This document shows positions 1 through 64,000 of a stretch of 64,000 bases of DNA, one piece after another. Source of the stretch: Phycisphaerae bacterium (GTDB lineage: Bacteria > Planctomycetota > Phycisphaerae > Sedimentisphaerales > Anaerobacaceae); NCBI GenBank assembly GCA_028714855.1, contig JAQTLP010000005.1, forward strand, positions 62,001-126,000, in the 5' to 3' direction. The notes beneath the pieces were generated by a model. It ran no database searches. It saw nothing but the letters and a program-made list of their open reading frames with translations, and was not told the origin of the DNA. The translations under genes were made by a program, and so were the position numbers. Within the stretch, counting starts at the first letter, position 1; each line of letters starts with the position of its first letter.

Positions 1-681
1 AAGATCTGCTATAGCCGCTCGTGAGAGACTTCGGAACTCCTCGTTAGTATCATATTCCTGTTTAGCTTCCCTATACAAGTCTTCAAACTCATGTAAATGT
101 GTTGGCATGACACCTGTTCTTTTGCCAACGAGAGCTCCTTCCCACCACTTGTAGATTCCGGCGATTAGCATTCCGAATTGAGTTCCCCAGTCGCCGATGT
201 GGTTTTGGCGGATAACTGTATGGTCTTCCAATTCGAGCAATCGGCAGACACAGTCGCCGAGGATTGTGCTTCGCAGATGGCCTACATGCATTTGCTTGGC
301 AATATTCGGCCCTGAAAAATCAACGACAATGTTTTTTGGCTTGTCGGCTTTTTCTATGCCGAGCCGCTTGGCGTCCTTATTTACTTCCAGAAGGCCCGCG
401 GCAACATATTCTGGTTTTACTCGCAGATTTATAAACCCCGGCCCCGCGATTTCCGGCTTTTCGCAAATATCACCTATATCGAGTTTTGCTACGATTTGCT
501 CGGCTAATTTGCGAGGATTGGTCTTGAGCTGCTTTGCCAGCGCCATTACGCCATTGACCTGATAATCGCCGAACTTGGGGTCTGTGGAGAGACAAACCTG
601 CGCCCTGCAATCCTCTTGATTGACAGCAGCGGCCATAGCGGCGCTGATTCTGTCTTCGAGTATTGTAATAACCGGTTTCAT
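1..681 (-). CDS. argS: Arginyl-tRNA synthetase, N-terminal part (cut by window edge)
   Basis: Charges tRNA-Arg with arginine in the cytoplasm. I translated it from the minus strand: it begins MKPVITILEDRISAAMAA and stays open to the left edge, giving about 227 residues. The first ~110 residues match the ArgRS-specific additional N-terminal domain that recognises the tRNA D-loop. The class I HIGH motif appears as HVGH at about residues 132-135, followed by the family-typical HIGDWGTQFGMLI stretch. The start codon overlaps the rsfS stop in an ATGA junction (678-681), so the two genes are translationally coupled. The C-terminal catalytic KMSK region and the anticodon-binding domain lie outside the window. 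Confidence 0.95.
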   Translation of the reverse strand, partial: MKPVITILEDRISAAMAAAVNQEDCRAQVCLSTDPKFGDYQVNGVMALAKQLKTNPRKLAEQIVAKLDIGDICEKPEIAGPGFINLRVKPEYVAAGLLEVNKDAKRLGIEKADKPKNIVVDFSGPNIAKQMHVGHLRSTILGDCVCRLLELEDHTVIRQNHIGDWGTQFGMLIAGIYKWWEGALVGKRTGVMPTHLHEFEDLYREAKQEYDTNEEFRSLSRAAIADL

Positions 682-1091
682 TTTTTAGGCGTTTTCTTCG
701 TCTTCCTGCTTCGCTTGGGCTTTTCCCATTTCAGCCGTTTGGCATCGCCCCAGAGCAGTTCCAAATCGTAGTAATCGCGATATTCGGCATCGAAGATGTG
801 TATTACGACATCGACATAGTCCAGCAATATCCAGCGTCCCTGCTCATAACCGGCCGAGCCGAAACGCTGCCTTCCCTGTTCTCTTGCCGCCTTGCAGATT
901 TCATCAGCAACGCTGCGCCCCTGCCTGTCGCTTGTGCCGGTTGCGATTACAAAATAGTCGGTGGCGGGCGATTTGCCTTTCAAATCCAGAATCACAATAT
1001 TGCTGCAGTGCCGTTCGTCCGCCAGTCGGGCCGCGGCCAAAACAAAGTCCCGGGCCTCTGAGTTTAGCTTCTTTGCCAAATTATGCCTCAT
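678..1091 (-). CDS. rsfS: Ribosomal silencing factor RsfS
   Basis: RsfS/Iojap family protein that binds uL14 on the 50S subunit and blocks subunit joining when nutrients are scarce. The RsfS fold is recognisable in the segment VILDLKGKSPATDYFVIATG followed by a variant of the WILLDYVDVVIHIF and YDLELLWGDA blocks that are diagnostic of the family. I chose ATG at 1091 (MRHNLAKKLN) because the 24 upstream in-frame residues run through the hppA terminator hairpin and look non-coding. Length is then 137 residues, with a Lys/Arg-rich tail. It overlaps argS by four bases. No strong Shine-Dalgarno is seen before 1091. Confidence 0.92.
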   Translation of the reverse strand: MRHNLAKKLNSEARDFVLAAARLADERHCSNIVILDLKGKSPATDYFVIATGTSDRQGRSVADEICKAAREQGRQRFGSAGYEQGRWILLDYVDVVIHIFDAEYRDYYDLELLWGDAKRLKWEKPKRSRKTKKTPKK

Positions 1092-1098
1092 TTCAATG

Positions 1099-1129
1099 AA
1101 AAACGGGGTGACCCAAACAGGCCACCCCG
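1099..1129 (-). terminator. Rho-independent terminator of hppA
   Basis: Read on the minus strand, CGGGGTG and CACCCCG form a 7-bp stem (arms 1123-1129 and 1104-1110) followed directly by five T residues. It sits 40 bp after the hppA stop and just before the chosen rsfS start. Confidence 0.85.
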
Positions 1130-1170
1130 ATAGATTACACGACAATCGAGCATTAGTCAACAATCGGCGA

Positions 1171-3585
1171 CTAACGCAGATGCAGCCATTCCCCTACAAC
1201 TGGCGCGAACTTGAGAATTACGCCTGTAAAGACCAAGCTGACCATACTCATCAGCTTGATAAGAATATTCAAGCTCGGCCCGGAGGTATCTTTGAAAGGG
1301 TCGCCGACGGTATCACCGACCACCGCTGCCTTGTGAGCAGGCGAGCCCTTACCGCCAAGGTTTCCCTTTTCGATATACTTTTTAGCGTTGTCCCACGCGC
1401 CGCCGGCGTTATTGAGCGTAACAGCGAGGACGAAGCCGCAGGTCAAACCGCCAGCAAGCAATCCCATCACGCCCGGAATACCGAGAATTATCCCGACAGC
1501 TATCGGCACGAGAATCGCCAAAAAGGACGGCAGAATCATTTCCTTCTGCGCACCCTGCGTAACAATTGAAACACACCTTGCATAGTCGGGCTTCGTTTTG
1601 CCTGTCATAATGCCGGGCATTTCCCTGAACTGCCTGCGGACCTCCTCAACGATTCTGCCTGCGCTTCTTCCGACAGCTTTCATCGTCAGCGCACAGAACA
1701 GAAACGCCATCATAGAGCCGATGAAAAGTCCCGCCAGAAGACGCGGGTTCATAATTGTCAACTGATATGCGGCGAGGAAATCGGTGATATGTGCAGTCGC
1801 GACATTGACCGCCCCTTCAACCTCCCTGCCGGGGGATGAGAAAAGAACCGTCCCAACCTTGTAAACGCCGTCAGGACTTTCGGAAGCGAAGCGGCCAATC
1901 CATATCTTTATCTCTTCGATATTTGCCGCCAAAAGAGCCATAGCCGTCAGAGCAGCCGAGCCGATTGCGAAACCTTTGCCGGTTGCGGCAGTCGTGTTGC
2001 CTAATGAATCGAGCGCATCGGTCTTTTTGCGAATCTCTGGCCCCAGTTCGCTCATCTCTGCGTTGCCGCCGGCGTTGTCGGCTATCGGCCCGTAGGCGTC
2101 AGTCGCAAGCGTAATACCAAGCGTCGCCAGCATTCCCACCGCGGCAAAGCCGATGCCGTATAATCCAATCGCCATATCGGCAAACCCGCCCGCAAACGCA
2201 TAAGCAGCAATAATGCAGATTGCTATCGTCAGCACTGGCAGCCCCGACGACATCATTCCGTTTGCAAAGCCGGTGATGAGGACCGTGCCCGAACCCATTT
2301 GTGCCTGTTCGGCTATCTCGCGGGTCGGCCTGTATTCATCGGAGGTATAGTATTCTGTAAATTGACCTATCAGAACACCCGCGACCAGACCGGAAACTAC
2401 CGAGCCGAAAATACCCCAGCTTATCCAATCCGTCATTGCGAGCAGTGCCACAGCGACAATTATCAGGAACGAGCTGCTCAGCGTTCCTGTAAGCAAGGCC
2501 CGCAGAAGATTTTTCTGTGATGCGTCTTCTTTGCAGCGAACCATAAAGATACCGATAATTGAAAGAATCGTCCCAAGACCCGCGACCAGCATCGGGGCAA
2601 GCACTGCCTTGTAGGGGTCCATACCTTTGGCCGAAAGAACATTGACCGTAAGGGCCGCTCCAAGGGCCGAGGTGGCGAGAATCGAACCGACGTAGCTTTC
2701 GAACAGGTCCGCCCCCATACCCGCTACGTCGCCGACGTTATCTCCGACGTTATCTGCGATTGTCGCGGGATTGCGAGGGTCGTCCTCAGGAATACCAGCC
2801 TCGACCTTTCCGACAAGGTCAGCTCCAACGTCAGCGGCCTTTGTATAAATGCCGCCGCCTACACGGGCAAACAACGCCTGTGTTGATGCGCCCATTCCAA
2901 ATGTAATCATCGTCGTGGTAATCTCCGTCAGTTTGTGGGCGGGATCCATACCGGCCTTGACCAGCGTAAGACCCCATAGAACCAGGCCGTTTTGCATATG
3001 CTCAGGCGTATAAACTATCTGGTCCAAAAGCCAGTACCAGAACGCTATGTTAAGCAATCCGAAGCTGACGACAACCATACCCATCACAGCCCCGGAGCGA
3101 AAAGCCACCTGCAACGCCCTGTTCAAGCTGTGCATCGCGCCCTGGGCCGTCCTGCTCGACGCATTTGTTGCCGTCTTCATTCCAAAGAAACCTGAAAGTG
3201 CGCTGAAAAATCCCGCTGTTATAAACGCCACGGGCACAAAAGGATTCTGGATGCCGATATAGGCGAGCCAGACAAATAACGCAAACAATGCCAAAAACAC
3301 CAGGGCCACAACTTTGTATTGACTGAACAGATACGCGTACGCGCCTTCACGCACGTATGAAGCGATTGTCTCCATTTTTTCATTGCCCTTCGGGGCGGCC
3401 ATCATCGTCTTGTAGAAGTAATATGCGACAATCAGACCCAGCACCGAGCTAATCGGCGCAACCCACCAAGCCCAAGGGATAGCATCCACCACGCTGGCAG
3501 CCGTAGCCGCCTCAGTTTCAGCCGCAAGGCACGTCGTTGCAAACGCCAGCACGCATCCTGCAATTCCAATCTTTCCAGCTTTCAC
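1171..3585 (-). CDS. hppA: Membrane-bound ion-translocating pyrophosphatase
   Basis: Couples pyrophosphate hydrolysis to export of H+ or Na+ across a membrane. The family signature [23 protein letters not shown] is present, followed by [21 protein letters not shown], and the C-terminal [15 protein letters not shown] region is intact. The sequence [18 protein letters not shown] has Ala where K+-independent enzymes carry Lys, which places it in the K+-dependent group; members of this group can pump Na+, H+ or both, so the ion cannot be read with certainty. About 16 membrane segments are expected. At about 804 residues it is longer than the usual 650-770, with an N-terminal signal-peptide-like stretch and a soluble insert near [14 protein letters not shown] chose GTG at 3585 because AAGGAG lies eight bases upstream; an in-frame GTG at 3594 has the Shine-Dalgarno too close. 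Confidence 0.95.
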
Positions 3586-3620
3586 TTTTTGCACTCCTTA
3601 CCAATACATCTTAATGTTTA

Positions 3621-3635
3621 TCCGCCTATGGCGGA
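3621..3635. repeat. Short palindrome TCCGCC-TAT-GGCGGA
   Basis: A 6-bp perfect stem with a 3-nt loop lies between the hppA promoter and start codon. It would form a hairpin in the hppA leader. No function can be assigned. Confidence 0.5.
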
Positions 3636-3660
3636 TTTGTTCGTGAACGTAAAACGTAGA

Positions 3661-3689
3661 AGTCTAATAAATCGAGGTTCACTTTTCAA
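3661..3689 (-). promoter_or_regulatory. Candidate sigma-70 promoter of hppA
   Basis: On the minus strand TTGAAA (3689-3684), a 17-bp spacer and TAGACT (3666-3661) precede hppA by about 75 bp. This gives an untranslated leader that contains the palindrome at 3621-3635. Both boxes match consensus only in part. Confidence 0.4.
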
Positions 3690-3910
3690 GCATTTTCCTA
3701 ACAAAAAACCGCACCACACTTTGACCCGCTAACTCCGATTGGCTGACTTTTCATGTGCGGCAGTTTGTGTCAATCCGCATTTATTCGGTGCTTTGGATTA
3801 CAACTGGAGCAGCGGTACCTCCAGGATGCTTTTGCACACCTAAACAGTGCTTTACTTCTGTTCTATTGGTAAATACAATTACTGTTTTTGAAGGTCAAAG
3901 GAACTTTCTT

Positions 3911-5272
3911 ATGAGCTCTCACGAAAAGAATAAACTTGAAGGCATCGTAAATTATTTTTGCAGAATACATCCGGTCAGGCACGTCGTACTGGGTTATTTG
4001 GCATATATTCTTATCGGCTGGGCGCTGCTTTGTCTCCCCTTTATGCAGCGGTCGGGCAGTATCGCCCATTGTCTTGACCATTTGTTTATTTCCACCTCGG
4101 CAGTTTCAACAACAGGATTAGTTACTGTTAGCATATCTGGGACGTATAACCTTTTGGGACAGATTATAGTGTTAGTTCTGATTCAGCTCGGCGGAATCGG
4201 TTATATGACTTTTGGCTCGTTTATCTTTCTGGCTCGGAGTAAACCATTGAGTAAAATTCGTATGGATGTAGCCAATGCGGTCTTTACTTTGCCGGAGTCG
4301 TTTAAAGTTTATAAATTCATCAAAAGTGTTATTACTTTTACTGCTCTTATTGAAACCACAGGAGCTGTTCTTCTTTATATAATCTTAAAAAATAAAGGCG
4401 TGGATAACGCCCTGTGGTCAGCGATATTTCATAGCGTCTCTTCCTTTTGCACCGCAGGATTTAGTCTGTATGACAACAGCTTTGAGAATTTCTCCGCTGA
4501 TTTCAGCTTGAACATTGTTATTGCGGCACTGAGTTACCTCGGAGCGGTAGGGTTCATAGTTTTTGTGGACGTATGGCGCAAACTACAAGGCAAAATCGAA
4601 CGCGTTACCCTAACAACAAAAATTATTCTCTGGGCGACTTTTTACATAAGTATTATCGGCACGTTTATTTTCTTTATAACAGAGCCGTCTATACGACTAT
4701 TACCTGCCGACAAACGTCTGCTGGCATCGTTTTTCCAGACGATGACTGCAATGACTACAGTAGGGTTTAACACGATACCTGTCGGTGCTATATCGCGGGC
4801 CTCTCTTTTACTGCTTACAACCCTTATGGTAATCGGTGCCTCTCCTTCTGGCACAGGCGGCGGATTGAAATCTACCACCTTCTCTGCGCTATGGGGACTT
4901 GTAAAAAGTACCCTCAAGGGACAAAAGGAAGTGTCCTTCTGGGGACGGATTGTTCCTGAGTACCGTGTACGGCTGGCTTGCGCGACACTGTGCTTTTATG
5001 TAACCTTCTTATTAATAGGAACGTATTTTTTGTCGTTGTGTGACGATGCTTTGGATTTTGAGAAACTGTTGTTTGAAGCAGCCTCAGCTCTGGGAACTGT
5101 CGGGCTCAGCACGGGAATTACTTCCTCTGTCACGACTATATCCAAAGTCATCCTTATCAGCCTAATGTATGCCGGCCGACTGGGACCGTTAACATTCGGA
5201 TTGTCCATGTTTGTCGGCCAGCACGGAAAAACACCGTCAGGGCAAAAACAGCCGGACGACCTGGTGATTTGA
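3911..5272 (+). CDS. trkH: TrkH-family potassium uptake protein
   Basis: Potassium-translocating membrane subunit of a Trk/Ktr-type system, about 453 residues with the expected four M1-P-M2 pore repeats. The four selectivity-filter loops can be seen in order as TTGLVTV, FCTAGFS, TTVGFNT and GTVGLST, each with its conserved glycine. The start at ATG 3911 (MSSHEKNKLEG) follows an AAGGA-like site; an in-frame ATG at 3755 would add 52 residues with no family similarity. No TrkA/KtrA regulatory subunit is adjacent, so the partner must be elsewhere. The gene stands alone between hppA and the argCJ block. Confidence 0.93.
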   Translation: MSSHEKNKLEGIVNYFCRIHPVRHVVLGYLAYILIGWALLCLPFMQRSGSIAHCLDHLFISTSAVSTTGLVTVSISGTYNLLGQIIVLVLIQLGGIGYMTFGSFIFLARSKPLSKIRMDVANAVFTLPESFKVYKFIKSVITFTALIETTGAVLLYIILKNKGVDNALWSAIFHSVSSFCTAGFSLYDNSFENFSADFSLNIVIAALSYLGAVGFIVFVDVWRKLQGKIERVTLTTKIILWATFYISIIGTFIFFITEPSIRLLPADKRLLASFFQTMTAMTTVGFNTIPVGAISRASLLLLTTLMVIGASPSGTGGGLKSTTFSALWGLVKSTLKGQKEVSFWGRIVPEYRVRLACATLCFYVTFLLIGTYFLSLCDDALDFEKLLFEAASALGTVGLSTGITSSVTTISKVILISLMYAGRLGPLTFGLSMFVGQHGKTPSGQKQPDDLVI

Positions 5273-5666
5273 AAAGTCTATCAGAAATTTTTTACACGTT
5301 ATGACCGGCGTTAATCTGCGAAATCCATCGCTAAATTTCCCCATACGCTATCCGTATTTCAATCAAAACCGTTGGTAGTCAAACCCTTAAAATCCATTTT
5401 CCCTAAATTTTTTTACTCCTTTTCTCATATCGAGTTACGAGCGACGAGTCACGAACGACGACTAAATTTTTCGCATCAATCGCGCATGTTCGCCCAATTG
5501 TATAGAGGCAGTCTACCTGTCTCGCCATAGCCTTTTGGCGACGGCGGATCTTGAAAGGAATTACTAATGAGCGGTTAATAATAATCAATTAATACTGTTT
5601 ATAATCTACTCTTCTTTTTTCTCTGTGGCTAAAATTTCAGCAGCGGAGATTGTCTGTTTATAGGGG
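5273..5666. other. Intergenic region without a supported gene
   Basis: An AT-rich 394-bp gap between trkH and repeat copy A. It contains a short degenerate run near 5440-5462 made of ACGA-like units that resembles part of the nearby repeat element, and a weak palindrome near 5526-5543. The one short open frame here shows no coding character. Confidence 0.5.
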
Positions 5667-5802
5667 AAAAATCAATCAAAACATATTAATTATGCAAAAC
5701 GAACCCAATTTTTGAAATGCCTGAAATGCTTGTAACTTTAGTAAATACCGTGACTAACAACTACGAACCACGAACTACCAACTCGAAAAAACAAACCCAA
5801 AC
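5667..5802 (-). repeat. Intergenic repeat, copy A (136 bp, inverted relative to copy B)
   Basis: Its reverse complement appears identical base for base to 9166-9301. It starts 12 bp after the argJ stop codon. Its minus-strand reading begins GTTTGGGTTTG and ends GATTGATTTTT. Only the 136-bp core is shared here; the sequence beyond it toward trkH is unrelated to the flank of copies B and C. Confidence 0.9.
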
Positions 5803-5814
5803 AAAGCCAATTTT

Positions 5815-7017
5815 TTACGTATGATAATCAGCGTTAATTGTTACATAACCTTTGCTCAGGTCGCAGCCGTAGCAGAAGTCGCTGCATTTTCCAGCCCCCA
5901 AATCCACCGTAATTGTATGTTCTTTCCGCGATATAACTTTAGAGACTTTTTTCGGGCTGAATTCCACAGGCCGACCATTCTTAAAAACTATAATATTCCC
6001 GATAGTGCAGGACAGCTTCTTCGGATTCAGCTTAACCCAGGAAGAGCCGACCGCGCAGATAATTCTTCCCCAGTTCGGGTCGCCGCCGTGAATCGCGCAT
6101 TTTACAAGGTCATAATTCGCTACCGCCCGTGCCGCCTTGGCGGCGTCGGCTTTTGTCGCGGCGCCTTCGATAACGACCTTGAACATCCGCGTCGCGCCTT
6201 CTGCATCGAGCGCCATCTGCCGGGCAAGGTCCTGGCACAAATCGACAAGCGATTTGGCGAATTTCTTATACCCAGGCCCCTGCTTAGCAATCAGCGTATT
6301 GCCAGCTATACCGGAAGCAAGAATTATCGCCGTATCGTTGGTGCTTTGATGACCATCGACAGTCAGCTTGTTCAGCGAATCGCCGATAGCAAGTCTAATT
6401 GCCTTTGCCAAAAGCGGCTTTGTTATTGCCACATCGGTAGTGATAAAGCAAAGTGTCGTTGCCATATTCGGCGCAATCATACCTGCCCCTTTGACCGTCC
6501 CTGCTATCGTAACTTTTTTACCCTGTATTGTAATTCGCCGACAAGCCGTCTTGGGTTTGGTGTCGGTGGTCATAATTGCCTTGGTGAAATCCAGTCCCGC
6601 GACAGCGGAATCCCAAAGCTCCCCTATCGCATCTGTAATGCCGGCGGAGACGGCCTTCATCGGCAGCTGCTCGCCAATAATGCCTGTCGAGGCAACGAGG
6701 ACCTCGTGTGGGTCAACCACAAGATAGCCCGCCGTTTCGGAGCACATCTTGACCGCATTTTTAACTCCCGTTTGGCCGGTGCAGGCGTTTGCATTACCGG
6801 AATTAACAACTACTGCATAGATATCTGCGCTTTTAACGTGACGTCTGCTGACCTCAACCGCCGCCGAGGTGATTTTGTTGGTCGTAAAGACCGCCGCCGC
6901 CTTTGCACTGGCTGGACAGACAATCAGTCCCAAATCGTGATTGCCCGACTTCTTTATCCCGCACTTCACCCCTGTTGCCAAAAATCCCTTCGGTGCCGTA
7001 ATTGTATTATTTGCCAT
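5815..7017 (-). CDS. argJ: Bifunctional ornithine acetyltransferase/N-acetylglutamate synthase
   Basis: Transfers the acetyl group from N-acetylornithine to glutamate, recycling acetate in the cyclic arginine pathway; it may also use acetyl-CoA. The precursor cleaves itself before the Thr of the MAPNMAT-type motif, seen here as MIAPNMATTLCFITTD, giving alpha and beta chains. The TVDGHQSTND stretch corresponds to the TVDGDTSTND family motif with two substitutions. Length is 400 residues, normal for the family. It follows argC by only 18 bp, so argC-argJ is one transcription unit. argB and argD are not in the window. Start ATG 7017 (MANNTITAPKGF). Confidence 0.95.
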   Translation of the reverse strand: MANNTITAPKGFLATGVKCGIKKSGNHDLGLIVCPASAKAAAVFTTNKITSAAVEVSRRHVKSADIYAVVVNSGNANACTGQTGVKNAVKMCSETAGYLVVDPHEVLVASTGIIGEQLPMKAVSAGITDAIGELWDSAVAGLDFTKAIMTTDTKPKTACRRITIQGKKVTIAGTVKGAGMIAPNMATTLCFITTDVAITKPLLAKAIRLAIGDSLNKLTVDGHQSTNDTAIILASGIAGNTLIAKQGPGYKKFAKSLVDLCQDLARQMALDAEGATRMFKVVIEGAATKADAAKAARAVANYDLVKCAIHGGDPNWGRIICAVGSSWVKLNPKKLSCTIGNIIVFKNGRPVEFSPKKVSKVISRKEHTITVDLGAGKCSDFCYGCDLSKGYVTINADYHT

Positions 7018-7035
7018 TTGCTCTCTCCATCATCG

Positions 7036-8046
7036 CTATTTAAGGCCGAGTGTTTCTTCAAGGCCGAAAATGATATTCATATTTTGAATCGCCTGGCCGG
7101 AAGCGCCTTTTACCAGATTATCAATCGCCGAGAAAACTACGATTCTGTCCTTTACACAGGCAGGATATACGTGACAATAATTTGTCCCTGCAACATTTTT
7201 AACGGCAGGCGCCTCCGTACAAACCTGCACAAACGTCTCGCCGGCGTAAAAATCTTTATAGAGCTTGCCCAACTGTTCGCCGGTTGTTTTCTTCTTCGGC
7301 TGGCAATATACCGTCGAGAGGATTCCTCTGTCGAAAGGTCCTGCGTGCGGCTGGAACAACATTTGAACATCACTGCCGGCGATTTCACCTGCGATTTGCT
7401 CCATCTCAGGCATATGACGGTGCGTACCTATGCCGTAAGCAAAAATGTTCTCGTTCATATTCGGAAAATGAAATTTAACCGATGGGTTTTTACCCGCTCC
7501 CGATGTTCCGGTTACAGCGTTGACGATAATCGAATCGGTCTCAATGAGACCATTCTTCAGCAGCGGTGCAATTGCCAAGAGTGCTCCTGTGGGAAAACAA
7601 CCCGGATTGGCAATCAAACTGGCGCCTTTTATCTGGTCACGGAACAATTCCGGCAGGCCATAAACCGCATGTTTAAGATTGGCCGTGTCGGTATGTTTCA
7701 CCTGGTAAAATTTTTCGTAAACTTCTGTATTTTTGATACGGTAGTCCGCGCTGAAGTCAACGACCTTTAGCCCGGCCTTGAGAAGTTTCGGCACAAATCC
7801 CATTGAAACTTTATGCGGAAGACAGCACAGCGCAACGTCAGCCAGGCCGGAGAGCTTGTCAATATCCAACGGCTCAATTTGCAAACCGCATCGCCCCTTA
7901 AAACGCGGAAAAACTTCCTCGACTGCCCCGCACTCTTCCGGCAGCGCGCTCAGGTAAGTAAGTTCCGCCTCATTATGGCGCAGGATTATCTCTATCGACT
8001 CGGCTCCGGTATAACCGCTCGCTCCGATGATTGCAACACGTATCAT
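7036..8046 (-). CDS. argC: N-acetyl-gamma-glutamyl-phosphate reductase
   Basis: NADPH-dependent reduction of N-acetylglutamyl phosphate to the semialdehyde, third step of arginine synthesis. The N-terminal Rossmann motif is GASGYTGAE at residues 8-16. The catalytic cysteine is Cys150 in the family motif ANPGCFPTGA. Length is 336 residues, typical of the family. The start at ATG 8046 (MIRVAIIGASG) lies just after the rpsI terminator and follows an AAGGAG-like site, so argCJ may be transcribed from read-through or from a promoter inside the short gap. Confidence 0.96.
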   Translation of the reverse strand: MIRVAIIGASGYTGAESIEIILRHNEAELTYLSALPEECGAVEEVFPRFKGRCGLQIEPLDIDKLSGLADVALCCLPHKVSMGFVPKLLKAGLKVVDFSADYRIKNTEVYEKFYQVKHTDTANLKHAVYGLPELFRDQIKGASLIANPGCFPTGALLAIAPLLKNGLIETDSIIVNAVTGTSGAGKNPSVKFHFPNMNENIFAYGIGTHRHMPEMEQIAGEIAGSDVQMLFQPHAGPFDRGILSTVYCQPKKKTTGEQLGKLYKDFYAGETFVQVCTEAPAVKNVAGTNYCHVYPACVKDRIVVFSAIDNLVKGASGQAIQNMNIIFGLEETLGLK

Positions 8047-8061
8047 ACTATCTCCTTATCA

Positions 8062-8092
8062 ATAAAAAAAAGCCGCCTATTTCCCGGCGGCT
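8062..8092 (-). terminator. Rho-independent terminator of rplM-rpsI
   Basis: On the minus strand AGCCGCC (8092-8086) pairs with GGCGGCT (8077-8071) around an 8-nt loop and is followed by a run of T residues. It lies 32 bp after the rpsI stop and 16 bp before the argC start. Confidence 0.9.
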
Positions 8093-8123
8093 TATTGTAA
8101 TCACCAAATGTGAAAAATGCAAA

Positions 8124-8603
8124 TTAACGTTTCGAGAACTGGTATCTTTTCCTTGCTCCGGATTTTCCGGGCTTTTTTCTCTCGACCATCCTGCTGTCAC
8201 GTGTAAGATACCCGCCGTCACGTAACGCCGGGAGATAGTTTTCGTCGTAGTTTTTCAGCGCCCGTGCGATTCCCAAACGTGTAGCGCCGGACTGGCCGGT
8301 AGTTCCGCCGCCGCGGACGTTAACAAAAATATCGAACGCTTTTTCGCACTCGACCGCCTTTAAGGGCGCAAGAACAGCTTCTTTATCCTGCGTTCTGGCA
8401 AAGTAGTTACCAAACTCTCTTTTATTAATGAGCAATTTGCCGTCGCCGGGTCTGATTCGCACGCGAGCGACAGAACTTTTCCTTCTGCCAAGGCCCCAGA
8501 AGAAAGCGCTCTTTTCCGGCTTCTTTTCGGTTTTGTGCTGCGGCTTCGGCGCCGCAACTGCTTTCGGACTATCAACAGGATTATCGTTTTGGGCTTCTGC
8601 CAT
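8124..8603 (-). CDS. rpsI: 30S ribosomal protein uS9
   Basis: Small-subunit protein whose C-terminal tail reaches the P site. The uS9 blocks GLGRRKSSVARVRI, NVRGGGTTGQSGATRLGIARAL and the invariant C-terminal QFSKR are present. At 159 residues it has about 35 extra N-terminal residues, Ala/Pro/Lys-rich (for example KAVAAPKPQHKTEKK), compared with the ~130-residue norm. It follows rplM by 6 bp, the standard rplM-rpsI order. Confidence 0.97.
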   Translation of the reverse strand: MAEAQNDNPVDSPKAVAAPKPQHKTEKKPEKSAFFWGLGRRKSSVARVRIRPGDGKLLINKREFGNYFARTQDKEAVLAPLKAVECEKAFDIFVNVRGGGTTGQSGATRLGIARALKNYDENYLPALRDGGYLTRDSRMVERKKPGKSGARKRYQFSKR

Positions 8604-8609
8604 AAATTT

Positions 8610-9050
8610 CTACTTCCCTTTAAACAGCTCTATTTTTTCGGGTTTCTGTGCCTGATGGTCGTGTTCCGGTCCGCGGTAAACCTTTAGTTTTTTCAACATA
8701 TCCCTAGCCAAAGCATTCTTCGGCAGCATTCTTCTTACCGCCAGTTCTATTACCTTTTCAGGTTTTTTCGCCATCATCTCAGCAAAGCTGACGTATTTAT
8801 GGCCGCCGGGATAAAGGGTGTAATAATCGTATTCTTTCGCCTCGGCTTTCTTGCCGGTTACCTTCACTTTGGCGGCGTTTATCACAATTACGAAATCACC
8901 CGTATCGATATGAGGGGTGTATGTGGGCTTGGTTTTGCCCATAAGTATTGGGGCTATCCTGGCCGCCATTCTGCCTAAAACCGCCCCGTCGGCATCGACT
9001 AACAGCCATTTTTGCTCAACTTCACCTTTTTTCGCTAAAAAGCTTTTCAT
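8610..9050 (-). CDS. rplM: 50S ribosomal protein uL13
   Basis: Large-subunit assembly protein. The blocks WLLVDADGAVLGRMAARIA, GKTKPTYTPHIDTGDFVIVINA and RMLPKNALARDMLKKLKVYRG identify uL13. I chose ATG 9050 (MKSFLAKKGE), which fits family length (about 146 residues) and has GGGA nine bases upstream; in-frame ATGs at 9062 and 9077 would add 4 or 9 residues. It leads the rplM-rpsI operon. Confidence 0.96.
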   Translation of the reverse strand: MKSFLAKKGEVEQKWLLVDADGAVLGRMAARIAPILMGKTKPTYTPHIDTGDFVIVINAAKVKVTGKKAEAKEYDYYTLYPGGHKYVSFAEMMAKKPEKVIELAVRRMLPKNALARDMLKKLKVYRGPEHDHQAQKPEKIELFKGK

Positions 9051-9075
9051 AGAAATTCCCATAGAGAAAACCAGC

Positions 9076-9103
9076 ATTTTAGCCGATTACACCGATTTGT
9101 CAA
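9076..9103 (-). promoter_or_regulatory. Sigma-70 promoter of rplM-rpsI
   Basis: TTGACA (9103-9098), a 16-bp spacer and TAAAAT (9081-9076) on the minus strand. The expected transcript start near 9069 gives a leader of only about 20 nt, too short for the L13-leader type of autoregulation. Confidence 0.7.
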
Positions 9104-9150
9104 ATACTGAACTGGCAAAATCTTAAGAATTTTCAACAGCTTGCCCCCTT

Positions 9151-9520
9151 GCATAAATTGGGTTCGTTTGGGTTTGTTTTTTCGAGTTGGTAGTTCGTGG
9201 TTCGTAGTTGTTAGTCACGGTATTTACTAAAGTTACAAGCATTTCAGGCATTTCAAAAATTGGGTTCGTTTTGCATAATTAATATGTTTTGATTGATTTT
9301 TTCATTCAGCGCAAACAATTAGCGATTCCACTTCTCCAAAAGAAGTTGCGGATAAATTCAAACGAGCTTTAACGGTTAATCTGACTTGGGTTTGCTAACC
9401 CTGAAGGCCTTGCCCCGCCCCTCCGAGGGGCGGGATGAACCCTGCTGGGCGAATGACGTTCATCTACTGATGAACTGGGGGAATTTTAACATATTTTTGA
9501 GCAAAAATCAAGAAAAATTA
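9151..9520 (+). repeat. Intergenic repeat, copy B (136-bp core plus extended module)
   Basis: The core at 9166-9301 reads as an exact inverted match to copy A (5667-5802). Beyond the core, homology with copy C (33007-33340) continues: GGTTTGCTAAC-like, CCCTGCTGGGCGA and AATTTTAACATATTTT-like blocks recur in the same order. A perfect hairpin GTTCATC-TACT-GATGAAC lies at 9458-9475. A second strong hairpin, CCCGCCCCT-CCG-AGGGGCGGG (about 9415-9435), is present only in copy B. A short direct repeat AATTGGGTTCGTTT occurs just before and near the end of the core. The element lies upstream of the rplM promoter. Confidence 0.85.
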
Positions 9521-9560
9521 GCCACAAAGACGCCAAGGCACAAAGAAATTTTTAGGCCGG
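9516..9560 (+). repeat. CCACAAAGACGCCAAGGCACAAAG-type dispersed repeat fragment
   Basis: A purine-rich stretch that in one frame would read LATKTPRHKE. From memory this kind of sequence recurs between genes in many environmental bacterial genomes and gives spurious short ORFs. Only one copy is seen in this window, so the call rests on background knowledge. Confidence 0.35.
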
Positions 9561-9591
9561 AGGAGTTAGGCGTAAATGGTTAGCTCTTGCC

Positions 9592-9620
9592 TTGACTTTT
9601 GCACGCTGCAATACTAAACT
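9592..9620 (+). promoter_or_regulatory. Candidate promoter of the MltR-like gene
   Basis: TTGACT (9592-9597), a 17-bp spacer and TAAACT (9615-9620), about 54 bp before the start at 9674. Confidence 0.45.
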
Positions 9621-9673
9621 ACCAACAAAAAGGGGGGTATATTACTATTTTTGATCTTAGAAAGGAGAAACAC

Positions 9674-10234
9674 ATGGGCGACGAAGGAGGTAGCCTCGTT
9701 GGTGATTTTAGTGCGTTCGTTAAAGAATTTGAGAACGAGAGCGATCGAGCCATAGTCGTAATCACCGCTGCGCGCCTTGACTACCTACTCTATTGCACCC
9801 TGCAAAAGTACTTCGTGCCAAACACATCTAAGACCGATGACCTTTTCGAGAACCAAGGCCCTGGTGCAACATTCAGCAATAAAATCATGCTCGCCTACAG
9901 GCTTGGTCTTATCGACAAGGACATGACACGTTCACTGAATCTCGTTCGGCGAATTCGGAACGACTTTGCTCATGAGGCTAGTGGCTGCTCCCTTGATAAA
10001 GGTAGTCATAAAGATCAAGTGAGAGATCTCATAGCCCCCTACAAGAAATTGTCTTTATATCAGCAGTTCCAAAAGGATATCATCAAGGCCTCATCTCAAT
10101 CCCGCGCTCATTACATGACGGTGCTCGGATTCTTAATCATTAGACTGAGCCGACTGTTTGAGTATATCGATCCAATCAACGATGCAGCCGCTTGGCGGTT
10201 GGTCACCCCAGCTATGAGAGATTGGAAACCATAG
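9674..10234 (+). CDS. MltR/MtlR-family protein
   Basis: About 186 residues. The region LFENQGPGATFSNKIMLAYRLGLI followed by LNLVRRIRNDFAHEA matches the core of the MltR (mannitol operon repressor) family. No DNA-binding domain is visible and no mannitol gene is nearby, so a mannitol role is doubtful. The RNDFAH segment also fits the R-x4-H pattern seen in HEPN-fold RNases; that link is my inference. ATG 9674 (MGDEGGSLVGD) follows a clear AAAGGAG eight bases upstream, while the longer frame from 9599 has none. It is the first of three accessory genes placed between repeat copy B and nrdJ. Confidence 0.75.
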   Translation: MGDEGGSLVGDFSAFVKEFENESDRAIVVITAARLDYLLYCTLQKYFVPNTSKTDDLFENQGPGATFSNKIMLAYRLGLIDKDMTRSLNLVRRIRNDFAHEASGCSLDKGSHKDQVRDLIAPYKKLSLYQQFQKDIIKASSQSRAHYMTVLGFLIIRLSRLFEYIDPINDAAAWRLVTPAMRDWKP

Positions 10235-10459
10235 ACCAAATAACTTGCTTCAACCGATTTTGGTAAGGGCGTGGCCCTTCCCTGAATGACTGATCGTTAT
10301 CGTTTTTAATTAGTCTGGTGTTTAGAACAACTCGCCTTCACCCCAAATTTCTTGTTGCTCTTAGCACAATGCTGGCATAAAATCAGTCCAAACTTGTGCT
10401 ATAGGTATCGTGCTGTACGTTATATGTTAGATGTTTAATCATGAAGGTTGTTCCTATAT

Positions 10460-10999
10460 ATGTCCAGTAGTTTTGAATTTAACGCGATTCTTTCATTCAA
10501 GATTACTTCTGCTAAGCTATGGTATGGAAATAGTCCATTTGCCTTTGGATTTCGAACTCCGGAGGATAAACCAGAAGAAGCAAGCCCTACATGCCCTACA
10601 CTGTGCCTTAACCTCATGTGCCAAGATTCTGAACTCAAGCGATTAGTAGGTAAGGTATCAGCCACTGCCAGTATTCAACGTCATCCAACTGATAGAATGA
10701 CCTTCAAAGACGGCATTATCGCCAAAGGAGAACTCAGTATTGGCATTAGCAATGAAGATGAGAATAGGAGGTGTTTAACGATTGAGGGCATTCTTCCTGA
10801 ATATTCATTTGATGCTGTAGTTTCTGCTTTAACTTTCAATAGTAATGAGATGCTTGCCCACAGCCATCTTGTTGTTGGGTTAAATAAGCCGCTAAGCCAA
10901 ATTAATTTTAAGAAACGTTACATTGATGATATTTTTGTGGAACTCTTAGCAATTCGTTTCGACATCGGAAAACAGGATGACAACCTTGATATGCCATAA
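10460..10999 (+). CDS. Hypothetical protein
   Basis: I do not recognise the family. About 179 residues, no signal peptide, membrane segment or repeat. It contains several scattered Cys and a mix of beta-prone segments such as GELSIGISNEDENRRCLTIEG. ATG 10460 (MSSSFEFNAIL) is preferred over ATG 10448 since a GAAGG site lies about 13 bases before it; both are possible. A promoter-like TTGCTC-17-TAAAAT occurs at 10355-10383. Base composition is more AT-rich than the neighbouring core genes, in keeping with acquired DNA. Confidence 0.6.
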   Translation: MSSSFEFNAILSFKITSAKLWYGNSPFAFGFRTPEDKPEEASPTCPTLCLNLMCQDSELKRLVGKVSATASIQRHPTDRMTFKDGIIAKGELSIGISNEDENRRCLTIEGILPEYSFDAVVSALTFNSNEMLAHSHLVVGLNKPLSQINFKKRYIDDIFVELLAIRFDIGKQDDNLDMP

Positions 11000-11148
11000 A
11001 TATTTATTACCAATGAAAGCTTAACAAGCAACTCAACTTGGATGACCTAAAGACTGTTGGTCATCTTAACGTTCCGCATTGAATTGGACTCGACTTTTGC
11101 CTTTTGAATTGCCTTATAATTTCTGACCCAAAAACTTATAATAAGGAA

Positions 11149-11451
11149 ATGCGAGAATATTATGTGTACATACTGGCGAAGGAACGCAATGGGGCGTTGT
11201 ATATCGGGATGGCAAAAGACCTGACGAAACGCGTTAAACGTCACAAGCAAAAAACGGCGGCGAAATTCACAAAGGATTATGAAGTCAACAAACTTGTGTA
11301 CTTTGAAAAGTTTGAAAACAGGCAAACAGCATCAAATAGAGAGCAACAACTAAAGAAATGGAATCGGCGATGGAAAATCAGATTGATTGAGCAATCAAAC
11401 CCAAGCTGGAAAGACTTAAATCCACTGGATCCCCGACAGAGAAGCAAGTAA
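11149..11451 (+). CDS. Small GIY-YIG domain protein
   Basis: Single-domain GIY-YIG endonuclease-like protein (YhbQ/UPF0213-like group), 100 residues. It starts YYVYILAKERNGALYIG, which carries the two halves of the GIY-YIG motif as YVY and YIG. The catalytic Arg follows in LTKRVKRHK and the metal-binding Glu in REQQLKKW. The tail RWKIRLIEQSNPSWKDL is typical of this small family. ATG 11149 (MREYYVY) fits family length; the frame opens at 11104. A TATAAT box lies at 11115-11120, about 30 bp upstream. The cellular role of the family is poorly known; they are often mobile, stand-alone genes. Confidence 0.85.
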   Translation: MREYYVYILAKERNGALYIGMAKDLTKRVKRHKQKTAAKFTKDYEVNKLVYFEKFENRQTASNREQQLKKWNRRWKIRLIEQSNPSWKDLNPLDPRQRSK

Positions 11452-11470
11452 GCACCAATCGAGGATCTCC

Positions 11471-11487
11471 GCTAAGCTGCGCTTAGC
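11471..11487. repeat. Palindrome GCTAAGC-TGC-GCTTAGC at the nrdJ stop
   Basis: A 7-bp perfect stem touching the nrdJ stop codon (11487-11489). It lacks a T-tract, so it is not a standard terminator, but it may protect the 3' end or mark the boundary with the accessory genes. Confidence 0.4.
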
Positions 11488-14400
11488 TACGAACAACCCA
11501 TTGAGTTTCCGCAGTTGAAGCACTTGTAGCAGGTGCCGTTTCGGACGGTGATGGCTCCGCAAATATCGCAGGCGGGAGCATCATCTGAAAAATGCTCAAA
11601 CTGAGAACTGAACTGGTGCATAACCGCCGCTTCGGACTGCACTTGACCGGCTTCATCGGTAACAACCGAGCTAACCAGCGCTCCTATTCGATTGGCTATG
11701 TTGGCTAATCTGCCTTTCGGGGCGGGCACAGACTGGATGGACTGTTTTGAAGAAGATTGCTCTTCAGCAGAAATTGCCTTTGCTCCGCCTTCGCTTACGC
11801 TACGACGGACAGGCTTGCTTTTTACCACGGTTTTTACCTCGGCAATTTTATGCGCGAGGTCTTTGGTCTTCTCGACTAACTGCCTTGCTGTCGTCGTATT
11901 TTTACTTTCCTTTGTCTCCGCTGAGCGATTAGGAGTGTTCTGCTCGGCATAGCCGGGTATGAACTGGCAACCCAGCCAGCAGAAAATATAATCAATTAAG
12001 CTCTTTGCAAAAGGTATGTCGCGGTTCGAAGTCATTCCCGACGGCTCGAACCTTGCGTGGCGGAACTTATCCACCAGCGTTATCAGCGGCACGCCATACT
12101 GCAGCGACATTGAAGTGCAGGTGCCTATCACATCCATAAGGCCGCCGACGGTGCTGCCTTCCTTAGCCATAGTGATAAACAGCTCACCAGGCTGACCATC
12201 CTCATACAAGCCAACCGTCAGGTAGCCTTCGTGCCCCGCAACGGAGAATTTATGCGTCAGGCTATGGCGGGTATCCGGCAGCCGATGCCTGAACGGGCGA
12301 GCCGGCATTTGCCCTTCAGCAGCAGCCTTGCCATCTTTATGTTTCTGGGTAGAGACCGGCTGGAGCTTTTTGGAGCCATCGCGATAGATTGCAACCGCTT
12401 TTAATCCGAGCTTCCAACCTTCGGTATAAGCCGCGGCGATTTCTTCGGTCGTGCTTTCTTTGGGCATATTGATGGTCTTGCTGATAGCGCCGGTTATAAA
12501 CGGCTGGACAGCGGCCATCATTTTCAGATGCGCGAGATAATGGATATGTCTTTTACCGTTGCGAGGTTTAAAGGCACAATCAAAAATCGCCAAATGGTCA
12601 GGGTTAACTTTTTCCGCCCCTTCGATGGTTTCACTTTTGTCTATGCAGTCACAGATTGATTTAATATCTTCTGCGCTGTAACCGAGCCTGTCGAGTGCCA
12701 TTGGGACGGTTTTGTTAACAAGCTTGAGCCCACCGCCGCCGGCCAACAGCTTATATTTGACTAAAGCAATGTCCGGCTCAACGCCGGTGGTATCGCAATC
12801 CATCATAAAGCCGATGGTTCCGGTCGGGGCAAGGACAGTTACCTGGGCATTTCGGAAGCCGACTTTGGAGCCGGCGTCAAAGGCCTGGTCCCAGACGTCT
12901 CTGGCAGCGTTTCGTATATAGTCCGGGCAGTGCGGTTCCGGGATATTAAGGACGTGCTGGCGGTGCATATTTATAACCTTCAGCATCGCTTCTGCATTCT
13001 TACCGAACTCCTTAAAAGGCCCTTTAATTGAGGCGATTTCGGCGCTTGCCGTATAAGCCGTTCCTGTCATTATTGCGCTTATCGCCCCTGCCATTGCCCT
13101 TGCCTGGTCGGAATCATAAGGAAGCGCAAGACTCATAGCAAGGCAGCCGAGATTGGCATAGCCCAGACCGAGCGGCCTGAACAGATGGCTGTTGACGGCA
13201 ATTGGTTTATCCGGATAGCTTCCGTTATCAACCAGAATTTCCTGAGCGATGATGAACAGCCGAACGGCGATTTTAAAGCCGGCAACATCGAATGAGCCGT
13301 CTTCCCTGCGAAACTTCATAAGATTCAGCGAAGCCAGATTGCACGCCGAATCATCGATGAACATATATTCGCTGCAGGGGTTCGAGGAATTAATCGGCCC
13401 GGAGGCTGGACAGGTGTGCCAACGGTTAATTGTGCTGTCGTACTGCAGGCCGGGGTCGCCGCAAATTCTCGTGCCCTCGGCAATCTGTTCCATCAGCTTG
13501 CGTGCCGAATGTTCCTCTACCTTTTCGCCCGTCGTTACGGCGTATGTGGACCACGCTGCGTCCTTTTCCACCGCCTGCATAAACTCATCGGTTACGCGCA
13601 CGGAAAAATTGGAATTTTGAAACATCACGCTGCTGTAAGCTTCCTGGTTATATTCCCCGTCGTAGCCGGCCTCGATAAGTGCCCAGGCCTTTTTTTCCTC
13701 CTCGGCTTTGCAGGTAATAAATTCCTCGATATCAGGATGGGTGACCTTTAATGACTGCATCTTCGCCGCACGGCGGGTTTTTCCGCCCGATTTGATTACC
13801 GCGGCTATCTGGTCATAAACCCTCATAAAACTCAAGGGCCCCGAAGGTTTACCGCCGCCGGACAGTTTCTCTTTGCTGCTCCGCAGCGTTGAAAGGTCGG
13901 TTCCTGTTCCTGAGCCGTGCTTAAACAGCATCGCCTCGCTTGCCGCAAGGCGCATTATATCTTCCATCGAGTCCTTGACCGACTGGATAAAACAGGCCGA
14001 GGCCTGGGGGTATTCGTAGCTGTTTTCGCACGCAACAGCCGTTTTGCTCTTCGGGTCCCAGTGGAAATTATGCCTGCCGCCGCCAACGCCATAGACGTCA
14101 AAAAGGCCTACGTTAAACCAAACGGGCGAATTAAACGACCCATACTGGTTCACGCACAGCCAGGCAAGCTCATTGTAGAAAGTTTCGGCATCCTCGTCGG
14201 TTGCGAAGTAACCGTCTTTTCTTCCGCGGTCGGCTATCGTTCTGCAAACACGGTGGATAAGCTGCTTTACTGAATTCTCCCGCCGACCGGATTCGTTGTC
14301 TCCATAAAAGTATTTGCTGGCCACAACCTTTACTGCCAATTGGCTCCAGGAAGCCGGGACCTCGATATTGTCCTGCTCGAAAACCACCTGTCCGCCATCA

Positions 14401-14573
14401 CCGCTGATCTTGGCCGAACGGGTTTCCCATTCAAGCTGTTCAAATGGATGAACGCCGGGTGTCGAAAAGAAATACTCCATTCTCAAACCGGCTGAACCGC
14501 GGGCTTCTACAGCGGTTTCTGGTGGGGTTTGCTCGTCTCTAAATGGATTTTCGGGATTGAATTTTTGCGACAT
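11487..14573 (-). CDS. nrdJ: Adenosylcobalamin-dependent (class II) ribonucleotide reductase
   Basis: Reduces ribonucleotides to deoxyribonucleotides with a coenzyme-B12-derived radical, independent of oxygen. Recognisable parts: the early FNSPVWFNVG and ASACFIQSVKDSMEDI blocks, a GTGTDLSTLRSSKE stretch, the active-site loop NPCSEYMF with a catalytic Cys, APTGTIGFMMDCDTTGVEPD, and a C-terminal Cys-rich ribbon (ACDICG, CYKCFNCGNSMGCS) that carries the redox cysteines. Length 1028 residues is usual for large class II enzymes of this type. A linker with many Ser/Lys/Gln precedes the ribbon. ATG 14573 follows CGGAGG. No B12 synthesis gene or B12 riboswitch is seen nearby. Confidence 0.95.
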   Translation of the reverse strand: MSQKFNPENPFRDEQTPPETAVEARGSAGLRMEYFFSTPGVHPFEQLEWETRSAKISGDGGQVVFEQDNIEVPASWSQLAVKVVASKYFYGDNESGRRENSVKQLIHRVCRTIADRGRKDGYFATDEDAETFYNELAWLCVNQYGSFNSPVWFNVGLFDVYGVGGGRHNFHWDPKSKTAVACENSYEYPQASACFIQSVKDSMEDIMRLAASEAMLFKHGSGTGTDLSTLRSSKEKLSGGGKPSGPLSFMRVYDQIAAVIKSGGKTRRAAKMQSLKVTHPDIEEFITCKAEEEKKAWALIEAGYDGEYNQEAYSSVMFQNSNFSVRVTDEFMQAVEKDAAWSTYAVTTGEKVEEHSARKLMEQIAEGTRICGDPGLQYDSTINRWHTCPASGPINSSNPCSEYMFIDDSACNLASLNLMKFRREDGSFDVAGFKIAVRLFIIAQEILVDNGSYPDKPIAVNSHLFRPLGLGYANLGCLAMSLALPYDSDQARAMAGAISAIMTGTAYTASAEIASIKGPFKEFGKNAEAMLKVINMHRQHVLNIPEPHCPDYIRNAARDVWDQAFDAGSKVGFRNAQVTVLAPTGTIGFMMDCDTTGVEPDIALVKYKLLAGGGGLKLVNKTVPMALDRLGYSAEDIKSICDCIDKSETIEGAEKVNPDHLAIFDCAFKPRNGKRHIHYLAHLKMMAAVQPFITGAISKTINMPKESTTEEIAAAYTEGWKLGLKAVAIYRDGSKKLQPVSTQKHKDGKAAAEGQMPARPFRHRLPDTRHSLTHKFSVAGHEGYLTVGLYEDGQPGELFITMAKEGSTVGGLMDVIGTCTSMSLQYGVPLITLVDKFRHARFEPSGMTSNRDIPFAKSLIDYIFCWLGCQFIPGYAEQNTPNRSAETKESKNTTTARQLVEKTKDLAHKIAEVKTVVKSKPVRRSVSEGGAKAISAEEQSSSKQSIQSVPAPKGRLANIANRIGALVSSVVTDEAGQVQSEAAVMHQFSSQFEHFSDDAPACDICGAITVRNGTCYKCFNCGNSMGCS

Positions 14574-14600
14574 TTACGCGCCTCCGTGCGAAAAACGGGA

Positions 14601-14650
14601 TACCACAACATATAGTAAAATGAACGGGAACTACGCCAGATATAGTTATA
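14601..14650 (-). promoter_or_regulatory. Tandem NrdR-box-like sites upstream of nrdJ
   Basis: Two similar AT-rich half-palindromes occur with start-to-start spacing of 30 bp, about three DNA turns. Read on the minus strand they contain AACTATATCTGG (near 14635-14650) and TACTATATGTTGTGG (near 14602-14617). They resemble the NrdR consensus built on ACTATATATAGT, and the paired spacing is what NrdR normally uses. They lie 30-75 bp before nrdJ. A NrdR gene is not in the window. Confidence 0.5.
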
Positions 14651-14841
14651 AAACCCGTAAAAATTCTATCGGCAGATTAATGACAATTTGATAAGGTGTA
14701 AAGAGCAAACTCGGAATTTTTTGTATAAATTTATCGACCTTGCCGTTAGTCCTTGTAGTTACTAAAGCTACGAAGAGGAAATTTTTCTACAAAACCAACA
14801 ACACGTTTCAGATATTTTCACTTTGATGTTAAGATAACAAT

Positions 14842-16182
14842 ATGCCGGCACAAACAAGAGACAAATTCGAAGCAATCCGTGAAAAGATAAGAGGTTTTCC
14901 ACTCGGGCCCGGCCTTTATTTTATGAAAGGCCCTGCGGATAAAGTGCTTTACATCGGCAAAGCCAAAAACCTGCGCTCGCGGGTGGCCAGCTATTTCCAG
15001 CAAGCCGCTGATATTGCTGTTTCGCGAGGTCCGAAAATAGTTGAAATGCTCACCAAAGTTGAAACCGTTGACTTTCTGGAATCCGAAACAGAAGTTGCCG
15101 CAATGCTGCAGGAAGCACGACTGATTAAAGACATTCACCCTCCCTATAATACAGACCTCATCGACGACAAAACCTTTCCATATCTGGAAATCACCACAGA
15201 CGAAGACTTTCCCGGCATCTATATCACCCGAAAACCCAGGCCAAGCGGCAGATTGTTCGGGCCTTTCGCCGGCGCAAAAGACCTGCGGGCTGTTTTGGTA
15301 GAGATGCAACAGATATTTAAGTTTCGAACCTGCAAACTGGATATTAAGGACGACGATACTAACCGTAAGTTCTTTCGCCCCTGCATCTTATACAGCATAA
15401 AGCAATGCGCCGCTCCGTGCGCGGCTAAAATAAGCAGGAGTGAATATAAAAAAATTATCAAAGACCTTGTGAAATTCCTGCTTTCGAAGCGTTCAATTGT
15501 CCTTCGACAGATGAAAAAACAAATGGCAGAAGCGGCCGCAGAGACAAATTACGAGAAAGCAGCAATGTTTCGCGACCGTATCCGGCTGATTGAGCGGCTG
15601 GATCACCGAGGCACACCAGATGAGGATGTTCAGCCGGAAGTTTTCGCCGCTGACCCTGCCGAAGCCCTCGAAAAACTCCAGCTTCTTCTGCAATCTCCTC
15701 AGCCGGTCAGAATTATCGAGGGAATTGATGTCGCCAATATCAGCGGCGCAGAGGCGGTCGGCTCCTTAGTCAAATTTATTGATGGCAGGCCGTTTAAGAG
15801 CGGCTATCGGCGATTCAAGATAAAAACCGTCAAGGGAGTCGATGACTATGCGATGATTGCCGAAGTGGTCGGACGCAGATACAAATATGCCCTGCAGGGC
15901 GAAGAACTCTGGCCGGACTTGATTTTAATTGATGGCGGACTCGGACATCTTCACGCAGCCCAAACCGCTCTTAGAGAAATGAATGCGCCGCCCATAAAAA
16001 TCACCGCAATCGCTAAACGCGAAGAAGACCTCTATCTGCAGAGCAGTTCAAAACCATTGAAACTGTCCCGCCATTCACCCGTTTTGAAACTCCTGCAATA
16101 CATCCGCGACGAAGCCCACCGCTTCGCACAACACTACCACCACATCCTGCGAAGTAAAAAAATACTAAACAAAAAATTCTAA
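14842..16182 (+). CDS. Short UvrC-like excinuclease subunit lacking the HhH domain
   Basis: Nucleotide-excision-repair nuclease homologue of 446 residues, against about 600 for ordinary UvrC. The N-terminal GIY-YIG nuclease (GPGLYFMKG, KVLYIGKAKNLRSRV, glutamate in FLESETEVAAMLQEA), the Cys-rich region (FRPCILYSIKQCAAPCAAKIS) and a UVR motif (ETNYEKAAMFRDRIRLIE) are in order. The segment that normally separates the UVR motif from the RNase H-like domain is almost absent. The RNase H-like domain retains Asp in GIDVAN, Asp in LILIDGG and His in RDEAHRFAQHYHH, but the usual DISH is DVAN. The protein ends right after LRSKK, where two helix-hairpin-helix motifs would follow. No frameshift or HhH coding sequence is seen downstream; the next gene converges 33 bp away. 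Start ATG 14842; no Shine-Dalgarno. Confidence 0.85.
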   Translation: MPAQTRDKFEAIREKIRGFPLGPGLYFMKGPADKVLYIGKAKNLRSRVASYFQQAADIAVSRGPKIVEMLTKVETVDFLESETEVAAMLQEARLIKDIHPPYNTDLIDDKTFPYLEITTDEDFPGIYITRKPRPSGRLFGPFAGAKDLRAVLVEMQQIFKFRTCKLDIKDDDTNRKFFRPCILYSIKQCAAPCAAKISRSEYKKIIKDLVKFLLSKRSIVLRQMKKQMAEAAAETNYEKAAMFRDRIRLIERLDHRGTPDEDVQPEVFAADPAEALEKLQLLLQSPQPVRIIEGIDVANISGAEAVGSLVKFIDGRPFKSGYRRFKIKTVKGVDDYAMIAEVVGRRYKYALQGEELWPDLILIDGGLGHLHAAQTALREMNAPPIKITAIAKREEDLYLQSSSKPLKLSRHSPVLKLLQYIRDEAHRFAQHYHHILRSKKILNKKF

Positions 16183-16214
16183 TCGTCGATTTTTACAAAC
16201 CAAGAGGCTGTTTA

Positions 16215-17297
16215 TTATTTTGTGAATCCTTTTAAACAAAGGTCGGTATCGAACCGTTTCTTTTCGTAACAGTTATTTTTGACGTAACGATACGCTTTTT
16301 TCATTTCCTGAGAGGTTTTTACCCTACCTTTGTTCGCAAGTTTTTCGTTTGAAGTGTATATAATAATTTCATCTGCCAGTTTCTGTTTTAGAAATGAAGT
16401 TGTAACTTTTTCTCCGCCTTCGACGAGAATTTGCTGAACCTCTCTTTTGCCAAGATTAGTTAATACACTTTCGAGGCTACATTTTCCGCCAGCGGAAGAA
16501 ACAGCAACGACCTCTATCCCCTTTTTCTTTAGTATTGGGATTTTTTTATTGTTTTTTTGTATGGTAAATACGGCCACCAGCGTTTTTTTTACGGTTTTGA
16601 TTAGATTACAGTTCAGCGGAATTTTTAATTGACTATCAAGGACGGTTCTTAGCGGTTGTTTTCCTATATCTGGCCTTGCTGTGAGCATTGGGTCATCGGC
16701 AAGCACTGTATCTATACCGACCATGATTGCCTGGACTTTTTTTCGCAGTTTATGCGCATCTTTCCTGCTTTTAGCCCCTGTTATCCATCGCTTTTTATCA
16801 GTTCGAGCCAGAAAACCATCTTTGCTTTGAGCCCACTTGACAATTACCCAAGGGTTTTTCGTTCTGGCAAACTTAAAAAACGGAGCGTTCAGTAATTGTG
16901 CCTCTTTCTTACAGACATCCATTTTAACTTCGATGCCTGCGTTTTTGAGGATTCTGAAACCTTTGCCGTTGACCTTTTTTGTCGGGTCTTTAACCGCCGC
17001 GACGACTTTTCTTATTCCTGATTTTATAATTGTTTTCGTACAGGGAGGAGTCTTTCCAAAATGGCAGCACGGCTCAAGCGTAACATACATTGTCGCGCCG
17101 CGAGGTGCTTTTTTGCAGTTTTTAAGTGCGTTAATCTCCGCGTGCGGCCCGCCGAATTTCCTGTGCCATCCCCTGCCGATAACCTGACCGCCTTTTACGA
17201 TGACCGCCCCAACCGCCGGATTCGGCTCAACACTACCAATGCCCCACCGAGCCAGTCTCAGGGCTTGATTCATAAACCGTTTGTGGGCATGTTCCAC
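16215..17297 (-). CDS. ribD: Bifunctional riboflavin deaminase/reductase
   Basis: Carries out deamination of diaminohydroxyphosphoribosylaminopyrimidine and the following side-chain reduction in riboflavin synthesis. N-terminal zinc deaminase: zinc ligands and proton donor in GPHAEINAL and LEPCCHFGKTPPCT (residues about 50-90). C-terminal RibD reductase: WVIVKWAQSKDGFLA, RKDAHKLRKKVQAIMVGIDTVLADDP and VLVEGG-like ILVEGGEKV. 360 residues, normal length. GTG start at 17297 with AGAGG about 11 bases before. It is the last gene of the minus-strand run from the methyltransferase; other rib genes are not nearby. Confidence 0.94.
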   Translation of the reverse strand: MEHAHKRFMNQALRLARWGIGSVEPNPAVGAVIVKGGQVIGRGWHRKFGGPHAEINALKNCKKAPRGATMYVTLEPCCHFGKTPPCTKTIIKSGIRKVVAAVKDPTKKVNGKGFRILKNAGIEVKMDVCKKEAQLLNAPFFKFARTKNPWVIVKWAQSKDGFLARTDKKRWITGAKSRKDAHKLRKKVQAIMVGIDTVLADDPMLTARPDIGKQPLRTVLDSQLKIPLNCNLIKTVKKTLVAVFTIQKNNKKIPILKKKGIEVVAVSSAGGKCSLESVLTNLGKREVQQILVEGGEKVTTSFLKQKLADEIIIYTSNEKLANKGRVKTSQEMKKAYRYVKNNCYEKKRFDTDLCLKGFTK

Positions 17298-17324
17298 CGT
17301 TTTATGCCTCTTTATGTGACAATT

Positions 17325-19795
<2,471 letters not shown>

Positions 19796-19847
19796 TTATT
19801 TATACGCTTTGAGGCGACGTTTTGCAATAGCGGGCCGGCTAAATCGT

Positions 19848-20579
19848 CTATTTTTCGGCGATAACGATACCAAAACACTTGTGGCGAGGGACTTTTTTGA
19901 CGGCAATTTTACCAAAGCCGGCCTTCCTGCAGACTTCGCCCCACTGCCTGAGAGAGATACAGTATTCGCCCTGATTGAAAACGTGCCTTTTGCTGTTATC
20001 ATACATTCTTACGAACGCATCCATATCTCCGGCCTTAAGGGCTGTTATCCACTCCTGCTGCTGTACCTTGATGATGCGACTAAACCTGTTAATGTCGGTA
20101 TGTTGGCCGGTTGTGTCCATATCTACCTCGCCGATTATGAAACGTCCGCCCGGTTTTAAAACCCTGAATATCTTTTTCAACGGGTTCAATTTTTCCTTCA
20201 AATGATGAAGGACAACGGAAGAGGCGGCAATATCAAAGGTATTGTCCGCAAATTTTATCGAACCTGCGTCCATCATCTTGCAAACCACCCGGCTTCCCAG
20301 TTTGAGCTTTTTAATTTTGTTCTCGAACAGCGCCATCATCTCTTTGGAGTTATCAACCGCCGTAATGACGCAGTCCGCCCGCTGCAAAAGTTTCAAACTG
20401 AGAAGACCCGTCCCGCAGCCAATATCCAGAACTTTATCGTTATTTTTGACCCCTGAATTTTTAACCACAAGATCCAGCAGGTCTCGATGAAAATCGAGCT
20501 TGCCGAGTGTCCGGTCATATTCATTTGACCAACTGCCGAACCATTTTCGCGTAATATTTTTGTTTCTTTTAACCGGCAT
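19848..20579 (-). CDS. Class I SAM-dependent methyltransferase (Methyltransf_11/UbiE-like)
   Basis: About 243 residues. SAM-binding motif I is VLDIGCGTGLLSLKLL, the acidic motif II residue is in VITAVDNSKEMM, and post-motif blocks are FDIAASSVVLHHL and FRVLKPGGRFIIGEVD. The substrate cannot be told. The C-terminal region (VFNQGEYCISLRQWGEVCRKAGFGKIAVKKVP) is the usual Rossmann cap. ATG 20579 (MPVKRNKN) has AAAAGG eight bases upstream and is preferred over an in-frame TTG at 20600. First gene of the run with ligA. Confidence 0.85.
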   Translation of the reverse strand: MPVKRNKNITRKWFGSWSNEYDRTLGKLDFHRDLLDLVVKNSGVKNNDKVLDIGCGTGLLSLKLLQRADCVITAVDNSKEMMALFENKIKKLKLGSRVVCKMMDAGSIKFADNTFDIAASSVVLHHLKEKLNPLKKIFRVLKPGGRFIIGEVDMDTTGQHTDINRFSRIIKVQQQEWITALKAGDMDAFVRMYDNSKRHVFNQGEYCISLRQWGEVCRKAGFGKIAVKKVPRHKCFGIVIAEK

Positions 20580-20630
20580 ACTACTTACCTTTTGGGACAA
20601 AAAGACAATCGTATATTCCCTATATAAGCC

Positions 20631-20664
20631 AAAAAGATTCCGCTCGAAAAGACGGAATCTTTTT
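20631..20664 (-). terminator. Terminator of tRNA-Asn
   Basis: AAAAAGATTCCG (20631-20642) and CGGAATCTTTTT (20653-20664) form a 12-bp stem with a 10-nt loop just downstream of the tRNA on the minus strand. Confidence 0.85.
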
Positions 20665-20667
20665 AAT

Positions 20668-20740
20668 CTCCCCGAGTAGGGCTCGAACCTACGACCTAGC
20701 GGTTAACAGCCGCTCGCTCTACCAATTGAGCTATCGGGGA
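20668..20740 (-). tRNA. tRNA-Asn (anticodon GTT)
   Basis: On the minus strand a full cloverleaf can be drawn: acceptor TCCCCGA/TCGGGGA, D-arm GCTC/GAGC, anticodon arm AGCGG-CTGTTAA-CCGCT giving anticodon GTT, variable loop AGGTC, T-arm GTAGG-TTCGAGC-CCTAC, discriminator G. The CCA end is not encoded. Confidence 0.97.
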
Positions 20741-21080
20741 ATAGCCGATTACTAAATGTTATATTAAAAGAGCCGTTCTCACCTAAATTATCTATAAACA
20801 TTATCTAAAATTCAAAAGGTTTGTCAATGCTCCTCTTTTTTTTGGCCGATAATATAAAAAACAGCCCTAACTACTGGACAAACAAACGATTATAGTATAG
20901 GTTGTGGGGTTTATAAAATTTGCCCGAAGTTGGTTTGCGGCTCTACACAAAAAACAGGCATTTAGCGGTTTTTTAGCTAAATGCAAAATATTAAGGGAAC
21001 AGCAGGCTGATTTGGCGCATCTTAACCAAGTTATAGTTAATATAGGCAGGTTGTTAAATTATTGAGTTTCAGTTGGTAAT
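20741..21080. other. Intergenic region between tRNA-Asn and the kinase gene
   Basis: Holds the divergent tRNA promoter. A stable hairpin GCATTTAGC/GCTAAATGC with a 9-nt loop lies at 20958-20984, followed by AT-rich sequence; it may act in the leader of the kinase transcript. No coding frame is supported. Confidence 0.55.
20800..20827 (-). promoter_or_regulatory. Promoter of tRNA-Asn
   Basis: TTGACA (20827-20822), 16-bp spacer, GATAAT (20805-20800) on the minus strand. The expected transcript starts about 50 nt before the mature tRNA. Confidence 0.65.
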
Positions 21081-21944
21081 ATGGCAAAAGTTGCACTCGA
21101 CATCGGCGGTTTTAGCATAATCAGGCGTATCGGAATCGGCGCCCGCAGCACAATCTACCTGGCGGTCGACGAACAGAACAAGACCGAAGTAGCCCTAAAA
21201 CGGGTTGTCTTTGAAAGGCCGGAAGATTCAAGGATATTCGAGCAGGTTGATACAGAATACAAAGTTGCCCGCCGGATAGACCACCCTTATGTCCGCAAGT
21301 GCTACAAACTCAAGAAAATACGCAGCATGTTTATGGTAAAAGAAATGCTGCTTTCTATGGAATTTTTCGACGGTAAAAGCCTCGAAGACAGCCCCGCTCT
21401 GAGTTTGCTCGACGTGATGCTTGTATTCAGAATGGTCGCAAGCGGTCTCCATGCTATGCACCAGCAGGGCTTCGTTCACTGCGATATAAAACCCAATAAC
21501 ATTCTTATGAACGAGTCCGGCACAATTAAAATTATAGACCTCGGCCAGAGCTGCAAAATCGGAACGGTAAAGCCACGTATTCAGGGCACGCCCGATTACA
21601 TCGCACCTGAACAGGTCCTGCGTAAATCGCTTGGCCCGAAAACCGACGTCTTCAACCTCGGCGCGACAATGTACTGGGCTCTTACCGGAAAGAACGTTCC
21701 GACTTTGATACCCAAAAAGAACGACATCGGCCTGCCCATACCGCCGCCTCCGCGTCTGGCACCTCATGAGCTAAAAAAACAATTGCCGATAGAAGTCTCA
21801 AAGCTTGTAATGGATTGCATAGAAGATGAGCCTTCGAAACGTCCGCGTGATATGATGACGGTTATATCGAGGCTGGACCTTCTGGTCCACAGTATATTAG
21901 CCGGCCAGATAAAAACAAATAAAAATGCCTCAGACAATAATTGA
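21081..21944 (+). CDS. Eukaryote-like Ser/Thr protein kinase (soluble)
   Basis: 287-residue Hanks-type kinase that is nearly only the catalytic domain. Glycine loop IGIGARSTIYLAV, ATP-anchoring Lys40 in EVALKRV, alpha-C Glu near residue 59, catalytic Asp135 in HCDIKPNN, metal-binding Asp153 in DLGQS (DFG is DLG here), activation segment ending GTPDYIAPEQ and the Asp of subdomain IX in KTDVFNLG. The catalytic residues are all present, so it should be active. The loop has HCD rather than HRD, so it may not need activation-loop phosphorylation. No membrane segment or sensor domain. It overlaps the downstream phosphatase by 20 bp, so the two are produced together. Confidence 0.93.
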   Translation: MAKVALDIGGFSIIRRIGIGARSTIYLAVDEQNKTEVALKRVVFERPEDSRIFEQVDTEYKVARRIDHPYVRKCYKLKKIRSMFMVKEMLLSMEFFDGKSLEDSPALSLLDVMLVFRMVASGLHAMHQQGFVHCDIKPNNILMNESGTIKIIDLGQSCKIGTVKPRIQGTPDYIAPEQVLRKSLGPKTDVFNLGATMYWALTGKNVPTLIPKKNDIGLPIPPPPRLAPHELKKQLPIEVSKLVMDCIEDEPSKRPRDMMTVISRLDLLVHSILAGQIKTNKNASDNN

Positions 21945-22773
21945 TTTGTTAAACAGCGGTATTGAAGCCTGCAATGCAGACAGGTTTCGACGCGGCAACC
22001 TGATTCACCTGCCCTCCGACGTCCAGCTAATCGCAACAGGCGACATTCACGGCCATCGCCGAAACTTCGAAAGGATAGTTGCCTTTGCCGATTTAGCCAA
22101 CAATCCCGACAGGCACGTTCTCCTCCAGGAAATTATACACGGAGGTCCCACAGATGCCCAAGGCGGATGCTTGTCCCACAAACTGCTCTTTGATGTTATC
22201 CGTTATAAGCTGAAATTCCCCGACCGCGTCCATATTATTATGGGAAATCACGATATTGCTTTTATCAATAACAGCAAAGTTATGAAAGACGGCCTGGAGA
22301 TGAATCGTGCAATGCGTCTTGCTCTGGAGCGGGAATTCCAGCAGGCCGGTGACGACATCAAACTGGCGATAAGACAATTCCTGTTTTCGCAGCCGTTAGC
22401 GGTAAGGACTGAAAACAGAATCTGGCTGTCGCACTCGCTACCTGCCGACCGTTTCGTTGATAAGTTTGACCGGCAGATTTTAGATAGGCCGTTGAAAATA
22501 AACGATTGTGTAAAACCGGGTTCTGCTTACCTTCTGACATGGGGCAGAAACTTCAGCCTGCAAACGCTCGACAAAATGGCCGAGCTTTTCGACGTTGACA
22601 TCTTTATCCTCGGCCATCAGCCACAGCAGCAGGGATGGAGCCGGGCAGGCAAGAACATTATAATCCTTGCCTCCGACCACAACCACGGCTGCCTGCTTCC
22701 AGTCGACCTGGCACAATCTTATACCATCGAGACGCTGGCCGATTCGATAGTGCCGCTGGCTTCCATATCTTGA
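21925..22773 (+). CDS. Calcineurin-like metallophosphoesterase
   Basis: 282 residues. Metal-binding motifs GDIHGH (residues 39-44) and GNHD (107-110) are clear, and a late GHQPQ near residue 230 and DHNHG supply His ligands. The second PPP motif GDxVDRG is replaced by LLQEIIHGGPT, so this is a divergent member and not a classical PPP Ser/Thr phosphatase. The start codon lies inside the kinase gene. The obvious idea is that it reverses the kinase's phosphorylation, but that is inferred from the coupling. It ends where the next gene's promoter begins. Confidence 0.85.
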   Translation: MPQTIIDLLNSGIEACNADRFRRGNLIHLPSDVQLIATGDIHGHRRNFERIVAFADLANNPDRHVLLQEIIHGGPTDAQGGCLSHKLLFDVIRYKLKFPDRVHIIMGNHDIAFINNSKVMKDGLEMNRAMRLALEREFQQAGDDIKLAIRQFLFSQPLAVRTENRIWLSHSLPADRFVDKFDRQILDRPLKINDCVKPGSAYLLTWGRNFSLQTLDKMAELFDVDIFILGHQPQQQGWSRAGKNIIILASDHNHGCLLPVDLAQSYTIETLADSIVPLASIS

Positions 22774-22797
22774 ACTCTGAGAATAATTCGATATAAT
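22770..22797 (+). promoter_or_regulatory. Promoter of the HpnI-like glycosyltransferase, leaderless arrangement
   Basis: TTGAAC (22770-22775), 16-bp spacer, perfect TATAAT (22792-22797). The ATG at 22806 begins only 8 nt after the -10 box, so the transcript should start at or next to the start codon. Confidence 0.65.
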
Positions 22798-22805
22798 CAA
22801 TTAAT

Positions 22806-24074
22806 ATGTATTGGTATTACTACATAGCCATCGTACTAATTCTATCGCAATTACTATTTCTGCTTCAGACGAGGAACAACTACCGCTATGCTATGAACAA
22901 ATACAAAAAGAAACGTTTATCGTATCGCCCGCGGACGGTTCTTATCGTCCCATGTAAAGGTCTCGATTCCGCCTTCCGGCAAAATATCACCTCATTCTTT
23001 AATCAGGACTACGAAAATTATCTGCTTTGGTTTGTGGTCGCCGATAAAGAAGACCCCGCTTTTGCTCTGCTATGTGAATTAAAGGACAGTTTGAGCCAAA
23101 CCTCAAAGGCCGATGACGTGCAGGTGCTGGTGGCTGGCCCCGCGCAATCCTGCAGCCAAAAAAACCATAATCTGCTTTACTGCTATCAGCGAATCGGTAA
23201 CGACGTCGAGGTCCTGGCTTTTGCCGATTCCGACATCTGTGTCCGCAGAGATTGGCTAAGCCACATAGTTCATCCTCTTCAACACTCAAAAACAGGCGCC
23301 GCCAGCGGCTATCGCTGGTATGTGCCCAAAAAAAACAATCCGGCAAGTCTCGCCCTGTCGGCTGTGAACGCCAAAATCGCCCAGCTGCTCGGCAACACTC
23401 ACTTTAACCAGGCATGGGGCGGCTCTATGGCTATCCGCGCTGACATCTACAAAAATCTTGGCATCGACAAAATTTGGTTAAAAACTCTCAGCGACGACTA
23501 CTCGCTCAGCTACGCCGTCAAAAAAGCTCGCAAAAAAGTCGTTTTCGTCCCTGCCTGTCTGGTCGCTTCCTATGAATCCATTACATGGCGAAAGCTTTTT
23601 GAATTTGGCAGACGGCAATTCCTGATTACCAGGGTAAGTATGCCGCGTACCTGGTTGGTTGGATTATACTGCAGTCTTTACTCAATCCTCGGCCTGTGGG
23701 GCGGAGCCGCAATAGCAATCTATGCAACCGTTAAATTATCAATTACCAATTACCAATTATCAATTTTTGTCGCTGTTCCGGTTGTGTTTTTCATCGCTCA
23801 ATTTATCCGCGCGGTCCTGCGCCAGAAAATGGCTTACAAATTACTCAACTACGAGCACCAGGCATCCGAATTTGAGCATCGAGCTATGAAGACCGCCTGC
23901 ATCACTGATTTAGTCTTTTTCTGGATATGGTCCCCCCTGATGCTGGTTTTTATCATCTCTTCCGCCTTCGGCAGAACTATTACCTGGCGCGGAATAAAAT
24001 ATAAACTCCTCGGCCCAACAGAGACCATCGTGATTAATCATCGTGGTGATAACAAAGATAAAGCTGACTTATGA
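22806..24074 (+). CDS. Family 2/21 glycosyltransferase, HpnI/ceramide-glucosyltransferase-like
   Basis: 422-residue membrane GT-A enzyme. An N-terminal membrane segment (YYYIAIVLILSQLLFLL) is followed by the GT domain: VLIVPCKGLD, the DxD-type FADSDICVRRDWL, acceptor region AWGGSMAIRADIY, catalytic Asp pair SDDYSLSYAV and FEFGRRQF in the place of the (Q/R)xxRW motif. Two or three C-terminal membrane segments follow. The closest recognised group is hopanoid-associated HpnI and ceramide glucosyltransferase; the substrate is uncertain. Around residues 310-320 is LSITNYQLSIF, coded by a short run of CAATTACCAATTA-type repeats that seems inserted in frame. It ends 2 bp from the convergent GGDEF gene. 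Confidence 0.85.
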   Translation: MYWYYYIAIVLILSQLLFLLQTRNNYRYAMNKYKKKRLSYRPRTVLIVPCKGLDSAFRQNITSFFNQDYENYLLWFVVADKEDPAFALLCELKDSLSQTSKADDVQVLVAGPAQSCSQKNHNLLYCYQRIGNDVEVLAFADSDICVRRDWLSHIVHPLQHSKTGAASGYRWYVPKKNNPASLALSAVNAKIAQLLGNTHFNQAWGGSMAIRADIYKNLGIDKIWLKTLSDDYSLSYAVKKARKKVVFVPACLVASYESITWRKLFEFGRRQFLITRVSMPRTWLVGLYCSLYSILGLWGGAAIAIYATVKLSITNYQLSIFVAVPVVFFIAQFIRAVLRQKMAYKLLNYEHQASEFEHRAMKTACITDLVFFWIWSPLMLVFIISSAFGRTITWRGIKYKLLGPTETIVINHRGDNKDKADL

Positions 24075-24076
24075 AA

Positions 24077-25159
24077 CTACTCGACTTCGGCAATATCCTC
24101 CTTCGGACCTCCGACCAGGTAAATCTTGTTTTTGCCGCTGCGTTTAGCATCCAGCAGCGCCCTGTCGGCCTGCTCGAAAAGCTCGTCCGTTGTTGCCCCA
24201 TCGCGAGGGAAACTGGCCAGCCCCCCGCTTATCGTCAGAACCCCTTTGCCCTCCGGGCCGAGCAAATGCAGTTCGGCTTTGCCTAATCCTTTTCTAAACC
24301 GTTTTGCTATAAAAATCGCCTCTTTAGGATGGTCTGCCGGCATCTGTCTTCTATTTTCTGTTTTCTGCTCTCCGGTTTCCGACTTCTGTACCTCGTCTTC
24401 TGAACTCAGTCTGTTCCAGAAAACAACAGCAAATTCATCTCCCCCGATTCTACCTACGACATCGTGTCCCCGGCAGCACCGCCGCATCAAAACAGCAGCT
24501 TGTTTCAAAACTTCATCGCCCGCCGAATGACCGTAAACATCGTTGTAATGTTTGAAGTTATCAATATCAAAAATAAGCAGCGTCACCCTCCCATTTTCAC
24601 CCCTGGCACGTTCTATAATCTGCCTGGAAAACTCCCAAATATATCTTCTGTTCTTCAGGCCAGTCAGCTCGTCCTCTGTTGCTAATTTCTCAAGCTGCCT
24701 TACCCTTTCACCTATCGCATCAATAGTGACAGGCACATCCGACCCGTTTCCACCCCGGTCGCCGGCAGGAAAAACGACCTCGTAAAATCTATTTGTCTGG
24801 ACCGGACAAATCAAATAATCATCCGCTAAAGTCACGCCGTTGCGGACCGAATTGACTAATTGCATCGCCGCCAGCTCTTCGTACATCTGCACCAGAAGAA
24901 TAATTTTCGCTCTGCTATTTACCTCCCTCAGCGTTTTCAGGGCCGAAACTAATTTAACCGACACCCCCGACATTACGACAGCAATTGCCGCAAAGTTGTT
25001 CTTTGCAGCCGCCTTGATTGCATCAGGTATACTGGCCTGTATTTCGCAGGCCGACCGGCGAATAGCATCAGCATCTACAAAAGCTTCATTAATATCGCCC
25101 ACCAGCAGAAGCCTCCGGGTATCCGCACCGGCAGAATCTGGCATATCAGCAGTTTTCAT
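24077..25159 (-). CDS. GGDEF diguanylate cyclase with degenerate receiver-like domain
   Basis: 360 residues. The N-terminal ~130 residues have a Rossmann-like alternation (RRLLLVGDINEAF, IAVVMSGVSVKLVSALKTL, AKIILLVQ) that resembles a receiver domain without a clear phospho-acceptor Asp in its usual place. The GGDEF domain follows: DELTGLKNRRYIWEF, LLIFDIDNFKHYNDVYGHSAGDEVL, the active-site RIGGDEFAVVF and a late LFEQADRALLDAKRSGKN. The RxxD inhibitory site is not evident. A hydrophilic insert (QKSETGEQKTENRRQ) sits just after the active site and looks derived from a simple repeat. Synthesis of c-di-GMP is the likely activity. Confidence 0.9.
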   Translation of the reverse strand: MKTADMPDSAGADTRRLLLVGDINEAFVDADAIRRSACEIQASIPDAIKAAAKNNFAAIAVVMSGVSVKLVSALKTLREVNSRAKIILLVQMYEELAAMQLVNSVRNGVTLADDYLICPVQTNRFYEVVFPAGDRGGNGSDVPVTIDAIGERVRQLEKLATEDELTGLKNRRYIWEFSRQIIERARGENGRVTLLIFDIDNFKHYNDVYGHSAGDEVLKQAAVLMRRCCRGHDVVGRIGGDEFAVVFWNRLSSEDEVQKSETGEQKTENRRQMPADHPKEAIFIAKRFRKGLGKAELHLLGPEGKGVLTISGGLASFPRDGATTDELFEQADRALLDAKRSGKNKIYLVGGPKEDIAEVE

Positions 25160-25359
25160 TCAGTTTCACCCCACTCACAGCACAAAAAACGGTCAATAGC
25201 CTCTCTCTTTATGATAGCAAAATCCTCAGAAAAAGTCAACTTTCCCCCCCCTTCCCTCCGGCATAACCCGCCCCATCCAATTGCCACGAACGACTATAAA
25301 CAGTACCCAAATTACTATGTAGTATCCAATTTTTGAAGATTGAGATGAACCGAATGCTG

Positions 25360-27294
25360 TTAGTGCTGGATGGTCTCCGCCAGCCTACCGCGCTCCGCCA
25401 AAACCTTTGCCAGATTGTTGCGTGCCTCGAGGTAGTCCGGTTTAAAGTTCAACGCTTCTTTATAATGTGCAATTGCCTCATCGAACTTACCCAGCCCAGC
25501 AAGAATATTGGCCAAGTCGAAATGTACCTCCGCATCGCCCGGCTTCAGCTTCAATGCTGTAACGTAGTGCTTGACCGCTTCACTATGTTTTCCCCGTTCG
25601 ACCAGCACTATAGCCAGATTGTAATGGGCATCGAAACTATCGGTATCATACTGTAGGGCTTTTTTATAATGAATAACGGCCTGGTCAATTTCACCCTTTC
25701 TCGCAAAAACATTGCCTAAATTGATATACGCTTCCGGAAAATTTGGTGCAAGTTTCATCGCTTCTTCATAATAAAAAATTGCCTCATGGGTTTTACCTTC
25801 GCTGCGTAAAGTATTGCCCAGATTTATATACTCGCTGTATCCGTGATTGGCCTCCATCTTTCCCGTAAAACTGTTGCAGAACAGCACAAGCACCACAAGT
25901 AAAACAACTGGCACAACCGCCCTTCTTTTTGCACCATCCTTAATATAGCGAATAAAAGAATCCAGAGCAAAAGCTGCATAGATAGCAAGCAAAGGTATGG
26001 TTGGCAGGCGATACCTCGCTGTCACAAAAATGATCAGAAGTAAAAGGTATTGCATTAAAAGGCAGCCCAGAAGCAGAAAATGCTTCCGCCACAAATCACG
26101 ACTCAAAAATATACCCACAAGCCCCAGGGGGATAATCAATCCGGACGGAAATGCGATTATCTTTTTCCATAACAGCACACTTAATAAAACGGAGTGCTGC
26201 CGAAAAGCATAAATGTTTGCATTGCGGGGAATCTCAGCTCCATTGAAAAGCTGAAATACTTTAAGCCACATCAGCTTGATAAAATCTGTCGGCTTTTCAA
26301 AAATGTGCCTCAGGGTCTCCCGAACAAGATACCGGCTCCGACCAAAGGTATTTTGAATACCTTTCTCGGCGGGTTCGTTTTCTATGCGTTTGTATATCGC
26401 AAAAAAATCTGGGTGCTCAATGTCATTAACTTTGCGAAGCTCCCAGTGGTTGCCGAGATAAACATTGATACCAAGGTACCATCCAATGGGGAAAAATCCC
26501 GTTGAAACAAATTGCTTCAAGCTGACCGGCTTAGGTTCCTTATCAACCACGGCTGTGTCATACCTGACATTGTGCAGGACCACAGGAAAGATAATTAAGC
26601 CCGCCGGCAGCAGCAGTGCAATGGCTGCCTTCCAGAACGCCGGCCTTTCAGATTCACCATCAATACTCCACCGACCGCGTAGAACCATATACATCCAGAG
26701 CAGGATAATCGGAAGAAACAGTAAGATTGTTCCGCGATTGATTGCGGATAAACCAATAAACACTCCCGCAACACCCCACCAGATTATCTGCCTGCGACGG
26801 GAAGCAAAAAGCAAAAAAAAGATTATTAAAAGTTCTAAAAGCACATCCAGGTTGCCGGGCAGCAGTTGAACATCAAAATAGACAAGCGTCCCGCACAGAC
26901 AGCATATAAGCGCCGCCGCAATTGGCACAAACCGGCCGGTAAAGATGATTCGCGCAATAAAGTAGACAAGCACACAGCTTAACGACCCCAACGCGGCTTG
27001 AACTATTTTAATAATAGTAGCGTTCTGTCCGATGGTTTTGTAAAGCAGACCGAGGAAAAGCGGATAAAGCGGAGGCCAAAAAAAGGTTTTTCCACCAGGC
27101 CACGTCCCATCCAGCAAACCGGCGGCCATCCAATGATATGCTCGTGCGTCGATGCCGCGGTAATTAAAAAACGGATCGTTGAAATTCTCCGCTAAAAAGA
27201 TTAAACGCACCAGCAAGGCGCAGCAAAAAATACTGGTCGGTATCCACCATAAATTTTTCGTTGTCGCTGTCTTGTCCCCCTTACCCGTAAACAT
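25360..27294 (-). CDS. GT-C membrane glycosyltransferase (family 39-like) fused to TPR repeats
   Basis: 644 residues. The first ~440 residues have about 10-11 membrane segments and a first periplasmic loop with GIDARAYHWMAAGLLDG and FFWPPLYPLFLG, typical of the ArnT/PMT (GT39/83) fold that uses polyprenyl-phosphate sugars. From about residue 480 on there are four to five tetratricopeptide repeats of 34 residues (EYINLGNTLRSEGKTHEAI, AYINLGNVFARKGEIDQAV, AHYNLAIVLVERGKHSEAV, VHFDLANILAGLGKFDEAI). The TPR part should lie on one side of the membrane and bind a partner or acceptor. AGGAG precedes ATG 27294. Third gene of the ahcY run. Confidence 0.85.
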   Translation of the reverse strand: MFTGKGDKTATTKNLWWIPTSIFCCALLVRLIFLAENFNDPFFNYRGIDARAYHWMAAGLLDGTWPGGKTFFWPPLYPLFLGLLYKTIGQNATIIKIVQAALGSLSCVLVYFIARIIFTGRFVPIAAALICCLCGTLVYFDVQLLPGNLDVLLELLIIFFLLFASRRRQIIWWGVAGVFIGLSAINRGTILLFLPIILLWMYMVLRGRWSIDGESERPAFWKAAIALLLPAGLIIFPVVLHNVRYDTAVVDKEPKPVSLKQFVSTGFFPIGWYLGINVYLGNHWELRKVNDIEHPDFFAIYKRIENEPAEKGIQNTFGRSRYLVRETLRHIFEKPTDFIKLMWLKVFQLFNGAEIPRNANIYAFRQHSVLLSVLLWKKIIAFPSGLIIPLGLVGIFLSRDLWRKHFLLLGCLLMQYLLLLIIFVTARYRLPTIPLLAIYAAFALDSFIRYIKDGAKRRAVVPVVLLVVLVLFCNSFTGKMEANHGYSEYINLGNTLRSEGKTHEAIFYYEEAMKLAPNFPEAYINLGNVFARKGEIDQAVIHYKKALQYDTDSFDAHYNLAIVLVERGKHSEAVKHYVTALKLKPGDAEVHFDLANILAGLGKFDEAIAHYKEALNFKPDYLEARNNLAKVLAERGRLAETIQH

Positions 27295-27380
27295 TCTGTC
27301 TCCTTTTTCCCTTCACACCGATATTATACCGCGCTTGCCGCAATTCGATTATTGATAATTGGAAAAAGCGTTAAAAACAA

Positions 27381-29249
27381 TCAATCCTTGGGCAGGGTAT
27401 CAAGGTTCTTTTTGACCTGCTCGGCATAGAGGCTGTCAGCATACTTTTCTATAAAGCTTGTTAGAGTTGCCCTTGCGTCAGCCAAATACTTTTTCTTGTT
27501 TTCCGGATTTGACTCGCTCTGATACAAACCAATCTTCAAACGCGCCAACTCGTATAATGCCTGCATTCCGCCGTCAGTGTCCTGGAACCTTTTGTGCAAT
27601 TGGGATAATTTTTCGGCCCGCATTTGCTCATCAGCAACAAGTTTCGCCTGGGCCAGCTGGACATTGTCGCGGAGAGGACCGCTGTTGTTCATCTGTTCCA
27701 GCAATTCGTTGAGTTGCCGGGCATAATCACCGAAGGCGTGCGGGTCTAACATAACGAACTTCGCCAAACGTTTTTCTGCTTCCGGCTCACCGGTTCGATT
27801 TTCCGCTCCTATCAGACTTCGCAGCTGATGTAATTTTATTTGCAGCTCGGTTAACTTGAACACAGTCATTACCGAATCCGCAGGCTTCTGAAACAAACTA
27901 AAGAACCTGTCTTCCTGCGTTTGTTTTTTTCCAAGCAGCTTCAATCGCTCGGCCGTCATATCCTCTGCTTCAGCAAGAAGTTTGTCTGCCCGCTCAAAGT
28001 CACGCTGGCCTGCCGAATATTTCGCCAGGCGCCATCGTGCTTCCAGCGACTCCGCGCTGTCACCGAATTCCGCATACAGCCATTCCCAGCTGTCTTGCGA
28101 GCGTTCGTATGGGTAATCGCTGTAAAAATGCAATATTTCCTTCTGCTCGAACATCTCGATGTCGGGGCTGTATTCACTCAGAAGTGCTCTGTAGTATAGC
28201 GCTATAGGCATCCGCCGGCTGGTGGGACGCCGGCTTACAAAGGTATCGTACTGGGCAGCCAGCCATCGTCTTTTCGTCTGGTAATTTAGCTCCGGCGGCA
28301 CTGTAAACCACCACGGCCAGCGACCGCGGCCAAGCTCATCTACGAGCTTCTCTTTCAATTTAGCACGAAGCGGAATCGGCTCGGTTGGATAAAACGACCT
28401 GTCAAGATACATTCTCACTCTGACGGAAGGATTAGTAATCATTTCGTCCAATGCTTCTCTCATACTGTGGTCGTGAAATTCGATTGCCTGCTCCGGATTG
28501 TTCTTGGCTACGTAGAGCTGGTAGTCTAATTCATCGAAGCCTATTCTTATTTCAAACGTAATCACCGCCAAAAAAAGGAAAATACTCGTGACAATCCACA
28601 CCACGCCGGGCCGGTAACGCGTAAAATGACCTATCCCGATAACCAATCCCGCTATCCCCAAACCTATGAGCCACGCACAAATCCACGGCGTAAAAGAAAA
28701 TCCCCACTTAATAGGTTCCACCCCCCTTGTACCGCCGAAGTATGCCCAAAAAGCAACCTGCGGCGCCGTGCATAATACTATCGCAACGAACCGCGAACGA
28801 AAACGAAGCGGACGGCACGCCGCAGCAAAACAGCTAACCAAAAGGCAGACCGCAAAGGCCGGCAAATTGGCCCCGAAAAATACCAGCAGTATAAAAAGCA
28901 AGCTGTAGCGGAAACTCATCAGCTGTGAAATAAGCACCGGCACAACTGCCATAATGCCCATAAGCAACCCCAAAACAAGAATCTGCCACGGATATTCAAA
29001 TATGCTCAGCCCCGCAGTGACAGACTGCCCCAGATACCAATGCTTGGGAAAAATAACTGATTGAAGGTCAAACGACCAGAACGAGCCGCTGATAATCTTC
29101 GACCAGAAAAATGCGCTTACGCCGAAGGCCGCAATAGCAAGCAGCCAGCACCTTTGAACATTCTCATGGCTGTAGCGCAGCGTAGGGCCTACTGACAGAA
29201 AAGTCCTCGAGGCCACTATAGGCGTTTTTTCGGTCTCTTTATTCTCCAT
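27381..29249 (-). CDS. Polytopic membrane protein with C-terminal TPR-like helical domain
   Basis: 622 residues, family not recognised. Residues about 35-240 form some seven membrane segments (for example CWLLAIAAFGVSAFFW, ILVLGLLMGIMAVVPVLI, LLFILLVFFGANLPAFAVCLLVSCFAAA). The rest is soluble and strongly helical, with TPR-like pieces (SAESLEARWRLAKYSAGQRDFERADKLL, GMQALYELARLKIGLYQ, FIEKYADSLYAEQVKKNL) similar in style to tetratricopeptide cell-envelope proteins such as YbgF/BamD. AAGGTGAG precedes ATG 29249. Lies 44 bp after ahcY and 86 bp before the GT-C/TPR gene; a shared envelope role with the latter is plausible. Confidence 0.65.
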   Translation of the reverse strand: MENKETEKTPIVASRTFLSVGPTLRYSHENVQRCWLLAIAAFGVSAFFWSKIISGSFWSFDLQSVIFPKHWYLGQSVTAGLSIFEYPWQILVLGLLMGIMAVVPVLISQLMSFRYSLLFILLVFFGANLPAFAVCLLVSCFAAACRPLRFRSRFVAIVLCTAPQVAFWAYFGGTRGVEPIKWGFSFTPWICAWLIGLGIAGLVIGIGHFTRYRPGVVWIVTSIFLFLAVITFEIRIGFDELDYQLYVAKNNPEQAIEFHDHSMREALDEMITNPSVRVRMYLDRSFYPTEPIPLRAKLKEKLVDELGRGRWPWWFTVPPELNYQTKRRWLAAQYDTFVSRRPTSRRMPIALYYRALLSEYSPDIEMFEQKEILHFYSDYPYERSQDSWEWLYAEFGDSAESLEARWRLAKYSAGQRDFERADKLLAEAEDMTAERLKLLGKKQTQEDRFFSLFQKPADSVMTVFKLTELQIKLHQLRSLIGAENRTGEPEAEKRLAKFVMLDPHAFGDYARQLNELLEQMNNSGPLRDNVQLAQAKLVADEQMRAEKLSQLHKRFQDTDGGMQALYELARLKIGLYQSESNPENKKKYLADARATLTSFIEKYADSLYAEQVKKNLDTLPKD

Positions 29250-29293
29250 AAACTCACCTTGTCGCGACCCTGAACACAGGCAGCAAGCGTTGA

Positions 29294-30553
29294 TTATGTC
29301 CCTTCACCGCTGCTGGCAAGATAAATGATTTGTTCCGGCGTCAGCTTGTCTATTTCTATCGACATAGATTTCATCTTGAGCCTGCTTACCTGCTGCTCTA
29401 TCTCCATAGGAACATCATGAACCGCAACCGCAAGTTTGCCCTGTCTTTTCATCACATATTCGGCTTCTAACGCCTGCGTGGAAAAGCTCATATCCATAAC
29501 GCTTGCAGGATGACCTTCAGCCGCTGCGAGGTTAATTAATCGCCCGTCCGCCAAAAGGTAAATCCGCCTATTATTTCTCAAAACATATTCATCAACGTGA
29601 TTGCGGACTCCGCGGTTCACCTTCTTGCTCAACTTTTTCAGTGCAGGTATATCTATCTCAACATTGAAATGCCCGCTGTTGGCGACAACAGCCCTATCCC
29701 TCATCACCCGGAAGTGTTCCGCCCGGATAACGCTTTTATTGCCCGTAAGCGTTACGAATAGTTCGCCGACCTTCGCCGCCTGCGCCATCGGCATGACCCC
29801 GAAACCGTCCATCGCCGCTTCAAGGGCCTTGACCGCGTCGACTTCCGTGACGATGACGATGGCTCCCATACCCCTGGCTCGCATTGCAAAGCCCCGGCCG
29901 CACCAGCCGTAACCAGCCACTACGACCTTCTTGCCCGCCATCAGAAAATCTGTCGCACGAATGATACCGTCAACCGTCGACTGGCCTGTCCCATAGCGGT
30001 TGTCGAAAAGGTGCTTCGTCGCAGCGTCATTTACCGCAATGACCGGAAACTTTAATTTGCCGGCATTTGCCATCGCCCGCAATCGGATAACGCCGGTAGT
30101 AGTTTCTTCCATACTCGCGATAACTCTGCCGGCATCTTTCTTCCTGCTCGTATGCAGTTCGTTTACCAAATCAGCACCATCGTCAAATGTAATAACTGGC
30201 TTATGGTCTATTGCCGAATGTATATGCTTGTAATACGTCGCCCTGTTTTCGCCGCAGATGGCAAACACCGGTATCTGAAAATCTTTTACCAATGAAGCCG
30301 ACACGTCGTCCTGCGTACTCAGCGGATTGGAAGCACATAAAACAGCATTTGCCCCCCCTGCCTTTAACGCCCTCATAAGATTGGCTGTTTCTGCTGTTAC
30401 ATGCAGACACGCCGAAACGTTCATGCCCTTTAACGGTTTTTGTTTAGCAAAACGCTCCCGTATTTGTGCAAGGACAGGCATATCGTTATCCGCCCACAAA
30501 ATCCGCCTCTTCCCCTCAGCCGCCAACGACAAACTGCGTACATCATACTTCAT
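29294..30553 (-). CDS. ahcY: S-adenosylhomocysteine hydrolase
   Basis: Splits S-adenosylhomocysteine to adenosine and homocysteine with tightly bound NAD+. The blocks [28 protein letters not shown]-binding [25 protein letters not shown] and [11 protein letters not shown] are diagnostic. At 419 residues it is the shorter, archaeal/Thermotoga-like form without the ~40-residue insert, and it ends in [16 protein letters not shown] and not with the C-terminal KYRY-type tail that reaches the neighbouring subunit in eukaryotic enzymes. AAAGGG precedes ATG 30553. No SAH riboswitch was recognised upstream. Confidence 0.96.
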
Positions 30554-30734
30554 TTATTAACCCTTTCAAAACTCGTCTGACTATAATCAAGAATGGATAG
30601 GAATAGTAAGTATAAGGCCAGAATACAAAATTTGCAACTCCTTTTTCCCGCCGTTCATTTAGCTTGACTTCTCTCGACCTATAAGTAAAAATCTAAATGG
30701 AATTGGTTCTTATTCACCAATAAGGAACATTATT

Positions 30735-31988
30735 ATGAACTTTAAATTAGGATTATTTATGGCCACAATTATATTATCTGCCCAACTCTGTCTTGCGGAA
30801 GACGCCAACGTCGCCGCGAAAATAACGCCTGCCGCCATAGACGCCCGCATCGCCGAAATTCGAATGGGCGACATCATAATAAAAACCAAACCGGGCGCTG
30901 ATGTTAACGTCCGGCAGGTCCGTCACGAATTTTTCTTCGGCGCAGCCATTCCCGACAGCCTCGCGGAAAAAAGTGCTGACGCTATGTCGAAAGAAGACAG
31001 AAAGATGTTCCTGAAGGTCTTAAGCGAGAACTTCAACTACGCCGTCCATGAAAACGCCCTCAAATGGTACGACTGCGAGGCCGAACCCAACGTCGTCGAT
31101 TATTACAGGGCCGACAGAATCTGGGAACTCTGCAATGACCTTAATATCCCGATGCGAGGCCACTGCATTTTCTGGGAAAAAGACGAATTCAACATGGATT
31201 GGCTGAAAAAGCTCAATAACGACCAGCTACGCGCCGCAGTCCACCGCCGGGCAATCGATGTCACGAAACACTTCAAGGGCCGAATCAGCGAATTCGACCT
31301 CAACAACGAAATGGTTCACGGCGACTTCTTCCGCCGGCGCCTCGGCTACGGCATCGTCAGCGAAATGGCCTATATGGCCAAGGTCGGCAATCCCGATATC
31401 ACCCTCTTCGTAAATGATTACGGCATCCTCGTCGAGGACGGCTACAATACCTCAGCTTATATAACCCAAATCGAAAACCTTCTCGCTACCGGCGTCCCCA
31501 TCAGCGGCATCGGCTGCCAGGGCCACTTTGTCGCAACAAAAGCCGCAGGCAAAGCCCTCACCACGCCCGAGCACGTCCAGAAGACACTCGACAAGCTCGC
31601 GAAGTTTAATCTGCCAATCAAAATCACCGAATGTCTTTTCATCGGCGATACCGAACAGGATAAGGCCGATGCCATGCGAATGTTCTTCCCTATTTGTTTT
31701 GCCAACCCGAACGTCGAAGCCATTATAATGTGGGGCTTCTGGGAGCAGGGACACTGGATGCCGCACACCGCTATGTGGAAGAAAGACTGGACGCCCACCC
31801 CTCAGGTCGATGCTTATCGCGACCTCGTCTATAACAAGTGGTGGACACAAACCTCCGGCAAAGCTGACAAAAAAGGCATTTTCAAAACCCGCGCCTTCTA
31901 TGGCGATTACATAATCACCTCGAAGGGCAAGGAAAAGAAAGTTTCACTCACCAAAAAAGATAAATCACTACAAGTGTCTTTCAAATAA
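30735..31988 (+). CDS. Secreted GH10 endo-1,4-beta-xylanase
   Basis: Cuts the xylan backbone. 417 residues with a signal peptide (MNFKLGLFMATIILSAQLCLA, cut after AEDA or just before). GH10 core: acid/base Glu192 in FDLNNEMVHG, nucleophile Glu299 in IKITECLF, the CQGHF and WGFWEQGHWMP blocks. Before it, residues 30-70 form a small domain (IRMGDIIIKTKPGADVNVRQVRHEFFFG) found in xylanases of this subgroup; the tail (KGIFKTRAFYGDYIITSKGK) is also typical. The nucleophile motif is TEC where TELD is common. AAGGA lies nine bases before ATG. It stands alone but fits the glucuronoxylan genes at 46-56 kb. Confidence 0.92.
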   Translation: MNFKLGLFMATIILSAQLCLAEDANVAAKITPAAIDARIAEIRMGDIIIKTKPGADVNVRQVRHEFFFGAAIPDSLAEKSADAMSKEDRKMFLKVLSENFNYAVHENALKWYDCEAEPNVVDYYRADRIWELCNDLNIPMRGHCIFWEKDEFNMDWLKKLNNDQLRAAVHRRAIDVTKHFKGRISEFDLNNEMVHGDFFRRRLGYGIVSEMAYMAKVGNPDITLFVNDYGILVEDGYNTSAYITQIENLLATGVPISGIGCQGHFVATKAAGKALTTPEHVQKTLDKLAKFNLPIKITECLFIGDTEQDKADAMRMFFPICFANPNVEAIIMWGFWEQGHWMPHTAMWKKDWTPTPQVDAYRDLVYNKWWTQTSGKADKKGIFKTRAFYGDYIITSKGKEKKVSLTKKDKSLQVSFK

Positions 31989-31990
31989 AA

Positions 31991-32950
31991 CTAATCTTCG
32001 CTATACCACTGTTTTACGGCGGCGAAGAATTCTTCATCTGTTTTTGCCGTAAAAAGGGCTTTTTGGGCCTTTTTACGCGAGGGGTGAATTTTGCAATAGG
32101 CAACCGCGAATTTTCGAAAATACCTTATGGCCTTTTTGTGCTCGTAGAGTTTACAAACCAAAGAGAAGTGTTTCAAAATTATCTGTCCCTGCTGCTGGAG
32201 AGTCGGGGCGATAAAATCATCCCCATCGCGAAGCTGACGGAAAATCCATGGATTGCCAATCGCGCCACGGGCAATTGCAACACCATCTACGCCGGTTTCT
32301 TTTATATTATTTTTAATTGTATCGACGGAAAACAAATCTCCGCTGCCGAAAATTATTGTGCGTGGAAATCGTTTTTTGACCTCTGATAAAAACTGCCAGT
32401 CGGCCTGGCCGGTAAATCTCTGGCAGACAGCGCGGGGATGCACAATTAACGCATCGACATTGCCGGCTACTGCCCTGGAAGCAATGTCCCAGAAATTATC
32501 GTAAGACTGGTTATCGAAACTCGTCCTTAATTTCATAGTTACCGGGCAATCGACGGATTCCCTCACGGCGTTATAGATTTCTATTGCCTTGTCGGGTTCA
32601 TTGAGAAAAAACCCGCCTCGCTTTCTGCGAATGACCTTTGGCGCGGGACAGGCGAAATTGAGGTCTATTAAATCGTAACCCGCCTTCGAAACCACCATAG
32701 CGGCCTTTGCCATTATTTCGGGTTCTTCGCCCAAAAGCTGGGCCCCTATCGGGTGTTCATCATCGCCGGGTTTGAATGCCTGACTATTAAAGACCTTCGG
32801 ATGGATGACGCTTTTTGCCAGCATCGCGCCTGCGAAGACAAGAGGGGCTCCGCAGTCGCGCGCAATTGTCCGCATAGCGTAATCGCTGTAGCCGGCCAGC
32901 GCCGCCTGAAAATAGGGAATATCCAAATTTATATTGCCGATTCTCAGCAT
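31991..32950 (-). CDS. dus: tRNA-dihydrouridine synthase
   Basis: FMN enzyme that reduces uridines in the D-loop of tRNA. 319 residues: N-terminal TIM barrel with PYFQAALAGYSDYAMRTIA, the catalytic Cys in DLNFACPAPKVIRRKRGG, LRTSFD, IVHPRAVCQRFTG and VAIARGAIGNPW, then the C-terminal helical domain. The catalytic motif NMGCP is NFACP here, as in the DusB-like branch's outliers, so the position specificity is not clear. It converges with the xylanase, stop codons 2 bp apart. Repeat copy C begins about 57 bp upstream of its start. Confidence 0.9.
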   Translation of the reverse strand: MLRIGNINLDIPYFQAALAGYSDYAMRTIARDCGAPLVFAGAMLAKSVIHPKVFNSQAFKPGDDEHPIGAQLLGEEPEIMAKAAMVVSKAGYDLIDLNFACPAPKVIRRKRGGFFLNEPDKAIEIYNAVRESVDCPVTMKLRTSFDNQSYDNFWDIASRAVAGNVDALIVHPRAVCQRFTGQADWQFLSEVKKRFPRTIIFGSGDLFSVDTIKNNIKETGVDGVAIARGAIGNPWIFRQLRDGDDFIAPTLQQQGQIILKHFSLVCKLYEHKKAIRYFRKFAVAYCKIHPSRKKAQKALFTAKTDEEFFAAVKQWYSED

Positions 32951-33006
32951 TTATCTTTTACCTTTTGGCTGGTCAACATACCGCACCCTGACTGATATGC
33001 AAGAAA

Positions 33007-33340
33007 AATTGGGTTTGTTTGGGTTCGTTTTAAGTAGTTCATAGTTCGTTGTTCGTAGTTGTTAGTTGTTGTGAAAACTACAGTTACAATCATTTTAGGC
33101 ATTTCGTAAATTGGGTTCGTTTTGCATAATTTAGTTGTTTTGATTGATTTTTCCGGTCAAGACAGACAAAGAGCGCAGATAAATCCGAAGCGCGAAAACG
33201 GATAATCGATATAAACGAATTTTAGATTATCGAACTGGGTTTACTAACTCCGAAGACGTACCCTGCTGGGCGATTTGTTTATCTTCTGATAAACTGGCAG
33301 GAATTTTACCATATTTTCAGAGAAAATTCAAGAAATTAAA
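33007..33340 (+). repeat. Intergenic repeat, copy C
   Basis: Diverged version of copy B in the same orientation relative to its downstream minus-strand gene (dus here, rplM for B). The core blocks GGGTTTGTTTGGGTTCG, TTCGTAGTTGTTAG, AGGCATTTC and TTGGGTTCGTTTTGCATAAT are shared. The extended part shares CCCTGCTGGGCGA and ends near GGAATTTTACCATATTTT. Its hairpin GTTTATC-TTCT-GATAAAC (33277-33294) is the equivalent of GTTCATC-TACT-GATGAAC in copy B, with one base pair changed on both sides. Confidence 0.8.
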
Positions 33341-33551
33341 TGATAACTTATCCTTGATAAGTGATAACTGGAAACCAAAGACGGACAAGAGGTCGATTCA
33401 AGGAGTAAATTCAGTTGTAAGAGGGTTTAGGGTGGAATATAATTGACGGCGGGTATTCAACCAAAGATTGAGCCGTTATTACAGCTACGATGCCTTAAAC
33501 AGGCATTTTAAACCGATTAGAACGCGCCCTTAGTAACCGGGAGACCTGTCA
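33341..33551. other. Intergenic remainder after repeat copy C
   Basis: AT-rich. Contains a hairpin ACTTATC-CTT-GATAAGT at 33346-33362 and a weaker ATGCCT/AGGCAT palindrome near 33490-33506. No coding frame is supported. Confidence 0.45.
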
Positions 33552-35459
33552 TCAGGGTCCTCCACTCGGTGGCGGCGCATCGAAGCCTCCTATCGTAATG
33601 CGTCCACCCCCGCCACGCTGACCTGCTTTGCCTTGCCAAGCTCGCAAAGGTTCTTTCGGTTCTTTTTCTTCTTTTCTGATTTCATTAAATTTGTTCTGCA
33701 ATGCTTCGGTCCAATACCTTAGCTTGATAGGCAAACGCTCTATATTTTTCCCATCGTAACTATAAAGCAGGTCATAAAAATGATTGATATGCAGGTTATT
33801 CCCGCCCGACCAATCAGTTACAGGCACAATATCGACCACAACTGCACCGGCAGTATAATCAACCGTCTCCGGGACTTTAACTCCCGCCTTTTCTTCCTCA
33901 GCCGTAATCTTGTATTCACCGGATTTGCCTATAAGTTCTCCCTGTTTGACTATAAAGTCCCTGCTGTACCAATAACCCAACACATACTTTGAAACCTGCA
34001 CGGTTACAGTTTTTGTGGTTTCCTGTATCTCGCGCGGGAAGAAATATAACGTTTTCGGAATATCCACAGTGTCCGTTACGTCAGAAAAATTGCTCCACAA
34101 AATAACTTGGTTCCTCCAGGATTTGTCCTGCTCTCTGAATCGATTTGTCCCCGCTATGGGATTAAAAACGCCAACTCGAATTCTGTAGCGGTAGCTTTCA
34201 CCAGCCTCAACAGTATCATCATACGCCCAGAACAATAATGGTTTGTCCATCCTGGCAAGGTCCGTACTCTCAGTAATCGAAATATCCTGTAATTCCTGAT
34301 AAATATCATCAACGGTCTTTAAAACCTCTTTACCTTTTTGTGGACGTTCCTTTTTCTCGGTTTCCCGAGCAGCCCTCGACGCTGTTTTTCTTGCAGGCGC
34401 AGATGCAACCGACGGCGGCGCATCAAACCCTCCTCCTCCTGCCTCCGCTCCTGCATCAAATGAACCTACAGTTGTTTTTGCCGCTACCTGCCTGCTGCTG
34501 CGCCGCTCTGAACGTTCTGCCTCACGCTCCGCTTTTCTGCCCACAGCAGCTTCACGCCTTTTCATTACATCCATATCTCTCAGATAGCTCAGGTATTTTT
34601 CGTGTAATGAAGGAGGAAACCACTCTTCTTTGGCAGAAGCAATCTGATAAGCTTCCGGCTGCAACATATCCATTTCCACTATCGCATCATCAAATTGAAG
34701 CAGGCGCACTTTTATCCCGCCGGCCGGCAAATCATTAACATGCTCTATAACCTTAAACATTCTTTTGCGCGAGTCTACCCTGCTCCGAGACACGATTTCC
34801 CAATCGCCCCAACTGCCATCGGAAAGCAACTTTTGTCTTTGTAATTGCACAGATGCAAAAACCGGCTTTGCAAGGCCCTGGTCGCGCCAATCCCGCGGAA
34901 TATCCTCCCCGGCAAAACTTGCATTAAACCTTTTATACAACCCCGCAACATCAAACTTTGCTTCTACAGTAACAAAATCAATATCCTCCGGCTCACTATT
35001 AGCCGAGGTATAATCATCTTTCTCGACGACCTCCATCTTAGGCACATAAGCCACCGTCCTGATATGCTCAGCCAATACATCGCTGACTTCACCAACAAAC
35101 GGAATACGATATGCTCTGTTATCACTTATGTCCTCTGAACTAACAATAGGCTGCGGCAGACTGAGGCCGACGTTAATGTCCGTTAAAGCTGAATCGAACC
35201 GAGCAATCAAATCATTAACCCTCGGCTTATACGGCAGCTTTGGTTCAGGCTCACGACTCAGTTTGCTCTCCAAAGCTTTAGCCTGCTCGCTTATGCGATT
35301 ATCAACAGCACCGGGAGCAAACTTATCGTTATCATATTCGACATAATAGGGACTGAACAAAACACGGGTAATAAAAAGCCACAAACACCCGAGCCCAACA
35401 ACAGCCAAAACTATCTTCTCAACATGCTCTTCAAAAAAGTTACTGTATTTTTTACTCAT
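33552..35459 (-). CDS. Membrane-anchored protein of the PilM operon (unknown family)
   Basis: About 635 residues. A cytoplasmic start (MSKKYSNFFEEHVEK) and one membrane segment (IVLAVVGLGCLWLFITRVLF) are followed by a large extracytoplasmic part. Residues about 310-340 are an Arg/Glu-rich charged helix (RREAAVGRKAEREAERSERR); a Gly/Ala-rich linker follows with GGGGFDAPP. The C-terminal half is beta-rich (ESYRYRIRVGVFNPI, TVTVQVSKYVLGYWYSRDF), and the very end repeats the motif as GGFDAPPPSGGP. I do not recognise a named family; position suggests a partner of PilM/PilO-like proteins. ATG 35459 gives the shorter start; ATG 35480 would add seven residues. Confidence 0.7.
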   Translation of the reverse strand: MSKKYSNFFEEHVEKIVLAVVGLGCLWLFITRVLFSPYYVEYDNDKFAPGAVDNRISEQAKALESKLSREPEPKLPYKPRVNDLIARFDSALTDINVGLSLPQPIVSSEDISDNRAYRIPFVGEVSDVLAEHIRTVAYVPKMEVVEKDDYTSANSEPEDIDFVTVEAKFDVAGLYKRFNASFAGEDIPRDWRDQGLAKPVFASVQLQRQKLLSDGSWGDWEIVSRSRVDSRKRMFKVIEHVNDLPAGGIKVRLLQFDDAIVEMDMLQPEAYQIASAKEEWFPPSLHEKYLSYLRDMDVMKRREAAVGRKAEREAERSERRSSRQVAAKTTVGSFDAGAEAGGGGFDAPPSVASAPARKTASRAARETEKKERPQKGKEVLKTVDDIYQELQDISITESTDLARMDKPLLFWAYDDTVEAGESYRYRIRVGVFNPIAGTNRFREQDKSWRNQVILWSNFSDVTDTVDIPKTLYFFPREIQETTKTVTVQVSKYVLGYWYSRDFIVKQGELIGKSGEYKITAEEEKAGVKVPETVDYTAGAVVVDIVPVTDWSGGNNLHINHFYDLLYSYDGKNIERLPIKLRYWTEALQNKFNEIRKEEKEPKEPLRAWQGKAGQRGGGGRITIGGFDAPPPSGGP

Positions 35460-35490
35460 GCCTTTTATCCCGCATAACATGCCCTGCTAC

Positions 35491-36723
35491 TTATTTCTTC
35501 TTCAGTAATTCCTTGATTGATTCCGGTTTAATCTCATCGTAGCTGTTTTTGTAAAAGATATATTCGCAAACTAAATCCAACTGTACTACTGCGTCCTCGC
35601 CATATCGGTAAAGACCACGAGTCTTAGCAGGCTGATCAATCGTCGTAATATTACTCTCTAAAACCGTTATCTGGTTATGTTTGAAAATCTGTTCTTGCTC
35701 CTTACCCGAAAATCCTCTGAATTTGTGCTGCTTGGCGCTGCAAAGCTGCTGCATAAACGGCAAAACCGCTTTTGTACTAACCACAACAGAAATATTAAAA
35801 TGCACAACATCTATATCGTCATTGCAAAACCTTTTGGTATGAGGTATTGTAATCGCCTCTTTAGCCGAAAGAACATAACTGGGCTTTACCACCGCTTTCC
35901 CGCCAATTGCCCCCTTGCCGCTTGCGACAAAATTTACTTCCAGAAGCCGTTTCGCCGGTGATGTGAAAACGCTGCTCGACCCGGAATTCATAGCATCTAT
36001 GGTATCGAAAACATCTTCGATGATCCAATAAGCTAACTGCCAATACCAGCAATCCTCAATCGCTGTGTTCATTCCGATATATTCATAGTCTTCCCAGAAT
36101 TTGTATCCGCTTAATTCTGCCGGTGTAACATAAACAGACGCTTGCTCTGCTTTCTCCCGGCAAAGAACCTCCGTGATGGTAGCTTCAACCTCGCTCTTCA
36201 CATCTGACTTTCCCATTTCGCCCCAATCCCCGCCCCGACGAGCAGTTGATAAGCCGGAGCCCTGCAAAGCTTTTTGCAGTTCGGTATCCGAGGGACAATC
36301 ATGTGCATTTACCTTTGCAATTAGTTTGTCTATCCCGCTGCGATACCGCTGTCCGAATTCCTTGAAAATCAACGTGGAAGCATCCTTAGGCTTAGGAAAT
36401 ATTTTATAACTTAATAACTCCCTTTGGTTGCTTTGCTTGGCTAAAAGTGCCATTTGATTGGCATCTCCCTCGTAAGCCTGCTGATACTTCTGTTCAATTT
36501 CCCATTGGTTGCGGGAAACGGCACTTTGGTTCAGTGATTTAACTCTGTTGCCTATAGAAATACTCTCGGCTTCTATCCGTTGCTTGAGCTTACTGCTCAT
36601 CAATTGAGTAGGTATAAAAAGAAGCACTGCAACCAGAATTATAGTAACCGGCAATATCAGTGATGAATAATTCCTGAGAAAGCTTAATTTCTGTATAAGG
36701 TCTTTAAATTTGGAGATATCCAT
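35491..36723 (-). CDS. PilO/PilN-like single-pass membrane protein
   Basis: 410 residues. A short cytoplasmic N-terminus (MDISKFKDLIQKLSFLRN), one membrane helix (YSSLILPVTIILVAVLLFIPTQL) and then a long helical region (residues about 45-120, KLKQRIEAESISIGNRVKSLNQ) reproduce the layout of PilO/GspM subunits: anchor, coiled coil, ferredoxin-like periplasmic domain. The remaining part is much longer than in PilO (about 200 residues). Sequence identity to known PilO is not obvious, so the call is by topology and by the PilM neighbour 75 bp upstream. Confidence 0.6.
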   Translation of the reverse strand: MDISKFKDLIQKLSFLRNYSSLILPVTIILVAVLLFIPTQLMSSKLKQRIEAESISIGNRVKSLNQSAVSRNQWEIEQKYQQAYEGDANQMALLAKQSNQRELLSYKIFPKPKDASTLIFKEFGQRYRSGIDKLIAKVNAHDCPSDTELQKALQGSGLSTARRGGDWGEMGKSDVKSEVEATITEVLCREKAEQASVYVTPAELSGYKFWEDYEYIGMNTAIEDCWYWQLAYWIIEDVFDTIDAMNSGSSSVFTSPAKRLLEVNFVASGKGAIGGKAVVKPSYVLSAKEAITIPHTKRFCNDDIDVVHFNISVVVSTKAVLPFMQQLCSAKQHKFRGFSGKEQEQIFKHNQITVLESNITTIDQPAKTRGLYRYGEDAVVQLDLVCEYIFYKNSYDEIKPESIKELLKKK

Positions 36724-36798
36724 TTCAACTCACCAATCTATGTTTGCTCTTGGGATTATTTACTGCACCGCTTCTCCGGTCAAAATGCCTCAACAATA

Positions 36799-39090
36799 TC
36801 AAAGTTCGATTTCCTTGCTTTCTTTTTTGCTTTTTCCTGCTCCTTTAGTTTTCTTAGCCTTCGAGGCTTTCTTGCTCACCACGGCGGCCTGAGCAACCTC
36901 TTTAGGGGCATCTTTCCAAGTAAATTTAACATCTAATCTGAACCAGTGGTCATTATCTTTATAAATAACTTTGCCGGACCTGTCAGTTTTATTTTTTCCC
37001 TTCTCGTCCAGATCAGGAACCTTACTGATAATTTCCCTTGTCATAGGGTCTCTCAAAACAACATCCACGCCTTCAGTCTTTTTTGTTTTGTCAACGTTGA
37101 TATCTTCTTCAAGGCCAATCCCTGCAGGCATTTCAGATTCTAAATCTACTTCACCTGTTACCAGCTTGAAATGCTCAATCCTGGTTTTTTCATACAACTC
37201 AAAAGGATTTTCCCAGCCAACAACGTCATCAAGATGCAGCAGTCGAGTAACAACTCCCCACTTATTCGGATCACCTTCCACTCCGACAGGATCCATCAGT
37301 TCACCTACGTTCTTATAGGGACTATATCCAGCAATAGTTACCACAAACCCGGGTCCGGTTTGAGCATCTTTTTCACCCTCTGCCGTGGAATCTTTCCTGC
37401 CCTTTTGGGAAGATGACTTCTGACTATACTTAGACTTTGATCCACTTGCCGACGCAGTAAGATACCCCTCTGCATCCACTATTTCTTCTTGAATGGGCTT
37501 GGGTCCCGACTTGCCTCTACGCCCGAAATCGGCGGCGCCAAATTGCGCAGCAGCCACATCATCTGTAAAGTAAACTGATATACCCGTTACAAATATCTGC
37601 TTGCGTTCCTTGCGATCTTTGCAGGCGTTCAACACCCCTTTCACATCACCGTCGGCAAAAGCTCTATAAAGCTCTTTTTGTTCGGGATTATTTTTTTCGT
37701 TCGGCAAAACTGATATTATGGTTTGAAGCAGCAGCGGGACCACCTCACGATAGGCAAAAGGTTTAAATTCTTTTTCTATTGCTGCTTCGTATTTCAGCCC
37801 CTTGCTTTCCTCATCTTCGAACTTGTTGCCGGCCTGCACGGCCTCTTTAATGACATTGTCGATACTTTGCCGGACCTGCTTATTATTAGCATAATTAACT
37901 CTATCCAGAGCGGTCCTCGCGAAACACATAATCGAAACCAGCAATACCGCAGCCGCTGCAGCAGTAAAGTATTTGGTTTTACCCGCCCATGTCATTGACC
38001 TCGCGATACTGCGGGGCAACAGGTTGCTTTCTATCTTGGCCAGCCCTAAACCTTGCAAAGCAAGGCCATAAACAATACCAAAATCACAAACACTCTCGTG
38101 AAATTTCGCTGCCGAGACATCAGAACTTATCGTAAGCTTCTTAAACGAATCCGGCATTTCTACGGGTATCTGCAGCGTTTGCCGCAAATACTGAAGCAGG
38201 CCTCGCATCTTCGTTCCGCCGCCGAGAGCGATAACCTTCGATATCTTAGTGTTGGGGTTAGAACTGCTGTAAAAGCCCAGTGAGCGCTGGATTTCAGAGG
38301 CTAAATCTGTAAAAACCGGCTTCATCGCCTGAAATACCTGCCGGGCATATTTGCTCATTGCAGCGGTGCGTTTAAGTTTTTCCGCCTTTTCGAAATTGAG
38401 TTTAAACGCTTCCGCCACCGCCCTTGTAAAAGCATTACCTCCCATAGGAACGCTTCTTTGCCAAACTGTTGATTGCGTACAGACAACCAAGTCGCTATTC
38501 TCCGCACCTATGTCAAGAATAACAGTAGCTTGATTGTCGGACTTACCCAAATCACTGAAGTCGTACAATGCGTAATTATACAAAGCCATCGGCGCTATCT
38601 GAACGCAGCTAACCGTTAAATTTTCTCTGGAAAAATGCTCTAATACCGAGCTGACCACCTCACTCTTCACTGCAAAAATACCCACCTTAGTTTCAGAACT
38701 ACCGGCCTCTGCCATCAGCTGCCAGTCCCATTGCACTTCATTTATATCAAAAGGAATCTGCTGGGCCGCCTCGAACTTGACGATTTCAGGAATGCGCTTC
38801 TGTTCAACAGGCGGCAGTTTCACAAAGCGGGCGAAACTATTCTGGCTCGGCACAGAAACAACTATATCGTCCTTGCCCAAACCGTTCTGCTTTACAAACT
38901 GGCGCAAACTTAAGGCAATCAGCTCGTCTCTTTCTTCCGGTTTCATACCGCTTCCGGTAAGAACTTTGCCGTGCTGGATATTGTCGAAGCCGATTACTTC
39001 AACAACGCCCCCTTCGTTCCTTAAGCGCAGCGCTTTGAGGGAATTATTGCCTATATCTATTGCCCACACCGAATTGTACTCACCAGCCAT
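36799..39090 (-). CDS. PilM-like actin-fold protein fused to a membrane-anchored C-terminal domain
   Basis: About 763 residues, more than twice PilM. Residues 1-360 are a PilM/FtsA-type ATPase: phosphate 1 AIDIGNNSLKAL, KFEAAQQIPFDINEVQWDWQ (strong PilM block), phosphate 2 VILDIGAENSDLVV, and adenosine motif KVIALGGGTKMRGL. Then LLPRSIARSMTW leads to a membrane helix near residue 380 (FTAAAAAVLLVSIMCFA). The following ~370 residues would be on the far side, including a Lys/Ser-rich low-complexity linker (GSKSKYSQKSSSQKG) and a Lys-rich tail. In other bacteria PilM is a separate cytosolic protein that binds the PilN tail; here the N-like anchor seems covalently joined. ATG 39090 (MAGEYNSVW) follows GGTGAGGG. 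Heads the three-gene operon. Confidence 0.85.
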   Translation of the reverse strand: MAGEYNSVWAIDIGNNSLKALRLRNEGGVVEVIGFDNIQHGKVLTGSGMKPEERDELIALSLRQFVKQNGLGKDDIVVSVPSQNSFARFVKLPPVEQKRIPEIVKFEAAQQIPFDINEVQWDWQLMAEAGSSETKVGIFAVKSEVVSSVLEHFSRENLTVSCVQIAPMALYNYALYDFSDLGKSDNQATVILDIGAENSDLVVCTQSTVWQRSVPMGGNAFTRAVAEAFKLNFEKAEKLKRTAAMSKYARQVFQAMKPVFTDLASEIQRSLGFYSSSNPNTKISKVIALGGGTKMRGLLQYLRQTLQIPVEMPDSFKKLTISSDVSAAKFHESVCDFGIVYGLALQGLGLAKIESNLLPRSIARSMTWAGKTKYFTAAAAAVLLVSIMCFARTALDRVNYANNKQVRQSIDNVIKEAVQAGNKFEDEESKGLKYEAAIEKEFKPFAYREVVPLLLQTIISVLPNEKNNPEQKELYRAFADGDVKGVLNACKDRKERKQIFVTGISVYFTDDVAAAQFGAADFGRRGKSGPKPIQEEIVDAEGYLTASASGSKSKYSQKSSSQKGRKDSTAEGEKDAQTGPGFVVTIAGYSPYKNVGELMDPVGVEGDPNKWGVVTRLLHLDDVVGWENPFELYEKTRIEHFKLVTGEVDLESEMPAGIGLEEDINVDKTKKTEGVDVVLRDPMTREIISKVPDLDEKGKNKTDRSGKVIYKDNDHWFRLDVKFTWKDAPKEVAQAAVVSKKASKAKKTKGAGKSKKESKEIEL

Positions 39091-39175
39091 AACCAAACCC
39101 TCACCATTATGGTCCAAATATGATTTGAACGGTGTTGTAACGCCTTAACAACTATATTATATATTGTAACATACA

Positions 39176-40549
39176 ATGAAAACTTTTGCCATAAATACTA
39201 TCGGCTGTAAAGTCAATCAATACGAAAGCCAGCAGATTCGAGAGCTGCTTGAACGGCTCGGCCTCAGCCAGGCCGAAACGTCCAAAAGCAAGCCGGACCT
39301 AGTCGTTATCAATACCTGCTGCGTAACACTATCGGCCTCTGCAAAAAGCCGACAACGCATCCGAAAAGCCCAAAAGCTAAGTCCTGATGCCAGTATAGTT
39401 GTTTGCGGCTGCTTACCAACGGTACAAACAGGCGAACTAAACAACCTTGGTAAAAATATCCATCTAATTAGCCATCGAGAAACCACGGCTGCGACTTTAA
39501 GCCAAATAATCAACGGCAAGGCCGCTGCCTCAAGGTCCCAAAACTCTCAATCAGACCAAAACACCTCAATTAAAGCAGAAAACGGTCCAAAAATCAAGCT
39601 TAAAAATAAATCGGCTGAACTGCCGAAACTTAGCCAATTAACCTCATTTAAGGAATATACGAGGGCATTTTTAAAGATCCAGGACGGCTGCGACGGATAC
39701 TGCAGCTATTGTATTGTACCTAAAACCCGCCCATTTGTTCACAGTAAGCCGATTGAGGCGGTTTTGCAGGAGGCAGAAGCCCTTGTTGAAGCAGGTCATA
39801 AGGAAATCGTCGTAACAGGCATATTTACCGGCGCTTACGGCCAAAAAAGTGTCAGGCGGAAAAACTGGACAAACCAGCAAAATGACAAATTAGCGGATTT
39901 GTTAGACAAACTGGTAGAAATACCAAATTTGGCAAGGATAAGAGTAAGTTCGCTGGAACCGGGCGATGTAACGCCGCGATTGCTCGATACTTTCCGTAAC
40001 AATCATAAGATTATGCCGCATCTGCACTTGTCACTGCAATCAGGTTCAAATGCGGTACTAAAAAGGATGTGCAGACAATACAGCGCGGACGAATTTAAGG
40101 AAACGATTGCGTTAATCAAAAGCCGGCTGGATAGGCCTGCTATCACTACTGATATCATTGTTGGGTTTCCGGGGGAAACAGAAGAGGATTTCGAGGAGAC
40201 GGTTGAACTGGCAAAGGAAACGGGGTTTGCAAAAATGCATGTTTTCAGTTTTTCAAAGCGAGCAGGGACGGCCGCGGCAAGTTTACAAGGGACTGTAAAT
40301 AATGAGGTTATGAAGAGACGCTCCAAGATACTGCTGGATTTGGATGCCGAACTGGGCTATAAATTTCGGGAGCAGTTTTTGGGTGAAACGGCTGAAATTC
40401 TGGTTGAAAATGGGGGTAAAGGCAGAAGCGAACGGTATTTTATGGTTTACCTTGAAAATTCGAGTAAAAAGCCACAAAAAGGGGACTTAGTCAAAGTGAG
40501 GTTGATTAAGAATAGCAAAAATGGGGCTGTGGGAATAGTTTTGAGTTAG
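39176..40549 (+). CDS. mtaB: tRNA (N6-threonylcarbamoyladenosine-C2)-methylthiotransferase MtaB
   Basis: Radical-SAM enzyme that adds a methylthio group to t6A37 of tRNAs reading ANN codons. 457 residues. N-terminal UPF0004 domain with three cluster Cys in IGCKVNQYES, NTCCVT and CGCLPT; radical-SAM Cys triad in CDGYCSYCIVPKTR; TGIFTGAYG and HLSLQSGSNAVLKRMCRQYS; C-terminal TRAM domain from about residue 390. GCKVNQYES and the RMxRxY-type run support MtaB over MiaB/RimO. The region between residues 120 and 155 is a hydrophilic insert. Divergent from the PilM gene with an 85-bp gap; no Shine-Dalgarno. Confidence 0.93.
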   Translation: MKTFAINTIGCKVNQYESQQIRELLERLGLSQAETSKSKPDLVVINTCCVTLSASAKSRQRIRKAQKLSPDASIVVCGCLPTVQTGELNNLGKNIHLISHRETTAATLSQIINGKAAASRSQNSQSDQNTSIKAENGPKIKLKNKSAELPKLSQLTSFKEYTRAFLKIQDGCDGYCSYCIVPKTRPFVHSKPIEAVLQEAEALVEAGHKEIVVTGIFTGAYGQKSVRRKNWTNQQNDKLADLLDKLVEIPNLARIRVSSLEPGDVTPRLLDTFRNNHKIMPHLHLSLQSGSNAVLKRMCRQYSADEFKETIALIKSRLDRPAITTDIIVGFPGETEEDFEETVELAKETGFAKMHVFSFSKRAGTAAASLQGTVNNEVMKRRSKILLDLDAELGYKFREQFLGETAEILVENGGKGRSERYFMVYLENSSKKPQKGDLVKVRLIKNSKNGAVGIVLS

Positions 40550-40585
40550 TTAAAAATAGGCAAGATGGGGGATTTGGGCGAGGGT

Positions 40586-40669
40586 GAAAGTTGCTAAAAA
40601 GTGGTAGAAATTGCTAAAAATGTGCGCGAAATTGGTACAAATGTACGTGAAATTGCTGCAAAGTGAGAC
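40586..40669 (+). repeat. Degenerate 21-bp tandem repeat (four units)
   Basis: Units start at 40586, 40607, 40628 and 40649. Each begins GAAA(G)TTG and carries a central AAA; for example GAAATTGCTAAAAATGTGCG in unit 2 and GAAATTGGTACAAATGTACG in unit 3. It starts 37 bp after the mtaB stop and is not in an open frame. Confidence 0.75.
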
Positions 40670-40737
40670 AAAAAGTGGATGAGTAGACAGGGTGATGAGC
40701 AAATAAGTAAAAAAGAATTAAGTTGCCTATATAGACA

Positions 40738-40771
40738 AGGGGACACTCCTTCGGGGGTAATGGGGACACGC
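40738..40771. repeat. REP-like palindrome: GGGGACAC direct repeats around a UUCG hairpin
   Basis: GGGGACAC occurs at about 40739-40746 and again at about 40762-40769, with ACTCC-TTCG-GGGGT (40745-40758) between. The UUCG tetraloop on a GC stem is a very stable RNA hairpin. Only one copy is seen in this window. Confidence 0.45.
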
Positions 40772-40812
40772 AAAAAATATTTTATATTTTTAAATATTTT
40801 TGTTTTTCTTTC

Positions 40813-40961
40813 TTGACACGGATATAAAAAAATGTTTTAAGGTCATCATAGCGATATAAAAATAGCAAAATCACCCAGGAAAGAGATACTATTTGTGGCG
40901 GCGAGGGTAACCATTTCACTAAAGAACAATAAGACAGGGTCTTGTGCTGCGCAGGCACAAG
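40813..40961 (+). promoter_or_regulatory. Candidate promoter and structured leader of the beta-helix/LamG gene
   Basis: TTGACA at 40813-40818 with a poor -10 (TTTTAA or TTTAAG, 16-17 bp further). The ~150-nt leader has a CTTGTGC/GCACAAG hairpin (40941-40961) followed at once by GAGGAGGAG, an extra Shine-Dalgarno-like run with no ATG after it, then the true AAAGGAGG before the start. I could not match it to a known riboswitch. Confidence 0.4.
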
Positions 40962-41002
40962 AGGAGGAGTAAATATTCACATATTTTTAAAGGAGGCAGA
41001 AA

Positions 41003-43882
41003 ATGGAAATGCGAAAAATTATTGGAATGTTGGTATTTTTATTGGGGTTCTGGTGCGCGATTGCCGGAGGAGCGGTCATTTACGTTGATGCGGACGCAAA
41101 CGGCACAAACAACGGCACGAGCTGGGAAAATGCCTTTACGGACTTGCAGGATGGCCTTGAAGATGCACAGACAAACGATGAAATCTGGGTCGCTGCAGGG
41201 ACTTACAAGCCGTCAGAACAGTATATCTATAGGGATATGGGCGAAGAACCCAATAACCCACGATATGCCACTTTTAAGCTTCTCGATGATGTGGAAGTAT
41301 ATGGCGGATTTGCCGGGACAGAAACATCCCGCGAACAACGGGACTGGAATGTCAACGAGACCATTCTCAGCGGAGATATCGGAATCCCTGATAATAATAG
41401 TGACAACTCTTACAGGGTGGTAACAACCCATCAGAACACGGATGCCTACATTGACGGCTTCACGATTACAGGAGGATGTGCAAACGGGAAATGGTATTAT
41501 ACGCGTGGCGGCGGGATAAACAACTACGATAATAGCAGAATCACTGCGTGGAACTGCATTTTTAGAAACAACTACGCAAAATACTGGGGAGGCGCCGTAT
41601 GCGGCAATTTTGGTTGTACAGTGGCGATGTCTTATTGCACTTTCGAGCAAAACACATCATCTAACTTTGGTGGCGGGGTGAGCGTCTTCGGCGGTTCTGG
41701 CGACTCGGCGAGCGTTTTGTACCTCGGGAGATGCGTCTTTTCTGAAAATACAGCGTACTGGACTGGCGGAGGAGTGGATGCCTATGACGCCACCCTACTT
41801 TTAAGACATTGCATATTAAGAAATAACTCGAGCGAATACATGGGAGGCGGCGTATGTTACGAGAGCCCGATGGTAGATGGTATAATGATGGAAGCGTCAA
41901 ATTCCGTTTTCAGCGGAAACAACGCCTCCTACTATGGAGGGGGCATTTATACCCTTAATAATGACGGAGAGTCAATAATAACGAATTGCTCACTTAGCGG
42001 AAACAGCGCTATCTATGGTGGAGGAATTTATAACAATTATACCGACACAAGAATCACAAGCTGCATCCTGTGGAATAACGGAAGCGAGATATATGATGCT
42101 AATTCCAGCAGCCCCGTTGTCTCATATTGTGACGTAGAGGGAGGCTATACAGGATCAAACAATATCGACGCAGACCCGTGTTTTGTAGTTGCCGACCCTA
42201 ATTTACACTTAGGGTTAAATTCTCCGTGTATTAATACGGGAGACCCAAACGTTATAATGATCCCCGGATGGACGGACGTAGACGACGGGCCACGCGTGAT
42301 TGGCGAAAGAGTGGATATTGGTTCCGACGAGGCGAGCCCTCCTGTCAGATGGTGGAAACTTGACGAAAGCAGCGGCAGCACAGCTTATGATTCAGCCAAC
42401 GGCTATAATGGAACCGTCTATGGAGCAACGTGGACAACAGGTCAAATCAACGGCGCATTGAGTTTCGACGGGACTAATGATTATGTTGCTATTCCAAGTT
42501 ATACACTCAACACAAATAACGGAACAATTTCGTTATGGTTTAAAACATCCGCGAATTTTTCAGCAAACTATGGCGGCATGGGATACTTAATAAGCCGGGA
42601 TAGTCAGTATTACAGCTACTTAACAGTTGCGGGAAATGGAGCCGGGCCTTACTGGATAATCGGTGAGACTGATTCACAGAATGACTATTATGTCGCTATG
42701 GAAGGTGCAGCTGCCGCAGGCCTATGGAATAATGTCGTCGTGTCTTTTGACGAAAAAGTAGCAACAACATACCTAAATAGTGTGCCAATACAGACAGAGC
42801 CAGTTACCGATTCTTATCTGACTCTTACTCGCATTGGCGGAAGAACGCAGGAGTACTTCAACGGCAAAATCGACGATGTCCGCCTCTACGACAGGGCCTT
42901 AACTGCTAAAGAGGCAGAACATCTTTATCAGGAAGGTTTAGGGCCAAAAGCATACGACCCCAATCCTGTCAACGGAGCAACAGACGTGGACGTCAATACA
43001 GCTCTTAGCTGGTCACCGGGAGGATATGCCATCTCGCACGATGTGTACTTAGGCATCAACTACAACAATGTAAATAATGCCGATACAACTTCTGCGGAAT
43101 ACAAGGGCAATTACGATGTTAATACCTTTGACCCGTGCGGTCTCGGCCCTATGACCACTTACTACTGGCGGATTGACGAGAAGAGCTCCTCCAGCACAAC
43201 TAAAGGGGATGTATGGAGCTTTACAACATATATTGACCCCTATCTTACACACTGGTGGAAACTTGATGAAACCAGCGGCACAACCGCTTATGATTCCGTC
43301 GATACCGATAATGGGGTATTTAACGGCGATGACCCAAACTGGGTGACGGGGAAATTCGACGGCGCGGTTGATTTTGACGGCGTTACAGACTACTTCTCGG
43401 TGGCAAGTTTGAACAGCTTGTTCAACAACAGCAGCGTTTTCACAGTCGCCGGCTGGTTCAAGACGGAGCAATCAACAGGGATGCAAACAATTGTCGGACA
43501 ATGGTCGCAAGATTCCGGCTATTACTACGGCTGGCAGGTCTTGGTTGAGAACAAGAAGGTTGTAGCAAAATTCGGCGGCGACGTTGCGCCGATGACCGAA
43601 ATAACAGGGACAAACGATGTAAACGACGGCAAGTGGCATCAATTTGCGTTAGTCAATAATGGTTCGAGCAGTGTTGCTCTATATGTGGACGGCGACCCCA
43701 ACGGAACGGCTGGCTCAAAGTATATGGATATATATGATACGAAGTTCCGGATAGGCGACGGCAGTTATGGTAACGGCAATCTGGAAGGCGGGCCGTTCAA
43801 CGGGATGATAGACAATGTTATGATATTCAACAGAGTGCTATCGGCTGAAGAGGTAAAACAGCTTTATGAGGCAGGATCATAG
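41003..43882 (+). CDS. Secreted right-handed beta-helix/LamG repeat protein
   Basis: 959 residues with a signal peptide (MRKIIGMLVFLLGFWCAIAGG). Residues about 24-440 are a right-handed parallel beta-helix: after IYVDADANGTNNGTSWENAF come repeated rungs ending GGGI/GGGV (RGGGINNY, WGGAVCG, FGGGVSV, TGGGVDAY, MGGGVCY, YGGGIYT, YGGGIYN), as in choice-of-anchor-Q and polysaccharide-lyase-like proteins. Two LamG/concanavalin-like domains follow (RWWKLDESSGSTAYDS and HWWKLDETSGTTAYDS at their starts), separated by a fibronectin-III-like segment (NPVNGATDVDVNTALSWSPG). No catalytic residues can be assigned; adhesion or glycan binding is likely. AAAGGAGG precedes ATG 41003. Confidence 0.85.
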   Translation: MEMRKIIGMLVFLLGFWCAIAGGAVIYVDADANGTNNGTSWENAFTDLQDGLEDAQTNDEIWVAAGTYKPSEQYIYRDMGEEPNNPRYATFKLLDDVEVYGGFAGTETSREQRDWNVNETILSGDIGIPDNNSDNSYRVVTTHQNTDAYIDGFTITGGCANGKWYYTRGGGINNYDNSRITAWNCIFRNNYAKYWGGAVCGNFGCTVAMSYCTFEQNTSSNFGGGVSVFGGSGDSASVLYLGRCVFSENTAYWTGGGVDAYDATLLLRHCILRNNSSEYMGGGVCYESPMVDGIMMEASNSVFSGNNASYYGGGIYTLNNDGESIITNCSLSGNSAIYGGGIYNNYTDTRITSCILWNNGSEIYDANSSSPVVSYCDVEGGYTGSNNIDADPCFVVADPNLHLGLNSPCINTGDPNVIMIPGWTDVDDGPRVIGERVDIGSDEASPPVRWWKLDESSGSTAYDSANGYNGTVYGATWTTGQINGALSFDGTNDYVAIPSYTLNTNNGTISLWFKTSANFSANYGGMGYLISRDSQYYSYLTVAGNGAGPYWIIGETDSQNDYYVAMEGAAAAGLWNNVVVSFDEKVATTYLNSVPIQTEPVTDSYLTLTRIGGRTQEYFNGKIDDVRLYDRALTAKEAEHLYQEGLGPKAYDPNPVNGATDVDVNTALSWSPGGYAISHDVYLGINYNNVNNADTTSAEYKGNYDVNTFDPCGLGPMTTYYWRIDEKSSSSTTKGDVWSFTTYIDPYLTHWWKLDETSGTTAYDSVDTDNGVFNGDDPNWVTGKFDGAVDFDGVTDYFSVASLNSLFNNSSVFTVAGWFKTEQSTGMQTIVGQWSQDSGYYYGWQVLVENKKVVAKFGGDVAPMTEITGTNDVNDGKWHQFALVNNGSSSVALYVDGDPNGTAGSKYMDIYDTKFRIGDGSYGNGNLEGGPFNGMIDNVMIFNRVLSAEEVKQLYEAGS

Positions 43883-43930
43883 TGCAAAAGCAGCATACAG
43901 CGTTCGGCATACAGGGAAAATAGGAAGAAA

Positions 43931-43963
43931 AAGCTGGGAGCGGATTAAGCTCCCAGCTTTTTT
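43931..43963 (+). terminator. Terminator of the beta-helix/LamG gene
   Basis: AAGCTGGGAGC (43931-43941) and GCTCCCAGCTT (43949-43959) form an 11-bp stem with a 7-nt loop, followed by T residues. Confidence 0.9.
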
Positions 43964-44372
43964 GGGGGTTGTTATCTTCGACGAGCAAGGGGAGGTCATT
44001 ATGTATTATAACGGCACAGGCACGCATCCTCAGCCGCACCACCAAGGTACGCACCTGTGCCTAAATTTTTGGTCAGCTTTCAGGTAATAAAATGCGGAAA
44101 ACAACTTTATGTTTGGTTAGTTTCATTTTCTACCCTTTAAGCCGACTATAAATAACTCCTATATTTAAAGGTGTGTTTGGGGGCGGTTTGTTACAGTTTT
44201 TTTGAGAAAATTTGCGTAAAATCCGCTGATTCGGGGTTTTTTAGCTGAAAATCCGCGTTTTCGAGACAGAAATAAGCTGCCCAGTTGAGACGGAGGCTAA
44301 CCACGAACATGCGGCGGATTTAAGATGACAGGGCTAACCGGCGCCAAGGGCGAGAGAGTAACGGGCACGTAT
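43964..44372. other. Intergenic region without a supported gene
   Basis: About 400 bp between the LamG terminator and the convergent nuclease gene. Only short open frames that overlap the terminator or each other; no repeats or RNA recognised. Confidence 0.5.
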
Positions 44373-45245
44373 TCAATCAGGTAAATCAGGCCACAACGCT
44401 GCTTTATTTGTTTCGATTTGGTTTTCCACGTTGTCGGGCAAATCGCAGAAGAAATCAAGGCCTGTTTCCTTTTCAATATCCCGAACAGTTACGAGGAATT
44501 TGGAGATATTTACATCAGCCGGTATCGGCTCCTGCGGCATTCGAAACGCGAGCACATTTACATTATTGTTATCCAAGGGAGAGGCAACTATTTTATAAAA
44601 GGCAACTGGGGCAGGGACTTTCCGGCCCTTAGCAAAAGGTTTCTTCTTTTCGCCGTATATAGGGCCTGTATATATCCAAACAACTTTGTAATCGCGCGCG
44701 AACTCGGAGCAGGTCTTCTCAAGAGTGAGCCAGCCACGACCATTGAGTGATTTAAGCTGGGGACAGATATTCGATGTGTAAAAAGAATCTTTGCCGGCCT
44801 GTTTGCCATATCCCCTTGCATCGTCAAACTGCACCATATGTCCGCGGTCCCACTTATTCTGTCCAAAAAGATTATTGTAATTTCCGTGCTTTGTAACCTT
44901 GTATCCTTTCTGCTTGAGGAATTTGTCGGTTTTGAAAGAGCCCGGCCTTTTCATCTTGCTATTTTCGTCCACTATGTAACGTGTTACCTTTATGGCGGTC
45001 CAGCGAGGCGATAAAACCTCATCATCGTAATAAACTGTGAAAGCGTCATATTGGCGGACGATATTGTGACAGGGGTCATTTGCGTTATACTCCGGCACGC
45101 CGAATACGGTATGCGGATTTGGGGTATTATTGTCCCAGACCGGCCAGGTGGTTTCGGATTCGCAGGCGAGTGTTTGACTGATAATCAGTAATAACGCAGA
45201 CAAAATGACTTTTCGAAGACCAGTTTTGTGTTTCGTGAGGCTCAT
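44373..45245 (-). CDS. Secreted DNA/RNA non-specific endonuclease (NUC1 family)
   Basis: 290 residues. Signal peptide MSLTKHKTGLRKVILSALLLIISQTLACES with a possible lipobox-like QTLAC. The NUC1 active site is DRGHMVQFDDA (His base within DRGH), followed by a metal-binding Asn in TSNICPQ and WLTLEKTCSEFARDY; VWIYTGPIY and PVAFYKIV complete the fold. It degrades nucleic acids outside the cytoplasm, probably for nutrition. ATG 45245 follows AAAGGAG about seven bases upstream; an in-frame ATG at 45293 lacks a site and would put 16 charged residues before the signal peptide. Confidence 0.9.
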   Translation of the reverse strand: MSLTKHKTGLRKVILSALLLIISQTLACESETTWPVWDNNTPNPHTVFGVPEYNANDPCHNIVRQYDAFTVYYDDEVLSPRWTAIKVTRYIVDENSKMKRPGSFKTDKFLKQKGYKVTKHGNYNNLFGQNKWDRGHMVQFDDARGYGKQAGKDSFYTSNICPQLKSLNGRGWLTLEKTCSEFARDYKVVWIYTGPIYGEKKKPFAKGRKVPAPVAFYKIVASPLDNNNVNVLAFRMPQEPIPADVNISKFLVTVRDIEKETGLDFFCDLPDNVENQIETNKAALWPDLPD

Positions 45246-45329
45246 ATATATTCTCCTTTCCGCTCTTCTGATTGGTTTAATGGCATAAGCCATATTGCAT
45301 ATTGTACGGCAAGGAAAGAAAAAGTAAAA

Positions 45330-45366
45330 GTTTAATCCCCCGTCGCAAGCGACGGGGCCAAACTGT
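45330..45366 (+). repeat. Palindromic dispersed repeat, copy 1
   Basis: A 37-bp unit starting GTTTAATCCCCCGTCG and ending GGGGCCAAACTGT, with a stem CCCCGTCG/CGACGGGG around CAAG. Same orientation as copy 2 at 46335-46371; one base differs. Confidence 0.85.
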
Positions 45367-45381
45367 TTTGACCATTTTCTC

Positions 45382-45410
45382 TTGATTTGCAGGCTGAAAA
45401 GCCATATAAT
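45382..45410 (+). promoter_or_regulatory. Promoter of the exported hypothetical gene
   Basis: TTGATT (45382-45387), 17-bp spacer and a perfect TATAAT (45405-45410), 35 bp before the start codon. Confidence 0.7.
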
Positions 45411-45445
45411 GCTGTGAACAAGACATTATCCGGAAGGAGGCCAAA

Positions 45446-46315
45446 ATGAAAACCCTAATCACGATATTCGGCTGTCTGCTGGCGCTATCCATACCTTCTC
45501 TGGCAGCAGAACAAAATCAAGATGACCATAGCACGCAGCTTAACACTCAGAAAGAACGCCTGCAGGATATAAGCGATATTGCCTCAGGAGAAAGAGAGGC
45601 AATCGAAAACCGTTACCTCGAAAGTCTTGCGCAGTTAAGGCAGGAGGCACTGCAGCGGGCGCGAAGAATCAGACTTCGTGACAGGATGCTTTGGACAGAG
45701 TTCATATCAGAAAGCTATCAAATTCCTTATGCTGATAACTATATCTACAAATCACCTCCCTTATATTACGACCAAAAGGCATTGAAGCTGCACCGCGTTA
45801 TGACAGACAGCTACTTTTTAAATACGGCCGGGGACTTTTTAATGAACACCGAAGCAAGGAAGCTGCTCATCGATATAATCAACCGTGAGATTCCCCGCAA
45901 CAGTAGAAACTTTTTAATCCGAAAAGAGGCACAGAAACTACTCGACATTATGAATTATTTCGTAGCGATGTCTGAACATCTTGAAAATCAAAGAGCGAGA
46001 AAATTAGCCGACCTGCTGGCATGGGAAGAGAGTCTGATGGCTGATGTTCAGAGAACAGTACGTGAAATGGCGTCCCCTGCCAAAGAGACGCCATACGGGA
46101 CGGTAATCGCGGTTGTCGACTATGACAAAGGGGCTTTTTGTATGATTGAAGGCATCGACGAACTCATCAAGGCAGGCGATACGATAAATAATGCCCAGAT
46201 AAAGAACGTAAAGATTGTCAAAATAGACACAAACAAGAGCAAAGTCGAGTTCAAAAGAAAGAGCCAACAATGGGCCCAGACCGTCGGACAATCGCCGGAT
46301 GACGGATGGAAATAG
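45446..46315 (+). CDS. Exported hypothetical protein with helical core
   Basis: 289 residues. Signal peptide MKTLITIFGCLLALSIPSLAAEQ. The middle is helical and charged (residues about 25-200; ERLQDISDIASGEREAIENRYLESLAQLRQEALQRARRI). The C-terminal ~70 residues (YGTVIAVVDYDKGAFCMIEGIDELIKAGDTI, KIVKIDTNKSKVEFKRKSQQWAQTVG) look like a small beta-domain of the PilP/GspC homology-region kind, where a signal such as VKIDxxxVEF recurs. I do not recognise a family for the whole protein. GGAAGGAGG precedes ATG. It is bracketed by two copies of a palindromic repeat. Confidence 0.65.
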   Translation: MKTLITIFGCLLALSIPSLAAEQNQDDHSTQLNTQKERLQDISDIASGEREAIENRYLESLAQLRQEALQRARRIRLRDRMLWTEFISESYQIPYADNYIYKSPPLYYDQKALKLHRVMTDSYFLNTAGDFLMNTEARKLLIDIINREIPRNSRNFLIRKEAQKLLDIMNYFVAMSEHLENQRARKLADLLAWEESLMADVQRTVREMASPAKETPYGTVIAVVDYDKGAFCMIEGIDELIKAGDTINNAQIKNVKIVKIDTNKSKVEFKRKSQQWAQTVGQSPDDGWK

Positions 46316-46334
46316 AAGGTGAGCGCCGGCTGAG

Positions 46335-46371
46335 GTTTAATCCCCCGTCGCAAGTGACGGGGCCAAACTGT
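46335..46371 (+). repeat. Palindromic dispersed repeat, copy 2
   Basis: Differs from copy 1 (45330-45366) by a single C-to-T next to the loop, which turns one stem pair into a mismatch. It begins 19 bp after the stop of the exported hypothetical gene and may act as a 3'-end structure. Confidence 0.85.
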
Positions 46372-46449
46372 CTCCGCAGGAATGACAAACAACAATCCTT
46401 ACACAGACAACCCAGTAAGAAATACCTCCAGCCCTTAAAAAATATATGT

Positions 46450-46477
46450 TTGACAATGTTTTGAAACTTAATAGAAT
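46450..46477 (+). promoter_or_regulatory. Promoter of the uronate transporter operon
   Basis: TTGACA (46450-46455), 16-bp spacer and TAGAAT (46472-46477). The expected leader is about 110 nt, long enough to hold an operator; I see no clear one. Confidence 0.65.
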
Positions 46478-46595
46478 TGTGCGGGTAACAGCTTTCTGAA
46501 GGATGTAAAGGAAATAGCAAGCTCTAATTAAGCCGTTAGGAGCAAAACTAAGGCATAGTGGTTCCCATTGTGCCGCTGAAAAACAGGAGGTTTTT

Positions 46596-47945
46596 ATGTC
46601 GAACGAACAGGTACAAGGGGGAAAAACATCAACCGGTCACTTTCGATGGATTATCTGTGCACTGCTGTTTACAGCGATTGCCCTGAACTACATTGACCGG
46701 CAAATCCTCGGCCTTCTAAAACCGATGCTGGAGAAAAGCCTGAACTGGAGCGAAGAAGATTTCGGCTATATCGTCATCGCTTTTACCATCGCATACGGGA
46801 TAAGCTATACCTGCGGAGGATGGTTTATGGACCGAGTGGGCGTCAAATTGGGTTTTGTCATTGCGGTTGTTCTATGGAGTCTGGCGGAGATGGCCCACGC
46901 TCTGAACTGGTACATCCCGATTGAAGCCAGAATAGGGATATTCGGGATATCTGCGACGGTGTTCGGCTTTTGCGTTGCGCGTGCCGTGCTTGGTATAGCA
47001 GAAGGAGGCAGCTACCCAGCCCTTAATAAAACCATCAGCGAATGGTTCCCCAAGAAAGAACGTGCGTTTGCATTCGGTATTGCCAACTCCGGCACCGCCA
47101 TCGGCGCCATAGCAGCACCATTACTGATATTGTGGCTTGCCACTGATTTCAGCTGGCCGATAGCTTTCATAGTAACAGGCGCCATGGGCTTGTTTTGGGC
47201 TGTTTTCTGGCTGCCGCTTTACGCGAACCCGCATAAGCATAAACGAATTTCAGCGGCGGAGCTTGCTCACATTGACGCCGACCCGCCGGACCCGCCGGGC
47301 ATAAAAGTCCCGTGGCGGACGCTGCTGAAATATCGCCAGACGTGGATGTATATCGTGGGGACAGGTATCAGCGGCACAGTGTGGTGGTTCTGGCTGTACT
47401 GGGGTCCTGACTTTCTGCACAAGCAATACGGTCTGGATGTTAAAAGTCTGGGCTGGCCGATGGTGGTTGTTTACCTGATAACAGGCATAGGCAGTATCAC
47501 AGGCGGGTACCTATCCGGGTGGTTTATGAAACTGGGATGGTCAATAAACGCTTCCCGCAAGATGGCGATGCTGGCCTGCGCCCTGTGTGTAGTGCCGGTC
47601 TTTTTGGCATCAATCATCGCTAACGCGTGGGTAGGAGCGATACTGATGGGTCTTGCGATGGCGGCGCACCAGGGATTTGCGGCGAATCTTTTTACAATGG
47701 TTTCGGACACAGCGCCTCGCCGAGTAGTGGGCTCAATCGTAGGCCTGGGCGGCACGGCGGCCTGTATCGGCACATTCTTTACCGGGATATACGTACCTAA
47801 AATTCTCGAAGCGACCGGCAAATACCAGTTAGTGCTGATTATCGCGTCCTGCGCTTATGTGGTAACCCTACTGATAATTCACTTGATTAACCCGAAGCTG
47901 AAACCGATGGAGTTCGACGTTTCGCAGGCAGCGAAGACCAAATGA
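46596..47945 (+). CDS. MFS transporter, hexuronate/ACS family (ExuT/GudP-like)
   Basis: 449 residues, 12 membrane segments. The opening ALNYIDRQILGLLKPMLEKSLNWSEEDFGYIVIAF and ARAVLGIAEGGSYPALNKTISEWFPKKERAFAFGIANSGTAIGAI are typical of the anion:cation symporter family that takes up galacturonate, glucuronate and related sugar acids. Neighbouring alpha-glucuronidases make glucuronate or 4-O-methylglucuronate the best guess. AGGAGG lies before ATG 46596. It overlaps dctP by four bases (ATGA), so this permease is produced together with a TRAP system of probably similar substrate. Confidence 0.9.
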   Translation: MSNEQVQGGKTSTGHFRWIICALLFTAIALNYIDRQILGLLKPMLEKSLNWSEEDFGYIVIAFTIAYGISYTCGGWFMDRVGVKLGFVIAVVLWSLAEMAHALNWYIPIEARIGIFGISATVFGFCVARAVLGIAEGGSYPALNKTISEWFPKKERAFAFGIANSGTAIGAIAAPLLILWLATDFSWPIAFIVTGAMGLFWAVFWLPLYANPHKHKRISAAELAHIDADPPDPPGIKVPWRTLLKYRQTWMYIVGTGISGTVWWFWLYWGPDFLHKQYGLDVKSLGWPMVVVYLITGIGSITGGYLSGWFMKLGWSINASRKMAMLACALCVVPVFLASIIANAWVGAILMGLAMAAHQGFAANLFTMVSDTAPRRVVGSIVGLGGTAACIGTFFTGIYVPKILEATGKYQLVLIIASCAYVVTLLIIHLINPKLKPMEFDVSQAAKTK

Positions 47946-48931
47946 GGAACAAAACCGTACTGTTTTTGTTCTTTATATGCACGGTATTGATGATTCCCAC
48001 CGGCTGCGGGAAAAAAGGCGCAGCCGGTGCTGAGGTGGTATTGAAGTTAGGCCACGGCCTGGACACAGCCCATCCCGCACATAAGGCGATGGTGTATATG
48101 GCCGAGAGGGTCGCGGAAAAATCCGGCGGTCGAATGAAGATTGAGATTTTTCCGAACGAACAGTTAGGCAATGAAAAGGAATTATTAGAATCGCTGCAAC
48201 TCGGCTACCTTGCGGTGACCAAGACCTCTTCGGCACCACTGGAAGGGTTCGTGCCGGAAATGAGGATTTTCGGCATTCCATACCTCTTTAGAGACTCCGA
48301 ACATTTCTGGAAAGTATTAGAAGGACCTATAGGGAAGAAGCTGCTTCTTGCGGGACAATCGAAGGGACTTCGCGGCTTATGTTTCTACGACGCCGGGGCG
48401 AGAAGTTTTTACGCCAAAAAAGCAATCAACTCCCCTGCCGACCTGAAAGGATTAAAAATCCGCGTGCAAATCAGCGTTATGCAGATGAAAATGATAGATG
48501 CTATGGGCGGTTCTTCAACGCCGATTCCGTACGGCGAAATTTATACGGCGCTGGACCAGGGCGTCGTTGACGCGGCGGAAAACAACACGCCGTCATTTTA
48601 CGCAAGCCGGCATTACGAGATATGCAAATATTACACAATGGACGAACACGCAAGGCTGCCTGATATACTCATAATCAGCGCGCGGGTGTGGAACAATCTC
48701 AAGGGCGAATTTCAGCAGATACTTCAGGAGGCCGTGGATGAATCTGTTGAATACCAGCGCAAGATTTGGAACGAAGCTGAAGAAAATGACCTCAAAATTG
48801 TAAAGGACGCAGGCGTGAAGGTTATATATCCGGACAAGAAGCCCTTCCGGGAATCAGTTAAAAGTGTATGGGACGAATTTGACGGCACCGAAATCGGCGA
48901 CTTAATCAATCGGATACAAGAGGTAAAGTAA
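47942..48931 (+). CDS. dctP: TRAP transporter solute-binding lipoprotein (DctP family)
   Basis: Captures a sugar acid outside the membrane and hands it to DctQM. 329 residues. Signal sequence with lipobox PTGC (Cys near residue 20), so it is a membrane-tethered lipoprotein rather than a free periplasmic protein. DctP blocks: HPAHKAMVYMAERVAEKSGGRMKIEIFPNEQLG, GLKIRVQISVMQMKMIDAMGGSSTPIPYGEIYTALDQGVVDAAENN. The Arg in LKIRV is the carboxylate-binding residue of the family. The DAAENN string is common in the uronate-binding clade. Start overlaps the MFS stop. Confidence 0.93.
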   Translation: MRNKTVLFLFFICTVLMIPTGCGKKGAAGAEVVLKLGHGLDTAHPAHKAMVYMAERVAEKSGGRMKIEIFPNEQLGNEKELLESLQLGYLAVTKTSSAPLEGFVPEMRIFGIPYLFRDSEHFWKVLEGPIGKKLLLAGQSKGLRGLCFYDAGARSFYAKKAINSPADLKGLKIRVQISVMQMKMIDAMGGSSTPIPYGEIYTALDQGVVDAAENNTPSFYASRHYEICKYYTMDEHARLPDILIISARVWNNLKGEFQQILQEAVDESVEYQRKIWNEAEENDLKIVKDAGVKVIYPDKKPFRESVKSVWDEFDGTEIGDLINRIQEVK

Positions 48932-48933
48932 CG

Positions 48934-49467
48934 GTGTTCAAAACAATAAAAAAGATATTAGACCGAACACTTGAGATACTGGTTATGACGGCTATGGCAG
49001 TACTTACAGTGGACGTGCTATGGCAGGTCTTTACGCGATTTGTCCTCAATAATCCGAGCACGTGGACGGAAGAGCTGGCAACATTTCTGCTCATCTGGGT
49101 CGCAATGCTTGGAGCCGCGGTTGCGCTTGGCATGGGCGCTCATCTCGGCATTGACTACCTTGTAAATAAATTGTCCATAAGGAAAAAACTTTGGACGGAG
49201 GTCTTCGTATTTCTTTGCATAGCACTATTTTCGTTATGCGTGATGGTTACAGGCGGAATCGACCTCGTTATCAGCACTTTGCAATTAGGACAGGTATCGC
49301 CGGCGCTCGGGATTAAAACCGGATACGTGTATCTGGCGATACCAATCAGCGGTTTTTTTCTCGTGTTTTATTCCGTTATCGGGCTGGTCGAAAGGCTGGT
49401 CGGATTATTCAAACCTGTTTCACAGCAAAACATTGCGCCGCCGAGCGAACGGGTCGGTATAGACTGA
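48934..49467 (+). CDS. dctQ: TRAP transporter small permease (DctQ family)
   Basis: 177 residues with four membrane helices (LVMTAMAVLTVDVLWQVFTRFVL, LATFLLIWVAMLGAAVALGMGAHLGI, VFVFLCIALFSLCVMVTGGIDLV, YLAIPISGFFLVFYSVIGLV). The W-TEEL motif and the GMGAHLGIDYL string identify DctQ. GTG start 2 bp after dctP, with GAGGT upstream. It forms the fixed membrane partner of DctM. Confidence 0.92.
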   Translation: MFKTIKKILDRTLEILVMTAMAVLTVDVLWQVFTRFVLNNPSTWTEELATFLLIWVAMLGAAVALGMGAHLGIDYLVNKLSIRKKLWTEVFVFLCIALFSLCVMVTGGIDLVISTLQLGQVSPALGIKTGYVYLAIPISGFFLVFYSVIGLVERLVGLFKPVSQQNIAPPSERVGID

Positions 49468-49500
49468 CGCCAAATTGAGAATGTGTAAAAGGGTATTATA

Positions 49501-50802
49501 GTGAGTTTGCCCATATTAGTTCTGGCCGTGAGTTTCTTCATACTGGTCGCTTTAAATGTGCCGGTGGCATTCTGTATGGGCATCTCAACGGTCCTCGCAC
49601 TTTTGGCTATGGGCGATTTGCCGGCGTTTGTGGCTACGGCACACAAGATAGCCACTGGCATCGACAGTTTCACTCTGCTGGCGATACCATTTTTCATTTT
49701 GTCGGGTCTATTGATTGGACAAGGAGGTATTGCCCGGCGATTAATCGACTTTGCGAATGTTCTGGTGGGCCGATTCCGCGGCGGACTGGCTTTCGTAAAC
49801 GTTCTGACCTGTATGCTATTCGGCGCGATATCCGGTTCGGCGGCGGCAGCGGTGTCGGCCATCGGAGGCTTTATGATTCCGCTGATGAATAAAATGGGCT
49901 ATAACCGGGAATTCAACGCATCGGTTACTATAACCGCAGCAACAACGGGGCTGCTAATACCACCAAGCAACGTTATGATTGTCTATTCGCTGGCTACCGG
50001 CGGTATTGTTTCGATTGCGGCCCTATTCGTAGCAGGATATCTGCCCGGTATTCTGGTAGGGGTCGGACTGATGGTTGTCGCCGGATGGATATCCGTTAAA
50101 CATAACTACGGCAAAGGAGAAACCTTCGCCTTCAAGGAGGCCGTGTTACGTCTCCTGCAGGCAATTCCGCCAATGATGCTCGTGGTCATCGTAGTCGGCG
50201 GCATCCTTATGGGGTGGTTTACACCGACAGAAGCCTCGGCGGTCGGCGTTCTTTATACATTAATTCTGGCTGTGGCGGTGTATAAAGAGGTGAAGGTCAA
50301 AGACCTGCCGAAGATTCTTCTTCAGTGCGGCGTTATTACATCGGTAGTTTTTCTGCTCATAGGGACAAGTATGGCGATGTCGTGGGTGCTGGCATCAGAA
50401 AATATTCCCCAGAATATAAGCGCCAGCCTGATGAGTCTTACGAGCAATAAAGTTGTCGTTTTACTGATAATCAGCACTATCCTGCTGGTGGTGGGATGCT
50501 TTATGGATATGACGCCGGCCATACTGATATTCACACCTATCTTTTTACCTGTTGTTCAGAAATTCGGGATGCACCCGCTGCACTTCGGTATCATAATGAT
50601 TATGAATTTAAGTATAGGTCTGTGCACGCCGCCGGTCGGGACATGTCTTTTCCTCGGCTGCGGTATAGCGGAAACCACGGTAACCAAAGTGATACGCCAC
50701 ATTCTGCCATTTTTTGCCTCGATGGTAATTACGCTGCTGATTACTGTTTACGTACCTGAAATATCCCTGTGGCTGCCCGAAAAACTCGGGCTTATTAAGT
50801 AG
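49501..50802 (+). CDS. dctM: TRAP transporter large permease (DctM family)
   Basis: 433 residues, about 11-12 membrane segments; the Na+-coupled elevator subunit. Family blocks: SFTLLAIPFFILSGLLIGQGGIARRLIDFA, FGAISGSAAAAVSAIGG, PPSNVMIVYSLATGG, GWFTPTEASAVGVLYT and LHFGIIMIMNLSIGLCTPPVGTCLF. GTG start at 49501 with AAAGGG upstream; the ORF sits 33 bp after dctQ. The pair of hairpin motifs (SGSAAA and TPPVG) that bind substrate and sodium are intact. Confidence 0.95.
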   Translation: MSLPILVLAVSFFILVALNVPVAFCMGISTVLALLAMGDLPAFVATAHKIATGIDSFTLLAIPFFILSGLLIGQGGIARRLIDFANVLVGRFRGGLAFVNVLTCMLFGAISGSAAAAVSAIGGFMIPLMNKMGYNREFNASVTITAATTGLLIPPSNVMIVYSLATGGIVSIAALFVAGYLPGILVGVGLMVVAGWISVKHNYGKGETFAFKEAVLRLLQAIPPMMLVVIVVGGILMGWFTPTEASAVGVLYTLILAVAVYKEVKVKDLPKILLQCGVITSVVFLLIGTSMAMSWVLASENIPQNISASLMSLTSNKVVVLLIISTILLVVGCFMDMTPAILIFTPIFLPVVQKFGMHPLHFGIIMIMNLSIGLCTPPVGTCLFLGCGIAETTVTKVIRHILPFFASMVITLLITVYVPEISLWLPEKLGLIK

Positions 50803-50846
50803 ATAAGCTGCATCCATCCACCAAAAGGAGGCGGGCCGGCTACAAC

Positions 50847-50875
50847 TTGACAAGCGTATAACGGCGCTGTAAAAT
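50847..50875 (+). promoter_or_regulatory. Internal promoter of the GH67-GH115 pair
   Basis: TTGACA (50847-50852), 17-bp spacer, TAAAAT (50870-50875), 29 bp before GH67. It allows the hydrolases to be made apart from the transporter genes. Confidence 0.7.
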
Positions 50876-50903
50876 CGCGGTTTTTAACAGGATAGGAACG
50901 GAT

Positions 50904-53048
50904 ATGAAACGCTTATTGAAGAAGATATTGTTTGTGTTATGTATTGTGGTTTCAGTTTGTCCGGTAACCAATGCTGACGACGGCTACGGGCTTTGGCTGT
51001 CCTGTAAAAAGCTGGATGATGCAAAGACGCTGAAAGAATACCAAAAGGTTTTTTCCTGTATTGTAGTCGAGGGCCAGTCTGAAACACTCGGCATCGTCCG
51101 AGAGGAAATTAAAAAGGGGCTGGATGGACTTTTAGGAGCCGATTTGCCTATACAAAGCACACTCACAAAAGGCGCTCTTGTCATCGGCACGCCGAGGCAA
51201 TCTCAAATCATACAGAAACTGGATTTATCCAAAAAACTGGCGGACATAGGCCGTGAAGGATTCCTGATTAAATCGGTCAAGATTGACGGCAATCCGACGG
51301 TAGTCATCGCCGCAAACGAGGACATAGGCCTTTTATACGGAACTTTTGATTTATTGCGGCTTATGCAAATGGGACAATCCTTAAAGAAAGTAAATATCAG
51401 CTCGAAGCCGCGAATTCAATACCGCCTTTTGGACCATTGGGACAGGCTCGATGGTTCCATATCGGACAATCGCGGCTACGCCGGTAAATCATTATGGAAA
51501 TGGGATGAGCTGCCTGAGACAGTAGACCCGCGATATAAAGATTATGCGCGGGCAAACGCCTCGATTGGCATCAATGGTGTGGTTCCCAACAGTGTCAATG
51601 CCGACCCGGCCATCCTTAAGGCTGAATACCTCAAAAAAGTTGCCAAGCTGGCGGAAGTTTTTCGCCCTTACGGCATCAGGGTATTTCTATCGGTCAATTT
51701 TTCATCTCCAATATCGGCCAAGTTCGACCACGAGAGCAACCGAAGAGGCGGCATAGGTAATCTTAAAACCTCCGACCCGTGCGACCCGAAAGTCAAACAA
51801 TGGTGGAAGGATAAAGCAAAGGAGATATATCAGCTCATTCCTGACTTCGGCGGATTTCTGGTAAAGGCCAGCTCCGAGGGCATGCCCGGCCCGCAGCAGG
51901 AATATAACAGGACCCACGCAGATGGGACGAATATGCTGGCTGAAGCCCTGGCTCCTTATGGCGGCGTAGTGATGTGGCGGTCATTTGTCTATAACGCAGA
52001 CGTTGACCCTGACCGTTCGAAACGGGCGTATCTGGAATTTGTTCCTTTCGACGGAAAGTTTAGCCCGAATGTTTTCATTCAAACCAAAAATGGGCCGATT
52101 GACTTTCAGCCCCGCGAACCTGTCAATTCACTGTTCGGGGCAATGCCGAAGACACCTTTGATGCTGGAGCTGCAAATTATGCAGGAGTATCTGGGACATT
52201 CGACGCATCTGGTTTATTTGGCGCCGATGTGGAAAGAATACCTCGAGTTCGATACTTACGCGAAAGGCAAAGGCTCGACCCTTGCTTCGATTATAGACGG
52301 GAGTTCGCATAATTACAAGATGACCGGCATCGCAGGCGTAACGAATACCGGCGACGACCGAAACTGGTGCGGACACATCTTCGGGCAGGCCAACTGGTAT
52401 GCATTCGGGCGCCTGGGGTGGGACCCCGGCTTATCCAGCGAGACGATAGCTGAAGAATGGATTCGCATGACGCTGAGCCGGAATGACAAAGCTGTCAAGG
52501 AAATCGAATCAATGATGATGGGGTCGCGGGAGGCGTGCGTTAACTATATGACGCCGCTCGGCCTGCACCACATTATGCAGGAAGGTTTTCATTACGGCCC
52601 GCAGCCGTCACTTGATAAGAGCGGCAGGATAGACTGGACGAGCGTTTATTACCATCGTGCGGATGCCAACGGCCTTGGTTTCGACAGAAGCTCGACCGGC
52701 AGTAATGCAACATCACAGTATTTTCCGCCAAACGCCAAGATGTTCGACAGTTTGAAAAAATGCCCCGAAAAGTATCTGCTCTGGTTCCACCATGTCCCAT
52801 GGGGCTACAAGATGAAATCCGGCAGGACTTTGTGGGACGAGTTGTGTTACAGATATTATACAGGCGTCGATTATGTAAAAGAGATGGAACACACGTGGGC
52901 GATGCTGGAAAAGGACGTCGACCCTGAGATATATCTGCAGGTTAAGAGGAAATTATCCACACAGGAAGAGGACGCCGCCATCTGGCGGGATACGTGCACC
53001 AGCTATTTTCAGAAATTCAGCAACAGGCCTGTGCCTGCCTATAAATGA
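50904..53048 (+). CDS. GH67 alpha-glucuronidase (secreted)
   Basis: Removes (4-O-methyl)glucuronic acid from the non-reducing end of aldouronic acids released from glucuronoxylan. 714 residues with a signal peptide (MKRLLKKILFVLCIVVSVCPVTNA). Catalytic residues line up with the Cellvibrio enzyme by spacing: acid Glu325 in KASSEGMPGP, and the pair Asp400 in NGPIDFQP and Glu428 in IMQEYLG. Other family blocks: LLDHWDRLDGSISDNRGYAGKSLW and WYAFGRLGWDP. Export is notable since GH67 enzymes are often cytoplasmic; here the acid would be freed outside and taken up by the adjacent transporters. A promoter lies just before it. Confidence 0.95.
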   Translation: MKRLLKKILFVLCIVVSVCPVTNADDGYGLWLSCKKLDDAKTLKEYQKVFSCIVVEGQSETLGIVREEIKKGLDGLLGADLPIQSTLTKGALVIGTPRQSQIIQKLDLSKKLADIGREGFLIKSVKIDGNPTVVIAANEDIGLLYGTFDLLRLMQMGQSLKKVNISSKPRIQYRLLDHWDRLDGSISDNRGYAGKSLWKWDELPETVDPRYKDYARANASIGINGVVPNSVNADPAILKAEYLKKVAKLAEVFRPYGIRVFLSVNFSSPISAKFDHESNRRGGIGNLKTSDPCDPKVKQWWKDKAKEIYQLIPDFGGFLVKASSEGMPGPQQEYNRTHADGTNMLAEALAPYGGVVMWRSFVYNADVDPDRSKRAYLEFVPFDGKFSPNVFIQTKNGPIDFQPREPVNSLFGAMPKTPLMLELQIMQEYLGHSTHLVYLAPMWKEYLEFDTYAKGKGSTLASIIDGSSHNYKMTGIAGVTNTGDDRNWCGHIFGQANWYAFGRLGWDPGLSSETIAEEWIRMTLSRNDKAVKEIESMMMGSREACVNYMTPLGLHHIMQEGFHYGPQPSLDKSGRIDWTSVYYHRADANGLGFDRSSTGSNATSQYFPPNAKMFDSLKKCPEKYLLWFHHVPWGYKMKSGRTLWDELCYRYYTGVDYVKEMEHTWAMLEKDVDPEIYLQVKRKLSTQEEDAAIWRDTCTSYFQKFSNRPVPAYK

Positions 53049-53082
53049 TATTATTAACCATCATTAAGTAAGGAGTTTCGTC

Positions 53083-56000
53083 ATGCGAGCAACGAATTGG
53101 ACAAAAATTATCGTGGTAACCGCACTTTGCCTGTTCCTTTTAAATCTTTCCTCGTGCGTAGCCCCCGGAGCAAAACCCGGAGTAAAACCCGAGGTCTCAA
53201 TCACTTGCCCGCATCGCTATGTGGATACTGTCGCAAGCGAAGGCAGTTTCCAGCTTGCGAAGAAAAATGAACTTGCGGCCATATATGTCGATTCGGAAGA
53301 CTGGGCAGGCGTTGTTCGCGCGGCGGGCGACCTGCGGGCGGACATCAATCGCGTTACCGGCCGAACCCCGAAGATTACAAACAAGGAAACCACGCTCGGT
53401 AAAAACACCGTAATTATAGGCACACTTGGAAAAAGCAAACTCATCGACCAATTAGTCAAAGAGGTCAAGATAGATGCGTCGAAAATCGACGGCAAGTGGG
53501 AATCATTTATCATCGCGGTCGTGCCAAAACCGCTACCCGGCGTCGAGAACGCTCTTGTTATAGCAGGCAGCGACAAAAGAGGAACTATTTACGGCATATA
53601 TGACCTGTCTGAAAAAATCGGAGTGTCACCGTGGTATTGGTGGGCGGACGTTCCGGCCGAACATAAAGATGCTCTCTTCATCAAGGCAGGTCAATATATA
53701 GAGGGCCCCCCTGCCGTTAAGTATCGCGGAATCTTTATCAATGACGAAGGCTGGGCGCTCGGCCCGTGGGCCAACGAAAAATTCGGCGGCTTCAACAATA
53801 AAATGTACGTTCACATGTTTGAGCTTCTGCTCCGATTGAAAGCCAATCATCTCTGGCCGGGGATGTGGGGCAAATACTTCGGCGAGGATCCAATGAGCCC
53901 GAAACTGGCAGATGAGTACGGCATCGTAATGGGCTCAGCTCACTGCGAACCTTTGCTTTTCAACAATGACCCCGGAGCCAGGAAGTGGGTTTCAGATACG
54001 ATGGGCAAATGGAATTACGGCACCAACAAGGCAAATATATGCAAAGTTCTGGATGAAACCGTCGCAGCAAGGGGACAATACGAGAACCTATATACCGTCG
54101 GATTGCGAGGAGTCCACGACACGAAGATGGAAGGCAATATAGATATAAAGGCGCAAGTCGCTCTGTTAGAACAGGTATTCGAAGACCAGCGGGCGATTCT
54201 TAGCAAATACATAAAGAAAGATATCACGGACATCCCACAGGTTTTTGTCCCTTATAAAGAAGTTCAGGATTATTTAGACAGCGGCCTGAAGGTCCCCGAT
54301 GATGTAACCATTATGTGGAGCGATGACAACTGGGGCAATATCCGCAGGCTGCCCAACCCCAAAGATAAGCCACGAGCCGGCGGCGCCGGTGTTTATTATC
54401 ATTACGATTTCCACGGCGGCCCCCGCTCATACGAATGGCTCAACACCAGTCCTATACCAAGAGTCTGGGAGCAGATGCACCTGGCTTATCAACACGGTGC
54501 TGACAGAATCTGGATTGTGAACGTCGGCGACCTAAAGCCGATGGAATTTCCAATTTCGTTCTTCCTTGATTACGCATGGAATCCTGATAAATGGCCTGCA
54601 GAGAGATTACCTGAATATACCAAACTCTGGGCAGAGCAGCAATTCGGCCCCGAGTATGCGGTGGACATTGCCGATATCCTCGACAAATACACAAAATACA
54701 ACGGCCGACGCAAACCAGAGAGTTTGGCTCCAGACACCTATAGTCTGGTGAACTACCGCGAGGCGGAAACGGTTGTCGCCGAGTACAACGAAATAGCCGA
54801 TAAGGCCGAGAAGATTTACAAAAGTATTCCAGCTAAATACAAAGATGCCTATTATCAACTCGTGCAGTACCCGGTGGCAGCTTGTGCTAATTTAAACGAG
54901 TTATATTTGGCCCTCGGCAAAAATCGCCTCTATGAGAAACAAGGACGCGCCGCCACCAACGATATGACTGATAAAGTTAAAGAGTTGTTTAAGAAAGATG
55001 CCGATCTTTCCAATTATTATCATAAGGAAATGGCAAATGGAAAATGGAACCATATAATGGCCACTACGCACATCGGCTACACATCATGGAATCCGCCGCC
55101 GAAAAATATTATGCCCGAAGTCAATAATATTACGCTTCCTAAGGCCGCGGATATGGGCGTTGCTATTGAAGGCTCAGACAGCTGGTGGCCGATGGACAAC
55201 AGCAAAGCTATCCTGCCCGAGTTCGATCTGTTTAATCAGCAGAAATACTACGTAGAGGTATTCAATCGGGGACAAACGCCTTTCGACTATAAAATCGAAT
55301 CAGCAGAACCGTGGCTGATTGTTACGCCTAATCAGGGAAAGGTTGATAAAGAGCAGCGAGTTTGTGTAAGCGTGGACTGGCAAAAGGCGCCAGCCGGGAA
55401 GAATAGTGCCGCGATTACCATAACGGGGCCTGACAATAAACAGGTCGTTGTCAATGCTCCTATCAACAATCCTGCTTCTCCGAAGCCGGAAGAGGTCAAG
55501 GGTTTTGTCGAGAGCAACGGTTATGTCTCCATCGAAGCTGAGCATTATGCCCGCGCGGTGGAAGCACCGCCCGTTAAGTGGCTGCGTATTCCCGATTTGA
55601 GCCGGACACTTTCCGGAATAACTCCTGTGCCGGTAACATCTGAAAGTCAGAAACCCGAAGGAGACAGCCCCCGCCTTGAGTATCCTATGTATCTCTTTAA
55701 CAGCGGCAAGGTGGAAGTGAAGGTGTACGTATGTCCTACCCAAAACTTCCTTAATACTGGCGGACTGCGGTATGCTGTTTCGTTCGATGATGAGACGCCT
55801 CAAATTGTCAATATCCACGTGAATGATCTTGCAGTTCCTGACTGGAAGTATCCTCCAGGCTGGAACCAGGCGGTAATGGAGAATATTAAAATAACAACCT
55901 CCGAACATAATATCGGAAAGCCCGGCGAGCATGTTCTGAAATTCTGGATGGTTGACCCCGGCATCGTGCTACAGAAAATTGTTGTCGATACCGGCGGCGT

Positions 56001-56091
56001 CAAACCAAGTTATCTCGGCCCGCCCGAAAGCTATCGCAAAGGCTGTCCGGTTGTCTCGCCTGAAGGCTGTTCCCAGGGAAAGAAACCGTGA
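53083..56091 (+). CDS. GH115 xylan alpha-1,2-glucuronidase (lipoprotein)
   Basis: Removes (4-O-methyl)glucuronic acid from internal xylose units of polymeric xylan, complementing GH67. 1002 residues. Lipobox NLSSC (Cys near residue 25) predicts a lipid-anchored protein. GH115 blocks: VIAGSDKRGTIYGIYDLSEKIGVSPWYWWADVP, YRGIFINDEGWALGPW, LRLKANHLWPGMWGKYF, MWSDDNWGNIRRLP and YHYDFHGGPRSYEWLNTSP. The C-terminal beta-sandwich (YVSIEAEHYARAV to KIVVDTGG) is usual. AAGGAG precedes ATG. It lies 35 bp after GH67 and ends with a clear terminator. Confidence 0.94.
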   Translation: MRATNWTKIIVVTALCLFLLNLSSCVAPGAKPGVKPEVSITCPHRYVDTVASEGSFQLAKKNELAAIYVDSEDWAGVVRAAGDLRADINRVTGRTPKITNKETTLGKNTVIIGTLGKSKLIDQLVKEVKIDASKIDGKWESFIIAVVPKPLPGVENALVIAGSDKRGTIYGIYDLSEKIGVSPWYWWADVPAEHKDALFIKAGQYIEGPPAVKYRGIFINDEGWALGPWANEKFGGFNNKMYVHMFELLLRLKANHLWPGMWGKYFGEDPMSPKLADEYGIVMGSAHCEPLLFNNDPGARKWVSDTMGKWNYGTNKANICKVLDETVAARGQYENLYTVGLRGVHDTKMEGNIDIKAQVALLEQVFEDQRAILSKYIKKDITDIPQVFVPYKEVQDYLDSGLKVPDDVTIMWSDDNWGNIRRLPNPKDKPRAGGAGVYYHYDFHGGPRSYEWLNTSPIPRVWEQMHLAYQHGADRIWIVNVGDLKPMEFPISFFLDYAWNPDKWPAERLPEYTKLWAEQQFGPEYAVDIADILDKYTKYNGRRKPESLAPDTYSLVNYREAETVVAEYNEIADKAEKIYKSIPAKYKDAYYQLVQYPVAACANLNELYLALGKNRLYEKQGRAATNDMTDKVKELFKKDADLSNYYHKEMANGKWNHIMATTHIGYTSWNPPPKNIMPEVNNITLPKAADMGVAIEGSDSWWPMDNSKAILPEFDLFNQQKYYVEVFNRGQTPFDYKIESAEPWLIVTPNQGKVDKEQRVCVSVDWQKAPAGKNSAAITITGPDNKQVVVNAPINNPASPKPEEVKGFVESNGYVSIEAEHYARAVEAPPVKWLRIPDLSRTLSGITPVPVTSESQKPEGDSPRLEYPMYLFNSGKVEVKVYVCPTQNFLNTGGLRYAVSFDDETPQIVNIHVNDLAVPDWKYPPGWNQAVMENIKITTSEHNIGKPGEHVLKFWMVDPGIVLQKIVVDTGGVKPSYLGPPESYRKGCPVVSPEGCSQGKKP

Positions 56092-56148
56092 TTAAAAAAT
56101 TATCAGAGCCGCTATAGGCGACTCTGACTAAAATCCGGAATATCCTGC

Positions 56149-56190
56149 AAAAGGCCGCGGAAACAAATTAACGCGGCCTTTTGCTTTTTC
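56149..56190 (+). terminator. Terminator after GH115
   Basis: AAAAGGCCGCG (56149-56159) and CGCGGCCTTTT (56172-56182) form an 11-bp stem around a 12-nt loop; a further T-run follows at 56185-56189. Confidence 0.9.
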
Positions 56191-56289
56191 CCTTTGCCTT
56201 GCCAGCCGCTTCGGGTAGAATTCAAGGTCAGCACAAGAAAGCGAAATTTTTTAAGGCAAATAAACCATAAAAGCCACGGGAGAAAAAAA

Positions 56290-57081
56290 ATGAAAACAAA
56301 AAAAACAGTTTTAAAATCTATTGTGCTGCCTCTGGTGATTTTGCTGGTTATTCTCACAGCCGCATTCTTTCTTGTCGGCACCAGCCTGATAAAAAGCGGC
56401 ATTGAAAAGGCGGCCAGCTCCGCCCTCGGCGTGCCTGTCACAATAAAGGACATAGACCTGTCGATTTTACGGGGCCGTGTCATCGTACAGGGGCTGGTTG
56501 TGAAAAACCCGCCGGGTTATGCCAACGAAACCCTGCTGGAACTCGGCGAGGCAACGGTCAATCTTAATATCGGCTCGCTAATGAGTGACACCGTCAAGAT
56601 ACAGCTTGTAAAACTCGACGACACGAAGCTGACAATGGAGCAAAAAGGGCTGTCGAACAATCTCAAAGAAGTTTTGGACAATCTGCCCAAAGAGGAGAAG
56701 AAAGCAGAGCCGAAGGAAGAAGGCAAGAACCTGCTTATCAATCATCTAGAGATAACCAACACAGACGTCAGAGTCAAGGTGCTGCCTGTTCCCGGGAAAA
56801 GCGACACTATAAGCTTGAAACTCGACCCGATAATTATGGATAATCTCGGGACTGATAAAAAGCTCAGCATAGGCATACTGGCAGCGAAGGTCCTCAAAGC
56901 AATAGCGACAGGTGTTGCCAAACAAGGCGCCGGCGTACTGCCTGACGAAATGGTGAAAGGCATCGGGTCTTCGGCTGACAAGGCAACCGAGATGGGCAAA
57001 GCCGCAACCGAAGAAGGTAAGAAAGCACTCGACTCCGGAAAAGAAGCCCTTGAAGGCATCAAGGGACTCTTCAAGAAATAA
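56290..57081 (+). CDS. AsmA-like membrane-anchored protein
   Basis: 263 residues. N-terminal membrane helix (VLKSIVLPLVILLVILTAAFFLVG), then KSGIEKAASSALGVPVTIKDIDLSILRGRVIVQGLVVKNPPGY, the opening of AsmA/TamB-like beta-groove proteins thought to move or sort envelope lipids. The domain is short, one repeat unit and part of another, and residues 145-165 are a Lys/Glu linker. The C-terminal 60 residues are an amphipathic helix rich in Ala/Gly/Lys (ATEMGKAATEEGKKALDSGKEALEG). ATG 56290 follows GGGAG; the longer frame from 56194 has no similarity. Convergent with the YihY gene. Confidence 0.75.
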   Translation: MKTKKTVLKSIVLPLVILLVILTAAFFLVGTSLIKSGIEKAASSALGVPVTIKDIDLSILRGRVIVQGLVVKNPPGYANETLLELGEATVNLNIGSLMSDTVKIQLVKLDDTKLTMEQKGLSNNLKEVLDNLPKEEKKAEPKEEGKNLLINHLEITNTDVRVKVLPVPGKSDTISLKLDPIIMDNLGTDKKLSIGILAAKVLKAIATGVAKQGAGVLPDEMVKGIGSSADKATEMGKAATEEGKKALDSGKEALEGIKGLFKK

Positions 57082-57090
57082 ATATACCGA

Positions 57091-58410
57091 CTATAGATCT
57101 TTCAGAAGAACATTCGCCGGTGATTTTTCAATAGTTTCACCGAATTGCCGCAGGCAATTGGAGAGCTTATCCAGCTCGCTTACTTTGGCCACTGGTATAT
57201 CGGTAGTGCCATACTGCTCAAGCCGGTCAATGACGAACTTTATCGTGATTTTTTCAACGTCAACGGCGGGCTGATAGGCAAACTCGTTGTACTTGCCATT
57301 CCCGACCTCCGACAATACTCCAGCCTCTGACAGTTCGTATAAAATCTGCCTGACCAATCGAATCGGAATTTCCAGTTCGTGCGAAAACCAACGGGCATCG
57401 ACCGGCTTTTCAGCGTTGCAAAACTTTTTCACCGACCGCTGCACAATAAGCAAGGAAAGCTGCTTTTTGAACAATTTACTGACCGACAAACAATCGGGTT
57501 CAAACTCATACGTTTCGACATTTTGATGGGCAAACGACACCTCGGCGCCGAATAAAACAATAAGCCAGCTCATCTGAAGCCACAGTAAAAACAAAGGCAG
57601 CGCCGCAAAGCTGCCGTATATAGCGTATCTCGTGGTAATCTGAACCTGGAAATTGACGTATGCCCACTGAACAAACTGAAATAAAGCTCCTGCGACTATG
57701 CCGGCTATCAGGCCAGATACAAATCTCACCTTCGTATTCGGCATAAAAATGAAAATAAACGTGAAAGAAACCCAGACTGTAATATAAGGCAGCAACTTCA
57801 TCACATACCAGAACACCGGCCCAAAGTTTCTCAATACTGGAATTTTTTCGATTATGGTTTGAATCTGGCCGCAGAGAAAAACAGTTACCCCGCCGGCTAC
57901 TACCAACAAAATCGGGCATACGAGCATCGTTATCAGGTAATCGCTGAATTTCCTACCAAAAGTCCTCGGCTTAACTACGCCCCATATATCGTTAAAGGAA
58001 CCTTCAACACTGCCAAGTAAACTGATAATAGTCCAAAACAAGAAAACGACACCTATACCAGCTACGACACCGCCACTGGCCCGGTCGAGAAGTGAATTAG
58101 CAAAAGCAATAATCCTATTAGCAACTTCCTCATGACCTTTCATCTTTTCGAGAATTTGCGATGCCATGCGTTCCTGCAGCCCAAATCCCTTGGCGATTCC
58201 GAACATCAAGGCAATAACCGGCACAATCGAAAGCAATGAGTAGAAAGTCAGAGCAGATGCTCTAAACCTGCACTTGTTCTCGTCAAAGCCGCGAAAGGCA
58301 AGAACAATTATGCGGATAAGCCGGATGGCAAATGATTTGCTGCGAGGATGGTCCTTCAGGCGTATCCGCCAAATATCCCTTTTGACAAAATTCATCAATT
58401 TTGCGAACAT
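57091..58410 (-). CDS. YihY/BrkB-family membrane protein with winged-helix C-terminus
   Basis: 440 residues. Six membrane helices typical of YihY (BrkB, UPF0761): FRASALTFYSLLSIVPVIALMFGIAKGFG, SGGVVAGIGVVFLFWTIISLLGSVEGSFNDIWG, YGSFAALPLFLLWLQMSWLIVLFGAEVSFA. After residue ~300, a winged-helix-like domain (WFSHELEIPIRLVRQILYELSEAGVLSEVG) forms a cytoplasmic tail. ATG 58410 (MFAKLMNFVKRD) follows AAAGGG; the frame extends to 58665 with 85 unlikely residues. Earlier work on BrkB ascribed it RNase BN activity, later shown to be wrong; a transport role is likely but unknown. Confidence 0.88.
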   Translation of the reverse strand: MFAKLMNFVKRDIWRIRLKDHPRSKSFAIRLIRIIVLAFRGFDENKCRFRASALTFYSLLSIVPVIALMFGIAKGFGLQERMASQILEKMKGHEEVANRIIAFANSLLDRASGGVVAGIGVVFLFWTIISLLGSVEGSFNDIWGVVKPRTFGRKFSDYLITMLVCPILLVVAGGVTVFLCGQIQTIIEKIPVLRNFGPVFWYVMKLLPYITVWVSFTFIFIFMPNTKVRFVSGLIAGIVAGALFQFVQWAYVNFQVQITTRYAIYGSFAALPLFLLWLQMSWLIVLFGAEVSFAHQNVETYEFEPDCLSVSKLFKKQLSLLIVQRSVKKFCNAEKPVDARWFSHELEIPIRLVRQILYELSEAGVLSEVGNGKYNEFAYQPAVDVEKITIKFVIDRLEQYGTTDIPVAKVSELDKLSNCLRQFGETIEKSPANVLLKDL

Positions 58411-58576
58411 AACAGGCCCTTTCTTGTCTAAATTACACCACCCAATACCGCCGTGGCAGATTATACAGAACATCAGGACAGTTTTCAATAACGCTTGTTT
58501 AATATCGCGTGCTGCTCTTTCGTCTCGCTTCATCCGCCTGCGAAACGGAATTAGAGAATTGATTAACGTGGTGAAC

Positions 58577-58605
58577 TTGTGGCATAGGCGCAGTTTTGTT
58601 ATACT
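58577..58605 (+). promoter_or_regulatory. Promoter of the peptidoglycan-recycling operon, leaderless arrangement
   Basis: TTGTGG (58577-58582), 17-bp spacer, TATACT (58600-58605). The ATG at 58615 comes 9 nt later and has no Shine-Dalgarno, so a leaderless transcript is likely. Confidence 0.55.
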
Positions 58606-58614
58606 TTTGAAACA

Positions 58615-60483
58615 ATGGATGGAAGACAGTTTGCGAAATTGCTGATACCTGTAAAAAAGGCCCATTTAGGAAAAGGGATTTTTAGATGGCCCGCGAGGCC
58701 GATACTTGCCAGCCCACGCAGCGTCGATGTCCTGCCCCTCGAACAACTCAGCAGAGACTTAAAAGAAAAAAATATCAAAGCCAGCGTGGACAGGAATACT
58801 CTCGGTCAAGCGGCTGTGAAGGTAAACAGGGACAAGAAAATCGGAAACGACGAGGCATACAGGCTTGCCGTAACACCTGATGGAATAGAAGTTTATGCAA
58901 AAGCAGACGCTGGAGCATACTATGCTCTACAAACACTGAGAGACCTCGTTTCAATATACGGCAAGGTGCTGCCAGCGTGCGTTATAGAAGACAAGCCGGA
59001 TTTTCGCAGGCGAGGCATCTATCACGACTGCTCCCGCGGAAAAGTACCAAAACTGGCTACCCTCAAGGACCTCGTTGAGCGGCTTGCACACTGGAAGATT
59101 AATGAATTAGAGCTTTACGTGGAAAACGTTTTCGCCTTTAAACAACATCCAGATATCGGTAAAGGTTACAGCCCATTCACGGCGGAAGAGATTCTGTCTT
59201 TGCAGGAATGCTGCCGAGCGCACCATATAAAACTTGTCGGGTCATTAGCGAGTTTCGGACATTTTGAGAAGATTTTGTCGCTGCCAAAGTACAGGGACTT
59301 AGGCGAGATGCCGGGATTTCGAGGTTTTCCAGGCGGGACAACGCTTTGTCCGACCGACCCACGGTCGATTAAGCTAATCAGCGAACTTTACAGTGAATTT
59401 GTTCCGCTATTCGAGGCGGAGGATTTCAATGTCTGCTGCGATGAGACGTTGGAACTCGGCAAAGGGCGCAGCAAAGAACGTGCAACCCAAATCGGGGCCG
59501 GAGAAGTATACCTGGAATTTCTGCTAAAGATACATCGGCTGTGCGAGAAATACGGGAAACGGATGAACGCATGGGCAGACATGGTGCTGAAATATCCAGA
59601 GCTATTGAAGAAGCTGCCGCGAGAGATGGTACTTCTCAACTGGGAGTATGAAAGCAACGGGGAAAATATAGGGAAGACCGGCGAAATAGCAAAGTCAGGG
59701 ATGCGGTTTATGGTTTGTCCGGGGACGAGCGGATGGCTGACGCACGGCTCGCGGATGGCTAATTCGATGGGAAACGTAAGAAATTTTACTGCTGCCGGGC
59801 GGAGATATAACGCGGAAGGCCTGCTTAATACGGACTGGGGGGACAGGGGACATCACAACTTTCTCGGAGCAAGTCTTCACAGCTTCGCACACGGCGCGGC
59901 ACATTCATGGAACAGCAGAGCGGTTGACGAAAAAAGATTTACGGAGAATTTCTGTTATCACGTATTCGGCCAGAAGACAAACAAAATGGCAAAGAAGCTG
60001 ACGCTGTTAGGCAATACATATAGTATGTGCGGAAAACCGGTGCGTAACAAATCTTTGCTATATGATGCGCTGGTTGAGCCGCTTCTGCACACCGCCCCCC
60101 CTGCCCAAAGCTGCATCGATATGACCAAGCCGGCAGGATTGAGGCGGATTCTGGACAAGTTGTCTGACGGCAAGGGCTGGCCTGAAGCTTCAGGAACGAC
60201 GGAAGTATTTGAGAAAACAGCACTTAGAGAGCTAAAAGCGGCGGAGCGAATGGACTGCCTGGCGTGCAGGCGGGCACTGGCAGCAAAGGCGCTGCGAGCG
60301 GGTAAAGATGTTAACAAGTCAGAGTTAATGCAATTAGGCAAGTCAATAAAAGAGATGAGCGAAGAATTCGAGGAACTTTGGCTGCTGCGCAATAAAACTT
60401 CGCGATTGAAAGACAACATGAAACTATTTAAACAAGTCGAACGGGAATCGTATCATTTAGCCGATAAGAAGAAGAGATTATGA
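58615..60483 (+). CDS. GH20-like beta-N-acetylhexosaminidase, cytoplasmic
   Basis: 622 residues. N-terminal GH20b-type domain (residues about 25-125; LPLEQLSRDLKEKN to YYALQTLRDL), then a TIM barrel: FRRRGIYHDCSRGKVP, LVERLAHWKINELELYVEN, catalytic Asp-Glu in FNVCCDETLELGKG (in place of the common GGDE), and a late WGDRGHHN. No signal peptide is present (MDGRQFAKLLIPVKK). The operon with anmK and murQ suggests it removes GlcNAc from GlcNAc-anhydroMurNAc or related disaccharides, replacing NagZ; this is inferred. Stop overlaps anmK by four bases. Confidence 0.8.
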   Translation: MDGRQFAKLLIPVKKAHLGKGIFRWPARPILASPRSVDVLPLEQLSRDLKEKNIKASVDRNTLGQAAVKVNRDKKIGNDEAYRLAVTPDGIEVYAKADAGAYYALQTLRDLVSIYGKVLPACVIEDKPDFRRRGIYHDCSRGKVPKLATLKDLVERLAHWKINELELYVENVFAFKQHPDIGKGYSPFTAEEILSLQECCRAHHIKLVGSLASFGHFEKILSLPKYRDLGEMPGFRGFPGGTTLCPTDPRSIKLISELYSEFVPLFEAEDFNVCCDETLELGKGRSKERATQIGAGEVYLEFLLKIHRLCEKYGKRMNAWADMVLKYPELLKKLPREMVLLNWEYESNGENIGKTGEIAKSGMRFMVCPGTSGWLTHGSRMANSMGNVRNFTAAGRRYNAEGLLNTDWGDRGHHNFLGASLHSFAHGAAHSWNSRAVDEKRFTENFCYHVFGQKTNKMAKKLTLLGNTYSMCGKPVRNKSLLYDALVEPLLHTAPPAQSCIDMTKPAGLRRILDKLSDGKGWPEASGTTEVFEKTALRELKAAERMDCLACRRALAAKALRAGKDVNKSELMQLGKSIKEMSEEFEELWLLRNKTSRLKDNMKLFKQVERESYHLADKKKRL

Positions 60484-61637
60484 CAGGAAGTGAAATTACA
60501 AAGCTGCAAAGAAAAACACGGATGCGCGTGGCGGGATTGATGTCAGGCACATCAGCCGACGGTATTGACGCTGCAATTATTGATATTAACAAGGACAAGA
60601 TAAATGTCCTGGCGTATGATACGTTTCCGTATCCTGATGCGGTTCGCCGAGGTATCTTCAAACTTGTCGAATCGAAAGAGGCCGGGGCGGCGGATGTGAG
60701 TCACCTGAATTTTGTAATCGGCGAGGTATTTGCGGAGGCGGTGCTGAAGCTTTGCAGGAAAAGCAGAATAGATTTAAAGACGATTGACCTGATAGGGTCG
60801 CACGGACAAACAATTTATCATAATCCAAAGCGGCACTGCACTTTGCAGATTGGCGAGGCGGCGGTAATTGCCCAGCGGACGGGAATTACGACGGTGTCGG
60901 ATTTTCGGCCAAGAGATATGGCGGCGGGCGGGCAAGGGGCACCGCTGGTACCTTTCGCAGATTATATCCTGTTTCGAGACAAGAAAAAAAGCCGAGCCAT
61001 CCAGAATATCGGAGGGATTGCCAATGTGACTTATCTGCCGGCGGACTGTCAAAGGCGTGATATTATCGCCTTCGATACGGGGCCTGGGAATATGATAATC
61101 GACGGAATCGTTCGGCTGGTAACGAAGGGCAGAAAGAAATTTGACCAAAACGGCAAAATAGCCGGGCGAGGCACGGTTAATAAAAAATTGCTCAGTGATA
61201 TGCTGCGGTATCCGTTTTTCAGAAAGCGGCCTCCAAAATCGACCGGACGTGAGATGTTCGGGAAAGAATATTGCGATGCCTTATACAAGCGTACGATGAG
61301 AAAAAAACTTTCCGCCGAAGATATTATAGCTACTGCGACGGCTTTTACGGCAGCGAGCATAGGTTTATCCTATAAGCGATTTCTGCCCGCGATGCCGGGT
61401 GAACTGATATTGTGCGGCGGCGGGGCCAAAAACGATACGCTGATTAAGATGTTGCGGGAGGAGCTGGGCAGGGTTAAAATCCTCGACAGTTGCGACCTTG
61501 GCATTAACTGCGATGCCAAAGAGGCAATTTCGTTTGCCATATTGGCACACGCTACAATTAAAGGGATTGCCAACAATGTCCCCGGCGCTACCGGGGCAAA
61601 GGAACCATTAATCTTAGGGAAAATAGTACCCGCATAA
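60480..61637 (+). CDS. anmK: Anhydro-N-acetylmuramic acid kinase
   Basis: Opens and phosphorylates 1,6-anhydroMurNAc to MurNAc-6-phosphate in cell-wall recycling. 385 residues with the ATP-binding GLMSGTSADGIDAA (residues about 19-32), the substrate motif GSHGQTIYH, DFRPRDMAAGGQGAPLVPFADY, the catalytic-Asp block FDTGPGNMIID, and CGGGAKN near the end. The N-terminus has about 15 extra residues before RVAGLMSG; M15 in MRVAGLMSG is an alternative start, but the ATGA overlap supports the first. Confidence 0.95.
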   Translation: MTGSEITKLQRKTRMRVAGLMSGTSADGIDAAIIDINKDKINVLAYDTFPYPDAVRRGIFKLVESKEAGAADVSHLNFVIGEVFAEAVLKLCRKSRIDLKTIDLIGSHGQTIYHNPKRHCTLQIGEAAVIAQRTGITTVSDFRPRDMAAGGQGAPLVPFADYILFRDKKKSRAIQNIGGIANVTYLPADCQRRDIIAFDTGPGNMIIDGIVRLVTKGRKKFDQNGKIAGRGTVNKKLLSDMLRYPFFRKRPPKSTGREMFGKEYCDALYKRTMRKKLSAEDIIATATAFTAASIGLSYKRFLPAMPGELILCGGGAKNDTLIKMLREELGRVKILDSCDLGINCDAKEAISFAILAHATIKGIANNVPGATGAKEPLILGKIVPA

Positions 61638-62542
61638 TGAGAAGACACAAACCGCTTCCAACTACCGAAAAGAGTAACCGCAAAAGTAAAAAGATAGACC
61701 GGCTGTCAACGCAGCAGATAATAAAGCTGATTAATTCCGAGGACAAGCTTGTTGCACCCGCGGTCGGCAAAGAGCGCAAAAATATCGCCAAGGCGGTCGA
61801 TATGATAGTAGAGCGCCTTCGACAAGGAGGACGATTATTCTACGTTGGGGCCGGGACGAGCGGCCGGCTGGGCGTGCTTGATGCATCGGAATGTCCGCCG
61901 ACTTTCGGCGTTCGACCTTCTTTAGTGCAGGGGATTATAGCCGGCGGCAAACGTGCGCTGGTAAGGGCTGTAGAGGGAGCTGAAGACAGCGAAAATGACG
62001 GAGCAAAGGCAATAGTAAAAAAGGGGATTGGGGCAAAGGACGTGGTTATCGGAATTGCCGCCTGCGGTATAACCCCTTTCGTTCGCGGCGCTTTAAGGCA
62101 GGCAGCGAAAATAAAAACAGGCACTATCTTTATCACCTGTTCCAAGACAACAGGCAGAGACGTCCCCGCACAAATAGTCATAAACCCGATTGTAGGGCCG
62201 GAAGTCATTTGCGGTTCAACACGGATGAAGGCTGGCACGGCAACGAAACTTGTTCTCAATAGTCTAACCACGGCAGCAATGATTAAAATGGGCAAGGTCT
62301 ACGGGAACCTGATGGTTGACCTCAACGCAACAAACCAAAAGCTGCAAGACAGGTCCGTAAGAATTGTTTCACAATTGACCGGCCTTTCACGAACAAAGGC
62401 TCAGAAATTACTCGAGCAGGCAAAAGGGAAAGTCAAGCCTGCGGTCGTAATGCACTTTCGCAATGTGGATTCCCGCCGGGCAGATATTATCCTTCAGGAA
62501 AGCAGACAATCATTGAGAAAAGCCATAAGGGAAAATAAATGA
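61637..62542 (+). CDS. murQ: N-acetylmuramic acid 6-phosphate etherase
   Basis: Cleaves the D-lactyl ether of MurNAc-6-P to give GlcNAc-6-P. 301 residues: SIS-domain block RLFYVGAGTSGRLGVLDASECPPTFG, catalytic Glu in AVEGAEDSENDGA, and the tail CGSTRMKAGTATKLVLNSLTTAAMIKMGKVYGNLMVDL that is invariant in MurQ. The first 20 residues are basic and rich in Lys/Ser. The ATG overlaps the anmK stop by one base (TAATG), and its stop overlaps the symporter start by four. Confidence 0.96.
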   Translation: MRRHKPLPTTEKSNRKSKKIDRLSTQQIIKLINSEDKLVAPAVGKERKNIAKAVDMIVERLRQGGRLFYVGAGTSGRLGVLDASECPPTFGVRPSLVQGIIAGGKRALVRAVEGAEDSENDGAKAIVKKGIGAKDVVIGIAACGITPFVRGALRQAAKIKTGTIFITCSKTTGRDVPAQIVINPIVGPEVICGSTRMKAGTATKLVLNSLTTAAMIKMGKVYGNLMVDLNATNQKLQDRSVRIVSQLTGLSRTKAQKLLEQAKGKVKPAVVMHFRNVDSRRADIILQESRQSLRKAIRENK

Positions 62543-64000
62543 TTCATTTCAGTTTAGCGCAAAATATCGCGGCAGCTATAGGTCAAACTGATTTAATCAT
62601 CGTTGGGTCGGCGATTTTACTTCTCTTTGTCATTTCATATATCTTCGGGCGCGAAGAAAAAGATATAAACGACTACTTTCTCGGCAGCAGAAAGATTCCT
62701 TCGATTGTCGCGTGCCTGTCTTTCGTAGCAACTGAAGTTAGCGCGCTTACAATCGTCGGCGTGCCGGCAACGGCATTCAGCGAGAACTGGGAGTACCTGC
62801 AGTTTTTTATCGGCTCGGCTGCTGCACGCATAGCGGTGGCGTTTCTGTTCATACCGGTATTTTATAAATACAACTGCACGAGCATATATGAATTTTTAAG
62901 GCACCGCTTCGGGCCGGAGACACAATATGCGGGTTCGATTTTCTTTTTTATTACGCGGTTAATATCGTCAGGCATCAGGTTGTATGCCGCGTGCATGGGG
63001 GTCGGGATTATTATGGGCTGGAGTCTGGCACAAACAATTCTGGTATTTACGGCGGTAAGTATCATATTCATCGCATTCGGGGGCATAAAAGCGGTGGTTT
63101 GGGCAGGCGCATATCAGGCGATAGTATTCTTCGCTGCGGGCGCTGCGATACTGACTTATCTTTCGCTGCACATAAATGGCGGATTGTCCGCCGCATGGCA
63201 AACCGCAGGCGAAGCGGGACGACTCAGTATTTTTAATTTTAAATTCGACCTTAATAATCCCACGACCTTTTGGGCGGGCAGCATCAACGCTTTTTTCATC
63301 GGCTTAGCTGTCTTCGGCACCGACCAAGAATTGATGCAAAGGTTACTTACGGTCAGGACCAGAAAGACAAGCCAGAAGACAATTATTATGACTATATTGG
63401 CGGCGCTTCCGATTTTGTGCATATATCTGGGGATCGGCACTTTACTTTACGTATTCTACCAACAGAACCCTGACATCATTCAGCCGGGCAGGACCAAAGA
63501 AGTCCTTTCGCACTTTGTGACAAATTCTCTGCCGGCCGGCTTAAAAGGATTGATGCTTTCAGCAATTATATTAGCCAGCATTGACTCTCCGTTAAGTTCG
63601 CTTGCCTCGTCTTTTGTGACGGATATTTACCGCCCGCTCATCAAAAAAACCGCGACGGAAAAACACTATTTAATGATTTCGAGGGCGGGAGTGGTTGCTT
63701 TCGGCGTCATCCTGGCAACTATTGCCTTTTCGTGCGAATCGGTGGAAAACATATTGTGGTTCGCATTCGAGATATTTTCCCTGACTGGAGGCGCAACTCT
63801 CGGCGTTTTCATTCTCGGCGTGCTGACACGACGAAGGGCCAACCTCAGCAACGTAATCGCAATGATTATCAGCACGTTATCTGTGACGGCCCTGCTGCTA
63901 ATGTCTCATAAAGGATATATTAAACTGGCGTGGAGCTGGCTGATAGTCATCGGCACAATAATAACGCTGATTTTGAACTGCCTGTTTAGCTGTATTAAGA
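62539..64000 (+). CDS. Sodium:solute symporter family protein, cut by window edge
   Basis: I translated 487 residues from ATG 62539; the frame is open at the right edge. SSS (SLC5-like) blocks: EEKDINDYFLGSRKIPSIVACLSFVATEVSALTIVGVPA, then FITRLISSGIRLYAACMGVG, FGTDQELMQRLLTVRTRKTSQK (the SSS signature region) and ASIDSPLSSLASSFVTDIYRP. About 12-13 membrane helices fall in the visible part. Its ATGA overlap with murQ ties it to amino-sugar recovery; the cargo could be GlcNAc-anhydroMurNAc or MurNAc. This is by context only. Confidence 0.9.
   Translation, partial: MIHFSLAQNIAAAIGQTDLIIVGSAILLLFVISYIFGREEKDINDYFLGSRKIPSIVACLSFVATEVSALTIVGVPATAFSENWEYLQFFIGSAAARIAVAFLFIPVFYKYNCTSIYEFLRHRFGPETQYAGSIFFFITRLISSGIRLYAACMGVGIIMGWSLAQTILVFTAVSIIFIAFGGIKAVVWAGAYQAIVFFAAGAAILTYLSLHINGGLSAAWQTAGEAGRLSIFNFKFDLNNPTTFWAGSINAFFIGLAVFGTDQELMQRLLTVRTRKTSQKTIIMTILAALPILCIYLGIGTLLYVFYQQNPDIIQPGRTKEVLSHFVTNSLPAGLKGLMLSAIILASIDSPLSSLASSFVTDIYRPLIKKTATEKHYLMISRAGVVAFGVILATIAFSCESVENILWFAFEIFSLTGGATLGVFILGVLTRRRANLSNVIAMIISTLSVTALLLMSHKGYIKLAWSWLIVIGTIITLILNCLFSCIK

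Follow-up and report, generated by a model that had tools for sequence, protein, structure and literature searches.

The three-gene operon analysed here very probably encodes the inner-membrane platform of a dispersed machine of the type IV pilus kind, related to Amuc_1098-Amuc_1101 of Akkermansia muciniphila. Its secretin would be a protein encoded on another contig of the genome (C4), and a cluster on contig C9 most likely supplies the motor and the pilins. The operon occupies the minus strand at 33552-39090 of the window, by which we mean the whole 64,000-nucleotide stretch of Phycisphaerae DNA under study. A sequence-only reading of the window had proposed this operon, and all three open reading frames were found in place (Table 1).

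Table 1. Features of the operon (positions in the window)
Feature	Position	Strand	Basis
P0001, PilM-PilN-like fusion, 763 aa	36799..39090	-	ORF confirmed; Pfam, NCBIfam and profile matches
P0001 PilM (actin/FtsA-like) domain, residues 1-346, presumed cytosolic	38053..39090	-	PilM_2; 3jc8_Ma
P0001 NLLP motif, residues 356-359, resembles PilN N-terminal motif	38014..38025	-	profile alignment, conservation
P0001 predicted membrane helix, residues 377-395	37906..37962	-	hydropathy 2.01 over 19 residues
P0001 long helices and alpha/beta region, residues 396-763, PilN-like position	36802..37905	-	predicted structure
P0002, Amuc_1100/PilO-like protein, 410 aa	35491..36723	-	predicted structure, mean pLDDT 87.8
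P0002 predicted membrane helix, residues 19-37	36613..36669	-	hydropathy
P0002 span aligned with Amuc_1100, residues 85-398	35530..36471	-	structure alignment
P0003, third gene, 642 aa	33552..35480	-	occupies PilP or Amuc_1099 position
P0003 predicted membrane helix, residues 23-41	35358..35414	-	hydropathy

Results

In relatives, the start of P0003 lies 7 residues further downstream. From a reading of the open frames, the flanking genes appear dihydrouridine synthase-like and MtaB-like, the latter being the divergent upstream neighbour. Glycoside hydrolase genes are also present in the window. No Amuc_1102-like pilin was seen among the neighbouring frames, which were read without a pilin profile, and family searches of the window's contig (C5) returned zero PilB-type, PilC-type or secretin matches. 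The proposal that no PilB, PilC, PilQ or pilin gene is adjacent to the operon was thus borne out.

P0001 begins with a PilM domain. Pfam PilM_2 spans residues 11-346 (E 2.4e-42, 145.6 bits), and the P0001 profile finds Myxococcus xanthus PilM (3jc8_Ma) at E 1.1e-50. The strongest hydrophobic stretch, by hydropathy, is that at residues 377-395, with 368 residues remaining beyond it, in agreement with the earlier description of a PilM fold fused through a membrane helix to about 370 residues. The profile also aligns with the PilM-PilN construct 5eou_A as far as the NLLP with which it ends. Among 127 fused proteins, N-[LIMV]-[LIMVT]-[PT] occurs at the junction in 107 (98 of these end in P) and S/T/D-L-L/M-P at the same place in the remaining 20, as against 1/127 matching in the control segment for this motif; a hydrophobic stretch follows in 123/127. 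Because P0001, to judge from its sequence, is a natural PilM fusion with a PilN-type motif at the junction, the PilM-PilN contact is probably covalent, as had been suggested.

The fused part itself could not be assigned to a fold or family. Residues 348-763 were modelled with a mean pLDDT of 82.3, and Foldseek and VIA-align gave no clear fold match in the PDB (0 chains at Z >= 8 among 290 aligned); PilN was missing from these lists, and the result carries no weight against it. No Pfam family, PF05137 (PilN) included, matched the C-terminus of P0001, nor was PilN among the families matched by 17 member proteins. Pfam searches with the C-termini of compact relatives and with gene-2 relatives gave nothing above a cut-off, a C-terminal-only profile of P0001 had no matches, and hhalign found no relation between the fused C-terminus and P0002.

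P0001 scores 246.4 bits on the Amuc_1101 model NF045709 versus 161 bits on ordinary PilM. The match falls below the curated cut-off of 650 bits; it covers model positions 49-435 of 608 and reaches beyond the PilM domain. Three further PilM-like proteins encoded in this genome behave in the opposite manner, with ordinary PilM outscoring Amuc_1101 (134 versus 94, 100 versus 80 and 55 versus 52 bits). The Amuc_1101 model is matched by 25/25 scanned members of the class; one compact relative (L212) reaches 261.9 bits, versus 132 on PilM, over positions 34-597 of 608, and another relative (L206) 207.4 bits. About 146 of the 150 class genomes, and some genomes outside the class, encode a fused PilM; fused status was assigned across the set as a whole from E-values and open frames (468-956 aa among the best rows). 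In the tree, the fused PilM group has moderate support (87/86) and the canonical PilM branches are long.

Two sets of loci, overlapping in organisms, were compared: 29 were taken for one, of which 28 were complete, and 80 for the other, of which 69 were complete, the rest (1/29 and 11/80) being set aside because they were incomplete or weak. All three genes lie next to one another, in the same order and on one strand, in 28/28 complete loci from class genomes and in 68/69 of the second set; the arrangement is therefore not due to chance. The exception reflects a gap above the limit or a broken frame, and locus L130 shows a split PilM frame.

On the predicted structure, gene 2 has the Amuc_1100 fold, with PilO second-nearest. 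Its model aligns with Amuc_1100 at Z 11.9 (171/190 residues, 3.7 A) and with PilO at Z 7.2 (2rjz) and 6.1 (5uvr), the first unrelated row coming at Z 5.1; values under 8, including the PilO Z of 7.2, fall in the tool's range for commonly met arrangements. Foldseek reports Amuc_1100 at E 1.5e-3 (probability 0.99) and 2rjz_A at probability 1.00, and no P0002 match as good as E 1e-3. Neither P0002 nor P0003 matches Pfam or NCBIfam even at E 10. Matches from phmmer of P0002 against the PDB, and from the profiles of both proteins, were taken for chance only, and a gene 3 Pfam search gave nothing above a cut-off. In each of these two proteins a single strongly hydrophobic stretch lies near the N-terminus; P0002 has a second, weaker stretch at 306. 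The view that both downstream genes have PilO-like topology without a clear family match is thus supported in part: gene 2 has that topology, together with the Amuc_1100 fold, and neither gene matches a family. Three Gly-Gly-Phe-Asp-like motifs occur in P0003. They were set aside because the rates of such motifs (0.30 to 0.67 per 1000 residues in the four families) compare with 0.26 in other genes of the same loci.

A secretin is the fourth gene in 7/28 and 20/69 complete loci. This is the Akkermansia order, with a large secretin after the third gene, which the window lacks. In 18/28 and 39/69 complete loci, gene 3 is followed by at least 3.5 kb of sequence that contains no secretin. Among the matches listed, no secretin lies within 15 kb of the operon in 74/146 genomes, some with split contigs; one genome (G147) is left out of this survey, 11 genomes have no listed secretin, 15 lie too near a contig start, and genes near the far end of a contig were kept. 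For the 23 genomes of the window's order, none is shown with a secretin within 15 kb (15 without, 8 not judged). The genome's own ortholog of the operon-linked secretins is a 1040-aa protein on contig C4, which matches seven of them at E 2e-41 to 1e-77; of the three other secretins of the genome, two do so at 2e-5 to 3e-5 and the third falls below threshold. The C4 protein scores 57 bits on the Amuc_1098 model (cut-off 750), and the MshL, PilQ and GspD models score higher.

Contig C9 carries a PilB-PilT-PilB-PilC-pilin cluster with no platform genes. Beyond the operon, family matches in the genome identify PilB- and PilC-type genes and a secretin, and frame reading together with relatives identifies PilT and pilin-like genes. 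In six genomes of one family (f9) the fused PilM is the sole PilM detected, with one match each, in a single-protein query that a divergent PilM could escape. A single secretin of the C4 type is present in 5/6, and in 6/6 the PilB, PilT, PilB and PilC proteins have the C9 proteins as best match among the pilus loci of our genome that were compared. Co-occurrence in these six genomes is the basis for pairing platform and C9 cluster.

Discussion

The sequence-only reading had entertained a reduced machine. Genes of the PilB, PilC and PilT types occur elsewhere in the genome, as do pilin-like genes and a secretin of the cognate type, and in many relatives the secretin is the fourth gene. These findings speak against the idea, and an orphan or reduced machine is probably not what the operon encodes. 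The sequence-only reading had also foreseen that the locus might prove a standard type IV pilus locus. This is half right: the platform is of the type IV pilus kind, with further such genes elsewhere, but it is nearer the Amuc_1098-1101 type, since the Amuc_1101 model outscores PilM and gene 2 has the Amuc_1100 fold. We have accordingly set aside a standard PilMNOPQ platform.

The closest known system is Amuc_1098-Amuc_1102 of A. muciniphila (MUL2; NF045709, NF042912; PDB 6LAD, 6LAF, 6KNY). Both have a PilM-type protein longer than PilM, a second gene with the Amuc_1100 fold and a third gene, likened to Amuc_1099 by position alone, with a large secretin next in many relatives (the Akkermansia order is taken from locus tags). 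They differ in that P0001 and the C4 secretin do not reach the curated cut-offs of the two models and have about 1.25-1.3 times their length (763 versus 608 and 1040 versus 805), in the missing pilin at the window locus and the unlinked secretin of this genome, and in the host, a member of the Planctomycetota rather than the Verrucomicrobiota. The PilM domain, PilN-type motif, PilO-like fold, M-N-O-P-Q order by position, and a genome that encodes a secretin and motor-type proteins recall the type IVa system (PilMNOPQ with PilB, PilC and PilT). Here, however, PilM and the PilN-like part form one chain and the fused part is not recognised as PilN, while the gene 3 product carries a membrane helix and does not match PilP, and the secretin is larger. 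A system in another phylum, with clusters ordered pilMNOPQ, is described as also having PilM and PilN in one gene.

GspL, too, carries an actin-like domain, a membrane helix and a periplasmic part in one chain, in the same order as P0001. The operon might then be a type II secretion-like platform (with P0001, gene 2, gene 3 and the secretin standing for GspL, GspM, GspC and GspD) that exports enzymes and makes no pilus. The N-terminal hydrophobic helix of gene 3, as in GspC, the GspD match of the C4 secretin (72 bits, below cut-off) and the glycoside hydrolase genes of the window would fit. We nonetheless consider this very unlikely: the GspL models TIGR01709 and PF05134 give P0001 18.6 and 21.8 bits (cut-offs 65 and 25.5), whereas PilM_2 gives 145.6, so that P0001 was rejected as a GspL, and a separate GspL-like gene (26 bits, below cut-off) lies on contig C8 near a secretin and PilB/PilC-type genes. 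Moreover, the f9 motor cluster includes a PilT-type ATPase, and gene 2 resembles Amuc_1100 and PilO.

One could also envision that the C-terminus of P0001 does not derive from PilN and is instead an unrelated periplasmic region attached to PilM, with a convergent NLLP, in line with the failure to match either PF05137 or a PDB fold. This seems quite unlikely, given that the PilN order is kept, from an NLLP-type motif through a membrane helix to long helices, and that INLLP occurs in some relatives outside the class. The P0001 profile also aligns with M. xanthus PilN directly after PilM, if at E 0.27 only, and the fusion and gene 2 are separated by fewer than 400 bases in 96/97 complete loci, which therefore leave no room for a separate PilN gene. 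A flagellar cage of Campylobacterota is described as built with recruited PilMNO parts, FcpMNO (PMC11870540), and similar recruitment to another envelope structure, the pilus motor being no longer involved, might explain why the operon stands alone on a contig lacking motor and secretin, and in an order where 0/23 genomes are shown with a secretin nearby. We regard this as highly unlikely, for other families link the secretin to the operon, and in f9 the one PilM detected is the fused one, beside PilB, PilT, PilC and pilin-like genes.

In the pilus-like machine that we favour, the platform would consist of the PilM-PilN-like fusion, the PilO-like protein and a third protein placed like PilP or GspC, with the C4 protein as outer-membrane secretin and the C9 cluster most likely providing motor and pilins. 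Pilins would be assembled and withdrawn through PilC, powered by PilB and PilT, and the PilM domain would make the cytosolic contact. Since one chain contains both this domain and the PilN-like helix, the state of the domain would be relayed within a single polypeptide to the PilO-like protein in the periplasm and to the gene 3 product, and these would reach the secretin.

The host is a polysaccharide-degrading planctomycete, and the related Akkermansia machine is used on mucin. A glycan role for such pili is drawn from other organisms (PMC13174399, PMC5394234). By analogy, the filament might bind polysaccharide and feed the periplasm. It is tempting to go further and to see here a glycan-catching pilus ancestral to the Planctomycetota-Verrucomicrobiota lineage, its genes underlying the "crateriform" pores and dextran-binding fibres of planctomycetes, and its covalent PilM-PilN chain coupling withdrawal to polysaccharide uptake into an enlarged periplasm, but as a whole this extension is unlikely. 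In Planctopirus limnophila, deletion mutants of three pilQ-like genes (Plim_0794, Plim_3284 and Plim_3688) are reported to be viable (PMC11958385).

The operon appears to be carried by almost every member of one planctomycete class and also occurs outside that class, while the descriptions we found concern only Akkermansia and its family. It provides concrete candidate genes for two features known from microscopy of planctomycetes, crateriform structures and dextran-binding fibres, and its natural, probably covalent PilM-PilN chain would offer a system in which to study pilus-motor signalling across the inner membrane.

Organization of the operon and of P0001

The PilM domain is complete at the N-terminus of P0001 (Pfam PilM_2, residues 11-346, E 2.4e-42). 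The residues NLLP come next (356-359); a hydrophobic stretch spans 377-395, and another 368 residues lie beyond it. A strong hydrophobic stretch lies near the N-terminus of both P0002 and P0003; neither protein matched a Pfam or NCBIfam family at E 10. P0003 carries three GSFD/GGFD motifs, one close to its C-terminus; Gly-rich repeats are present too in the fused PilM and gene 3 of some relatives. Searches of this genome's contigs gave no PilB-type, PilC-type or secretin match on the window's contig, which extends the sequence-only reading that no such gene is adjacent.

Features of the window (positions on the forward strand)
Feature	Position	Strand	Length	Remark
Three-gene operon (P0001-P0002-P0003)	33552-39090	minus		ORFs
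P0001		minus	763 aa	first gene; fused PilM
P0002		minus	410 aa	second gene
P0003	33552-35480	minus	642 aa	third gene
GH10 gene	30735-31988			outside operon
GH67 gene	50904-53048			outside operon
GH115 gene	53083-56091			outside operon
Open frame	5821-7770	plus	649 aa	antisense to ArgJ
ArgJ	5815-7017	minus		
Protein	27381-29249	minus	622 aa	

A profile (A3) built from 25 fused PilM proteins of the class matched solved PilM structures (M. xanthus 3jc8_Ma, E 1.1e-50) as well as the PilM-PilN construct 5eou_A, with an alignment running through the NLLP end of the latter. M. xanthus PilN (3jc8_Na) aligned directly after the PilM part, at a non-significant E of 0.27. Of 127 fused proteins, 107 carry the motif N-[LIMV]-[LIMVT]-[PT] at the junction (98 with the terminal P), compared with 1 of 127 in a control window; the remaining 20 have S/T/D-L-L/M-P at the junction, and some relatives from outside the class have INLLP. 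Two results count against PilN: Pfam scans of the window protein and class members did not return Pfam PilN, and the predicted C-terminal structure (modelled from 43 sequences; mean pLDDT 82.3) has no clear counterpart in the PDB. From domain order, NLLP-type motif and topology we conclude that P0001 is probably a PilM-PilN fusion. Such fusions are already known, passages of one source placing them in most Campylobacterota type IV pilus clusters (PMC11870540).

Relation to the Akkermansia cluster

NCBIfam model NF045709 (Amuc_1101) gives P0001 246 bits, against 161 from the ordinary PilM model, whereas three other PilM-like proteins of the same genome score 94 vs 134, 80 vs 100 and 52 vs 55 bits. 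NF045709 also matches each of the 25 class members scanned. Outside the class, the compact 606-aa relative L212 aligns with positions 34-597 of the model's 608, at 262 vs 132 bits. With a score below the curated cut-off of 650 bits, P0001 is not classed here as an Amuc_1101 equivalog. For an AlphaFold model of P0002 (53 sequences, mean pLDDT 87.8), Foldseek ranked Amuc_1100 top (E 1.5e-3, probability 0.99), nothing attaining 1e-3; VIA-align also placed Amuc_1100 top (Z 11.9, 3.7 A, 171/190 residues), followed by PilO (Z 7.2, 7.0 and 6.1) and a first unrelated row at Z 5.1. Amuc_1098, of the same cluster, is described in part of PMC5332112 as a predicted type II/III secretion protein. Among the portions of open-licence literature on PilM fusions, planctomycete pili and secretins, and Amuc_1100 that we consulted, we found no link of this operon to the Akkermansia cluster.

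Distribution

P0001 matched 147 of 150 class genomes (best E 5.2e-49 or lower in 146, weaker in G147), G013, G017 and G027 giving no match. The three genes are adjacent, in the same order and on one strand, in all 28 complete class-genome loci (29 taken) and in 68 of 69 complete taxon-labelled loci (80 taken), two sets that share some organisms; the closest taxon-labelled loci are from Sedimentisphaerales, Phycisphaerae or Planctomycetota. Across the phylum, a P0002 profile matched 31 of 199 genomes, 12 in the class and 19 outside, the latter at E 1e-8 to 9e-4 only. A fused PilM adjoins the P0002 match in 18 of these 19 loci (exception L224); of these 18 loci, 14 have a recognizable gene 3 and 6 a secretin of the large operon-type family. 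In a PilM-domain tree, 48 fused proteins stand apart from four canonical ones with moderate support (87/86), and class rows mostly group together.

G013 (two contigs, 100% complete) has a large secretin, with fused PilM and P0002 undetected, the P0002 profile also giving no match there in the 199-genome sample; it differs in this from three genomes of its genus. G042, of the window's order, has a second, divergent operon copy (L083). The PilM of this copy groups with L066, from another family, and its sequence placement therefore suggests acquisition by transfer.

Secretin and motor

A large secretin is the next gene after the three in 7/28 class-genome and 20/69 taxon-labelled complete loci and lies upstream in one more (L076); in 18/28 and 39/69 there is none although at least 3.5 kb of room follows. 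Within 15 kb and on the operon's strand, a secretin was found in 46 of 146 genomes (43 downstream, 3 upstream); 74 have none within that distance, and the other 26 could not be judged. The window's order contributes 23 of these genomes: no linked secretin was found, 15 having none within 15 kb and 8 not being judged. At E 1e-3 the operon-type secretin family is detected in 150/150 class genomes, of which 147 have a match of 1e-73 or better. Its member here is a 1040-aa secretin on contig C4, which matches seven operon-linked secretins at 2e-41 to 1e-77; of the other three secretins encoded in this genome, two reach 2e-5 to 3e-5 and the third is not above threshold. TPR repeats exceed the cut-off in two of four family members scanned, the C4 secretin falling just below it. 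Among NCBIfam models this secretin fits MshL best, rather than Amuc_1098.

PilB/PilT/GspE-family ATPases occur in 150/150 class genomes, so that mere presence says little. As read from the ORFs of fetched stretches, this genome has platforms with motors on contigs C6, C8 and, twice, C2, where the second platform has no nearby secretin of its own; it also has a PilB-PilT-PilB-PilC-pilin cluster on C9, where searches and reading of the stretch gave no PilM or secretin match and no PilN- or PilO-like ORF. Six genomes of one family (f9) bear on the choice among these. Each has one PilM match, and PilN was not found in the four examined. Five have a single secretin, of the operon-type family; four of these secretins are linked to the fused PilM, whereas that of G014 is on a separate contig. 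The sixth genome, G040, has one linked secretin and one more. PilB-PilT-PilB is present in every one of the six, arranged as on C9, and the best matches are the C9 proteins (56-57%, 63-66% and 64-65% identity; next best at most 44%). Each also has a PilC closest to that of C9 (50-54%), which adjoins these genes in three genomes and is found on a different contig in the other three. In all four genomes whose contig continues past PilC, pilin-like ORFs come next. Since these genomes pair their sole PilM match with C9-type PilB, PilT and PilC, the C9 cluster is most likely the motor of the fused-PilM platform. Two points qualify this: an additional ATPase/T2SSF cluster, read as Tad-like, occurs in several f9 genomes and could also use a secretin, and G040 has a second PilB/PilC pair.

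Other genes of the window and possible function

GH10, GH67 and GH115 likely form, from their sequences, a glucuronoxylan-degrading set, as expected for a xylan user. The frame opposite ArgJ, with no Pfam match at 1e-4, is probably a chance antisense frame. For the 622-aa protein, inspection by eye shows hydrophobic stretches in the first part; Pfam gave no match at 1e-4.

The reading of the operon as part of a type IV pilus-like machine is based on the parts identified. MUL2, the Amuc_1098-Amuc_1102 cluster, has been tied by prediction to glycan attachment in Akkermansiaceae, in which incubation showed uptake of labelled fucoidan (PMC13174399). Sections of PMC5394234 report that planctomycete crateriform structures carry pili-like fibres binding gold-dextran and that dextran collects in the periplasm; the fibres have been likened by others to type IV pili, in a passage of PMC8303584. 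By analogy, we infer that the dispersed type IV pilus-like machine may have a role in the handling of glycans.
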